From Ectocarpus siliculosus (lineage: Eukaryota > Sar > Phaeophyceae > Ectocarpales > Ectocarpaceae): 64,000 bases of DNA. A model generated the notes under the pieces. It ran no database searches. It saw only the letters and a program-made list of their open reading frames with translations, and was not told the DNA's origin. Shown here in pieces: positions 1 through 64,000 of this stretch (positions within the stretch are counted from its first letter, which is position 1; each line of letters starts with the position of its first letter). The stretch covers positions 2,136,638-2,200,637 of the forward strand of contig FN649736.1 of the NCBI GenBank assembly GCA_000310025.1, given 5' to 3'. The position numbers and the translations under genes are program-made.

Positions 1-3000
1 AGCAAGAGGCGGCGGCGGTAGCAGTAAGGGAGTGTTCGGCATCGTCAGTGCTGAGGCAGAAGCACGCGACGGCAGTGAAGGGCCGCAGAAATGCAGCGAC
101 ACAGCAGCCCGCCGGGGGAGATTCACTACCGTTGTTCGGCTCGCAACTCAAAGTCGGACGCCAACCGAAGGAAACCGTTGCCAGCACGGCCATGAGCAAA
201 GAAAATGCCGCGACGAAGGGACCCCGGAAGGCTCCTCGGTCGACGGTGGTTGGACCTGAGCGCGGAAGCAAGGGACGGCAGCGGGCTCGGGCGTGTCTCC
301 CTCGCGAGGTACGGCTATGAGGTGTGGTGTAAGCTGGTGCCGAGAACCGAGGTTCCAACTGTGACGCCACGTATGTACAAGTAGAGTCGGTAGAAGCAGC
401 CGTACATTGCAGACCAACAGCTACGGGTATGTAGGTGCTTGCATTTTTACGTGTTGGGGGGGGTTGGCAACCCGGGCAGCATGTTTTGCACTGTTTGTGA
501 CAGCAGTTCATGATAAACCATGGAGGTTTCGCTAGATGTTCGCCGCCAATGACAAAATAGTCAATACCCTGCGTTCTTCCCCCTTGTGCCCACGTTCCAC
601 CGAAAAAACTATTGCTGCCGGCGTTAGAACGTGGTCAGCTAGCCGACCAGCACCTTCCCCAAGGGTCCTCTACAACGGCCAGTGACCACCTACGACAGAC
701 TGAGGTTACTGTTGAACTTTCGGGCTCCGTTGCTTGTACGACGTTGCCCTGCTTCTCATCCTTAATGACTTTCATGTGATCAGGCGGCTACGCGGGCGTT
801 ACCGTGAACGTTTCTGCTTTTGCCACCCCTCTCAGGTACTTTTTACCTCGGCCGTTGCAGTTCTTCCCGCCGATGACCTTTGCTCGCGACAAGACTCACA
901 CAGACACCCCCCCCCCGTCATCTATGCTTGCGTATCTGTTTGTACCTTCGCTACCTCAGCAGGACCGGTAGGCGCACTGTAGCACCACCGAGAGCTCGAG
1001 GTCAAAGTGTGTGAGGCGAGGCAACTTGCCTGTTTGAGGAGGGAATCCGCATACCTTAAATAGTCCCGAGAAGGATACGAGATGTTCCGGGAATAGGTCG
1101 CCTCAACCCTGTGGGCAACCGGCGTGAAGGTTCATCAAGTGTTTGGCCTTGAATCGCTATTGTGAAACGGGAAATCAAAGCGCCTGCTGTTGAGTCGGAC
1201 GTGTGAGACAATTTCGAAAAAACACTGTAACAAGGCTGGCTCGATATGTTCCCGCTCGATGTTTCGATGGAGAACTTCAGGGCAGGACAGTTGGAGTCCA
1301 AAACCACGGCGTCAAGTCATGGACGCCACTTCCTGCGTTAAGACCTAGCTCTGCTCGGTAGCGTAGCTAGGGGGCACAATCTGGCGAAATGTTGCGCCAA
1401 CCCAAGTCGACGTCGGTGGCGGTATGACACATAGAATGGTCCATACATGGGCGTTTCTCGACTGGGTCATTCTGTAGGAGAGGCGTGGGTGTAGCTTTGG
1501 GCGTGCGGTGTGCGGGGTTTCATTGTCTTGAAGTGCACGTAGATTAGTCTATGCGTTCTAAGGGTTCGAGGGAGAACATGTCGTGCCTTTGATGGCGATC
1601 GGTCGCGCTGCGTGTCCCCTGCTAGTCACCCGAAGCAACAGCAGCGAGTGGTGTTCGGCGGTCTTGTGCTAGTGCTAAGTACGCCGACCCAGGAAAGCAG
1701 CAATTGGCGGAATTCACTGCACTGTAGCCGTACTGCTGTCGTCCTGCTATCGTCCGCTAGCTCGCGGCGGTGGAGTGGAATCTGGTTTTGAAGGAAAACG
1801 AAGCAATTCGTGCCGTAATGGGCGACATTGTTGCAGTGGAAGGCATCTTTTCGTCAAGTTCATCTAGAGGATTCCTACGGGGGAACAACCCTTGAGCTAC
1901 AATCAGCGCTTGAAATCGGAGTTAGAGAATGGGGAAAGAGATACCGCCACCGTACAGCAGAGTGTAGCGAATATCAAAGTCTAGAAGTGTTCCGCGCAAT
2001 GGTGCCCCTGAGAAGAGAGAACTGCGGATATGGTCTACTGTAGAACGTTAGGGACGTCTTCACGGGGGGACAAACACGGGTGGCGGGCTAAGCAGGAGCT
2101 GCGGAGAGGGCATCCCTTTGACCAAAACGTTACTATTAGCGCCTGTATCCGGCTATGCCGTGCAACGAGGACACCCTCCTATGGGCAAAGCCAAGAGTCT
2201 CTCACAGGGTAGGTATTATAGACGCAGACGGGACATCATGTTGAACCCTTGCAGGATCTTAGATAGAGATTGAGTGCCGTCGACACTGATCTTGCAGCGG
2301 GGAAAAACGTGTTGTTCTGTTCCTGATTTTTGAGGTGCATTGAAGCAATGCTCTTGCAACCGGATGCTGGATAGGGTAGGGGGGTATGCCAAAAGAGGCA
2401 GGTGGCACAAGGTGGTGGTACACGTTCGGCCCCAAAAAGGTCATTTTCAATTCCACCACCAATGAGAACGCAATATTTAGGTGCTCGCAAGCTTCAGAGC
2501 TGCAGAGCAAGGTGCTACGTAGGTGAGCTTTATTTCGTCTTCTCGGAGTGGAAGTTTTCGTTGAGGGGAGGAACGGCAGGGGGTAGGTGATGTGGGCATG
2601 TGGCTACGGGGGGTTGGTTGTGGTCGTTGAGAAGGGGGGAAAACTTGTCCTCGTTGGCATATTCATTGCAGACGGGATTGCTTCTGCTGAGGTTCAAAAC
2701 TTGTTTACCCGTTGGATGTACATGCCGTGCCCCCCCCCGTTGGCACAAGGCTCTCGGTCGGCGGAAAGATCTCGGAGTAAGCATGTGAAGATGTGAAGGC
2801 GAATTGCGTTGTTCGGGCGGTACCAATATGTGCCTATCGATGCGGTTTTTAATTGTTGTTGTCGTGGTGACGGTTGGTTGATGGTGACGTTGTTCTGCTG
2901 TATGCTTACGTCAAAGGAACAGTCGAGCCTACCTCATTGTTGTTGTTCTTGCTGTTCTGGACGTGTCCGGTCCCTTACGGAACGACATTTCGGTGGTCAC

Positions 3001-3300
3001 GGTTTGGCCTACCCGGAGTAGCTTTGGAAACCAGAAGAAAATGAGGATGCTTGAACATGCGTAGACACCATAATATCGTTCGAGAAGGATTAGGGGGGCG
3101 CAAAAACACGTTTGTATGAAATAATAGACGGTCCGTGGTGGAGAGGTCACGAAACAACTGAAAAGCGACAGCGGGCGAACAATCCAACGAGTGTTAACAT
3201 ATTTTATTGTATTCGCGCCACGCCTCGGACACATTCATTCATGCATTTTTTGATGCAGACACCTCACGCTGAAACTCGAGGCAATTGGCCAATCTCGCTC
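1..3300. other. No gene recognised
   Basis: Both strands carry only short open frames with no recognisable domain, signal peptide or run of splice-consistent exons. The sequence is of mixed complexity with occasional short C/G runs, for example near 2733 and 3092. It may be intergenic, or an intron or UTR of a gene outside the window. Nothing more can be supported. Confidence 0.5.
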
Positions 3301-4095
3301 CACCGTCCGTAATCGCCTCCACGTCTCCACTTCCGAGGTTGTGTTCGGGGGACTACGCGCGATCGAGGGGGTTAGAGAATCCCGTGAAACCGGCAGGTGT
3401 TTCGAAGGACTGCTCGAACACGTTGGAAGATTGGCCGCTGCCCTGCATGACGTTCTCCAGTACCTGTTCAGCGTAAAACAACACCTTTGCTAACATATTT
3501 GATGTTTCCAGGTCGGAAGCCGCCCGAAGCGAGGCAAATGTAGGCCGAGCGATCACAGTATTCGACTCTGTTGAAGTCCGTGGCTACACGACACAAAAAC
3601 CTTTTGGGAACTATCCGCCTGCGTGAAAGGAGACTCAAAGGCGGTGGGACGGTGTTGGCGACGGCGGAGGTACTGAAATTTCAGAGTAGCTCTGTCGATG
3701 GCTCTCGGAGATCAGGTTGCACTACCTATGGTGTGCTGTCGTGCCCCCTCTATCAGCAGTTCGACAATCGCGCAGCCCCCCCAATGCTTGATCCATTGCC
3801 TCTAGCCCCTCGATGCCGTAGGCGCCGTCGAGAGTCACGTTTCCCCGCCACCCCTTTCTGTGCACAAGTTCACCGATGGACTTCTCCTCGCGACGGTTTT
3901 GCGAGAGTTTGAAGATTGTATCGAAATGAAAAGTTCTGTAAGATCGAACGTTCGGGGCATGGGACTGACTATACCTGGGCACGCAACTCGTGATGTGCTA
4001 CTTGTGCAGAATCGCGAAAAATGGATACCACCAACAGAGCGACGAACAGTGCTTTGTGATCTCACGCTCGGTAACAACAAAACTCCGGCAGCAAG

Positions 4096-4260
4096 AGTTC
4101 AGGACCAAAAAGAGAATGAAGGGGCTCGAGGAGGACCTCGCGATCTGCACACACTACGTAAGCATCCGATAGGACTGACGTGTATCTGGTGCTTACGTAG
4201 TTCTCGCACACGGCCAGGTCCTCCTCGACGCCCTTCATATCCTCTCCTTGGTCTTGAACT
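4096..4260. repeat. Short inverted repeat of a coiled-coil exon end
   Basis: Left arm 4096-4171 and right arm 4183-4260 are diverged reverse complements separated by 11 bases. Each arm, read on its own strand, encodes the end of the same exon type (LEEDLA or VEEDLA followed by a YVS motif). One of the two exon copies has therefore been inverted. The arms have drifted, so this is not very recent. Confidence 0.7.
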
Positions 4261-5029
4261 ACCGTTGTCGGAGTTTTGTGCCCTCGCCTTCAACCATACA
4301 GATGCCCTCTACCAGCGTCGACGTGACGGTGAAGCACAGGAGGAGCGGAGAGGTACGATATCGAAGCAACAGATAGAGGACGGCGGGAGGGTTGAAGGAC
4401 TCGTGTTGTCCAGCCAGACCCGAGGTCAACGCGGGACAGCCTCATTTGCGCCACCGTGTCAATAGCAAGCGATGGACACCGCCACAACAATATACAGTAA
4501 ACGGAACAGCAACAGCAACAGCAACAGCAACAACGTCACGAGCAGCCATCAGCAAGCGCAACGAACCCTAAGACGAATCAATGCGACGCCCACAAAATAT
4601 GATACTCGGTGCTTCCCTTTTACAATCGATCGCACAAGAGCGTACCGGATCATCTCTGAGGCCTGTTTCGATCCCTGAGGGTCTTCGATGCCCGAGGCTA
4701 GCGTCGTACCGAGCTCCGCTTTCGGTGCGGCAGAGGCGAGACCTTTCACACGCTCAGCCTTATCCACCACATCCTCCACGAGGGCTCGAGTAAGGCGACG
4801 GAGTGGGTGTCCTCCAGGTATTGCTGTGCACGAGTCAGCCGCCGTCTGAGTCTCGTCAAACAATCGAGTGCTACAAGGGCGAGCGAGAGCTGAGGGTTAA
4901 TACTTGTTTATATGTCGATCGTTCTCCGTGTGATCGGTTACGATGCAGACAGCAGCAGTGCCACCAAGTACGTAACGCTGTCAACTCGTTTCGGCGCTCG
5001 GTGTACCTTTTGAGTCGGACGAGACTCAG

Positions 5030-5235
5030 ACGGAGGTGGATGCGTGCACGACCGACGTGGAGGACATCAACTACCGTGACGTCGACCTTGATCGAACCCT
5101 CATGGAGGATGTGGCTGAGAAGGCTGTGCGCATGGAAGGTCTCGCCTCTGACGCGCTGGAAGCGGGGCTCGGTACGACGCTAGGTTCGGGCTTCGAAGAT
5201 CGCGAGGGATCGAACGCGACCTACGAGACGATCCG
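5030..5235 (+). pseudogene. Inverted copy of the TQTAADS-type exon
   Basis: Plus-strand reading beginning DETQTEVDACTTDVED and ending near YETIRYV. It matches the minus-strand exons at 19862-20046 and 18967-19142 across their whole length: acidic start, a TLMEDVAEKA-like middle and a final IRY before a possible GTACGT-type donor (here GTACGTTC). It stands in the opposite orientation to its relatives, with no correctly oriented partner exons nearby, so it is scored as a stray exon copy. Confidence 0.5.
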
Positions 5236-7297
5236 GTACGTTCGTGGAGGTTGGTCAGGTCGCCCTCGAGCTCCTCCCGCCTCTTCTCGCCCGCGTCCAG
5301 CACTCCCCGCATTGTCTCACGGGTGTCTCCCTGTCAAAAATCCAGTAGCCGAGGGGTAACTTCCGCCTCCCTCGCTCGACCCTCGATGTGTGACCATCCG
5401 CTGAACGGCTTCAAGTCGGGCGCTGTAGCACATGGAGAGAAGGGATGGGGGGTAGGGGCATGGCTGCCATCACCTCCCGGCTAATGCAGTTGCGATGGGG
5501 ATACAATTGTGAGACAAGCGGGGAGATTCGCCCGGGAAAGGGCCTATCACTACGAACGTCGACCGGGCTTGGCTGTGATCCTTATCCCTCGGTGGCTATC
5601 CAATGAGTAAGAATCAGAGGGGTCGGGGGCGTAAGCTTCGTAGAGGATTCAGTGCGAGCTGCTGAAACTTACAGGACAAACTCATAGACACCACGGTGCG
5701 AACATCCCCACCACGCCCCTCCTCACAACAAACAACTTCGTCCTCAGTAACCATAACACGAGCAACAAGTAACACCGCGGATTCGACATTTGTCCCCTCC
5801 ATCGTCATAACCGTCAACCAGCCGTAACAACGAACAGAGAGCCGATACCTCTGCAGGACACCAGAGCCACGCATGCAACACTCCGTCGCAGCACGAGAAC
5901 GCTGGGGAGCTAAACATTTCTTCCCGTATCATTTGCGCCGCCCCGTGCGACGCATACCGGTCGTGCATGCCAAGCGCCGCGACCTCTGTGACGTGACAGA
6001 TCATGGGTGCGAGAGGGTCTCCGTGGTGGGCCTTCTCCGGGGTGAAGAGCGAGAGAGACACAGACGCGTTGTAGCTGGGTAAGATCTTGCTGACGGAATA
6101 CGAGCTCCGCTCGAGCGGTGTGCCGTGACGTCTGCAGGTCATCTTGCACCAGGCGGAGGGCCAGATCAGGTCGCTTTGCGGAGATCTCGGCAGCCAACTG
6201 CTTTCTCGTTCATCACACACAAACGCTTACCTGACTGCATCATAGACCGGCCCTTCGTAGACGTGATCGCCCGAGCCATCCCGGTCGACCATGCTCAAGC
6301 GACATGATGCGATAACGTCGGAAGCCTCTTAACGGGAGGCATGCACCCCTGATTGCGAGATCGCGTCCTCTCGTTGAGAGAGGATAAGTCCAGAGACAGG
6401 GAATCCAGTGACATGAGGTCCGCATGCGTATTCAGTATAGTTGCCATACACATCATGGAGACGGTAGGAGAGCACCGGAACAACAACCATCACAACCACC
6501 ACCAAGCACACGCAACGAACCTAACGGAAATCACCAATACGACGCCGACACCAGCTGCTACTCCTGTATTTCCGTTTGGCAATCGATCGCACGCCAACAC
6601 GCACCGGATCATGTCGTACCCCGCGTGCGAGCCCCAGCGGTCTTCGGTGTCCGTATGCCGGCGTGGCCCAGAGCACAGCTTCGTGCGCGACCGTGGCGAG
6701 GCTTTCTACTAGCAGCGCCTTCTCCGATACGTCATCTGCCAAAGTGAAAGCGACCGCGAGAGCACGCGAGTCCAGGTCCTCGATGTCGGCCCCGTAGGAG
6801 TCAGCGATCTGGCGAGCCTCATCCACCTACGTGGGTACATCGAGTTCCGGGAGTCGAGACATGGCGTGAGAGAGGGTGGGCGAAGGATGGGAAGTTTAAA
6901 AGGGTTGCAATGTGGATAGTTCTCTTTGGGCCAGGATACGGTACAGACGCCAGTAACAGTGCCGCCAACTAAACGCATGTATTGCTGTCGAAAGTCCTTG
7001 GTCGGTTGCTTATGTTGGTCCGGGACGAGGTCAGCTCGTCCTCCAGCTCCTTCCTCCTGTCCTTGCCCACGTTCATATGCCATGCAAAGATATGCCATGC
7101 AAAAGCAGAGAAAACCCCCCCGAAAAAGCAGCGATAGAGCACAAAGTGCAATATTAGCACACATGAAGGAGTCGTTCGTTGAGAGCAGACACGTTTGACT
7201 TGATTTTTGTGAAGACACGTCATAGCGGGCGCTGACCATACCAAAAACCGGCATCTTCTTTTTTTCTGACTTTGCCTCGCTCCGGTCCAAACACCGT

Positions 7298-7594
7298 CTA
7301 GCATGTAGGCGAGTCGGTGCCACTGCTGTACATGTCGGCGTCATCCTCTTCCCCGTCAACGTCCCCCTCGTCGCCACCATCCTCGGCCTCCTTCCGATCC
7401 ACCGCCTCGCCGTCGCCGGCCGTGTCCGTGTCGTTCTCCCCGGCGTCTACGCCCGTCACGTTGGCGTCGCTTGGGGAACCGCTGCTGTCGCTGGTGGCGC
7501 TCTCGGTGCTGCTGTCGCTGCTGTCGCTGCTGCTGTCAGTGGTGCTGCCGTCGCCATCAGATGGCGCCGCTGAGTCATCGTCGTTCTCGGATCC
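7298..7594 (-). CDS. Acidic Ser/Asp-rich terminal exon of the second paralogue
   Basis: The acceptor CAACAG is followed by a 99-codon open frame ending in TAG at 7298-7300. The encoded tail is strongly acidic and low in complexity (DSSSDSSDSSTES), followed by an E/D-rich segment and a final DSPTC. The same exon type closes the gene at 16.1-26.5 kb. The exon itself is intact although exons upstream of it are damaged. Such tails are usually disordered; no function can be assigned. Confidence 0.5.
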   Translation of the reverse strand, partial: GSENDDDSAAPSDGDGSTTDSSSDSSDSSTESATSDSSGSPSDANVTGVDAGENDTDTAGDGEAVDRKEAEDGGDEGDVDGEEDDADMYSSGTDSPTC

Positions 7595-8772
7595 CTGTTG
7601 AGCGAAAACGAAATCAGGAATTCACGGTCATCGTGTCCGGTGTCAACTTCGGAAGAAAATTGGGGGGTTGCAGTCGTAGTCCCCAGGCTAGTATTTGTGG
7701 GGAGAGAGATGGATTTGGAAGAGTTGACGCCGGCCTTCGCAGCTAACGCGGCCGGAGAGACGATGAGCGTTTCGTGCGTCTCTCTCCCCAACACGCAGCC
7801 CAGAAACCGAAGAAATAATGAAGCAATTCAAAAGAAAACAAAATAAAGGGGGGTTCTCCTTTCTTGCTCGCCTTGAGAACTTGGTCAGTTGGGGCGGACC
7901 TACTGGAGGACAGCCGCTTTATCAACTCTCAGGACTACCGCTTGCCTTTTCCGGTCAGTGTGATCGTACTTCAATAATATGTTCTTGAGAGCTCTGCTCC
8001 ACATGGACGTTGGCACTACGCCATATTTCTACGGTGGGATCTCCGCTTCGGCCCAATTCTGATTTTCATGTGTCGGTCAAGTCATTGTTCCTGTACTACA
8101 TGTAGGAGGATTGTGGGTGGCTTGGTGTTTGCTTTCCACGAAGTTGAAAAAACGTTGACGACCCTACGGGCAGGAGCACCCTCTCTTACCTCCAGGCCAC
8201 CAGGAGCGAGCGGGCCAAACAACCAACAACAAGAACAGCAATAATGAAAGGAAAAGAACAACGACCAAGTGGTCTTAAGCCCCACCACTCGCAAATAAAC
8301 AACGAAAGAGTGAAAAGCAAGTTTCGCTGCACGACGTGTAAGATACCGTTGGACCGGCCAACTCACGTGCCGTCGTCGCATCTGCAGAGGTTGGACAGTT
8401 GCTGTGCTATCATCTGCATTTCGTTGAATCGGGCGCTATTGCAGGACATGCAAGGACGCAGAGGGGGGCGCGTGCAGGGGACGAAATGCATATTTCATGT
8501 ATGAATCCTAGAGTCATCTTGCCTGGTCAAGCGCAGCATGAATGTTGGAAACAAACGTTTCTCCGCGGAAATGAGGCTCAGTCAAGAATGACAATCTCGT
8601 CGAGGCAGCCATAGCCAGTTGCTGCATACCACCACATAGATAAGCAGCGGCCGAGATACGCCTGGGCAAACAACGCTTCTGGTGTAAATCGTAACGTGAG
8701 GGCGACCATGCATCGGATCGAAACGGTTAGGGACCGCACAGCAGGTGACAACAACCAAACAACATCAAGAAT

Positions 8773-8773
<1 letters not shown>

Positions 8774-8812
<39 letters not shown>

Positions 8813-8814
8813 CA
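8774..8814. repeat. (GGCA)n microsatellite
   Basis: About ten perfect GGCA units. The Leu/Pro/Ala/Cys and Gln/Ala/Gly repeat frames read across it are artefacts. Confidence 0.95.
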
Positions 8815-10035
8815 ACCTGGCTGGTAGGCAGAAAAACAGACTAAAAAACAACACCAATAGCAACCACAAACCAAACACATTGGCGACAATGACAGGGATC
8901 ATCTTCGACCCCGACAAATCTGCCATGCACCCTCCACCCTCGAAACCGACCACACAAAAAGGCCTACCTCAATACCGCCCCTTTGTAGACGTCATCGCCC
9001 AAGCCAATCCGGTCGACCATGCTGAACCGACATGATGCGCCGAGGTCGGAAGCCTCTTCACGGGAGACATGCACCCCCGCTTGCGAGATCGCGTCCTCTC
9101 GTAGAAAGAGGAAAAGTCCAGAGACAGGGAATCCAGTGGCATGAGTTCCGCGGCAAATTCCGCGTAAGCCGTCAGGATCCCATTCACTTGCGCCAAATGA
9201 GCGCCATGCCAACGAGACAAACGAGAGACATGGGGGGGGTGGGATTACCAAGGAGCTCTGTCGTTGGTTCTGGGAGGGCCGGGCTGCGTTTTTCACACTG
9301 CGCTTACAGGACTTACTACTGACAGGTGTGTCAAACGTGTAGCCTCAGTATGAAGGTGACATAGCGTCTCACCCTCCGCCGCCCTCCGTTCTACTGCAGA
9401 CAGCAACAAACCTTCGCCATCGCTAAACTGCGTTTAGGGATCCAACAAAGTGATGTAGTGGCCGAAATATCGAGGAACGGGATTCATCCCCTTCGTTCCC
9501 CCGCCTTCAGGACGTCAACCCGTGGTGGCGTTTACTTCTTCCGCAATGATAGCGAAAGTACATATCACCAGCAGAGACGACACACACACGCACGGCGGTC
9601 CCATTTTTTCTCACACGCTCGGGCACACGATTTATCGGATTCTCTCGTGGTTGTGGCAGGTGATCAGGTTGTCCTTGACCGCGTTCATCCTTTCTTTCGT
9701 CTCGGCCTCGCGACCCATCACCCTTGCCTTCGCAGTCTCGCAACTCGACACCTCCTCCACCAGAGTCGACGCAGCCGTCAACACCAGTCGCTGCTCGGCC
9801 TCCAAGGGATCTACAGCACAACACGCGGTATCCAAGAAGCTGAGGTGTGTGCGGCGGGGGGAATCGGGGGATGTCATGACTACAGAATCAGATCAGATCT
9901 ATATAATTCGGTGTTGTGCATACGTATCCCGTACGGTGTTGCCATAGACATCACCGAGACGGTAAGTGACCACCCCAACAGCAACCACCACCACCACCAT
10001 CACCAAGCACGGTTAACGAACGTAACGACATTCAC

Positions 10036-12065
10036 CAATACTACGCCGACACACGCCTCTACTCCTCCTGTGCTTCGCGTTTGCAATCGATCGCACGCCA
10101 ACACGCACCGGGTCGTTGTATAGCCCGCGCGCGAGCCCCAGCGGTCGTCGTTTTCGAACGCGGGCATGGCCCCGAGCACCGCTTCCCTGTGAGGCCTTGG
10201 CCAGGCTTTCCATGAGCAACGACATTTCGGAGACCTCACCGTCGAGGGTGAGGGCAACCACGCGAGCACACGAGTCCAGGTCCTCGATGTCGTGGTGTGG
10301 CCAGGTCGCCGCTGGTGCCGGTGGTCGTGGTGGTGGCGACTGCGGACAGAACGGCATTCATGACGCCGCCTTGCGTGGTGAGGTCAACGCAGGAGGATAT
10401 ATGGTAAGATGCCCCTCCATCTCTCCAACTCCCGTTCCACACACGGGGCAGGTTGCGTAGGTTGGCACCCTCGGCGTCTCCCATCAGGTCCGAGAGAAAT
10501 TTGGCGACCCCGGGTGTGCTTCTCAGGGATTCCCTGGAGACCCTCGGGGGGGGCAGTGGGGAACGTCATGGTGATGACGCTGGCATCGCCTCCTGCGCTG
10601 GCCACACGTGCCGTAGGTTCGTTTGCCCTAGCTCCTGTGACGACATTTTGCTTGGACCTTTGCTGAAGGTGCTTCTTCCCTTCGAGCCCTTCGTCAGCCA
10701 CGCGAGCTTGGACGGCCTTCCCTCGATGGTGGCCTTCCCGTTCCCGTTCCCGTTCCCGTTCCTCTTCTTGCCCTTCTGGGCCCGTCGTCGGGCGGGTGTC
10801 TCTGTTTTCTCCCCTTGGGGGGTCGACACGTCGTCTGTTGCCCTACCGCCGCCGCCGTGGCCGCTGGCATCTCCGCTAAACTTGCACGCCGTGGCCCCGG
10901 CAACGTCGAAATCCGCTTCATTGGGTGCTTGCGTGGCACTCGAACGATGGGGACAGATCTGGACAGGTAGGTGGCGTCGGTCGATGACTGATGCAGCTCA
11001 AGCAGCCGCACGGAGTTTGTTCTAACTTTGGGTCGCTTCTTCTTTCGTGCTTCTCAAAGGATGACCGACTGAAAGGTAGAACAAAGGCCGTGTGGCTGCT
11101 TGAGCTGCATCAGTCATCGACCGACGCCACCTACCTGTCCAGATCTGTCCCCATCGTTCGAGTGCCACGCAAGCACCCAATGAAGCGGATTTCGACGTTG
11201 CCGGGGCCACGGCGTGCAAGTTTAGCGGGGATGCCAGCGGCCACGGCGGTAGGGCAACAGACGACGTGTCGACCCCCAAGGGGGGAAAACAGAGACACGC
11301 GCCCGACGACGGGCCCAGAAGGGCAAGAAGGGGAACGGGAACGGGAACGGCAACGGGAAGGCCACCATCAAGGAGGGCCGTCAACGCTCCTGTGGCTGAC
11401 GAAGGGTCCGAAGGGAAGAAGCACAATCAACCAAGGTTCAAGTAAACGTCTCTCAACGTCCGCGTCACAGGAGCTAGGGCAAACGAACCTACGGCACGTG
11501 TGGCTAGCGTAGGAGGCGATGCCAGAGTCGCCACCAAAGCGTTCCCCACTGCCCCCCCCGAGGGTCTCCAAGGAATCTCTGAAAAGCACACGGGGTCGCC
11601 AATTTTCTCTCGGACCTGATGGGAGACGCCGAGGGTGCCAACTACGCAACCTGTCCTATATGTGGAACGGGAGATGTAGAGTTGGAAAGCGTCTTGCCAT
11701 ATCCTCCTGCGGTGACCTCACCACGCAAGGCGCCATGAACGGAGTTCTGTTGTCCGCAGCGGCCACCACCACGACCACCGGCACCACCGGGGACCTGGCA
11801 ATCACCAGGACATCGAGGACCTGGACTCGCGTGCTATCCCAGTTGCTCTCACCCTGGCTGACGACGTCTCGGAGGAGAAGGCGTTGCCAATCGAAATCCT
11901 CGCCACGGTAGGGAAGGAAGCGGTGCTCGGGGCCACGCCGGTGTTGGACACCGATGACCGCTGGGGCTCGGACGCGGGGTACGACCTAATCCGATGCGAG
12001 TTGACGTGCGATCGATTGCAAAAGCGAAGCACACGAGTGCCAATTTTCCGTCGGCGTCGTGATGA
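10036..12065. repeat. Large inverted repeat, about 1 kb arms
   Basis: The left arm (about 10036-11020) and right arm (about 11070-12065) are diverged reverse complements around a spacer of roughly 50 bases. Shared landmarks are the GATCGATTGCAAA block at the outer ends, the DIEDLDS exon about 200 bases further in, a GTGTGCTTCTCAGGGATTCC-type block, the GGGAAC/GTTCCC repeat tract, and GCAGCTCAAGCAGCC at the inner ends. Small indels distinguish the arms. Transcription through it would give a long hairpin. It removed or replaced the 5' half of the paralogue at 7.3-10.3 kb. Confidence 0.85.
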
Positions 12066-12099
12066 TGATTGCCGCTGGGCACGTTGCTTCAAGGTCGGC

Positions 12100-15000
12100 A
12101 CAGATGTTTTGCTATCTCGAGGCACCGACCACGGATTGAAACGGTAGCAGTTGGGTCAGCTCGGGCAAATGCTGCTTGTTGGGCACAAGCCTTAGATGAA
12201 ATTTTGTGGTTAGATGGTGAAATGGGTTCCAGTCTGCTGGGGGGTTTTCGACCTTGTCACAGACAGACACGCAGATAGACACACAGACAGACAGACACGC
12301 ATGTCCATTCTTACGCCCCCAGTGACAAATATTCATGTTTTACGCGCATACATGTACATGCGATCCCTAAAACTGCGTAGTATTTTCAAAACAAAAAGCA
12401 CCCCTCTGGGCCGCTCTGAAACGATAAACAATAAAAAAATAAAGATTGAGCTCCAAGCTATTTTCCCTATGTAGCCGGGTATTGCTCATGTCCGACGGTA
12501 CACACATGTTGGACACATTTCTAGGTTTTATCGGCCAACTATTTGCATTCATTTGTCTTCGAATTCATTCGACAGCCGGGTATGTGCGTGTGTGCGGGTG
12601 CGTGAGGAGATGTGATTGCTGTGTTATACATGCCGTCCCTATACTGTAAATCATTATTTCACAGCTTCGTGTTACAGTGTGATGTTGGGCAGTGTAGCAC
12701 CCAGCCAGTTGTAATGAGTTTCCAACGTGGGTAGGTGTTCCCTCATTGATTTTCAGTGTCTGCTATAGCAATGCGTACGTGGGCATGAAAACAACATCGA
12801 AACCCGCCCGCGAAACGCATATTGGCAAATCCTGGAACACAGCATAGGCTATATTCTCTAAAACATGAGGGTTCTAATTGGATGCTGGTTCACACGTTTC
12901 CCGGGCGTTTCGCCGCCACAGTCAGTCGTTCTATGACCGATCGATGTAGCGGTCGACGAAGATCGTATCAGCACGCACCCGGCTTTGGAAAAAGGTTGAT
13001 CGAAGAGCGATGGATGCAGAAACAACATTGACGTAGAAGCAAGATATGAAGGGCAGCGCAGCTCGCCGTACGAATATGTATATCCAAACGCACGAACGAA
13101 CCGTGATAGATTGGTTTATATCGCAACACGCAGTACGTGAAAGGTGTGTCATACTGCAAGACCTGTCTGACACACCGGCGGCAACCGGCGGAAGATTCAC
13201 TCGAGTGTGACTGTAGGATAAACGAATGGGAACCAACTTACAATTTTCAAAGAGCGCACAGGCTGGTCATCACACTCCACACTCTAATTTCCTGTGTTCT
13301 CGCTTTGACTGAACCACACGCCTCCACAAGCACCACAACAATGGTGTATACCCACTTTCAGTTCTCCAAATTTCTTTCTGGGTGCTTGCCGTGTCTCAAC
13401 CTGAACGCTGCTGAACCGTTTTAACCTGAACGCTGCTGAACCGTTTTCATCACGGTGCTTCCAAAGGCGAAGGAAACCTAGATGGTAGATGCCCGGTCGT
13501 CTGCTGTTGTTGCCGTCGATCGATGGATGCGATGGCGTTGGCGTCAAGAAAGGAGTTGAAATTGAATGTTTCTAAAGTACGAGAAACTTGCTCCATGACA
13601 TGCCGCTGAGAGGCTGTTCCTATCTATGTTTGGGGTATCCACAACATTCGTGGTGCCAAGCGAGGCAGTCGTTATCCGGTCAACATCAAGCAAATAGGAG
13701 ACAAACAAACCTAATACACAATCGCGCACACACGTTGGCGCACACGCATTCCTATGTGTACGAACAAAAACACCCATTATTCCTGCTATGGGTCACCCGA
13801 CAATGACGTCTTCTTCTGCAGAGAGCCACGGTAAGTAGTGAGAAGATGTGGCACTACTGTACCAGGCCAATAACCCTCTCCACAGGGAAATCGCTTCCGG
13901 TCTTACTCTCCCGGAGAGTGGCTTCGTCCTCGTCATTTTTGCCCCTGTTGCCTGACGTCGGTGCGGGTATGGTGGAGGCATGACGGATTGGGCGTGCGGG
14001 CATGTGCGGGAGCGTGGGATCACTCGCGGACAAATATTTCCGACGATGCGGTAGAACCACACTTTCATACTTCCAGCGAAGAAGCAAAAGTCCATCGAGT
14101 GAATAGACTTTGATGTCACGGAGGGACACCAAACTAAGGACCAATTTCCGACTCGACTGCATCATATATCCTCAAGGCCGTCACCTTTGTCTGGTACGGG
14201 AATCATTTCGGCTGCACTAATTGACCAGCTTCTCTAACGAAAGAAAGTGCACAAGGTTGCTTGCGGCGGGACGCAGGTCGAGTGATCTTTCGGCGGCCTT
14301 CCTCCCTCTGCGTGCCTCTATAACCAATGCATAGCCGACACACATACCGTATGATGAGTCCGATATATGCATGGCCGACACACATACCTTATGATGAGTC
14401 CGATATAACCAATGCATGGCCGACACACCTACCGTATGATGAGTCCGATATATGCATGGCCAACACACATACCTCCGATATAAACAATGCATGGCCGACA
14501 CACATACCGTATGATGAGTTCGATATAACCAATCCATGGCCGACACACATATCGTATGATGAGTCCGAGATGGTTGGCAGGCACAGACGTCCTGTGGCGT
14601 GGTTCATGATGGGCTACGTATACAAATATAGGTTTCGAGCGTGAATCCGATTCATCATATATTTCTGCTGGTGCAGCATGTCTCTTGAATTGTGAAATTT
14701 GAAATTGTTTCGCCGCTCATGCCCGCGCGAGCTGCCAAGGGACGATACGTGTGCCCTACAGCTGTTGTAGTACGAGACATCAGCGGTGAACACCCCACTG
14801 GCACCTGCAAAGCAACGGTGCGTGTGCGACTGACAAACGCAGCCTGGCGCGGTGTGCACGGCACGCGTTGTGCTACCTGCCGAGCTTGGAGTGAACATAC
14901 GACTCACCTACTTCCTTACAGTGAAAATCCCAAACACCGGTCGCGATTTTCAAAGTTGGTATCCGTCACTGATCTCGGCTCACTGAGTAGCCGCAGCAGA

Positions 15001-16090
15001 TCAGTGTAAACAGTGTAGATGCTGGTGCAGAACCCCCCCCCTGTGGAACCGTTGGGCACAGCAGATATATGGAAGCTCGGCCCGAATGTACCTGTGCTGC
15101 GCGGGAGGTTCGTCGACCGAATATTGTTCTCTCAGACGTGCTTGCGGCCCTCCCCCTGCTCGAGGTGCAGTTGAAACGTTGCAATGTGCAGTGAGGAGAA
15201 TGGAAAAATCTCGGAGCCAGTCGGGCGAAAGGTGAGGATCGATACTACTACGGGCATTTTCAATGTACTTTCTCCAATGAAATTGACGCACCCATCTGTT
15301 CGTAGATATCTCTGTCACACCCGGTCATTCATTCATTCCGTGAGATCTCTGTCCCTATAGTTTCGATTTTTATGCCTCTCCTCACTCTTGCCCTCTCGTT
15401 GTATTGTTTCTTCCATGTACCTAGGGCAGGAGAGGGTCTCTTTTTCACAGCCGACTGACTGATGAAGCTACACTATTGACGATGATTTTCGCTGTGTTGG
15501 TGACTCGATTGATACTCTGAAGCATAAGTATTGGTGAGTGAGAGAGCTCGCGCGGTGGTGTGAACATTCTTGTTCCGTGATTTTCCTTGAAGAAATGCAC
15601 CTTGGGCAGCAGAGTCTGGAAAGACGTCAGCGTGGTTTCTATTAAGTGTGTAGACGGGAAAAACGACAGCTACGAGTAGCGGCCATTTACCCGGGTGGTT
15701 CATTTCACAACAACCTACAGAGTAGCATCTTTTGTGACTATTGGAGTTGGGTTCGAGTCTAGGCGCAGTCACAGGACTTGGAAATGCAAGTATTTTCCCG
15801 CACCATGCCCGACCAAGCAAGTGAAAACACCAATCTGCACTTTGATGGTACACGACAAAATTTTTGCATTATGTTTCTACTGTAGTACTGTACATTCGGT
15901 GGACGAGCGAAAGAGGGAGTGCAACTCTTTTCGCGACAAACAAGGCAAGCACCAGCATCAAGAGGGCACCGGTGAACCACCAAGAGCAGGCACACGCCGA
16001 AGACCGCGTCTCCGAAACGGGCACAGCACAGAAGACCCCGACCCCAACCTTGGACCCAATATATGCAGGTTAGACCATGTACAGAACCCG
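12100..16090. other. No gene recognised; minor repeats
   Basis: No exon series or recognisable protein is seen. The stretch holds a degenerate (CAGA)n tract at 12258-12300, a 25-base direct duplication at about 13400-13445 (GAACGCTGCTGAACCG unit), and the tandem array listed separately at 14.3 kb. The lower GC and AT-rich patches near 12350-12470 suggest intergenic sequence. Confidence 0.5.
14327..14575. repeat. Imperfect tandem array, unit about 50 bases
   Basis: Five to six diverged units carry CATGGCCGACACACATACC and TATGATGAGTCCGATAT. Unit lengths vary because some lack the ATAACCAATG part. The repeated open frames read on both strands only reflect the array. It lacks the constant repeat and unique spacers of a CRISPR array. 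Confidence 0.9.
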
Positions 16091-16093
16091 ACT

Positions 16094-17546
16094 TCACGAG
16101 ATCAAACAGGAAGAACAAAGCAAGACAAGAAACACGACGCCCACGTTCACAGGGCTGAAAGTCCAAACTTTATTCACCACGCACGGAGGACAACACTGAA
16201 CCCACGCTTGAAAACAGGCATTGCTGCCCCACATCAAACAACAATAGCTGAACAGCAATACAGGCCAAACCCCGTCTAGCGTAGGTGGGTTGGCGCCAAT
16301 GATGTGGGCGTCAGGTTGTGGCCTATCGACGTCTACCTCGTTGCCAGCATCGTCAGCCTCCGTCCGGTCTACCGCCGTGGCATCTCCGGCTGAGGCCGTG
16401 CTGTCCTCGCCCGTGTCCACGCCCGTATCATTAACGTCGCCCCTGCTGTCACTGACACTGATTCTGCCGTTGCCCTCAGATGCCTCCCCTGAATCGTCCA
16501 CGGCCTGTCCAGCAAAAACATACAAGGCACGCGATCAAACTATCCGATGTCAGTGCCATGACAGGTGGGGAGATGCTCACTTTTGGCTCGCCTCAAGCAT
16601 TTGCCATGGGGCGGCACTACTGGGGACCGGACGGTTCTAAAAAACTCTTGCTGTGTTGCGTTTCGCTTTCGTTGCCGGTGTATGTGCGAACCACAACGGC
16701 AACAACAAACCATTATCGTACACACGAACGGAGTAGATCTTTGGAGACAAGAGTGCCGCCAACACCCACCATGGCATCAACAATCATCGACGATGCAACA
16801 ATTTGTTCAAGGTCCCTACCACGACGTTGGCGCTTCCCTTTTGTCGTCGTCATTATGTTCTCTGAAGGTTAAGCCCATCACGACTTCCCTCAAGTACCCC
16901 CCCCCCCCCCCCGCCCGACCCCTGACCCCCGACCCTACTCCTCACAAGGCGGAAATAGCGAGTCGCTGTAGGGACAATCACACTCCGAGGAGGTGTGTAC
17001 TCTAGAATTCCAACGACCAACAACCAACCACGTAGCACACTCGGTCCCACCACTCGTCAAGCGTCGAACAGCTGGTGAACAAAAAACAATTTTCGCTGCA
17101 TTGCCTGAAAGACAACGTTGAACCAGCCACAATAACTCACCGTGCCCGTGCAGCTGCGCAGGTTGGACACCACGGCAGCGGTCATTTCCTGCATGTCCTC
17201 GAACCGTGAGCTGTAACATGCGCATGCGTGCAGCGGGAGGGGATCGTAGGAGGCCCGGTTGGACTCGTTGCTTGGCAGGCATACGCTCCACTACAGTACT
17301 TTGTTAACCCCGATTGGAGGGTCGAGCGCAACACGGCGTTTGGGAACTTCATATGCTCTGCGGCACTGTGGTTCGAGCATGACAACCTCGTCGCCGTGTC
17401 AGCCAAAGCAGCTGCTGGATGGATATCATGGGTAGCGGCCGACCAACAATGATAACAACCAACATCAACGACAACGGCGACGATGACCATGACCATGACG
17501 ACATCAGCATTCGCCGTACACATGGATGTCAATACCAACAACACCG

Positions 17547-17593
<47 letters not shown>

Positions 17594-20500
17594 GGACGGA
17601 CAGACAGACAGACAGACAGACGGACGGACAGACAGACAGACAGACAGAAGCAATCCCGACGACAACCACGACAATAGCAACCTCTGCCTAACACAAGGAC
17701 CAACGGCACAATCTGTCGGGCTTTCTCCCCCAGCAACCGATCACGCACAAACGCTTACCGCAGTCTATCGAGGACCTCTTGCTGCGTCTCCTCCACCCGG
17801 TCGGCGCGGTTCGCGATGCTGAAGATATTTGACGCCTCCAGGTCGGACGCCGCTCGGCGCGGGACAAACACCCCCACTTGGAAGGTGACTTCCTCAACGG
17901 AATAATAGGTATCCAGCAAAACCCTGTCGACGCTGGTCAGGCCCTCGGTGCACAACACCCAAGCCTTGTTGGAACCATCCGCCTGCGTTTTATGAGAGCC
18001 ATACCAACAAAACAATCGACGGACAGCGGTAGGGGACTGAGATTACAGAGTGGTTCTGTCGATGGCTGTCGGGGGGTCTGCTATCCACCGTGTGCTGTCT
18101 AGCCCCCACTACCAACAATTCGACAACCGCGTAGCCGCCCTTCCCAATGCATCATCCACTGCCCTTAGCCCCTCGATGCCGCCGGTGACGTCGACCATCA
18201 CTTTCCCCCGCCCCGCGCGTTCTCTCGCATCCTTACGGTACGTACAATTATGAATACCAACCAACCAAAGGACCTCTCCCGGCGACGGTTTCGAGAACGT
18301 TTCAAGAATGCTTAACAACGAAAAGTGCTACAAGATCGAATGTTCGGGGCATGAGATTGACCAGCTCCCCTCGTCCTGGGCACGCAACTGGTGGTGTTAT
18401 ACGTGTGCAGACTCGCCAAAATGAATACCACCAACAGAGCGAGAATCGGTGCTTCGTCTCACGCTCGGTCACGCTCATCGGATGCTCACGTAATTCGCGC
18501 AGTCGGACAGGTCCTCGTTGCGCATTTTCATGCTCTCCTCGGTCTTGGCCTTCCGGTCGACGGCGTCTGCCTTCTCGCCTTGGCACGTGAAGATTTCCGC
18601 CTCCAGCGTCGACGTGGCTGTCAATACCAGCCGCTGCACGGCCTCCAAGCGGGCGCTAAAAGGTGGATACGGCATCGAAGCACCCAAGGCGTGTGCGGAG
18701 GGGGGAGTCATGCCTAAATTTTCCTCTCAAGTGTCATCTCCTCCACCTGCCCACCGTGCTCGAGATAGAGAGCGGCGGGAGGGTTGATGGACTCGATTTG
18801 TCTTGCCGGCACTGAGGCCCAAGGGGGACATCTTAGTCGCGCAACCGTGTCAATCGCAATACAACGGATACCGCAACAATCATCTACAGCAACGATGTCA
18901 CCTGCAACTACCAGCACGCACACCACAACCGAAGACAACTCAATACCACGCCCACACAAAACGTACCGGATCATGTCGTAGTCCGACCCTATACGGTCTT
19001 CCGCTTCCGGGGCGAGACCTCCCACGTGCACCGTCGTCTTTGCCGCATCCTCCTGGAGGGTACGAACCAGGTCCACCGAACGGGAAGAGATGTCCTCGAA
19101 GTCCGCGGCGCACGAGTCAGCGGCCGTCTGAGTCTCGTCCAACTAAGAAGGTGTATCGAGTGCCACAACGGCAGCGGAGACATTTCGGCGACAGAAGGTT
19201 GGGCGACGGGTGGATGTTAAAAGAGCTGCCGCGTCGATGGTTCTCCATGAGCCAGGATGCGATATCGACAGCAGCAGTGCCCTCAAAGTATTCATCGCTG
19301 CCATGGTCAAGTCCTTTGTTGAGTGCTCACCTCCTCCTCACACACGGCGAGCTCGTCCTCGAGCTCCTGCCGCTGCTCCTCGATCTCGGCTTCGCGGTCC
19401 CCCGCGTCTGCCTTCTCGCCTTGGCACGTGAAGATTTCCGCCTCCAGCGTCGACGTGGCCGTCAATACCAGCCGCTGCACGGCCTCCAAGCGGGCGCTAA
19501 AAGGTGGGTACGGCATCGAAGCACCCAAGGCGTGTGCGGAGGGGGGAATGCGGGCGGTATCATGACTAAATTTCCCTCTCAAGTGGCGTCTCCTCAACCT
19601 GCCCACCTTGCTCGAGACAGAGAGCGGCGAGAGGATTGAAGGACTCGATTCGTCTTGCCGGCACTGAGGCCCAAGGGGGACATCTTAGTCGCGCAACCGT
19701 GTCAATCGCAATACAACGGATACCGCAACAATAATCTACAGCAACGATGTCACCTGCAACTACCAGCAGGCACACCACAACCCAAGACAAATCAATACGA
19801 AGCTCACCCGAACAGCTACTGAGGTGCCTCCCTATTGCAAATTGATCGCGCACGAACGTACCGGATCATGTCGTAGTCTGATCCGTCAAGGTCTTCCGCT
19901 TCCGGGGCGGCAGAGGCGAGACCTCCCACGCGCACCGCCGTCTTTTCCACATCCTCCTGGAGGGTGCGAACAAGGTCCACCGAACGGGAGGAGATGTCCT
20001 CGAAGTCCGCGGCGCACGAGTCGGCGGCCGTCTGCGTGTCGTCCAACTATGAATGTGTATCGAGTGCCACAACGGCAGCGCAGACGTGCGGTGGAAGGAG
20101 GATGGGCGTTACAAGAGTTGCCGTGTCGATGGTTCTCCATGAGCCAGGATGCGACACAGACAGCAGCAGTGCCGCCAGAGAGTGTATCGCTGTCATCCCC
20201 AAGCCCTTTGTTGAGTGCTCACCTCCTCCTCAGACAAGGCAAGGTCGTCCTCGAGGTCCTTCCGAATTTCCTCACCCGCGTCCAGGAGGCGGTTGAGCTC
20301 GACCTCTCGGTCCCTAGCTCCTGCTTCCTTCAGCAGGCACGTCGCCTGGTCCTGCTCCCACCTCGATGCCGATGCATCTACCATGCGCTGCACCGCATCC
20401 AGGCGGGCGCTGCATCAGATCCGAAGCATGTAGGGAAGGCGGGAGGGGAGGGGGCATACGCTGCTGTTACCGACTGGATTTTCGATCTAGACACCACTCC

Positions 20501-23500
20501 GGGACAAAACGGGCGTATCAATGCGAATGTCCTCCGGGCTTGGGCATTAACCTCTTAGCTTTGATCCTACCGTGGCTATCCGATGGGTATGAACTGCAGG
20601 GGTCGGGGGCGAAAACTTTGCAGACGATTCAGTGAGAGCTGTGCTGGAACCTGAAAGACCACGCCATCACGATACTTTTGTCCTCAACCACAACAACAAC
20701 AACAACATCAATGATGCGTCAACGGGATCGACAAATGGTCACCACCACCACCACCACCACCACCACCATAAATATCAACCAAGCGAACGACAAAGACAAC
20801 AGCACAACCAGCCGCCACTACACAACAGTACACCGGAACCACCCATGCAGCAGCATCTCGTCGAAGCACTAGCACGCTGGAGAGGTACAGTAGCTTACCA
20901 TGTCCATTGCGCCGCCTCGTGCGCCGCAGACCGGTCGTGCATGCCAAGCGCCGCCACGTGTGTGACCGGGCAGGTCTTGGGTGCGAGAAGGTCTCCGTGG
21001 TGGCTCTTCTCGGCGGTGAAGAGCGAGAGAGACACAGACGCGCTGTCCACCTCTGCGAGATCCCGCTCGCAGAACTCGAGCTCCGCTCGAGCGGCTTGCC
21101 TCGAAGTCTTGAGCTCGTTGTCGAGCTGGCGCAGGGCCTGTTCAAACCGCTCGCACTCCATCGCAGCGGCCATCTGCTGCTCGGCCACCGTGTCGGTCAG
21201 GGAGGCGATGGTGTCCCCGGCGGTGTCGAGCTTCGCACGGAGGTCGCCCTCCCTCCGGGCCGACCTCTCCTTGTCAGAAGCGGCCGTCGACAGGACCTTG
21301 TTGTTGGTCAGCTGCAGCGCAAGAATTTTCTTGCGCTGTTTGTTCGAGTGCCTCTGGTGGACGAGGGGGGATAGGGCAGGTGGACGAGAGGGCGTCGGTC
21401 GTGGGAGGAGGGGGCGAACGCTCGTTGAGACAAGGCGAAAGCCTGCAATCACGAGGAATGGAAATCTTTGGATCACGGAAACTGCGAACTCAGACGAAAT
21501 ACATACCTCTCCATCATTTCCATTTAGAGATTCCAGGACCTGCTGAGAAGGAAGCCAATACTCTGCTTTCCTAAATCTTCATCGCCATGAGCAACTCAAC
21601 ACCGCAAATCTCAAGTAGTCAAATCTCAAGTACACCCGTCTCCATCCCCCCCGGTGTTTGCTCTGAGAGAAACGCGAGCTCGTTGCCTCACTCAACAGCG
21701 CACACGACAACTAGGCAGGGCACGCGTCCCTCCACGCAACGGATCAGCTGAATGAAGTTCGAAGGCACCAGGGCAAGGCTGTCGAGAACACATGTGCTCT
21801 CAAACACACCAAGCATGGCCGAAAACTCGAGGCGTTCTCAAGAACTGGAGGGCATGTGTCTCGGGGCTTTCTCAAGAGTAGTCCCTCGGTTTAACGTCGC
21901 ACTAAATATTGTCTCCCGTCCCCCTGGGTGTTGGCCTCATCTTCGTGTTTTAGGTTGTTATCAAGCGAACACCCACAAGAAAAACATGTGTAGCGCTGCA
22001 ACCCGTGACGTCGGGTTTAGACAACATCCATTTACGAGAGGCTTTTGGGGGCACAAAACGGGCGACTGCTGTGGAAGCTCGCGTCCTAACGTCACTCGCC
22101 CCGAAACCACTTCCGACGCTGACACGGCCTCGCGTAGGCGAATTGGTACTATCGTATACCATCTAGCCGTAGGCTAGCACAAGAGCATCGCTTCAAGCTC
22201 AGTGAGTCTAAGCGGCAACACACGTGTACGGCTTTCCTGGCATTGCCGCCAGGCAAGCCTGCGACGGTGCAACATGTGTAGCCGAAAGTAGGAGTACCGG
22301 GGAGGTGGTGGTGCTCGATGACAATAATGGCGTAATTAACAACCAATCCATGTACAATAGTTGTTAAACGGGTAGAACTTACCGTGACAACAAGCGAAGC
22401 TTCCGCCACCTGGCGGACGAAGGCCCCGGGAAGACTCCTGTTGAATAAAAAAGGGGAACGGCATACGAGAAAAATCGGACGGATCGTGTAAGACGCTGGA
22501 TAAGATTCGATACACACTCTGTAATAGTTGTGCTTGTGAGAATGGCGACCTGCACACACAGGGGTGGTCCGTGGCGCAAAATTCATGTTGGGATACGCCC
22601 CCCCCGGGCGTTTGTGGTACTGCCATATTTTGCCAACAGTCACCCCGAGGCTTGATCAAGACTCTGGGACTTGCCGCACCGGAAAAAAACATGAAACGGC
22701 GGGAAGGCAGGATTGGTTGTGAAAACACACCTACAATACTCCACAGCCCCCTTGCCTAGAGCCCCAAGCGTGCAGGGGGCACTCCAAAGATTGGATTGTG
22801 GCATGATTTTCTTTGTCGACCCTTCCAATACACATCTATCACCTGAAGATGGCGAATGCGCTCTGCTGATCATCATGCTTCGTCACGGCCTTGATCGCCT
22901 CGTCAATCGTAGCTGATCGGAGGCCGAAGCCACGACGAAGGAAAATTTCCTTCGACGTGGCTTCGGCCTCCGATCATCCGTGATAGACGAGGGGATGAAG
23001 GCCGTCACCAGGCACGACGACCAGGGGAAGGCCGTCTTCAGGTGATGGACTTCTATTGGAAGGGTCGACAACGAATACCATACGCCATATTTCAATCTTT
23101 GGAGTGACCCCTGCATGCTTGGGGCTCTCGGCGATGGAGCTGTGGGGTATTGTAGGTGTGTTTTCACAACCAACCATGCCTTCCCGTCGTTTCACGTTTT
23201 TTTTTTCCTGTGCGGCAAGTCCCCAAGTCTTGAGAAAGCCACGGCGACTGTTGGTGAAATATACACATCCCTCACCTGAAGATGGCGATCGCGCTCTGCT
23301 GATCATCATGCTTTGTCACGGCCTTGGTAGCCTCGTCTGTTGCAGCTGATCGGAATCCCTTCGTAGTGGCTTCGTCGACCAGAGCGCGGACAAGTTCGAT
23401 GTCCGAGGGGGGCGAGCTCTTCATGGCCTTCACAAGCTTCCCGGCGAATCGTTTCTCGTCCTGATTGAAATTATTGAACGGACGGGGAAGATGTTTTTTT

Positions 23501-26500
23501 TAAATGTCACAGCAGGCGCAGCAACTACAACAAATGGCGTGTAGTCTATTCGGCGAACATGTGTAAGCTGCAGCAGTAGACTAGCTGTTGTTGGTGGGTG
23601 GGGGGAAAGATGAGAAGATAGACCACACTGCTGAAGACTGTGGACAATTCCTCTGATCGGAGGTTCGTTCGATAAGGTTTCGTTCGGATTCGATTCGGAC
23701 ACTCTCTCCCAAGTTGCGGTTGAACCCCACCACGTACATCACTGATCATGTTTTATCTATTTAGCGGATGAGCACATTAGTCTATTGAAGTACAGTACAC
23801 GATTCGAATTTCAAATTCCAAATTTCTGCTCTCCTATGACTAGACTATACAGCAGTCACAAGTATGGATCTTGATTTTTTTTTTCGCACGATTTCCGGTG
23901 GTGCCAACTCTCCGATCAGCCCAGTACCAACGATAAAGTTCGTCTAGTGATGCATGCTGCGAAGCTGCGAAAGGAAATACAGTAAAATCAACAGCAGTAC
24001 CTGCCAGGAGTTGGCCCTCGGTATGAATACTGAATGTGGAGGACAAGGCGAATTAGCTACACTTGCCAACAAAACAAAGCCGCATCGACAGAGCAGTATC
24101 TCTCCGGTGAGAGAGCCAGACACCACAAAAGCATGAGTGAATTTCGAACATGGAACGACAAGTAGGGTGTTTGCGGACTGGTTTCGATTTCAGTCTTGAA
24201 AGTTCGATGGAGACCATATTTTGACTTGAAAAATACGTTGGAAGTCGCCCCGAGCGCCGAAGACCGCCGGATCTTCAGGAATTTGGACTTTTTCTTTATG
24301 CAATTGCCCCCAAAGACCGCAGAAAAGTTGAATTCAGTCTTGCTCATTTTGGTCTTTGTAGGAACAGTTGCTGGTTGGCCGAGCGCCCCGTGACGGAGAC
24401 GCCGTGGGCCTCATGCGGCAGGTGAAGGGTGAAAAGAGGCCGGGCGCCGTTTGCGCACACGCACTTGCTCCTTGTGGCGTAGCACCTCACGACACAACAA
24501 ACGCACGTGGTGGCGAATCCAAAAGGTTCCGTGGCGATCGGCTTCTACAATTGCGTGATCTGATGATGAGTGAGAGTAGTGCGATGTGGCCTGTGCCCGC
24601 CGGCAAACAAATGTCGCAAGGAGACACAGCATGCACGGTGTTTACAGCAGCAGCAATCGTTGTTGTTGTGGGTGTTGCCTCATTCTTTTGGCGCAACAGA
24701 CGAGCCTACTACAGCTAGCAAAAATAGAGCGCACAAATAGCAGATCATCATCTCTGTCTGTCCGGTGGCTCGGTGGCTCATCGTAGCGTGTACATACCTA
24801 CTACATGCTGTGTTCGGCAGAGAGCTCTGCACGGACGGGCGAAGCAAGCGTGAGGTTCCTCCGTGCAGCATGTTGGAACGTGAGCAGGAAAAAAAGGGTA
24901 AACGGTACGATTTCGTGACGTCACATCGCATAAATGGTTGAAAAAATACGAAAGACCAAGACCAAATAGAAATTCGATCTTCGCAAACACCGTAGTATTC
25001 GACTGACTGACTGACTGACTGCCGTATTTATTTCTGGAGCCGAACAAGCTCTTCGTCATCATGTATGCACATGTGCAGACCATTTTTTCCCGTCCTCTCT
25101 TTTATGTATCTGCAACTTCACTCGCCTTGGCGTACGCCCGCTGCTGGCCCGCGACGTGCTGGTAGAACGTCTTCGGCATAGTGGGCTTCGCGGCCTGAAG
25201 GAGGGCGGTCTGTTGGGCCGTGACCACCCGCAGGATCTCCCATTCATCATCTTTGTTGTTCTGCCCGTTCGTCAAAAGGTAGTAGCATAGCAAACCAGCA
25301 CACAGAGCGCGCGGAAAGCCTGAGCCGTCTCACAATAATTGCTGATGCAAAATAAATGTCCGTTCGTCCGTTCATATTCCGAACAATCAATTCACAATCA
25401 ATCAATCGGAGAGTTGAACGGGCAAACGGGTGAAACATGTGCCGACAAATAACCTTCCGCAATCACGGTATATTGATTGATGTGCTGGTGTGGCTAGACT
25501 TGAAATGTTTTCTTGCGGTGCAAGGAGCAAAACCCAGTATTTCCTGAGGGGTGGTGAAAACGTGACAACAAGCAGACAACGAGCATCAGGCGTTCACGGC
25601 TATGGAGGCTTAGTCTAGTACACCCATTACCTATCTTACGTTGAGCAGGGACCATGCCACCCACCACACAAGCCATCTGTAACGTCCATTGCTAGTTATA
25701 TTAGTAGAACTGCGGTCGTCTACAGCAGTAATCCTTCTAATAATGAGAGCTGTCTCAAGATACTGCGGCATAGCTATAGGCTAGTGTAGTAGGGCGAAAA
25801 AAAAAACGAAAAAAACTCACTACACTGCTGTATGCAGGCAGTAGTCTAAACACATGGGCAAGGAAAAAATGCTGAAAACTTCTTACGTCGTTGAGTTCGC
25901 CGCCCACCGCAACGCAGCCGGCCGCGCGGCACCCGCCCCTCCGTTTCTCCGCCAGGAGCATGATCGCCCCGGGCGGGCATCTGTCCTCCCACTCGGCTGG
26001 CGGGCAGGATTCGGCGGCACGGAGGCCCGATTGCTGCTGGAAAGCTAGCCAGCTGGCGGTCATGGCGTCGTCGTTGATTGCCGCCGCGTTGAAGCCGAGC
26101 TTGGGGCAGGCCACGGCAGATTCTCCACCGCTGTAGATGTGACGCATGCGACATCCGCAGGGAACAACGCGGACAGTGCAGTGTAGAACATGTCATGTCA
26201 TGGACTGCACCACAATGTACTGACGGATGGTTCGACGGGGCGCGGCAGACACCACCCTCTACATCCAGAAGAAAAGTGAACGGTCTACCATAATTCTCCG
26301 ACAGATCACGTGCGGGACCAATGAGCGGGGCAATCAATTCACTCTGTCACCAAGGAGTCGGCAGGCGGTATTTCCCAAAGGCATCGAGCGAGCCGGCCTC
26401 GCCCTCCACCAGCAGAGCAGAGCAACACTTGTCCTCTGGGGTGACGTTGGCAGGCCCGTTGACCTGGCCGTGTGCTCCAAAGGCGAGTAGCACCGAGAGC

Positions 26501-26523
26501 AGCAGCAGCATCCAAGCCCCCAT
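16094..26523 (-). CDS. Predicted secreted coiled-coil protein, unknown function
   Basis: Proposed exons: 26351-26523, 25887-26130, 25117-25260, 23276-23460, 20899-21351, 20223-20409, 19862-20046, 19331-19496, 18967-19142, 18490-18655, 18274-18327, 17759-17982, 17141-17210, 16094-16504. All junctions agree in phase. The start ATG (26523) opens a clear signal peptide (MGAWMLLLLSVLLAFGAHG). Next comes a Cys-containing domain (exons 1-2), then helical, charged, heptad-like sequence (exons 3-10), and finally an acidic tail. The exon pair (A/C)ARLxAVQR..EEE and LD(D/E)TQTAADSC..MIR occurs repeatedly. The family is not recognised. Weakest point: exon 11 and its donor (GTCCTT). If that exon is not spliced, its frame runs on to TAG at 18109 and the protein is 765 residues. 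Decayed copies at 3.3-12 kb keep the exon order and favour the longer form. Secretion and coiled coil are inferred from sequence. Confidence 0.5.
17547..17648. repeat. (CAGA)n microsatellite with CGGA variants
   Basis: About 25 four-base units lie in an intron of the coiled-coil gene model. The frames rich in TDRQ or CLSV read across it are artefacts. Confidence 0.95.
18490..20046 (-). repeat. Tandemly duplicated exon pair with its introns
   Basis: The exon pair 19862-20046 plus 19331-19496 is repeated as 18967-19142 plus 18490-18655. The introns between are also alike: the segment rich in CGCAACCGTGTCAATCGCAA occurs at about 18840 and 19692, and the ACCCAAGGCGTGTGCGGAGG block at 18690 and 19526. 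The offset is about 840-895 bases. Exon ends and intron phases are conserved, so the duplication lengthened the coiled coil in frame. Confidence 0.8.
22626..23265. repeat. Inverted repeat of about 320-base arms, almost no spacer
   Basis: Left arm about 22626-22944 and right arm about 22946-23265 meet at CGAAGGAAA-A-TTTCCTTCG, a near-perfect palindrome centre. Each arm carries a partial copy of the exon whose intact form lies at 23276-23460 (AVTKHDDQ, then a phrase ending in FR before a GT donor). The two copies point in opposite directions. The repeat lies in the intron between exons 4 and 5 of the coiled-coil gene model. The arms differ by scattered substitutions and indels. Confidence 0.85.
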
Positions 26524-27596
26524 CCTTTCTTCTGACAACGGAAGACATGAAAAAACATATTTCAACACAACGGGTGTCCCGGGTTTATTGCTGACAGAGG
26601 GCAACAGAGCCGGATCCTGTACATACTGTCAGCGAACATGGCAGGTGTTGTCTTTGCCATCGTCACGTGGTGGGCGTTCTGCGGGTCGCCGGTTGGTTGA
26701 AGCCAAAGAGAGCCCTACAAGGCAGGGGACGGGGAAACACCGGCATGTCGCTGTGCTGTGTTCTTTGGTTGGTCTTTCGTTCTTTGGCCGCTTCTTTTCT
26801 CCGGCCCTTTTTCTACGTGGGCGTTCTTCGTGGGGAAAATTTCAACGAATGCCAAAAATAGTAATTTTCACCCGCTGGTTGGCTGGTTGGCTGGTTCCTC
26901 TCCTGCCCAATGAGGTTGAGGGTTGCGTGCTTACCGCGCCCGGATCGGAGTATGACCTACAGTACCTGTGGATATATACATGTGTTACAGGCCAGGGGCG
27001 CTACTCTCCTCTTTCCCGCGGGGGGATACTGCCAGTGTAGGTGTTTCAGAAAACCCGTGGGGAGTTTGGTTTCGTAGCTCCCAGAGTGCGGCATGAAGAA
27101 AGGTGACGACAGAGGATCGGAGGCGGACGAAACTCAGCCGCCGGTGGTGGAAAGAGCAGAATCAGCATGACGTGAGATCCGTACGGACAAAGAATTTTCC
27201 TCTTCGCGCCAACCGCCATGGCGGAGAAGCCTCGAACCTCATTTTAAACTTACTCACTGCTGGTTGCACTCCTGCGCGTCTGCCTAATAGATGCTCATTT
27301 CTTGCCTCCCGCGTAAGTGCTTGCTCACGTGTGTACTTTGTTTGCTTGCCCGGTAAAATAGGGAGTCTGGTCCCGTCCCGTACAAGATCCGAAGCCGAGC
27401 GTCTTCGCGCGGCGGCTCGCAGTGGCACTGCTGTCACCGGTAGCTTGGATGCTCTCTAACTCAGACGCACGCTACAGCAGGATCCCGATCGATGTAGTGT
27501 GCTGAATGAGGGCAGAGCAAGAGTGAGGCATGCGTGGGCCCACAAAGCGCGTGCGGGGGTTCCAGAAAAGGCAAAAGATCCACAGGGGGGGGAGGG

Positions 27597-27766
27597 GAAG
27601 AATATCGCCCCCCCCCCTCAGGGTTCGCTTCGCGCTTGGTGATGTGAGAGCCTGGTCCGGTGAGAACCCGGCGTGCTCCGTCCCGGCTTTGTAGGGATGC
27701 GAGGTCAATGGTCTAATGACTACGGCATGCACGACTATGAGTACACCCCCCCCCCCCTCAGGGTTT
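27597..27766 (+). mobile_element. Short 5'-truncated retroelement in a poly(C) tract
   Basis: A body of about 130 bases (from CGCTTCGCGCTTGG to the ATGAGTACAC end) is bounded on both sides by a C run followed by TCAGGGTT, read as the target-site duplication. The body is nearly identical to the 3' part of the element at 34620-34996 in the opposite orientation, and its last 60 bases resemble the end of the LINE fragment at 33.4 kb. It codes for no protein. It is scored as a SINE-like or severely 5'-truncated LINE copy. Confidence 0.7.
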
Positions 27767-27791
27767 GTTTCAACGTCAAGGGGAGAGAGGG

Positions 27792-27895
<104 letters not shown>

Positions 27896-29249
27896 CATCC
27901 GACTACAGTAGTGTAGACCAATACACGGTTTGAACAGTGTAAAACAAGTTTTCCTCCGATGGATCTGGTCGGTCAAGGGCTTACACTCCATGGTTATGAT
28001 GAGACGCCGAGATATCAAAGGGCGGTCTAGAAAAATTACTGCCGCAACCTAAGGACAATAAATTCCCAGAGACAGCTGCACGGAAACTGAGATTACGTGT
28101 GCATAGATAGTGAAAAATATCAGTTAAGGTGTACCCGGGTCTATCTGCCGCAAGGAGAGTAGTGTCGGACATGGTGTGCGAAAACACTTTAAGGTGTACC
28201 CGGATCTGCCGCAAGAAGAGCATGTAGTGTCGGGTAGGGCGTGCAACTGAACACACGCGAAGGTTCGGATGCCCTATCAAAGTCTCCTTTGCGCATGTTT
28301 GCTCAAACGATGTCGGCTGCGCCGCCGAATCTACTGAGGAACCTATGAACTGGTTCGGCCTCTGCGTGAAATCACTATTGTGCCCATCTAATGAGTCGCT
28401 CAAGGGTTCTGCTCAATGGCGCCGGGAAAGAAGGAGCACTACGCTTGCAGCGATGCTGAGGCGTCGCAAGCGACACAGGTAGCTGCTCACGCCTGGGCCG
28501 TGCGTCAAAACGCAGTTGCTAGAGTACACGAATTGATCTGTTTCGGAGAACGGGCACAAAGTAGGCACCGAAGCCACTCAGATCACGAAACATCGAACGG
28601 GGGAACAAATGTCGAGTAGGGCAGGTATTTCCACAGCTAGCGTACTCCTTCGAAAATCTATGTACAGCGGAAACGCCCAAAAAAAATAGCTTCGTCTTCC
28701 AGAATTTGTGGACAGCAAAAACACATGACTACTCGACGCTTGCATGCCGGCTGTGACCCACTGCTGTGGATCTTCTTGAGAGTCGTCAAGGCCTACCGTA
28801 CGTGGAAACCCAAGGACAAGCACCATCACACCGTACGCAAAGATCTCCAACAACACCGACCTTCAGAAAAAAACAGCAGACGCTAACCACGAATAACATT
28901 ACATCGACCAGGGCCCACCTCTGGTATCCCCACTGCTGTAGCTGGCACCGAAACTTCAGCGCATGTCGTTTCCCTGAAGCTTACCGGAAACCAAGCACAC
29001 GGCTGTGCCCGCCTCGTATTTCTTGTCAGTCAAATTATCTTATGGTGTGTCCGGATGCGCAGCCATTGGTACATTGGAACAACGGCCCCCATCACAAAAC
29101 CTCACGGAATTGTTACGCCCGCTGGTACCACCTTCTCCATCACGCAAAGGCTCGACCCCGTCGTCCATATGTAAACCACCACGCCTTTCCAACAACCGAT
29201 GGATGTACACCAATGAACCCTCTTCACAAAAATGAAGGGCTTACACCTC

Positions 29250-30400
29250 CGCCTCTTCGTCACTCAGAGCCCACCAAGAATCGCCACAACCAACCGAAAC
29301 CTCCAGCCCGAACTCGAAGCCTACTTCTTCTCTCCCGTCTCCGTGAACCTCTCCTCTCCCTCGCCCGCCATCCTGGCTGCCGTCCTGGCCTCCGGATACA
29401 CCCCAGCCGCCATCGCTAGAGACAGGTTGCGCCGCCGGTACCGCCGTTGCGTCGCCTTCCTCCTCCTCCTCCTCCTCCTCCTCTTCCGAGGATGACAACG
29501 ACGCATCAGACATGTCTACTGGCATCGCCCCGTCCGCACCACTGGTCCATCTCGCGGCGTTGCTTCATGCCGGGCTCGACAATCCAGGCCGGAGGCAGTG
29601 ATACCGCGGCTCGCTGGAAGCGGTGCTTCGAAAATCTCCGCTCGGTGTCACCACCGCCAATACCGACGACTCCCGGGGCGATTAGCCCGCTGCCGCCGGC
29701 CACACCCACCTGGGTGGAATTCAACGGTGTGACGGCATCGGTACCGCCGTTCGACCAGGCGATACTGAAGGTTCCTCCGGGAGGGCTCGTCATGCTTCGG
29801 GCCCGCGACGAGGCCGGTGACGGCGGTGGGGGAGAAGACCTCCCGCTCGCATTCTTCCCACACTCACGACGGCTTCGGCGGCGGTACTGATACCCCCTCG
29901 CTCCTCCGTGCCCACCTCCGAAGTCGAAACACCGGGGCTGCCGTCGTCCGGAGATGTGAGCGGCGCGTTGGCTGTCGCCCGAATCCGGAGGAAGCCGACG
30001 CCGGCACCGGTACTGCTACGATCGCGATTCTGCCGTAGTCTAGCGGCAGGAGCCGTCGTTTCCGGACAGCGCTTGTCGCTTCGAGCTCATCGGGGCCTCT
30101 CTCGCCCCCCTTCTCCGCTTTGGTTGTAACCGCCTAGCGGGGACCCCCAGCCGCTACCGCCACTGCCTCCGCCTTGGCTGCTTGGGGTAGGGGCCTCGAT
30201 CGTGAGCACGGCCGATGTAAGTCGGTCGTCGCCATCCAGGCTGCCGTGGCGGCCGGCGCCAGCTGCTCCACAGCGAGCGCGGGAAGACACGACGCCTCCA
30301 GGGATGGCGGAAGCACTGCTGGCCGTCGCCATTGTCTGTGCCGCGGGGAAACAGTAAACACCGCGGTCACAAACATATTTGCGGTGAAAATCCAAACAGA
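29250..30400 (-). CDS. Weak candidate exons, unrecognised protein
   Basis: The best-supported piece is 29868-30029: acceptor GGCAG, 54 codons in phase 0 and donor GTGAGT, giving a Ser/Thr/Ala-rich reading around NAPLTSPDDGSPGVST. Coding-like frames with no safe junctions follow at about 29540-29790 (KQRREMDQW near its end) and 29250-29520 (a run of ten Glu from GAG/GAA codons). One more precedes it at about 30130-30345. No family is recognised and I could not join these pieces in one consistent model. They may be exons of one minus-strand gene or chance GC-rich frames. Confidence 0.25.
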
Positions 30401-31521
30401 GCGCAGTACCGCAAGCGTCAGGTAATGCCGATTGTAGCGTAGAATAGCCGGCAGCTGTGCCCACCCGCTTGGGGCTATGGGTGGGGCGATACGGGAGGAA
30501 GACGGCCAACAACAAAACTGGCGTGACGCATAAAAGCGAAAGGCAATCATAACAACGAGGAAACAAGAACATATTGCACGAGATTCCCGCAGCGGCAGGA
30601 CGCTGGAGGATGTCCCCTTGTGGTCATCGATGGGTTCAAGAAAAATGCAGCATAAAACCACCACCATGCTTACGAACGCCTACAAGGTCCACCGCTTCTT
30701 AGGGGCTGCGGTTGACGAGAATTGTGTATCTGTTTTTCCGAAGCACTTTCACAGGTTGCTGCTCTTGCCGACGGTCATTGTCAACACTCCCGCGGGCACT
30801 GTTGACCTCCACTTCGTCCAAAATCAAAATATTCGGTCTTCGGTTATTCGCCACAACAAGGTCTCACTTTCAATCTCCAGAAAGCTCCAGCCGCTCTCCT
30901 AGCCGCCCACTCGTGGAAAACGTCTGAACTAACCCTGGCGCCGCACATGAACACACGCCAGCACGGAGGGCGCTACATAGCCTACACGAATTGTTGCAGT
31001 TCGCGACAACAGTCAAGAAAAGAATCGGGCAAGGGGCGCTGCAGATTCCGATCAGTCACGAAGAGCGGGGGGGGGATCATTGGCTGCAAAATAGGCCGCA
31101 GAGGGGTGGAGAGGGCCAGAGGAGGCGCTACTCCGCTCCTTATGCTTGTTGTTCGAAGACCTCTTGTTCCTAAGCCTACGTCAAGTATCGACGAACGACC
31201 AAGATTTACCTGAAAGCACGACCGGCGGTCATCCGGTTTTCTGAGTGTTTAAAAGTGGTCTTCCGGCCGCCCATGACCGATACATGCTCTTGATTCTTCC
31301 TGCAAAAATCTTTCGGCTCAACGCACGAAACTAATTCCAAGCCCATTCCCATCAACGCCCGCACCGACGTCAAGCAAACAAAACGACGGCCTGCGGACCC
31401 TCCCCAGCAACTACTGCGACAGCTTACAGAACCCCCCACCCCCCCAGCAAACGATGACACCGCGTGAGGCTTTTTCTCACCTACCTCAACCGTATCGCCA
31501 CGGCGCTGTCCCCCCCTCTAC

Positions 31522-34500
31522 GTCGGTCAGCGACGCCGTCGTCATCCGTTTGGAGAAGCACGCAAGCACCGCCTCTTTCGACATGAACTGCGCGGAGACG
31601 CCGAACTTCCCGAACATCATTTCCTGATCGGGGGCCGGGGAGGCAGAGCGGTTACACAGCCGATAGGGGTGATCAGATTGTTGTACATGGAATTATCGTC
31701 AGTGACGAAACTCACCTTCACTTGGATATGCTTTTCTTAGTGGCACGGAGGGCGGGGGGGTACATAGCCGGCGTTGCACATATTCTTGCGATAGGGAAGA
31801 GGGAGGGTGTAGCCGGGGTACATCACCCATCTCTAGTGCTACATTCAACAGGCGGGGGGACGACGTTTAAGATCGGACCGCCCACCCAAGAGGGGCCTCG
31901 GGGAGTCCTTGCGGAGTATGTAGCGAAGGCCAAAATGATGTCGGTCGGGGGCAAAAAAAAAAGAGGTTAGCCTCCTGAGGATGACCTCGAGTCCCCTTCC
32001 CAAGCTGTCACGAGTTATGTGCGACACTAACATAGAGAGTGTTGGTTTCCACACCACGAAATAATCGTTCTCGTTTCGGCGCGGCTCGTGGAAGCCCCCC
32101 GCACTCGCAACCAGCACCCCGACGGGGCATCCAAAGTGTCAGCCGGCCTAAATAGCTCAGCACTGCCTGGACATTGTCGATATGGAACAAACATGGGTCT
32201 GCGCAACGACCCCATGCCAAGGACAAAGTGGTATCAACAATGACAACAACCAACAGCAACAACGACAACAACAACAGCGGCAGCAACAACACCAACAACA
32301 CCAACACCAACAATGACAACCACGCCAACCACACGAACGACTCTGTTGGCGCCCAGCCACAGCAAGCAAGCGGGGTGCTCACCGTGTGCTTCATCCGTTT
32401 CTTAGAAGAGTTGAAAGGCTTCTCCGAGATCAGGACCGGGTGGTCCCACAGCTTCGTCTTGAGTCGAGTCCGCTCAGCGTGTTCTCACACCTTCTTCATC
32501 AGGTCCCAATCCGTCACTGACGCCCGGACAAGGATGAGGAATACATAGCGCGGAAACAGAAGACATGGATGCCGGCGGCGTGCGTGATGTTTCAATGTCT
32601 TCAAACGTTTTCCAGCCGTCGCTGGTTCGCGCCACTGCTGTTACTTCGGCGTCAACAACCGCGTGCTGGCTTTCGACACTGTCCTACGCACAATTTGATT
32701 CGCTTGCATCAAAAGTCGTCGGAGGACGTATGTGTGTCAAGCAATTAAAATCGGTGCTGCCAACCTTGTTGTTGTGCAAGAAGACACATCACACCGCAAG
32801 GAAACGTGATACGCTTGTCGGGGTGCATCGGTACAACCGTTTTGTCACAAAAGAGAAAAGACTCATGCCGTCCGGGCCATGCTGCACAGCCCTCTCACTT
32901 AACTCTCCCTCAGTTTCCACACGGCCCACAGCAATATCCTGGAAACCCCACCAAAGGATGGGTCCTTGCGAGAAATAATAACGAAAGAAGAGCCGCCTCT
33001 CACCGAACCCGTCCTCCATGAGCGGCACTACATCCTTGTCCGCCTCGCCGCCCATCAAGCTATCCACGTGCCATCGATAAACCGTCCTCGCCTCTCCCCC
33101 CTTATTTCTCCTCTCCTTTTTCGGCGCCCCCGTTCTGCTTCCCCTGGGCCCTCTGGCTCCGCTGGCGAAGCTGCGGCCCCCTTGCCTCCCCGCGCGGGCT
33201 GCCCATTGGCGGGATGGGAGGGTGCAGCTTTCTTCTTGCCGCCCCCCGCTCTTGCGGGGCTCCCGGCGCTGTCGGCGGCGGCGGCCATCTCTGTTTCTAA
33301 GCGTCGCGTGGCCTCCAAGTCTACCGTTCTGCCAATCCGCTGTTGTCGGTGGTGTTTCGATGGGGGGGGGGGGGCGTACTCTTATGCTTTGCATGCCTTA
33401 GCGGTTAGACCATTGACCACGCGTCCTCGAGAGGACGGAGCATTGTTCCCACAGGACCGATCACCGATGGTCAATCGTTCCTTCCTACTTTGCCAAAGGT
33501 GGCTCAAAAATGTCTTTCCTAGTCTGTCTATCCTACCGATGTCACTTCCCGCTTTTTCAAACCACTTTCTACTCCCCAGTACCGCTACCGTCCTCTCCTC
33601 TCTATTCCATGCCTCAAACATCTCCCTGTACGTCCCTTGTATTCTTCCCAGCTCAGTCATGTACACTTCCCTCTCCTTTTCGTACCACGGACATTCCGCG
33701 ACTACATGAACACTGTCTTCGCATTCGAAGCCGCAATCGCATTTGAACTTGTCGTCTTCGTCGTCTACCGTCCTATGTCTTCGTCGACGTTCGCGAAGGC
33801 CTATGTCCCCGGTCCTGAATTTGACCTTAAGCTTTGTCCCTGCATCCATTGGTCCATGTAGGTAATCCTTGAACCCTATTCCTTCTTTCAACATTCCGTA
33901 CACTTCTAGACCCTCCTTATCCTTGGTTTCTTTCCTTAGATTCTGTTCTTCTCTCTCGGCACAAGCAACAGATATCTTCTTCTTGAACCCCTGTAGACCC
34001 TCCGTTTCCAGCGTTTCATCTTCGTCGATGTCCAATCCCTTCCATACGTCCTCTACAACCTTGACCCATTCCGTGGGTTGTCTACCCCTCTTTTTGTTTG
34101 CCCACTTCGCCTCCCATACTATTCTCGGCAACCTCTCCTCTCCCATCCCGCACATGCGGTACTGCCATGTCAGCTTCCTTACGTCTCTTCCCGACCGTAG
34201 GGATTGTAGGGATTGTGTTTCGATGGGGGGGCGGAAATACAAGATCTTGGTCATAACCTAGCTACATGTAGAGGGATCCCTTTATGTTGATGCCGGTGTC
34301 CGAGGTATTTTTCTGCATGCTCGAAAGGGGGAAACCTTACAGATACACACAACGGACCGAACGCTAGGCTAGTCTACAGGGACGAGTGAGCGGGGAAAGT
34401 TGGCATGAACGCATCCACCGCGTCACCATCTCCGCACGCCCATTGCGCCTCACTCCCCACCCCTCTCCGAATACGACACGGCGGTGCCCCTCGGTTCACT

Positions 34501-34604
34501 TTCTTAACGGTGTGAAGTAGGCCCTTGGAAACTACTCGCACGCGAAGCCCATCTTTGCACGAGTATGATCCAACATCCCCCACGACGGCTCCAACATCGT
34601 CTAC
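31522..34604 (-). pseudogene. Broken actin-related protein Arp4/BAF53-like gene
   Basis: Pieces follow the order of the Arp4 family of actin-related proteins, nuclear subunits of chromatin-remodelling and histone acetyltransferase complexes. 34374-34604 reads VGAVVGDVGSYSCK, resembling the N-terminal actin-fold strand, then loses similarity. 33004-33059 plus 32383-32516 join in phase as PLMEDGF then VTDWDLMKK, the EDG..VTDWD motif of the family. The second of these exons ends HPVLISEKPFN. 31522-31623 continues EMMFGKFGVSAQFMSKEAVL. An in-frame TGA at 32485-32487 sits where relatives usually have Trp before EHA. A LINE fragment lies between the first two pieces. The C-terminal half of the actin fold was not found. 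The Ala/Pro/Lys-rich frame at about 33080-33328 may be a family-specific insertion. I infer a pseudogene; the family call rests on motif order. Confidence 0.6.
33361..34214 (-). mobile_element. 5'-truncated LINE (non-LTR retrotransposon), C-terminal coding part
   Basis: On the minus strand an open frame ending at 33382 encodes the tail of a LINE ORF2-like protein. It includes a CDCGFECEDSVHVVAECPW segment, matching the C-terminal Cys/His motif (CxC...H...C) that follows reverse transcriptase in many LINEs. The polymerase domain itself is absent. The element ends in a poly(C) run (33361-33374 on the plus strand as G). Both flanks read GTGTTTCGATGGGGGGG (33352 onward and 34215 onward), a target-site duplication of about 16 bases. 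The first dozen residues of the open frame come from flanking DNA, not from the element. Confidence 0.8.
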
Positions 34605-34619
34605 TCGGAGGGGAGGGGG

Positions 34620-34996
34620 GGGGTGGGGGTGTGCTCATAGTCGTGCATGCCGTAGTCGTTAGACCATTGACCTCGCATCCCTACAAAGCCGGGACGGAGC
34701 ACGCCGGGTTCTCACCGGACCAGGCTCTCACATGACCAAGCGCGAAGCGCCGTGAGGTATCCGGCGAGTCGCATGAAGGGTGCGCTGCATCCTGCTAAGG
34801 GTGTTCGGCATCTTGTGCTTACTTCCTTGCGTACGGATGACAGCTACGTATGACTTAATTTATTTTCTGGTGCTTTCACTTCCAGAGACAGTTGGAAGCG
34901 CTGTGTAACTGCCTCGAGGGCACTTGACCAACTTAACACAACGTGCGATTATCCCCTTTGCGCGGAGTGAGGGTTCTCGACCCCGCACAACATAAT
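34620..34996 (-). mobile_element. Non-coding retroelement copy in a poly(G) tract
   Basis: About 377 bases are flanked by CTCGGAGGGGAGGGGGG on both sides (34603-34619 and 34997-35013), read as a target-site duplication. On the minus strand it ends GGTCAATGGTCTAACGACTACGGC..ATGAGCACACCCCC, the same 3' end as the LINE at 33.4 kb and the element at 27.6 kb. No protein is encoded. It lies directly beside the first Arp4-like piece. The motif TAGTCGTTAGACCATTGACC resembles a tRNA D-arm/A-box region, so a tRNA-derived SINE is possible but unproven. Confidence 0.75.
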
Positions 34997-35019
34997 CTCG
35001 GAGGGGAGGGGGGGGGGTA

Positions 35020-38000
35020 AATGGTTGCGTTCCTTACTTCATAGCATGTTGACTGTTGGCCACGCCCCCTTCCGGGTATGGAGCGCTGGTCTAGCAAGCT
35101 TCCTAGTAAAAGAGAGTCGGACACAAAGCAACCCAGAAAAGGGGAAACGATGATGGTGTAGGAGCAAAGCAGAGAATGTGATCAAGTCTTGTCCTTGTGC
35201 ACCAGAAGCAGGTCACTGTCGCTCTTCCACCCCCCCGTCGGTAGGACCCTGCAGTATAGGCAAAACCCGGTGTTCGCGCTTTTTACCCCGTTCCTAAGAC
35301 TGAAATCTTGCCATCGGTCTGCCAGGTTGGTCGACGCCACCAAAACAAATCCACACAGGCTCACACAACGCCTAAACGAACATGAGTAGAGAGTAGAATC
35401 CTTGGTAGACATGTTCAGTTTTCTTCATCCGTTACCGTTTCTGTCTTACTCCGGAGAAGAAGAATAGCCCCACCCATGAAGCACCTGATGGGCTCCCCCA
35501 TCACGGCCTGAACCAATGCGACAACAGCAGCGGCAACATGCCTGATGAATACAGATAGCGCCCGCAGTTAATAAACGTGAATATCGGGTCGGGCCTCAAT
35601 CCCTTACTTTGGGTCGAAGGACCAGCCGAAGTCGTCCATTTTCTTAAAAGCCATTTCTTGTTACAACCCTAACCTTTGGACTGTCTCATCCTCCTGATTC
35701 TCTTATTTCATAGAAGACTTCGTATTTTCTCATTTTCCTTTAGCTTTGCTTTGATCTCTGAGAACAATGTACTTCTTCAAGCCCTCAAGAGAGGCGGTGG
35801 AGAGTGCCATCAAACCCGACAGCAGAAAGCATGTGGTTGTCCGCGATGTGTGGCAGTACGACAGTACAGCACAGTGAGCAGCATAGGGGTTCAAGGGGCG
35901 CTGAGAAAACAACCACTCTCCCCCCTACAAAAAAAATGTGTTCAGTTAGGTAGGGGGGTGGGAGCACCGAAGGAGCAGCAGTGGGATGTTTCTTACTGGA
36001 CACGCTACCCCAGCTACCCCTTGTTTCTCATGGCTTGGGGGGTATCGCACCATCATGTTTCTTATTGGGACGTTTCTTATGTTGTGGCCGAGAATGAGCT
36101 GTGTTTCTTAGCCCTTTTTTCTTGTTTTTCGCAAAGACCTGAGCCTTTTTTCGTAACAGAATATTTCTTGACTGCGGGCGCTACATATCTGTAGACTAAC
36201 TTGTTTTCCCCTCCGGAGGACTCACTGCTTTGCGACGGGGGTTGCGTGGTTCGGCGGCATCCACAGCAGTCGTTGTGAGAACATTGTTTCGTCCGGGTAT
36301 ATGTACCAACCTTTGAGGCTGGTCATCATTGACAACTGCTGACAAGCGCGATGGCAACTGGACTATGTATTCAGCGCTGACTGATATTCCCGTGGTCATT
36401 GAGCTCCTCAGCAGGTCCGTGGACTTGTTGGCAAGACTAAAAAAATGTATACCCCCTGCTCGGCCTGAACTCAGGTGAACACGTGCATGTCACGTTTCCA
36501 AGCATCAAACAGCGTGGTCAAAAGAGGCGACGGCGTGCTCCAGTGGCAAAAGTAAAGAAACCCAAACCGAAACCAGATCAGTACACTACTACGGCGACTC
36601 TATCTTTCAACATCGCAACGCACTGCCGGGCAACAGCGCAGCTTGGGTACTCCTACACGGACAATACATGGATTGGTGTCATGTGTGGCTGGGCTGCTGC
36701 GCAAAGGCCACATCAACGCGGAGCATGAACAGCACTACTCAAGAAGCTGGATGCTGGATGTTCGAACTCTCAAGCCTCGCGTGCAGAACATGGAGAGGCG
36801 AAACTTTCCGTACTCTACCCACGGCTGTTTGTGTAGCAAACCGCACACCCGTCATAACCAGAGAGGGTTAGAAACCTTCGTCAATCAGGCCTAACGCTAT
36901 CTATACTGAACCGACGTTCCTGGTGTTCTAACGCTGCCTCTCCTGCCGAGACGCCTCGGTGTGACGACGGGGGGGGAAACAAAAACATCGACTTGTGTTA
37001 ATAGCGTCTTGTGCACACGCAGTCAAAGTTCGAATCAAGAATCAAGCAAGGCGTCGACCAACAACGCACTACATGGGGTCGCCAGGGGGATTGCTGGCGC
37101 GACGTAGCCTGGTGTCAAGCTCTCTGGTGCAGCAGAAGCCCGCTCTATCTGCTGCGTGTCTCTCCTCCTGAGGCCATCCAGCATCGTGGGTGGTACATGA
37201 CATATGACTACCTGACCGACATGAAAGTTCCGAAGCCTCCAGACCTCGTGCCAAGACGAAGACGCCCTCACATGCCACCCCACCCGCCAGCGAGCACATC
37301 AGCACGGCGGAACCTTCCTTTGTCTACGACATACTCAGCTATCCGCTCCCACCGAGATGCGTGCACAGGGGGAGCAAGCAGCAAGCGGCAAGCAGCAAGC
37401 AGTGTGCATATGCGGCGTAACCTCTCTGCCGGAACCTGCGATTACTCGCCGAACCGTTGCGTTTCGATCTGGGAACCTGAAACCGCCCAACTTTTTTTCT
37501 GTCCGACGTCACGGCGCTGTGCGACGTGCAACGGTCGCGGAATTCCTCCTCCCAACACAGCCCGCCCCACACACAAGTACAGACGGCTCGCCGCCAATCT
37601 GAGGCTCGTGCCTGGTCGTAGAAAATGTTACCCTACAAGAGGGACAGCCCAGCGCCCCAAGCCGTGAGTGCCGAAGCGCGGTGCACGCGTTGAAGAAACT
37701 GCTGCTGCCGCACGCGTCTTCTCTCGGCCGGATGCAACAGGGTGTACCAAGTATGTTTCTACAAACCCCACCAAAAATCCTTGATCAAAATGTTGTAGGT
37801 TAGGGACACGTTCACAGAGCGCTCTTACAATGGGGAGAGCCACTGTAGTTCGGTGGTCGTTTGGCCCAGAGCCGCAACTCCTGTTCTCTACATGTAGGAA
37901 GAGGCCCTCGCGCCGCAGTTCACGCCGTTCTTGTCCAATCACGCACCAGCGCATGTAGAATCCAATGCGACGGCATGTGCTGCCTTCCTTGATGCTTCGG

Positions 38001-41000
38001 GCTTTCAAGACTACAACACGGCGAGCAACCTACCCTCAGTGCTATCGTGATGCATGCTTAGGAGGTGCCCTAATGATGTGGTTCGATGGTGTCATCGACT
38101 AACTCTACGGTATCGATACTTGTACTACAGTACTCTGTTCAATCGCCAACCGCATTTACGGTTGTATCCGAGCATGGATCACTGGACGGATTCCGCGAAA
38201 CGGAGTTGTAGAGGTATAAGCTCAATGTCGAACACGCCGTGGAGACCTCACGCCGTATCTCTATCGGAGAATGTGGGTCGGGTGTACGGTGCCTCCATCC
38301 ATTGAGCAGTTTCTCGTCATCCAGCGATAGACAAAATAGACTGTATTGTACCATAGAAGTACAGTCTACAACGCACAATCAATAAAACACGAACGTGGCA
38401 CGAATAGGGTGTGACTTCAGTGAGGATGTGGCATTGCACGGGTTCTTCAACATGCTCGTGATTTTTGGTGATACATATAGCACGCAAGACGACAGAATCA
38501 ATCACTGCTTGATCTTGTATACAACTGTTACAGTTCGAACCAGAATCTGATTCGAAGACGATCGTCGCTGTATGTAGTTTGACCCCAAAAGTTGCCGCTC
38601 AAGCCATCGAACTTCTCTCATTGATTACTTTCATTTGTTGGCGTCGTCATTTTTCGGCTTCTAGGCCACGCGTCTGGGGAGAGAGACATAATATGGAATG
38701 TACGTCATCTCGCCAGCCACTTTTTTGGGTCGACAACATCCATGGCAGGTAGGTTCAGTTTTTTTTTTTATTGCCTCCACCCAGAAAGTTGCAAGAACCC
38801 AGGATGGTGCCCATCCATCCGGATTTTCAGACCCAAAACGTTCACCGCTGGTGAACCTAGACGACATAACCGGCGAGTGGGACCTGAGTTCTTGACATAT
38901 CGCTCCCGTCAAGGGCTCCCAGCAACCCTACGCTGAAGGGCTTGCTATTCTGCACGCTGACTGTTGATGGTCGCTCGGCACGCGTGAGTGAAATAACATA
39001 CCGCATCACACCAAGCACGGAGACGCCGAAACAGGCCAAACCGCGACGAGACAGCAAAAAGAGCCGCTTTTTATCAGAGAGGGGAGGACACCGCAACTGA
39101 TTTCTCGCTCCCTAGGCCACCGATCGAAGACAGACCGGCCAGGGTATGCTCTCTATTCTTTGCTCACTGCCTGAGTAGATTTGATTAGCAGCACGTCTCT
39201 CAATCGACAGAGAGAAGAATGCGCGTGGTGTTGTTGCATTTTCGAACTGTGACTTTTTCGGCTCTGCTTCACTTGAGAATAGACCGATTTGTTGAAGACC
39301 TGAAAACAGCTTGCATCGGACAGCTTGTGCACACGCAGACGACGATTTCGAATGATTGGATCGACGAGCTGTTGAGCAAATCTACTCCGGCAGAGAGTAA
39401 AGAACAGAGAGCACACCCTGACCGGTCTGGCTTCGATCGGTGGTCTCCCCAGAAATCAGTTGCGGTGTCCTCCCCTCTCTGACAAAATGAGGCTCTTTTT
39501 GCTGTCTCGTCGCGGTTTGGCCTGTTTCGGCGTCTCCATGCCCGGTGTGATGCGGTATGTTTTTGTACGCACGCGTGTCGAGCAACCATAAACAGCCAGC
39601 GTGCAGAAGAGCAAGCCCTTCAGCGTAGGGTTGCTTAGAGCCCTTGACGGAAGCGATACGTCAAGAACTCAGGTCGCACTCGATGATCATGTCGTCTGGG
39701 TTGATCTACACCCACCCCCCCAGAATCCGCCCGACGAACCCGGTTCACTGTAAGGACGGCCGCACTTTTTTCCAGCCCGAATTTTGCCGATTCTGGAAAG
39801 TAAGTGATGTTTTGGGGATATGGAATCCAAATGTATAGGAATCAGCCTGAGGACCATTCACACGAAAAATGCTCATTTTCGATATAATACATAATGCAGT
39901 GGAATGTTCAAACCCTTCGCCACTCCGAAGAACCCGCAAGCAGGCGTTAGGTCGTTCCGCAAAAGCAACCCACATACGCGAACATGATCGCTACTCTAGT
40001 AGTCAAGAGTACGGAGACGCGATCATGCCTTGACTGATTGGCGACGACGCCCGGGTATGTATGTTCTTCAAAGGGAAGCGATCCTTCCTTGTGCTTGAAG
40101 GAACAAATCACAGCCAGCAGAGGCCACGATAATGTTTTGGTGTATGTAGGTTCGAAATGAATGGCGTGGAGTGTTTTGTGACACAACACCGTTCCTGTCA
40201 TTTCCGTGCCCGGTGGAGCATGAAATTTCACTCCGTGCAAACTGATTCACTCTTTTGGGGGCACGTTGAGTGCTTATCGCGTCTCTCTTCATACCGATCG
40301 GACAGTATTCATTTCTAATCACGTTCAGGTTTTCAAGCGTCACTTCACTCCGGCGTTCGGTGAAGCTGTCGTCCTCGTTTGCGATGTCAACTCTGCAAGG
40401 AAGGTGAAAGCCGAGATCACGGGGCCTGGGCATCGTGTGAGAACGTATCATACGTTGGTGACGTCTCTCACAGTTGTTGCGATTGTGTGTGCTTCGCACA
40501 GAATGGAAGTACAGCTTGCTGAACAAAACTTGTCTACTCCTCAAAAACAACAAAGCACAATAGACACATCGTCATTGGAACTCGCATGACTCCTACCTAC
40601 ATTCCCCCACGACATGCTTCATCCAAGAAAATATCGACGGCCATTTCGTGACGAAATATTAGAAGCAAGGATTTGCGTATATTTAGAAGAGTACACTACA
40701 GCATGTGCCAACTGGTCCGCTTTCCAGATAACCCGAACTCAACGAACGCTCTCGCCCAGTCAAGGTAAACTCCAAACAACCCATCGTCAATGGAACACTT
40801 CGTGTAGAGCACTAACGCTATCGTCGTTTTCTCTCACCACTACAAACGCTCTCCAACGACAATACTGTTGGAACTTCGCCAACCTTGTTCATGTACGTAG
40901 CATCACATCACACCTACCCGGGTAGGAAATTGTACAGTCATGTATACAGTGCACTCGCCAGTCCAACAGCCACCCACCCACCCCGTTATAGCAAAACGTA

Positions 41001-42300
41001 CGTGATCAACGAGCATCCGGCAGTATGTCCTTTGACGAACTGGACACGCAGGTTGCGCTCTTTACTGAGAATGCAACTTGACCTCGCTCTATTTTGGCAA
41101 GTCGACGTGCAACAACAACAACAACCACCGTCACTTTCTCCCTGGGTCTTCAGGTATGACCAGGCGTAAAATACAACAAGGAGGACAACGACATGTGGAT
41201 CTCTTGTGCGTCCGAAACCACCGCACACTTACGATGCGCTGAACGGCACTACCTCCTTTGTACGTGCGTTGGTGAGGGGGGGGAGTGGACGTGTGAAGGC
41301 GGCGTGCGCCAGGTGTGTGGTAGAAACCACAAGCGATACAGATAGACTATATGCCATGCGGAGCTAATACTCGCAGTAAACGATACAAAAAACAGCCCCC
41401 CCTCCCTCTCACTTAAATGTAGTGCACACGAACAGGGGTGCTGGTGTGTACATTCGTGGCTGAGATCATCAAACTTTCACTCTTCTTTTCACGCATTACC
41501 TTACGTGGTTGCCTACGGGCCACACACGACTTTCGGACCGAAGCACCCAACGGCTACCGCGAAATGGTGCCGGCCGACTTAAGTCCTCTTGCACAGTTGC
41601 ACAATGTGGGCCATCCCTGCTGCACGCGCCCACTGTCAATAGAGCGGCCACGGCACAAGATACGAGATGCGTCGTGTGCCTACAAAATCACAGAAATGCC
41701 AGAATGGATCACGCAGCTACATGAGTGAATTCTATCCCACTCTCCCCTCTATGTCCCAAGCGACAAACCGGGCCTGATGATGGTACATGTAGTAGATCGC
41801 CACAACTCAAACCATCCCTTTTTCCTCTCTCTCTACCGAAAGGTCCAGAGACTGAATGTTCAAGACAATCGAGGCGACAGCCTGAAAAAGCAAAGAACAC
41901 GAAACAGAGTCTCGAGCTTGAATACCATCTATGAAAACTAGAACACGATCGTAGACCAATCATGTCTTCGTGATATAAACTGCCAGGCCTGCTGGATGCC
42001 TGGGTTGATGACGTGGTCGGTGGTGGTTTTCTGCTCAGCAGCTGGGTCGTTGTGTAGGTCGCTCTTGCTTAGCGGTAGTCACCCTCCATCGGGCGGCACT
42101 GTGATTGAGGGAGGGAGAGAAGATGGCCGGGTGTTAGGGGGGAGAGAGGCTCGATTTGACCGCATTTTCGACTGCAAAACTGGTATTTAATTGCCTTCAC
42201 AAAAAACGGGGGGAAATCCACCCTACGTAGTTGGCTTGTGACCCGTCAGTTGGAGCAGTACGGACATTAGAAGGTACATAGCGGAGACCGGAAAGGTATA
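35020..42300. other. No assured gene; unidentified frames
   Basis: The longest frame here is 37011-37667 (plus, 218 codons), rich in Pro, Arg and Cys and matching nothing I recognise. Neighbouring frames at 36483-36894 start with a basic segment (RRRRAPVAKVKKPKPKP) and show apparent frame changes, as in an old mobile-element remnant. Several pieces elsewhere (38.1, 40.3, 41.5 kb) are open but without splice-consistent partners. The inverted repeat at 38.8-39.7 kb is listed separately. Nothing else is claimed. Confidence 0.4.
38845..39710. repeat. Foldback-like inverted repeat, about 330-base arms
   Basis: The left arm (about 38845-39180) and right arm (about 39365-39710) are reverse complements with scattered differences, around a spacer of about 190 bases. 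Landmarks are GACCTGAGTTCTTGAC against GTCAAGAACTCAGGTC, AGGGAGGTT-like and AGCAACCCTACGCTGAAGGG blocks against CCCTTCAGCGTAGGGTTGCT, and the GAGAGGGGAGGACACCGCAACTGATTT block against its complement. No transposase frame is visible in the spacer. It may be a foldback or MITE-type element, or an inverted duplication. Confidence 0.8.
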
Positions 42301-42309
42301 TAATGTGAA

Positions 42310-42310
42310 G

Positions 42311-42346
<36 letters not shown>

Positions 42347-42347
42347 T
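42310..42347. repeat. (AAC)n microsatellite
   Basis: About twelve perfect AAC/ACA units just beyond the stop codon of the LPMO gene. On the transcribed strand it would read as (GTT)n in the 3' UTR or flank. A similar tract lies at 62839-62884. Confidence 0.95.
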
Positions 42348-42382
42348 AGACTTACTGTCCCTCATTCGTGCTTGCAGATATT

Positions 42383-42712
42383 TCAGCGACCATCTTTTCG
42401 TGACGCACGCCACCGGCATAACTGGTGGGACACCCGAGAGGTTTCCAAGCACCAAAAAAGACAACCAGGCCAGACGAAGAAATGACGCCCGTCCTCTCAC
42501 CTGCGAGTAGCAGGTGCTCTTGCCCATGAAGACGCACTCAAGACCCTCTTCGCAGCAGGTGGAACCGGTCCAGCCGTCGCCACCGCACTGCTCCCACGCT
42601 TCCACAGGCTCGCCCGAGCACTCTCCGGTCGGAGCGGTCGACACAGGGGCGGGGGTGTCCCCGGCGACAGGTGCGGCGGTTTCAGGCGATGGGGTGGGAG
42701 CGGGGAAGTCGC
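42383..42712 (-). other. C-terminal CBM1 (fungal-type cellulose-binding) domain
   Basis: After a PAPTPSPETAAP linker the reading is VEAWEQCGGDGWTGSTCCEE, then CVFMGKSTCYSQ, matching CBM1 (QCGG.GWTG...C....C.....YSQC). The Trp, Phe and Tyr of the flat binding face are present. The last Cys is supplied by the final exon as QLC rather than the usual QC, if the acceptor at 42421 is right. Reading through the donor instead gives QV and no last Cys. Twelve residues after the junction a TGA ends the protein. CBM1 is usual in fungi and oomycetes and is known to bind crystalline cellulose. Confidence 0.8.
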
Positions 42713-44457
42713 CTGCGGGTAGAGTTGGAGCGAAGGTGGAGGAGTCGTGGTAACGAATCAACAGCGAAGGGGCGTAGGGGACGAATGAGAAAAAAGGGTG
42801 CAGAGCGAACGCGGTGGGACACACGTCTGACTCCGTACGCCACCGCTGCACAGCGACAAGCCAGCCGCCAGGCTATTGGTGCAAACCATAAGTACTATTA
42901 TAGACACAATCATCGTTTTCGCCACCCTGCTTACCGCCGATGACACACGGGGCCTCTCCGCACGGCCTGTTGGCGTCGAGGACAGCGGTCTCGCAGCACT
43001 CGTCAGACCCGAGCTCCAGGTCCGAGGCCACCGTCGAGCACCCGTCGCCTCCGCACTGGCCACAGGCCGCGACGCAGCACGCCCCCTTGGAGGTCTCGAT
43101 GCCGGGGACGCCGTTGCTGCACGTGGACGTCGTCGGCATCGACCCCCCCGGGGAGGTGGGCGCGCTCGTGGCTGCCGCCGTGGGCTCCTCGGTCCCGACC
43201 GGCGAGCGAGTCACGGGGGGCGTGGTCGGAGCCTCCCCCGTGGCGGTGGGGGCCATCGTCGGGGTGTCCGGCGAGTCGGTCACCGGAGCTGTGGTGGGGG
43301 CTTCGCCGCCGTTGTCGTACTTGAACAAGCTGTAGGCATCGTATCCACCTTTTTGGGGGGGGAAAAGGTTTTAACAGCGGGGAAGAGGGGATAAAACGGG
43401 GGGGGGGGGGGGGGGGGGGGTGAGGCGATCGGATCGGACTGGTTTGCTCCAGGAAACAAGAACGTGAGAACGACGGGCGGGATGATCAACGCCAAGAGCA
43501 TCGGCTCGGATGAAAAACGGCCGGCGAGTTTCAACGAACAGCTGACCCTCGTCCACCGCGCATTACCAGCAGCAAGAGAACCAAGCGCACTGCTGTGTAC
43601 ACGACACCAAAACCCGACTGGAGCGAACGCACTCACCGCAGGCAACCGTGCCGTCTCCCGAGCAGGCCATGTGGCACACTCCCTCGCCGTGGCGCTCGTA
43701 GTCGGCGTCGTCGTCGCTCGTACCGCACCAGCACTCGCTCGAGAACTGTCATGTCGGGATTGTTTTGGTTCGGTCACACGAGGAGGTACTGACCACATAC
43801 ACCGTCGGGACACCAACGATTTCGCTTGGTGACTCTCGAGGCCCGCGAGAAGGGCACATATTCTGCAGTGATGGGTATATATGTCAGACGAGCTTGCAGA
43901 TAGATCTGTCGGCGCGTGAGTACCAAAACATACGAACATGCAACACACGAACGATGCACGCAAACGTACACACAAGGCACGTCCTTCCCCCATCACATCC
44001 TGTCACGGGGTCCCACATCACATGACGGCCTTAACAAAAACGTTTTCCAGTCTTCGGCCAAACTGAGACTGACGCCTTTTCACTGGCCAGCAGGTACGTA
44101 CATGTAATAGCGTGGTCGATGATTACAGTAAAACACAACACACGGACACACACACACACCTGAGTGTCTTTGATCCAGAGAATCGATTAATTTCCCCCAT
44201 GCCGCCCCCTCACGGGGTCCCAGTCAATGGCATATAGAAGTGTTTCGTGTTTTCAACCGCACTAAGACTGACGTATTTTCGTTGATCAGCCGGTTAGCGC
44301 GGTCGATGCTAATAATAAAGACACACACACACACACTCACACACACACTCACTCACTCATTCACTCACACACACGCACACTGTTTTCAACCGCACTAAGA
44401 CTGACGTCTTTTCATTGGTCAGCCGGTTAGCGCGGTCGATGCTAATAATAAAAACAC

Positions 44458-44493
<36 letters not shown>

Positions 44494-47400
44494 CTGGGTG
44501 CCGTAGTACGGAGCGTCCTTGTCCGCGCAGTGCTCGCGGCAGACCGCCGCGGTCATGTCGTCGCTGGAGATCATGTCCGACAGCACGCGGTCGCCCTTGT
44601 TGTCGGTGTAGCAGCCCACGTACTCCTCGTCCTCCGGCGCGGGGGCCCACGAGAGCCTGTAGAGGTTGAAGCTGTGAACACCGCCGCAGGTCTCACTCTA
44701 TTGGTGAGGAGAATTAATTTATTGAGGAGGGAGGGGGGGAGGGAGGGAGGGGGAGGGGGGGAGGGGTCAGGGCTAGCCTACCAGCAGGGTGGTGGGGGGA
44801 AGAGGGCTCGGGGAGCGGGGTTGCGTGCCCGCGGTCTAGAGGGTTCATTTTGGCCTATTGAGGCAGAAAATAAAAACAAAAGTGCACCGCATGCGCCAAC
44901 ATGTACATGTCGTAGCCGTTGCGAGGTGTCACGTACGTTGTGGCTGGTTGTTGGCCTAGCGTATTCCAGGTCATCGTCGTTAACACTACCTGAAGAGGAA
45001 GTACTACATGGCACCGCACAGGTAAAACACGCACGGTCGGTGGCACGCCACTGAGGAGACCGCCGCCTTTGACCTCATCAGTCAACAGCATCAATATTGC
45101 GCTGCAGAGAAGGGAGGTTTTTGGAGCGCCGTGTCGTCGATGTTGTGCCACCCACCTCGTCGCCTCTGCAGGGGTAGTCGCAGACGCCTGTGTCCCCGTG
45201 GCGGTCGTAGTCCAGGCTGCCGTCCCTCGAGCACCAGCACTCCACTCCCCACTGGGTCGCCATGTAGGCGGCGCCCTTCGTCGAACACGTCTCATAACAC
45301 AACTGCGTATCAGGGAAGGCAGGGAGGGGCAAAGGGCCAACCCCCAAGGGTGAGACAAGCCACAGCAGTAAGGCCAAAGTTTCCCCAACGACGATGTGGC
45401 TTGAAGCGTTCGTTCCAAGCGTTTCCGGTTCCCGTCACAAATAAATGGATTTCGCCGTTTCGCTTTTTGCGGAAGGTTCGAGCACCTCCTCTATACGATC
45501 GATACGTTCACGCACGCCCCGAATACACCTCTCGATGAGATGAAAGACGAAAAAGAAAAACTAACCTCGGCGGTCATGTCGCCGGAGATAAGCCCGCTCC
45601 TCTGCAAGACGCGGTCCGACTGGCTATCTTGGAAGCACCCCACGTGTTCGTAAGCGCCGGGTCTGCCTCCAGGCTCACTTTCGGAGAAGTCGTCCGAGGA
45701 GGAAGAGTCTTTCCGTTCACCATCGTCGGACGGACCCAGTTGGTCGTTATTGGTCGTGGAGAAAAGCATCGGGCGAGAGGGAAGAAGAGAGGGAAAGTGT
45801 GGGAAGCAATAAGTTGAGCCATCTCTGTGTTTGCGCTGACTCAAGTACAGCAGAAGGCCGTGCCTAATTATTTACGTGCGATAACCCGCGAGCGACAGGA
45901 AAAACAACAATGGTATCATGGGATGAGGCAAGTAGTTCCTTGTCCATCGAAAATAGATAACTGGTAGATGCCCCGAGGGCGGTGCCCGTCTGCAATAGTA
46001 AACTGATCTGCGCCGTGCGGGTAGAAGCAACGTGTGCGTTACCAGGTCGTTCCTCCTCCTTCCGCATAACGGCCCAATAACTAGTTACGTATTTTCGCAT
46101 CGCTCCACGCGATTGCAGCGGTGTGCAGCTGGTTTGTTTTTGCCCGCCCGAAAGGTTAGGACACCACTCCCCACAGCAACAGAATGAAAGCTCTCTCACC
46201 ACCAGAGGCGGGCTCGGCAGTGGGGGCCATGACGGGCTCAGCAGTCGGAGCCATCACCGGCTCAGCAGTCGGGGCCATGACGGGCTCAGCAGTCGGAGCC
46301 ATCACCGGTTCAGCAGTCGGTGCCATGACGGGCTCGGGAGTCGGACCCATCGCCGGCATTTCGGTGGCGGGTGCTGCGGTAGGTTCCGGCGTCGTTTCTG
46401 CATTGAAAGAGGATAGAGCGGCGCGATACACACTACGTCAGGGGCAGGAAGAACCATCCGTGTGACCACAAACAAACAGTGACGCGTGACGCGAGCTTGC
46501 CGGATGTGTGTCAGGACGACACGAAGGTGGGCGCCTTCAGCAGCGCAAGAGCAATGAACCTTACAGCACAGCACTAGTTTTCTCGCGACCTTGCTTGATA
46601 AACAATTGTGAGATCCCGCCCCCAGTGACAACCACAAAATCAACAGGGCGGCGTTGTCATCACGCACCGTCGAGGACACAAGGGGCTTCTTCCGACACGC
46701 TGCACGAGACTCCGGTGGAACGCACGCCCGACTGGCAGCAGGACTCGGCCCCGTAGTCGGGACGGCCCACGGTGGAGCATCCCTCGCCGCCGCACTGCTT
46801 GCAGCCGACCGGGCAACAGACGGCGCCGTCGGAGGACTCGATTCCGCGGATGCCGGTGCTGCAAACAACGACTGGTTGGGGTCGGGGTCGGTGGTGGGGT
46901 TTAGGGTGCGGGTACGGTTAGGGGTTGGGGTGAGGGGAGTCGTGGGTGGCTGTTGTGGTCGGGAAAGGCAGCATATACCCCTAAAAACGGACGGCAGGGC
47001 TTCTGCTACCGGACTGACCAAAAAACGCCCCGACACAGCCGAGACGACGAGACCACCTTCCACAAGGAAGCGCGTCTACTCTCGTCGTCGTGTCATAAAC
47101 TGCTGTACACGGCGCGTTTGCTCGCCCGAACAAAACCGACATCATGATCGACAACCAAGCGCGGTTTCTCACCCTCGTCGGTGGGAGCCATCACCGGCAT
47201 TTCCGAAGGCGCTGGTGGTGCGTCTACCGGGGAAGGCGTGGGAGTGTCTGCCGGAGCTGGCGTGGGGTCGTCGACCGGTGCAGCCGACGGGGGGTCTACC
47301 GGAGCAGCCGTGGGTGGGTCTACCGGAGCAGGCGTCGGCGGGTCTACCGGAGCTGGCGTGGGAGGGTCTACCGGAGCCGGCGTAGGTGGGTCGACCGGGG

Positions 47401-50400
47401 CAGGCGTGGGAGGGTCGACCGGTGCAGGCGTCGCGGGTCTCTCCGTGGGCATAACAACGGGCATTTCTGTCGTGGCCGGGGTCGGTGGCGGCGCTGAGCC
47501 GTCTGGATAAAACAGTGGGAGGCAGGCGAGCGGGGTGTGTAAGACAGGATGCGTTGGCCGCTTCCGATATGAAGCGCCATTGTTCCTATTCCTGATGTAA
47601 GGGACGTGCCGGCAGAGCCAGCAACGGATGGCTGTTCAGTTCGGAACAGGCAGTGAGTGGTGTGTACAAAATGGACCCACAGCCGTTCGCAGCGGGTCAC
47701 AGCAGGAAGAGTTCGTCGTCTCGGGGCGGGCACATGTGCTGAACGAAATTTTCACAGCAACAGCAGCAGCAACGATGCGAACACCAACCTGGAGGAGCGG
47801 CGGCCCCGCGAGGGAGGGGGCACCGGTACATCGCACCATACAAGGGGGAGGGCCCAAATGACTTGAGACCCACGTGCGGATGGATGTTTGCGACTAGGCT
47901 GGCTATCTAGTCTAGTCAGACGGAAAAGCAAAAACAAGCAAGCCCCAAAAAATGAAAAAAAAGGCCTCCCTCACTGTCGACGTAGCAGGGCGCCGCGAGG
48001 GCTGTCGAGCAGAGCTCGCCGTACTCCTCGATTCGGACCGCGCAGCAGTTGTCCTCGCCCAGGCCGCCGCCGAACTCGGCGCAGCCGAAGCCGCCGCACG
48101 CCTCGCACTCCGCATGACAGCACGAATCGCCGGACTGGATGCCCGGGAAGCCGTTGGAGCACACTTCGCGGTAGGGGGGGAACAGACACGTGTACGAACG
48201 ACGGGGGGGGGTGGCAAGACTGGGGGTTGAGCCAGAAAATCCCGCCGACAGCAGTTCAGAGACTTTCATTCGTCGAGAACGGGGTGCATTGTCCACAAGC
48301 GAGGGCGCAGAAGGGCGTGTGTGGCCCAGTTATTGAGTGCCTCGTGGTACACTATGGTGATATGCGCACAGACCAGGTACAAGCGTTTGGACAATGAAGT
48401 CACTATCTCGTTGGTCGACACGTACCAAAAGGTTTTCTACCGTGGTGTGTGAAGCTAGTTGCTTCCTCCCAAAAGGCTAGGCTAGGGTACCCTCGCTCCC
48501 AAAAGGCTAGGACAGGATACCCTCCCTCCCAAAAGGCTAGGCTAGGTTACCCTCCCTCCCAAAAGGCTAGGATAGGGTACCCTCCCTCCCAAAAGGCTAG
48601 GCTAGGGTACCGCCCCCACAGAGACAGGCTTACAACGACACCACTCACCGTCACCAGTGGGCTCAGAGACGGGCTCGGCAGTGGGGGCCATGACGGGCTC
48701 GGGAGTCGGAGCCATCGCCGGTTCAGCAGTCGGTGCCATGACGGGCTCGGGAGTCGGACCCATCGCCGGCATTTCGGTGGCGGGTGCTACGGTCGGCTCG
48801 GGCGTTTCTAGCATGAGCAAGGACGAGGAAACAGGGAAGAACGTGGCATACGTATGATGTCTGGGACCGAAAGAAAAAGCCATCCGTGTGACCCCCGAGG
48901 TACAAATACGGTGACGTCATGCGAGAACTTTCCGCGCCCTCATCTTGATTTTCCCGTCGGGAGCACCAAAACATTGACCGCCGCGAAAAGAGACGGGGGG
49001 GAAACAATATTCGAGAAAGCATTTGAAGATTTTTTCATTCGTGCTCCGCTAAGCAACAAGTCGCCAGACCTGGCTCTCGTCTCTGTACACGCCATAGCCC
49101 CAGCGGCAACCCACAACACCGCCGAATGAAAGAGCCGGGAACGAGAAAACTGGGAGACGTCAGAAATAACATTCGGGCAACATGCAAGCACGATTGACTC
49201 ACCGTCTTCGTCATCGTACCAGAACGAGAACGAGAAAGACATGGAGGGCGAAGGGGTCTCGGTGGGCGAAAGTACGTCTGCGTGTTTGGGCGGAAACAAG
49301 CGGGGGCAGCGGGGAGAAGTTGCATGAGTATCAGCAGAGGGGCAGAGCAGAGGCGGAGGGCGAGGGACACCGGGGAAAAAAAGGGCGCGAGATGAGGCAA
49401 CACAAGGCGTTCGTGAGAGAGGGCATTGTTGGACGAGTCGTTGTTCGTGTGGCGACCACGGTGGATTGCACGATTGGTTTACTTGTTGTTGGAGGTGACG
49501 GAAAAGAAGGTTCGACAACTCAAGCCGATGGTACCGCACGTTGGCGCTGAGCTAGCGGACGGGCTTCTTCTCTTCGTCTAATTTGGCGCTTGTTCTCCCA
49601 AATCAACACCCTTCGGGGGAAAAAGCTGATGAAAAGAAACACAAAAGAATCACGGCAAGAGGAACACGTGGAGGATGAAGAGGGCTGCGTTGTCAAGACG
49701 CACCGTCGAGGACACAGGGGGCTTCTTCCGACACGCTGCACGACACTCCGGCAGATTGAACGTCCAACTCGCAGCAGGACTCGGCGCCGTATTCGGGCAG
49801 GCCCACGGTGGAGCATCCCTCGCCGCCGCACTGCGTGCAGTTGATTGGGCAACAGACGGTGCCGTCGGAGGACTCGATTCCGGGGATGCCGGTGCTGCAC
49901 ACAATGACTGGATGGGGTCGTGGGTAGGGTAGGGTGGGGTGGGGTGGGGTCAGGGTTTGGGTTGGGGTGAGGGGTGTCGTGAGGACAAACTAAATAGGGG
50001 GCTCGATGCCAGAGAAAATGCTGCCGTCGTGTGTGATGGTTGTGGTGGAGAATGGCAGCATCCGGAAAGGGACGAGCAAAACCACCATGGCAAAAAAAAG
50101 TGAAGAAACATTTCGGATACAAAAGAAGAGTGGTGAGAGAGGAAAATGAAGGCGCAGCAGCGTGTACGCAGGGAAACGAAATGAACGGACATTGGCAAAT
50201 GAATATCGTGAGACTTGCACCCAGTGATTGTGAAGCAAGAAGTGACCGCGAAGGACGCGTAACTTTCAGGGCATCTCCTAACCGCCGGCCAAGTATCCGA
50301 CAAAGCCGAAAAGAGGAGATCGCTTCAAATGGAAGTGCGTTGAATCTGGTCGTCGTATCGTACAATAAGCGTACATCACTCGCCTGAGCAAACGCGACAT

Positions 50401-53400
50401 CTACATCGACAATCATGAGCTTCTCACCCTCATCAGTGGGGGCCATCACCGGCATTTCCGAGGGCGCCGGCGGGTCCACTGGAGCTGGTGTGGGAGGGTC
50501 TACCGGAGCTGGCGTGGGAGGGTCGACCGGAGCTGGCGTGGGAGGGTCGACCGGTGCAGGCGTCGCGGGTCTCTCCGTGGGCATAACAACGGGCATTTCT
50601 GTCGTGGCCGGGGTCGGTGGCGGCGCTGAGCCGTCTGGATAAAACAGTGGGAGGCAGGCGAGCGGGGTGTGTAAGACAGGATGCGTTGGCCGCTTCCGAT
50701 ATGAAGCGCCATTGTTCCTATTCCTGATGTAAGGGACGTGCCGGCAGAGCCAGCAACGGATGGCTGTTCAGTTCGGAACAGGCAGTGAGTGGTGTGTACA
50801 AAATGGACCCACAGCCGTTCGCAGCGGGTCACAGCAGGAAGAGTTCGTCGTCTCGGGGCGGGCACATGTGCTGAACGAAATTTTCACAGCAACAGCAGCA
50901 GCAACGATGCGAACACCAACCTGGAGGAGCGGCGGCCCCGCGAGGGAGGGGGCACCGGTACATCGCACCATACAAGGGGGAGGGCCCAAATGACTTGAGA
51001 CCCACGTGCGGATGGATGTTTGCGACTAGGCTGGCTATCTAGTCTAGTCAGACGGAAAAGCAAAAACAAGCAAGCCCCAAAAAATGAAAAAAAAGGCCTC
51101 CCTCACCGTCGACGTAGCAGGGCGCCGCGAGGGCTGTCGAGCAGAGCTCGCCGTACTCCTCGATTCGGACCGCGCAGCAGTTGTCCTCGCCCAGGCCGCC
51201 GCCGAACTCGGCGCAGCCGAAGCCGCCGCACGCCTCACACTCCGCATGACAGCACGAATCGCCGGACTGGATGCCCGGGAAGCCGTTGGAGCACACTTCG
51301 CGGTAGGGGGGGAACAGACACGTGTACGACCGACGGGGGGGGAGGGGCAAGACTGGGGGTTGAGCCAGAAAATCCCGCCGACAGCAGTTCAGAGACTTTC
51401 ATTCGTCGAGAACGGGGTGCATTGTCCACAAGCGAGGGCGCAGAAGGGCGTGTGTGGCCCAGTTATTGAGTGCCTCGTGGTACACTATGGTGATATGCGC
51501 ATCAACAAGGTACAAGCGTTTGGACAATGAAGTCACTATCTCGTCGGTCGACACGTACAAAAAGGTTTTCTACCGTGGTGTGTGAAGCTAGTTGCTTCCT
51601 CCCAAAAGGCTAGGCTAGGGTACCCTCCCTCCCAAAAGGCTAGGCTAGGTTACCCTCCCTCCCAAAAGGCTAGGCTAGGTTACCCTCCCTCCCAAAAGGC
51701 TAGGATAGGGTACCCTCCCTCCCAAAAGGCTAGGCTAGGGTACCGCCCCCACAGAGACAGGTTTACAACGACACCACTCACCGTCACCAGTGGGCTCAGA
51801 GACGGGCTCGGCAGTGGGGGCCATGACGGGCTCGGGAGTCGCAGCCATCGCCGGCATTTCGGTGGCGGGTGCTGCGGTCGGCTCGGGCGTTTCTAGCATG
51901 AGCAAGGACGAGGAAACAGGGAAGAACGTGGCATACGTATGATGTCAGGGACCGAAAGAAAAAGCCATCCGTGTGACCCCCGAGGTACAAATACGGTGAC
52001 GTCATGCGAGAACTTTCCGCGCCCTCATCTTGATTCTCCCGTCGGGAGCACCAAAACATTGACCGCCGCGAAAAGAGACGGGGGGGAAACAATATTCGAG
52101 AAAGCATTTGAAGATTTTTTCATTCGTGCTCCGCTAAGCAACAAGTCGCCAGACCTGGCTCTCGTCTCTGTACACGCCATAGCCCCAGCGGCAACCCACA
52201 ACACCGCCGAATGAAAGAGCCGGGAACGAGAAAACTGGGAGACGTCAGAAATAACATTCGGGCAACATGCAAGCACGATTGACTCACCGTCGTCGTCATC
52301 GTACCAGAACGAGAACGAGAACGAGAAAGACATGGAGGGCGAAGGGGTCTCGGTGGGCGAAAGTACGTCTGCGTGTTTGGGCGGAAACAAGCGGGGGCAG
52401 CGGGGAGAAGTTGCATGAGTATCAGCAGAGGGGCAGAGCAGAGGCGGAGGGCGAGGGACACCGGGGAAAAAAAGGGCGCGAGATGAGGCAACACAAGGCG
52501 TTCGTGAGAGAGGGCATTGTTGGACGAGTCGTTGTTCGTGTGGCGACCACGGTGGATTGCACGATTGGTTTACTTGTTGTTGGAGGTGACGGAAAAGAAG
52601 GTTCGACAACTCAAGCCGATGGTACCGCACGTTGGCGCTGAGCTAGCGGACGGGCTTCTTCTCTTCGTCTAATTTGGCGCTTGTTCTCCCAAATCAACAC
52701 CCTTCGGGGGAAAAAGCTGATGAAAAGAAACACAAAAGAATCACGGCAAGAGGAACACGTGGAGGATGAAGAGGGCTGCGTTGTCATGACGCACCGTCGA
52801 GGACACAGGGGGCTTCTTCCGACACGCTGCACGACACTCCGGCAGATTGAACGTCCAACTCGCAGCAGGACTCGGCGCCGTATTCGGGCAGGCCCACGGT
52901 GGAGCATCCCTCGCCGCCGCACTGCGTGCAGTTGATTGGGCAACAGACGGTGCCGTCGGAGGACTCGATTCCGGGGATGCCGGTGCTGCACACAATGACT
53001 GGATGGGGTCGTGGGTAGGGTAGGGTGGGGTGGGGTGGGGTCAGGGTTTGGGTTGGGGTGAGGGGTGTCGTGAGGACAAACTAAATAGGGGGCTCGATGC
53101 CAGAGAAAATGCTGCCGTCGTGTGTGATGGTTGTGGTGGAGAATGGCAGCATCCGGAAAGGGACGAGCAAAACCACCATGGCAAAAAAAAGTGAAGAAAC
53201 ATTTCGGATACGAAAGAAGAGTGGTGAGAGAGGAAAATGAAGGCGCAGCAGCGTGTACGCAGGGAAACGAAATGAACGGACATTGGCAAATGAATATCGT
53301 GAGACTTGCACCCAGTGATTGTGAAGCAAGAAGTGACCGCGAAGGACGCGTAACTTTCAGGGCATCTCCTAACCGCCGGCCAAGTATCCGACAAAGCCGA

Positions 53401-56400
53401 AAAGAGGAGATCGCTTCAAATGGAAGTGCGTTGTATCTGGTCGTCGTATCGTACAATAAGCGTACATCACTCGCCTGAGCAAACGCGACATCTACATCGA
53501 CAACCATGAGCTTCTCACCCTCATCAGTGGGGGCCATCACCGGCATTTCCGAGGGCGCCGGCGGGTCCACTGGAGCTGGCGTGGGAGAGTCTACCGGGGC
53601 TGGCGTGGGGTCGTCGACCGGAGCTGGCGTGGAGGGATCGACCGGCGCTGGCGTCGGCGGGTCTACCGGCGCAGGCGTCGGCGGGTCTACCGGAGCTGGT
53701 GTGGGAGGGTCTACCGGAGCTGGCGTGGGAGGGTCGACCGGAGCTGGCGTGGGAGGGTCGACCGGAGCTGGCGTGGGAGCGGCTACCGGAACTGGCGTCG
53801 TAGGCGTCGTGTACGGGGTCGGTGGCGGCGCTGACCCGTCTGAGGAAAGGCGGAGGAAGGCGGAGGCAGGCGAGAGGCGGGTTGGGCGGCGTAGGTGGGT
53901 ATGACAACATGCGTACTGCAGGAGATGCCTTTGTCTCCCGGTTCCCTAGATGTATTGTTGTGAAGTTCGGGGAAGGCCCGAGCCTTAGTTAGAAGAAAAC
54001 GACATTGTGATTTTTTCCTCGGGAAGAATTGTTTTTATCATTGATGCGGCATCGTTGGTCAGCAGTACATCCGTGACATGGTCAACATCTGCCGTGAAGT
54101 TATGAGCTTGTTGGGGGCGGGCGGATAGTAGCACGGTAGTAAAGGGGGAAGGGGTAAAGAGGAAGGGACAAGACTGGAATGAACAGGCCAAAAGCAGTGA
54201 GTATGGCAGAGATACCGATTGGTCGTCGACAGTACAGTAGAACGCTCTTCTGTATGGTTCACTTCACGGGTCGTCAATTTCCCACAAAAACCGGCGTAAA
54301 TGGTTCGGCATAAACAAGCGCGCCCCTTCGTTCACAAAAAAAAAACGCAAACAACTGTAAGAGCTCACCGGACGTGAGGGAGATGTCGGAGCACGCCCAG
54401 AACTCTTCCGGGTAGGCCCCTTCCTCGCCGCAGATGTAGCGGTTGAGCTCGATCCAGTCCGACTTGTTGGGGGCGCAGGTGCTAGGCCACGAGGGAGGGT
54501 CGAACTCGTCGTACCCGATGTGCTTGCACGAGTTTCCGGTGTCTTGAAACAACACATTGTGGACAATCGTGTTTCAGGGGGGGGCGAGCAAGCGTAAGGG
54601 CCGGGGTGGTCGTGGGTATTGGGTGAACGCCGAGTAGTACAACACATGCATGCGTCTTCCGAAGTAGGAGTTGCCAAGCGTTGCATGGGAAATGATAGAA
54701 GGTTAAAAGACGTTACGGAAAATCTTGGGGTTTCTTCGAGATTTGCTGAGGGGGTAAGAGCTGTGGGAGAAGCGGGCTAACGACTCTCCGGGTTTTCGGT
54801 TTCATACGCTCTCGGTTTCATACGCTCGTACGCATGGGGAAGCGATGACGAGAGAAAGCTTAAACGAAACAGCGAGGAGCGCGTTTCGGTAGAACTATGT
54901 TCTGCACCGGTTAGAAATCCCGGAAAAAGACTACGCACGCATCCATCGGCAAACGCGTACACTCAAAACTATTTCACTACTTAATCCAACTCGACGACAG
55001 CGACATGCGCGTTGCGCGCACCCTGTCAATAGTCGGCGCGACTGAATAACTGAACCTGAAAAAAAAAAGAAACACTGAAAGAAACTCGGCGGAAATGAGA
55101 GCAGTGGCACACTCAACAGTACACCATCTGCAAGACACAGCGGTCGCACTCGATGTCCGGGAGCACGTAGCGCATCTTGATGTTGTAGCCCTTGGGTGCC
55201 CCCTCGGGCGAGCCCTGTTCTGTCTCCCCCGCGCGGCACTCTGGGTCCACGTAGTAGCGGCCCGGGTAGTTGGGGTCGATCGGACTGGCGTCGCCGTCGT
55301 CTGCGGCGCGGGTTAGCGGGTACCGGTTGAAGCACTCCTGGGTGGGCACGCCGTCCGGGTCGTCCATCTCGTCCGCGTTGCACAAGAAGAACTCGCAGTG
55401 TCCCTACAGATCGCGGACGCGAGGCACGTTTAGTGGGGAGAAAAAGTAACGTTGGTGTTGGTGGGGGGGGGGGCGGACTGCGGCCGGCCACGAGTGAGTG
55501 CGCTCCGGAACGCCTACAACATTAAATAAAAATGATGCTGGATAATAGGAGTACTTCGAAGTAGAGTGTTGCGTTATCAAACATTATATTCATTCAGCGT
55601 TAATTTAACCGTTGTACAGACCACAACGGCTCTCGCTCGTTGCCGTTGAAGTCCTCTTGACCCAAACGCTTACCGTTGTTGTACAGACTACTGCTGCTTC
55701 AACTATCTACGACCCGGTGGAGGGGGCGAGGATGGGAATACTACTAATATGTTGGATTCACTGAAACTACCCCAACCAAAATACAAAAAAGTTCGGATGA
55801 CTGGATGCTTTATTGTTGAGCAGACGACGACACAAGACGATAAGACCAACTTGATACCGGGCAATGGCACTTTTGTAGAAATAATTGACCAACCAGTAGA
55901 CCAACAACTGTTTTTCATCAGAGTTCGAAACTTCGCACTAACACATGGTAGTTCGCATGCACATATCACCACCAAGTACCCGTAGTGGCGCCATCAATAT
56001 TTAGATCCCCTCTGTGCCTCGCGATAGGACAAGTGGGTGGTAGAGAAAACGGAAACTGCTGTGGACTACGACGAATAAATGTGGAGATATGCATACAGAT
56101 TTACAGATGCATATACCGGTACATAGTCCTTGAAATCCGCTCCAACGGTTATATCCTTTTCACGAACAGAAATCTGACTTAGACTAGAGAGATAGGGCGA
56201 TAGGCACCCGCTTTTTGAGTCCGTGATTCGATTTTCATGGTAGGAATTCACTGATACACCTGCATTGCCGACCGCCGAAGAAAGGGAACCCTACTCAGCG
56301 TGAAAACATCGCCGGTTGCCTCGCTGCGGGTTGAGACTTGATCCTCCTCTCACGTGCTCACATGCTCAGCAGCAAAGCTTGCATGGCATGTGTAGTCTAT

Positions 56401-57887
56401 CTAGTGAGAGGAGGTTCGTTGCGCTGAAACGCGCTATTGGGGGGCTGAATGAATATTCAATCAACCCCATGGCAACAAACGACTACGATTTCTTCGAGCT
56501 CTACATTATTAGACGTGGATCCCCGTAATGATGGATTCCAACGCTGGGGCAATGACGGCAGTGGACAAAAAAGCACTTCCAAAATCTCCGCGTTCGTCGG
56601 AAATGCAATGGAATGAAATGCCTGTCTACATGTCTACATGTGCTTCGTTCGAGTATTCACAACAAAGATAAAGTATCATAGTCTATGTGTGTATGTGTGT
56701 GTGGAGCAGCCGTAGTCCCGCCGATTTCAACCTTTCACAATGTACGCAAATGTAGGATCTCAGCTGCAACGTGTGACAAGGGGCTCACCCAGTGGTAGGC
56801 GTTCATGATTATGTCCATCTCAAGGACCTCTCCGCTCTTGAACGAACCGAGGACATCCCATCCGATGTTGGCGGTGCTGTAGACGTTGCTTCCTTCATCC
56901 GCGTTCTGCGCATACGACATAAAGTTTGGGATGTGAAACAAACCCAGCACTCATCATGCGTATATAAGTTCACACAACAATATCAATGCTCTCGTAGCAA
57001 CCACCTCTTGTGCTGAGAGGAACCGACGACAATTTCGGGCACCTGCTCCGGGTCGCCGCAGATGCCGTGGCGTTTCGCGATCTCGTCCGTCTCGAGGTAG
57101 TTACCGTTGTCGGCAAAATCGCCGAAGTATAGGGGGTACTCGTCCCCTCCCCCATACTCGTTCAGGACGGCAGGATCCGTCTTGGCTTTGGCTCGCTCCT
57201 TAACGTAGTCAGGCCCGCGTGCATTGTAGCAATGCGGGCAGTAGTCGATTCCCGGGAAGTCCCTATGTACGTACAGCAAGAGGGCGGGGGCCGGGTGCGT
57301 GAGGCCTCCCACGTGAGGTGCAGGCAGGCAACTGCTTGGATCTTGACGATCTTGCCTCGCACAAGCACTACGTTGTACTATGGTATACACAAGTCTGCAG
57401 GGGCGTTCGGAGTTGTTGTTTCGTTCACACATCCGAGCGTAAATGAACGCGACGAAGCGTGCGCATCTCGCATTGCTGGTGGTCGTGCCGTTAGAGCGTC
57501 ACATACGAGGAGTGGTGCTTAGAACAACGCCCTCAACTTTGGAGAAAAGCCAGCAGAACAGCCAAAGCTTCCAAACCAAAAAAACAGCAGTCTATCGTGC
57601 AAGCTTGTACAATATCTTGATGAAAAAACAACCACGGAAAACGGCCGTGGTGAGGTACAGAGTAGTAGTGAAGCAACGCCGCTCGCTCGCTGCTGTGTGC
57701 AGACAGAAAGACACGCACAAGCCACAGCGAGAGGGCTCCACACACGCACTTACCATTCTTTGAATACGGGGCCATAGCTGTACTGGCGGGAGATGGGATA
57801 CATCTGCATGATGTGACCGTGAGCATGATTTGCCAGTAGAGTTGCTGCGGCTACAGCCGCGGCAAAGGCAGAGGAGCGCTGAATCAT
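42383..57887 (-). CDS. Secreted LPMO-WSC-CBM1 mosaic protein, 25 exons
   Basis: Exons: 57754-57887, 57043-57262, 56789-56905, 55118-55403, 54369-54542, 53519-53839, 52795-52998, 52288-52368, 51782-51892, 51107-51295, 50428-50634, 49704-49907, 49203-49277, 48649-48807, 47975-48163, 47173-47502, 46668-46871, 46200-46397, 45566-45708, 45156-45302, 44494-44697, 43637-43745, 42935-43348, 42501-42712, 42383-42421. Every junction is GT..AG and every phase agrees; the sum is 4,671 bases, 1,556 residues plus TGA. Order: signal peptide, LPMO-type copper oxygenase (about residues 23-309), Pro-rich linkers alternating with five Cys modules, two WSC domains (about 1158-1350), a sixth Cys module, and CBM1 at the C-terminus. 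It should act outside the cell on wall polysaccharide, with CBM1 suggesting cellulose; the true substrate is unknown. Least certain: the last 39-base exon and the acceptor at 45708. There is no membrane anchor. Confidence 0.85.
43397..43421. repeat. Poly(G) run
   Basis: A G run of more than 20 bases in the short intron between exons 22 and 23 of the LPMO gene. Similar C or G runs occur at 16897-16912 and 61500-61513. Tracts of this kind carry the retroelement copies elsewhere in the window. Confidence 0.95.
43637..45708 (-). other. Two WSC domains (exons 19-23)
   Basis: WSC1 runs from YEHVGCFQD (exon 45566-45708) through LCYETC and the ECWCS motif (exon 45156-45302) to ETCGG (exon 44494-44697). 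WSC2 runs from YVGCYTD (same exon) through CREHC and ECWCG (exon 43637-43745) to ACGGYDAYSLFKY at the start of exon 42935-43348. Both keep the Cys pattern and the CWC core of WSC domains, which bind carbohydrate in wall sensors and in algal wall-active enzymes. Exon boundaries fall at the same place inside each WSC (after MTAE or after YYGTQ). Confidence 0.85.
44035..44495. repeat. Intronic repeats with (AC)n tracts
   Basis: Three diverged units of CACTAAGACTGACGT, then GGTCAGCCGGTTAGCGCGGTCGATG, each followed by an AC-rich tract. They fill the intron between exons 21 and 22 of the LPMO gene and run into the donor at 44493. That donor, GTGTGTGTG, is itself part of the AC tract. Confidence 0.85.
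48461..48612. repeat. Intronic minisatellite, unit about 31 bases (copy A)
   Basis: Five units of CTCCCAAAAGGCTAGGCTAG plus GGTACCCTCC, with single-base variants. The counterpart in copy B of the gene duplication is at 51594-51745. They lie in the introns between exons 14-15 and 9-10. Confidence 0.95.
51594..51745. repeat. Intronic minisatellite, unit about 31 bases (copy B)
   Basis: Same unit and copy number as the array at 48461-48612, with a slightly different pattern of variants. The two arrays have begun to diverge since the duplication. Confidence 0.95.
54369..57887 (-). other. LPMO catalytic domain (exons 1-5)
   Basis: The precursor starts MIQRSSAFAAAVAAATLLAN; removal of the signal peptide would expose HGHIMQMYPISRQY. 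His23 (HG start) is the expected first copper ligand, though cleavage two residues later would expose His25. Exons 3 and 4 join exactly within NAYHW-GHCEFFLC, whose His156 matches the second ligand of the family (compare the H-x-G-x-F-E-F motif of AA15/AA10-type enzymes, PF03067). The domain ends PEEFWACSDISL, the conserved [EQ]EF..C[AS]D[IV] strand, putting Phe300 at the axial position usually held by Tyr or Phe. CPHCYN, CGDPEQ and TGNSC supply further Cys. Family-level assignment is confident; assignment to a CAZy AA number is tentative, with AA15 or a sister family most likely. Confidence 0.85.
55420..56780. other. Intron 3 of the LPMO gene, no nested gene seen
   Basis: Both strands hold only short frames without domains. 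The intron is much longer than its neighbours (about 1.4 kb) and AT-richer in its middle (55500-56700). Confidence 0.5.
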
Positions 57888-57899
57888 GATGACGGGCGC

Positions 57900-60420
57900 A
57901 GTCCGGTCGTCGTAGGCCACCAGGCCCTCTTTGTCCGACGAAAATGCTGCCAGCAGCAGGGAGGGGAACGTTGCAGTGCGGTGTGAAGGGTGTGTCAAGG
58001 TTCAAGGAAGAGGGTTGGATATGCTTACGTGTGGCAGCAAGCAGTGAGATTCGGAGTGTTTTTTTTTTCAAAAATGGAACAGTTTTCAGCATATATCTAT
58101 TCGTTCGATGGATAGCTCTGCGAACTTTCCAACGGCCAACGCCTCCAAATGAGAAATGTTGCTCCGCCGTGTCTCTCAAACTTAGCGCACCTCGCTCGAA
58201 CAGACAGCAACGTTCGGTTGTTGTTATTGTTGTTGTTGTTGTTCTCACATTAGTCTAGCTCTATAGTCCACACAAGAATGGGGAGCCCGTGGTCGCAAAA
58301 CCCGGCACATACGACGCCGCGGGGATATAAAACAAGAATGGCGGAGTACAAACCACTCGGAAAAGAAACAAAATGATAAAAAGAAACGAACAGCTACCGA
58401 CTGACCGGTCGAGAAAAGGAGAGATCGGTGTTGTTGGCCGTTTGGTGGTATGGTGCTGTGGCATCTCCGTATCTATCTCCAGCACTCTCTGTGCAGTACG
58501 GCAGTTCAGTATAGTAAGATATCCTACAAGACTAGGGTATACGTTCTCCCCCGGCGCGATGAACCGACCCCCTCCTACGGCTGTAAGTCTGGCTTGTTCC
58601 GTGTGGTGAACGCGAACGGGCGCTCCACTTATTTATAGCGAGATGTTTCATTATTACCCAAAAGTCGAAAATTTAGCTTTTCCAATCTGTCCACAACCAA
58701 CGGTATCCTGGAGCCAAAATACATGTAGCGCCTTGTATTGTCATCACATATGCCACCAATAATTTTTTGGCCGAAGTGGTAGTCTGATGCGTGTAACTTC
58801 GCGTACTGTAGTGGACTACAGTACAGCAGTACACTCTACAGTCGTGCCCGTCTTAAACATGCACATAGCGGTTGGTGGTGGAACGAGATGGCTCTTCCTG
58901 CCGTCGAAAAAAAGATTCGTTCGACCATGTTCGACAGAACATCAAGCAAGCCCCCAAACAAACGTTGCTGCTGTTGTGCGTGTGCTGCTGTTTTCGCGGT
59001 TCCGTCAGACACCATGTGATTAATGACACATCCATGGAGTACGAAGCAAAGTAGTACTTGTTGTTGGGATGTTTGTCGGATGGAGAGGAGGACGGAAAAG
59101 GAAGTGTTGCAACTACTTGGTGGCTGCACCATAGTCTAATAGTACGTACGGCGCGTCCGCTGTTGTTTTCTCGCGGCATCATTTATCTTGACAGCTTGAG
59201 TGACGGCCCCACAACAGACAGTATGATTTGGTCTGTGATCCTAGCTGCTGTCCTTTGCGGCTTTGGCACCGAGCACCGACCCGCGACCACACGGCACCGC
59301 CTTGGCCGGAGCGCCGTATTTCGATGTATTCAAGACGGGGGGGGGGGGAGACGTGAAATGAGCCAAAGCTGGACTGCAGACACCAGCAGTCTTCACGAGC
59401 CAAAAAACTAGCCTACCCGAGCTCTACCCGAGGGAACAGCTCCTGAGCGTACTGTACTAACGAACCAACCAGCATGGAGTAAACGCGGCGCGTTGTGCTC
59501 CGATGGATGCGGGGCTACAGCAATCCTGTCCCCTTATTATTCTCACATATGTACGGCCATCACCTTCCTCAACTCCCTTTTCAAAATATTGGAACCACGC
59601 CGTTCATTTCTTCCTAATATATCCCAGTCTAAATCCTATATGTTACTGGGGTTGGGTGGTAAAGGCCCCTCGCAGACACAGCGCGGACAGCGACACACAC
59701 ACAGCGGACACACCACACGTGCTGCTGATGGAGGGTGGCAAACGAGATGACACCCTGTTTCCGATGACAGACCAGGGAATTTCTTCACAGCCAGCAGCAA
59801 CAGATGCTTGGACGAGAGTAGCACAGAACAGCATCATCGGAGGTGGGTGCTGCTACAAATGACCAATACAGCAGTCAGTTTTGGTCTACGAGGAAGGGCA
59901 GCCAGTCTCGTTTGTCCTTCGTGTGGTATGCTACAACAATGTTCTTGTTGTTCGACGCTGAGCGTGTTCTTGTGGTCCATCTTCTCTATTTCTCTCTCCC
60001 GTTCCCCAAGGCTCGCCCCGCAAGCTTTGCGGCTGTGGAGTTCTCTGTTCTGTTTGAAATCTTGGACCTACACATGTTTGACTGATGGTCCAAACTGCCT
60101 GCTGCGCGGTGTGATACTGACTGGTGTTTGCACACGAACCAGCACCGCAAAGGGAGTGCTGTACTCCCCCCGCTGCAGATAACGGTGTTGCGAGGTGCAC
60201 GAGGTGCACTGGAGACAGGGCGGTGGCGTAAATCTATGCGGCGACTGTACTCTGCACCGTCTAGGCCGCTAGGCCGATTGCCTACTTCGTCGCCTGGCTG
60301 AATCCCCCCGTTTTGCGGTACACCCCATCAAAGCCTGTAGATACCGAAAGACGGGCAGTAATTGGTAGTCATCGGTGACAACAAGTGCTTCACACACCCT
60401 GAATCAATTTTGGAAGCTTG
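57900..60420. other. No gene recognised between divergent genes
   Basis: This lies upstream of the LPMO gene (minus) and of the Tim17-like gene (plus). Open frames on both strands are short, without recognisable domains or a consistent exon series. A (GTTGTT)n patch at 58218-58243 and a G run at 59338-59348 are visible. It probably holds the 5' region of the LPMO gene, but no promoter element could be identified with confidence. Confidence 0.45.
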
Positions 60421-60435
60421 ATTACGCCGCAGATT

Positions 60436-61755
60436 ACTCCGCAGCAGCGCGCCGAGAATGGCGGGCGTTGGAAACCGCCTCGTCGAGCGCTCTCCGAAAA
60501 CATGTCGTTTGGTTCTACATCTTGTTCGTCATGGAGTACACAGCAGTAGTCGACCTTTGAGAATCGATCCATTGGGGGGGGGGTGATATCTAACGTCACC
60601 CCAAGGTATGGTTTCTGAAACTACGGTGACTCACAACTACGTATAGATACAGAGTTCTGCAGATTACGGCTGTACCGGTGACTCCTCACCCGGAGTTTGT
60701 CTTTGCCGGTGCGGTCTGCAGTCTAGCATGTGTAGACCAATTGCCATTTTGCAATATCTCCCCCGGTCACACATTGTAGGCCGGCGGAGCGGGACATCTA
60801 CGCATTTATTTTATACTTCCTTCTGAAGTACGCATTTATTTGCGTAGTCGCGAACTTGACGATCCAAGCAGCGGAGAGTAAATAGACAAACGGTTTCAAG
60901 ACTCTTCTTTTAGGCCCGTCGCCCGTCCCCCACATCCCTCCCCACACCCCACACCCCCGTATGTGGTTTCTGCTGTACGCAACACAGCCACGAGCGGCGC
61001 TGTCTTCGGAACCGTGTTAGCGACGTACCGCGGACATTCCGTGCCGTTCTACGCGGCGAGCATGGGCACAAACTACGCCCTGGCCTCTCTAGCGTTCTTC
61101 GGTGAGTCTTTCTTCTGTTGAGAAGGCAAGCCTTACCTCGCATTGTTTGGATACTGTACACAATACAATCGCTGAAAGACTACTGCTGAACATACCAGGC
61201 CGAGGTACTACCACAGCAGTCAGTCGAAGATATGTGTTGAACGATGTCTCCGCACTTGTCGTCACAACAAGTGTAGACGAAGCTGGTTGCACGCATCCAC
61301 CGCCAACCCTACCTCGTGTGTTGCTCATTTTGGACATGATGCGGGGTACACGGGTGCGCAAGCGCCGAGGCCGCGTATCTGGCAACGCGTGTATATGTAG
61401 TTACAAAACAGTCCTAGATTTTCTACGTGGTAGCACCCGTGTATTTTCCGCATATCGTATTTCCAAGCAGGCGAGGAAATCACAGTAACGCTATTTTGAC
61501 GGGGGGGGGGGGGACTCCGTGCCAGGTACCGAGGCGTTGATCCGAAAAGCTCGCGGGGACAAGCGAGACGCGCTGGGCTACGCCGGCGCCGGCCTGACGA
61601 CGGGCATGGCCATGACTTTGCCGATCGGTGAGATGTTGTGTAGTACGTCGAGGTTCATCATAACATGCATTTTATCGGCGCTGGAACCGTCTCGTCAAGA
61701 GAGGGAGGGAGGGAGGGAGACAGAGACAGACTGACAGACAGACAGACAGACAGAC

Positions 61756-61809
<54 letters not shown>

Positions 61810-62208
61810 GGGGCTCCGAATATGTGCCGTCTTGTGAATGTAGACATCCTCTTCCGTCTTTGAGAAATCGAGCTCCGGGGGTATGTTATGCCACCTACGA
61901 AAGAAGAAACAACGTGCATCACGGGGGGTGACATTTTCTCAGCGTTAAGAAGCGCAGACACCAGCACTTCAACCAAGACGAACTAAAAATATCTTGAAAA
62001 TTGTCGCACAGGGGGGCGATACCAGGCGCTGGTGGCCGGGATTGCGATGGCAGGGGTGGGGTACGGGGGCTTTTACGCGCACCGGAGAGCAAGAGCTTAT
62101 CTGGACGAGCTGGGGCAGGAGGAGCTCAGGAGAAGAGATAAATTAACATCGAAAGGGCCCAAACAGGCGGACGGCGGGCCCAGTAAACGCTACCAGGAGC
62201 AGCGATAG
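60436..62208 (+). CDS. Tim17/22/23-like small membrane protein, 5' end uncertain
   Basis: The last three exons are well supported: 60988 or 60995 to 61101, 61526-61627 and 62012-62208, all phase 1 at their shared junctions, ending in TAG. They encode VFGTVLATYRGHSVPFYAAS, then LASLAFFG-TEALIRKARGD, GYAGAGLTTGMAM and VAGIAMAGVGYGGFYAHRRA, then a charged tail. Glycine-rich helices with a basic R..RGDKRDAL loop resemble the Tim17/Tim22/Tim23 superfamily (mitochondrial import, or complex I subunits such as NDUFA11). A possible upstream exon at about 60436-60511 (REWRALETASSSALRKHVV) would join through a poor donor (GTTCTA). No start codon was found. The family call is tentative. Confidence 0.55.
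61726..61806. repeat. (CAGA)n-(GA)n compound microsatellite
   Basis: Seven or so CAGA units pass into about 25 GA units, in the intron before the last exon of the Tim17-like gene. Confidence 0.95.
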
Positions 62209-62559
62209 CGCACCTAACAGAAAAAAAAATTGGACGGGGGTTGCTACGAGCTTTTGTGGATATTGCGTTTGGGTGTGTATTGACATCGCAAATGTCTTGA
62301 GTTGAGGCGGGGCGAAAGGCGGAGAGAGGTAGGTCATGACGGGTTTGAGGAAAGAGTATTCGTTTGTGTTGTACAATTCATTTGATTTTAACGTTTTCTT
62401 CAGTACGAAACTGGCGTTCGGTGCGTGTCATCTGTGTGCGGTAAGGAGAACCCTGCTGCTTAGATTTCTAGACCTGAGTCGGTGAGATCAGGAGCCGACC
62501 AGCTCTCTAACATGCTCCACAGGCAACCGGTTAAGTGCCTTCCACTTGTACTCTTTCAG

Positions 62560-62731
62560 CTACATTGTCGGGTGCGTAGTGCCTTTTGCACTGGTTCCCG
62601 CTGGAGTCATATCGGGTGGGGCTTTCTCCGGCGGTACTCCAACGGCGGTGTTGCTTGCAGGCCTGCCATATCCGAAACCTTGGTGGATGTTCTTTTTTGT
62701 GTCATTTTCGTATACTGGTACCTTTTTTTGG
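62560..62731 (+). CDS. Exon of an unidentified membrane protein
   Basis: A pyrimidine-rich acceptor (CTTGTACTCTTTCAG) opens 57 codons that end at a good donor (GTAAGT). The reading is hydrophobic throughout: YIVGCVVPFALVPAGVISGG, then LLAGLPYPKPWWMFFFVSF. That fits two membrane helices with a Gly-rich turn (SGGAFSGGTPT), vaguely like channel proteins, but no family can be named. It begins in phase 2 and ends in phase 0, so exons on both sides are missing from this call. It lies about 350 bases after the stop of the Tim17-like gene and is taken as a separate gene. Confidence 0.4.
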
Positions 62732-62739
62732 GTAAGTTA

Positions 62740-62840
62740 GCCCGTGACCACGGGAATCGACCGCGTCAAGTGTTAGACTATTATAGTACGGATAGAAGAA
62801 GACACTGGGCAGAGAGAACGGAACGGTTTTTAATGTGAAG

Positions 62841-62885
<45 letters not shown>

Positions 62886-64000
62886 GCATCGAATGCCGTT
62901 GCATGAGATCGATCCTCTCGGCCAGTTTGGAGTTGCAACTCCACCTTGTTCTTATTGCTCCCCCTCTGTCTTGGAAGAAGTCAGTGTCAGAAACATGTGC
63001 GCACGCTTGCGATCAACCCTCTTCGTGTGTACAGGTACAGAGCGGCTTCAACAAATTAGCTGTAGTTAATTGCTGCGGCACTCGAGGTATTTTTGTTTTT
63101 TTCGGAGGTGTGGAGTTCCTTGGAACTACAGTCACGCGATGCTGCGAGCAATGTTCGACAAAAAAGGTGCAGGCGGTTTATTGGGTACACGGCCTGAACA
63201 ATTTTTTCATGGCATCCTCCGAACCCGACACTGAATCTCTGGCTCTGGCTCTCTCTCGCTTCTGACATATACACATGTCTCACAACGCACACAACAACAG
63301 CAGCGTACAGCGCCTTGTTTTCCTCGCCGCTGGTGCTGATGCAGTGTTTCTTCCTTGTATTTTTGCGGCGCTCGTCGCGTGAATCGAGTAGTCATCCCAA
63401 CAAAAAATGGCTTTCTTACGGCCGATAATGTTTTTCAGTATTTTTTGTCGTTCCCTCTCGTTTGTACCAATACCGCCACCATTCTCCCCCCTACTAAACA
63501 CACTTGCTCTGTCCACAATCAAAACCCCACCGGTCCTTCCCTGCAGACGGACAGACAGGCACACGTGGCTTTTATTCGCGCAAACGCTCGTAAAGGCGCT
63601 TCAGCAGAACCACGCTGCTGATACGCATGCATACGAACCATCACCGACACCCCTGTTTGGATGATACCCGACAGGCAGAATCGTCTCCTCCAAAAAACAC
63701 CCCTTGCCTCCTCTCCTCAACTAACGAAAAAAGCACACAAAACAGAGACAAGACAAGCATAGTGAAAAAAAAAACGATGATGGTGTACATCAATCACGAA
63801 CAACAATAGAGCACATTGTTCTCACACACGAAACAGCAACAACAGCAAACCGGCGGGCGGTCTTCACTTATGCGCAACAAACCGCTAACCCCCCACACCC
63901 ACCCCGCAGAAAAAAAAAAAAAACGCTCCTAAATATCATATATGCATATCATAAATAACAATATCTGGGTTCGTTCGTTTACCGGATCGCGACGAGTGCT
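62740..64000. other. No further exon assured
   Basis: Contains an (ACA)n tract at 62839-62884. Frames at 62903-63265 and 63355-63664 are open but unrecognised. The continuation of the membrane-protein gene should lie here or beyond the window edge. Confidence 0.4.

What the first reader, a model, noticed from the sequence alone, without database searches (positions are those of the whole stretch)
42383..57887. A copper oxygenase fused to WSC, CBM1 and serial Cys modules in one secreted protein
Twenty-five exons join in consistent phase to 1,556 residues: signal peptide, HG-starting LPMO domain with both His ligands and the EFWACSD strand, repeated Pro-rich linkers and Cys modules, two WSC domains and CBM1. 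LPMOs with one CBM are common in fungi and bacteria. I know of no described enzyme with this combination, and it would be a candidate cellulose- or wall-active oxidase in an alga.
Basis: partly seen in the sequence, partly recalled or inferred. Interest (0 to 1): 0.88.

Follow-up and report, generated by a model that had tools for sequence, protein, structure and literature searches.

The report
Multi-module copper oxygenase of an alga
A probable brown alga encodes a secreted copper enzyme of a known polysaccharide-cutting family whose gene appears to have picked up, exon by exon, a row of cysteine-rich repeats, two WSC domains and a cellulose-binding tail, which hints that the alga may use such enzymes on its own cell wall.

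Summary
The fusion is well supported by sequence. On the minus strand 23 exons (57887-42069) join into one 1,501-residue frame: signal peptide, LPMO_10 (AA15-like) domain, five Cys modules between Pro-rich linkers, two WSC domains, a sixth Cys module and CBM1. The best evidence is 17 further LPMO loci in the same genome: all 23 CBM1 matches found lie downstream of an LPMO on the same strand (13 loci); one locus (L039, possibly proviral) has LPMO and CBM1 in a single ORF; the sister locus (L022) models as LPMO-WSC-CBM1 with matching exons. Against it, exons 6-16 here are a phase-1 cassette between LPMO and WSC, related to a Cys-repeat/WSC array on contig C4 and enlarged by a 3.1-kb tandem duplication. 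Corrections: mature His1 is H25 (HIMQMYPISR, not HG); 23 exons, not 25; end at 42069. AA15-CBM1 and AA15-WSC fusions are in print, so this is a new variant of a known kind. Likely role: oxidative remodelling of the alga's own cellulose or matrix. Expression, fold and activity are untested.

The parts
57754..57887 (-). Exon 1: signal peptide (aa 1-24) and start of mature LPMO at H25 (HIMQMYPISR)
57043..57262 (-). Exon 2: LPMO domain, aa 45-118
56789..56905 (-). Exon 3: LPMO domain, aa 119-157, with second copper His H156 (AYHWGH)
55118..55403 (-). Exon 4: LPMO domain, aa 158-253
54369..54542 (-). Exon 5: LPMO C-terminal part (EEFWACSD; F300 presumed axial residue); phase-1 exit
53519..53839 (-). 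Exon 6: Pro-rich linker A1 (41% Pro)
52795..52998 (-). Exon 7: Cys module I, copy 1 (10 Cys)
51782..51892 (-). Exon 8: Pro-rich linker B1
51107..51295 (-). Exon 9: Cys module II, copy 1 (10 Cys)
50428..50634 (-). Exon 10: Pro-rich linker A2
49704..49907 (-). Exon 11: Cys module I, copy 2 (67 whole codons identical in DNA to exon 7)
48649..48807 (-). Exon 12: Pro-rich linker B2
47975..48163 (-). Exon 13: Cys module II, copy 2 (1 nt different from exon 9 over 62 codons)
47173..47502 (-). Exon 14: Pro-rich linker A3
46668..46871 (-). Exon 15: Cys module I, copy 3 (diverged, 81% aa identity to copy 1)
46200..46397 (-). Exon 16: Pro-rich linker B3
45566..45708 (-). Exon 17: first part of WSC domain 1; weak AAG acceptor, also AAG in L022
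45156..45302 (-). Exon 18: second part of WSC domain 1
44494..44697 (-). Exon 19: end of WSC 1 and first part of WSC 2
43637..43745 (-). Exon 20: second part of WSC 2
42935..43348 (-). Exon 21: end of WSC 2, linker and Cys module III in one exon
42501..42712 (-). Exon 22: linker and CBM1 (aa 1422-1492)
42069..42098 (-). Exon 23: CRPMEGDYR and stop; closes CBM1
47668..53650 (-). Tandem duplication, unit about 3.1 kb (most of exons 6-9, and exons 10-13); 97% identical in introns

Best explanation
One gene of a family of 18 AA15-like LPMO loci in a (probable) brown alga encodes a secreted monocopper oxygenase that is held in the cell wall. Shown by sequence: an LPMO domain with His1 (H25), His2 (H156) and a conserved Phe (F300), followed by linkers and Cys modules, WSC domains and CBM1 in one frame. 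The commonest plan in this genome is LPMO plus CBM1, in some loci with WSC between; the Cys-module/linker block here looks like a later phase-1 exon cassette, related to an array on contig C4 and enlarged by tandem duplication. Inferred: CBM1 (cellulose) and WSC (matrix glycan) hold the enzyme at cellulose microfibrils, the Pro-rich linkers and disulfide-rich modules act as a long spacer, and the copper site nicks crystalline chains oxidatively to loosen or remodel the alga's own wall.
For: Gene model in register over 22 introns, 15 of 22 phase 1. Pfam matches over cut-off. PDB: the only match listed is AA15 of Thermobia (5msz), E 8.5e-7 for the single sequence (limit E 1) and 1.3e-11 for the profile (limit E 10). 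H1, H132 and F276 (mature numbering) invariant in 9 of 9 aligned rows. 23 of 23 CBM1 matches found, all over cut-off, lie downstream of an LPMO on the same strand, in 13 loci. L039: LPMO and CBM1 in one ORF, 369 aa from its ATG. L022: WSC end and CBM1 in one exon; LPMO last exon 174 nt, exit phase 1, then a WSC exon homologous to window exon 17; its joined protein passes the cut-offs of all three families. Window/L022 LPMO dN 0.153, dS 0.555 over 284 codons. C4 array: 24 CysII-like modules at 65-79% identity, one CysI-like at 73%, one WSC, Pro-rich linkers between.
Against: No transcript or protein evidence; all spliced models, the paralogs' included, are mine. No structure could be predicted. 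Similarity to the one solved AA15 is weak (31.8 bits), and the part holding the presumed axial residue aligns at only 0.5 bits. L039, the splice-free witness, is diverged and may be proviral, so it bears on the family rather than on this gene. The L032 model is poor. 5 of 18 LPMO loci have no CBM1 match. Substrate is not shown: a characterised oomycete AA15 is chitin-active and insect AA15s act on chitin and cellulose (PMC8393829, PMC5823890, passages read). Exon 17's acceptor is weak; exon 23 is backed by one paralog. In CBM1 the residue before the last Tyr is Cys; that an aromatic usually stands there is recalled.
Confidence: 0.62

Rival explanations
1. Same fused enzyme, but the target is not the alga's own cellulose: chitin or other glycans of grazers, epiphytes or pathogens (defence), or a matrix polysaccharide such as mixed-linkage glucan.
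For: AaAA15A of an oomycete is chitin-active and the AA15 family acts on chitin and cellulose (passages). The four C456 loci have WSC but no CBM1 match. The intronless copy in L039 lies beside thaumatin-like and nuclease-like ORFs.
Against: CBM1 in 13 of 18 LPMO loci and in no other place found at this sensitivity; CBM1 is called cellulose-specific in those papers.
Confidence: 0.25
2. Two or more neighbouring genes: an LPMO gene at 54.4-57.9 kb and a Cys/WSC/CBM1 gene at 42-54 kb.
For: No transcript data; CBM1 lies 11.8 kb from the last LPMO exon, against 0.1-3.5 kb in the 12 other CBM1 loci.
Against: LPMO and CBM1 share one ORF in L039; WSC and CBM1 share an exon in L022; WSC 2 and Cys module III share exon 21 here; phase stays in register over 22 introns; the same order recurs in L022 and L032.
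Confidence: 0.05
3. The Cys array is partly an assembly artefact (false duplication of the 3.1-kb unit).
For: Units 1 and 2 are about 97% identical in introns, and Cys module I copies 1 and 2 are identical over 67 codons.
Against: Linker A lengths differ (exon 6 321 nt, exon 10 207 nt, exon 14 330 nt) and unit 3 is clearly diverged (61-66% in introns).
Confidence: 0.08
4. A catalytically silent wall structural protein that keeps the LPMO fold as a binding module.
For: Weak similarity to characterised AA15; the module array resembles a structural repeat protein.
Against: Presumed copper ligands and axial Phe invariant in 9 of 9 aligned rows; dN/dS about 0.28 against L022.
Confidence: 0.08

Closest known systems
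AA15 LPMOs with CBM1 (oomycetes; the AA15 family paper lists Phaeophyceae members)
   Same: LPMO_10 domain with His brace, secreted, CBM1 downstream (passages of PMC5823890 and PMC8393829)
   Different: The passages read name no WSC domain or repeated Cys-module array for them; mature domain here is 286 residues up to the linker, the 5msz chain has 201
AA15-WSC multimodular LPMOs (PMC8615602)
   Same: AA15 catalytic domain with WSC downstream; AA15 C-terminal regions rich in Cys and partly disordered
   Different: The passage names WSC only in a list; no combination with CBM1 and a repeated Cys module is described in the passages read
X473/X474 Cys-rich C-terminal domains of Aphanomyces AA15 (PMC8393829)
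   Same: Cys-rich modules of unknown function C-terminal to AA15
   Different: Those have 6 or 4 conserved Cys and under 40 residues; the modules here have 10 Cys in about 62-67 residues. Not compared by sequence
Cys-repeat/WSC array on contig C4 of the same genome
   Same: Same Cys module II (65-79%) and module I (73%), similar linkers, WSC downstream
   Different: No LPMO match or CBM1 match there; not modelled as a gene

Membership tests
LPMO (PF03067 / LPMO_10) | Match to the family profile above curated cut-off over its length | tested here: met
   52.1 bits, cut-off 23, profile 1-183 of 183, on the exon-joined domain; exon by exon the genome search with this family found only the intronless C16 locus
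LPMO (PF03067 / LPMO_10) | His brace: N-terminal His after signal peptide and a second His | tested here: met
   H25 and H156 conserved by alignment; geometry not seen
AA15 | Closest to characterised AA15 rather than other LPMO families | tested here: met
   Only PDB match at E<=10 with the profile is AA15 5msz
AA15 | Placement inside the AA15 clade in a tree with other families | not tested
   No set of CAZy sequences at hand
AA15 | Copper-dependent oxidation of chitin or cellulose | not testable with these tools
   Needs enzyme assay
AA15 | LPMO fold with copper site | not tested
   The exon-joined domain was not sent to the fold service
CBM1 (PF00734) | Match over cut-off and closing Cys | tested here: met
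   40.5 bits, cut-off 20.6, profile 1-25 of 29; YSQC after exon 23
WSC (PF01822) | Two matches, family over cut-off | tested here: met
   113.6 bits, 2 stretches, cut-off 27.8
Known domain family for the Cys modules | Match to a Pfam family or solved structure | tested here: not met
   Pfam: nothing above cut-off for modules I, II and III; PDB: none at E<=10 with the profile

The most novel reading that the evidence does not exclude
A wall-tethered LPMO with a tunable spacer: brown algae have taken AA15 oxygenases into endogenous cellulose remodelling, and this one has captured an extensible Cys-module/Pro-linker array from a structural wall protein, so that tandem duplication can change how far the copper site reaches from its CBM1/WSC anchors: a new, length-variable class of matrix oxygenase.
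Probability: 0.3. Interest if true: 0.78.

Novelty: new variant of a known kind. Interest (0 to 1): 0.56.

Why it matters
How brown algae loosen and rebuild a wall of cellulose fibrils in an alginate/fucan gel is, as far as I recall, poorly understood. A family of 18 LPMO loci that holds all 23 CBM1 matches found in the genome makes endogenous oxidative cellulose remodelling directly testable; a paper gives one to five AA15 copies for most algae (PMC8393829, passage), so this would be an expansion. The gene also looks like recent exon shuffling by phase-1 cassettes between wall-type proteins.

Tried and rejected
Separate-genes reading: rejected on the paralog evidence. My first last exon (42393-42352, MVAEISASTNEGQ) was replaced once the sister locus showed a conserved CRP- exon; a pattern for such an exon matched 1 of 11 CBM1 loci scanned (L022) and not the other 10, while L039 ends YAQCLP* without an intron. 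HG as mature start: rejected. A GC donor after exon 20 that I guessed was a misreading; the donor is GT. A match to PF00537 (scorpion-toxin-like), 16.3 bits against cut-off 21.5, inside WSC, and to PF19070 (11.8 against 27.4) and PF04625 (10.7 against 29.2) were set aside as below cut-off. Viral relatives of the LPMO domain and of Cys module III: none confirmed among 29 and 13 pattern matches. Prokaryotic relatives of the Cys modules: none confirmed among 321 pattern matches. PDB match for the Cys modules: none at E<=10. NCBIfam: only below-cut-off matches, LPMO-like 27.2 bits against 75 and one of 11.1 against 154.45. dN/dS by YN00 failed (math error) for all three pairs tried; NG86 is used. 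In one search the N-terminal residues of many paralog models are spurious micro-exons (L033 with 3 stops there); residues before query position 52 were left out of the tree, and His1 was judged instead. CBM1 control: the family search also rang below cut-off in 2 of 14 control genomes, over it in 0. Structure prediction of the Cys module (alignment A2) was not obtained: the machine was busy at 12 tries.
Full report
Gene model. The region was read on the minus strand with GT-AG splice sites. The final model has 23 exons from 57887 to 42069, a CDS of 4,506 nt and 1,501 residues, no internal stop, 22 of 22 introns GT-AG (chosen so) and 15 of 22 in phase 1. Order: signal peptide; LPMO (aa 25-310); linker A, Cys I, linker B, Cys II; the same four again; linker A, Cys I, linker B; WSC; WSC; linker and Cys III; linker and CBM1. 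It has 96 Cys, and the six main linkers have 35% Pro over 440 residues. Pfam gives LPMO_10, WSC (two stretches) and CBM_1 above cut-off. Outside these exons the window gave no module match better than E 0.2.

Corrections. N-terminal exons were picked out in 13 of 17 other LPMO loci by a pattern that asks for a hydrophobic stretch and H...P...R; each gives H-x5-P after the stretch, e.g. A|HIMQKYPMSRQ, G|HVYMMTPISRQ, S|HLYMAQPVSRQ, so His1 is H25 here. In L032, L033, L034 and L038 none was picked out. The last exon was recognised by comparison with L022 and provides the final Cys of CBM1; support comes from that one paralog.

The family. The genome (189.5 Mb, 492 contigs) gave 68 exon-level matches to the LPMO domain (71 of 71 candidates scored, E<=0.1). 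I grouped them into the window gene and 17 other loci; one (C75) is a fragment near a contig end, and L025+L026 is taken as one gene across a 7-kb intron. The regions were fetched and mapped with the window's modules: LPMO with one to three CBM1 in L023, L024, L025+26, L027-L031, L033, L039; LPMO-WSC-CBM1 in L022 and L032; LPMO-WSC without CBM1 in L034-L037; LPMO fragment with a weak WSC match in L038. The 23 CBM1 matches (42 of 42 candidates scored, E<=1) all lie on the same strand and downstream of an LPMO last exon, 23 of 23, in 13 loci. No Cys-module match at E<=0.05 was seen in the fetched regions of the other 17 loci.

Spliced alignment of 16 paralogs (L038 left out): intron positions of the LPMO domain with phases 0, 0, 1 recur in 9 (L022-L031), 6 have extra introns (L032-L037), and in L039 the domain lies in one exon. 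The second His, read by eye, is present in 16 of 16. Nearest is L022 (78% over the mature domain; tree of 17 rows, smallest starred set of four rows). NG86 for that pair: dN 0.153, dS 0.555.

Why one gene. L039 encodes LPMO and CBM1 in a single ORF with no splicing needed, though it may be of viral origin. In L022 the WSC end and CBM1 lie in one exon. L022's LPMO last exon has the same length (174 nt) and exit phase as window exon 5 and is followed by a WSC exon that matches window exon 17, both with an AAG acceptor. Window exon 21 itself joins WSC and Cys III. So the window gene is the L022 plan with exons 6-16 put in between, plus a second WSC and Cys III. The L032 model has several doubtful pieces.

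Origin of the insert. Cys module III has 121 matches in the genome at E<=0.01 (150 of 151 candidates scored), six of them in this gene. For module I (92 matches at E<=1e-5, 150 of 155 candidates scored) the closest outside copy is at C4:5416297, 72%; the others are at or below 56%. C4:5.395-5.440 Mb holds 24 CysII-like modules at 65-79% identity, one CysI-like at 73%, seven weaker or partial and one WSC; of 25 linker-like stretches there, 10 start GSAP as linker A does after its first residue (low-complexity matches, weak by themselves). The C4 array was not modelled as a gene. All 11 inserted exons are phase 1 at both ends, as exon shuffling needs. Units 1 and 2, with borders set by me, are 96.8% identical in introns and 95.4% in exons; unit 3 is more diverged (61-66% in introns).

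Relation to known LPMOs. The only PDB match is AA15 of Thermobia domestica. The alignment puts H156 on a His of 5msz; a further stretch that puts EEFWACSD on EEYRNCAD scores 0.5 bits only. That these are its ligand and axial residue is recalled. Papers: PMC5823890 (passages read) reports AA15 in Phaeophyceae, oomycetes and others and fusions with CBM1, CBM14, GH18 and GH19. PMC8393829 (passages) reports oomycete AA15-CBM1, chitin activity, Cys-rich tails X473/X474, and one to five AA15 copies in most algae, oomycetes and invertebrates. PMC8615602 (passages) reports AA15 with WSC. The main text of PMC11468063, a paper on brown algal wall polysaccharide genes, has no occurrence of 'lytic polysaccharide', 'AA15' or 'WSC'. 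PMC8307928 (passages) names WSC proteins among brown algal wall proteins. Searches on LPMO or AA15 with brown algae, Ectocarpus or WSC (the longer lists were shown in part, judged by titles and abstract openings) showed no paper on brown algal LPMO function; this holds for the held open-access library only.

Mechanism, step by step. Secretion: signal peptide, sequence-based. Copper site: ligands conserved, geometry not seen. Anchoring on cellulose by CBM1 and on matrix by WSC: inferred from the families. Spacer role of Cys array and linkers: inferred. Oxidative nicking of the alga's own cellulose: inferred, about 0.6; another glycan target is the main rival.

Limits. No transcripts, no structure, no other brown algal genome, organism unnamed. 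The brown-alga call rests on the EsV_1_7_cys expansion and recall.

Noticed in passing
L040-L044 (C4:5395001-5445000): Minus-strand array of at least 25 Cys modules alternating with Pro-rich linkers and followed by a WSC domain: perhaps one giant repeat gene, probable relative of the insert; not modelled.
   Followed up: partly
L039 (C16:4491500-4497500): Intronless LPMO-CBM1 ORF beside intronless SNase-like and thaumatin-like ORFs and a 401-aa ORF without Pfam match; dense, so possibly an integrated large DNA virus. Described only.
   Followed up: partly
L034-L037 (C456:906-954 kb): Four neighbouring LPMO-WSC loci without CBM1 match; in three of them the mature start reads HGF.
   Followed up: partly
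window 42936-43124, 46669-46869, 47976-48161, 49705-49905, 51108-51293, 52796-52996 (minus): Ten-Cys module without Pfam match over cut-off or PDB match, with 121 matches in the genome: an unnamed domain family.
   Followed up: partly
window 48465-48611 and 51598-51744: 30-bp tandem repeat (4.9 copies each) inside introns of both duplicate units.
   Followed up: no
window 33385-34257 (minus): Open frame with a Cys/His pattern like the tail of a retrotransposon polymerase (recalled, not searched).
   Followed up: no
window 42311-42346 and 44321-44493: Simple repeats (ACA)n in intron 22 and (AC)n in intron 19; the donor of exon 19 abuts the (GT)n run of the minus strand.
   Followed up: no
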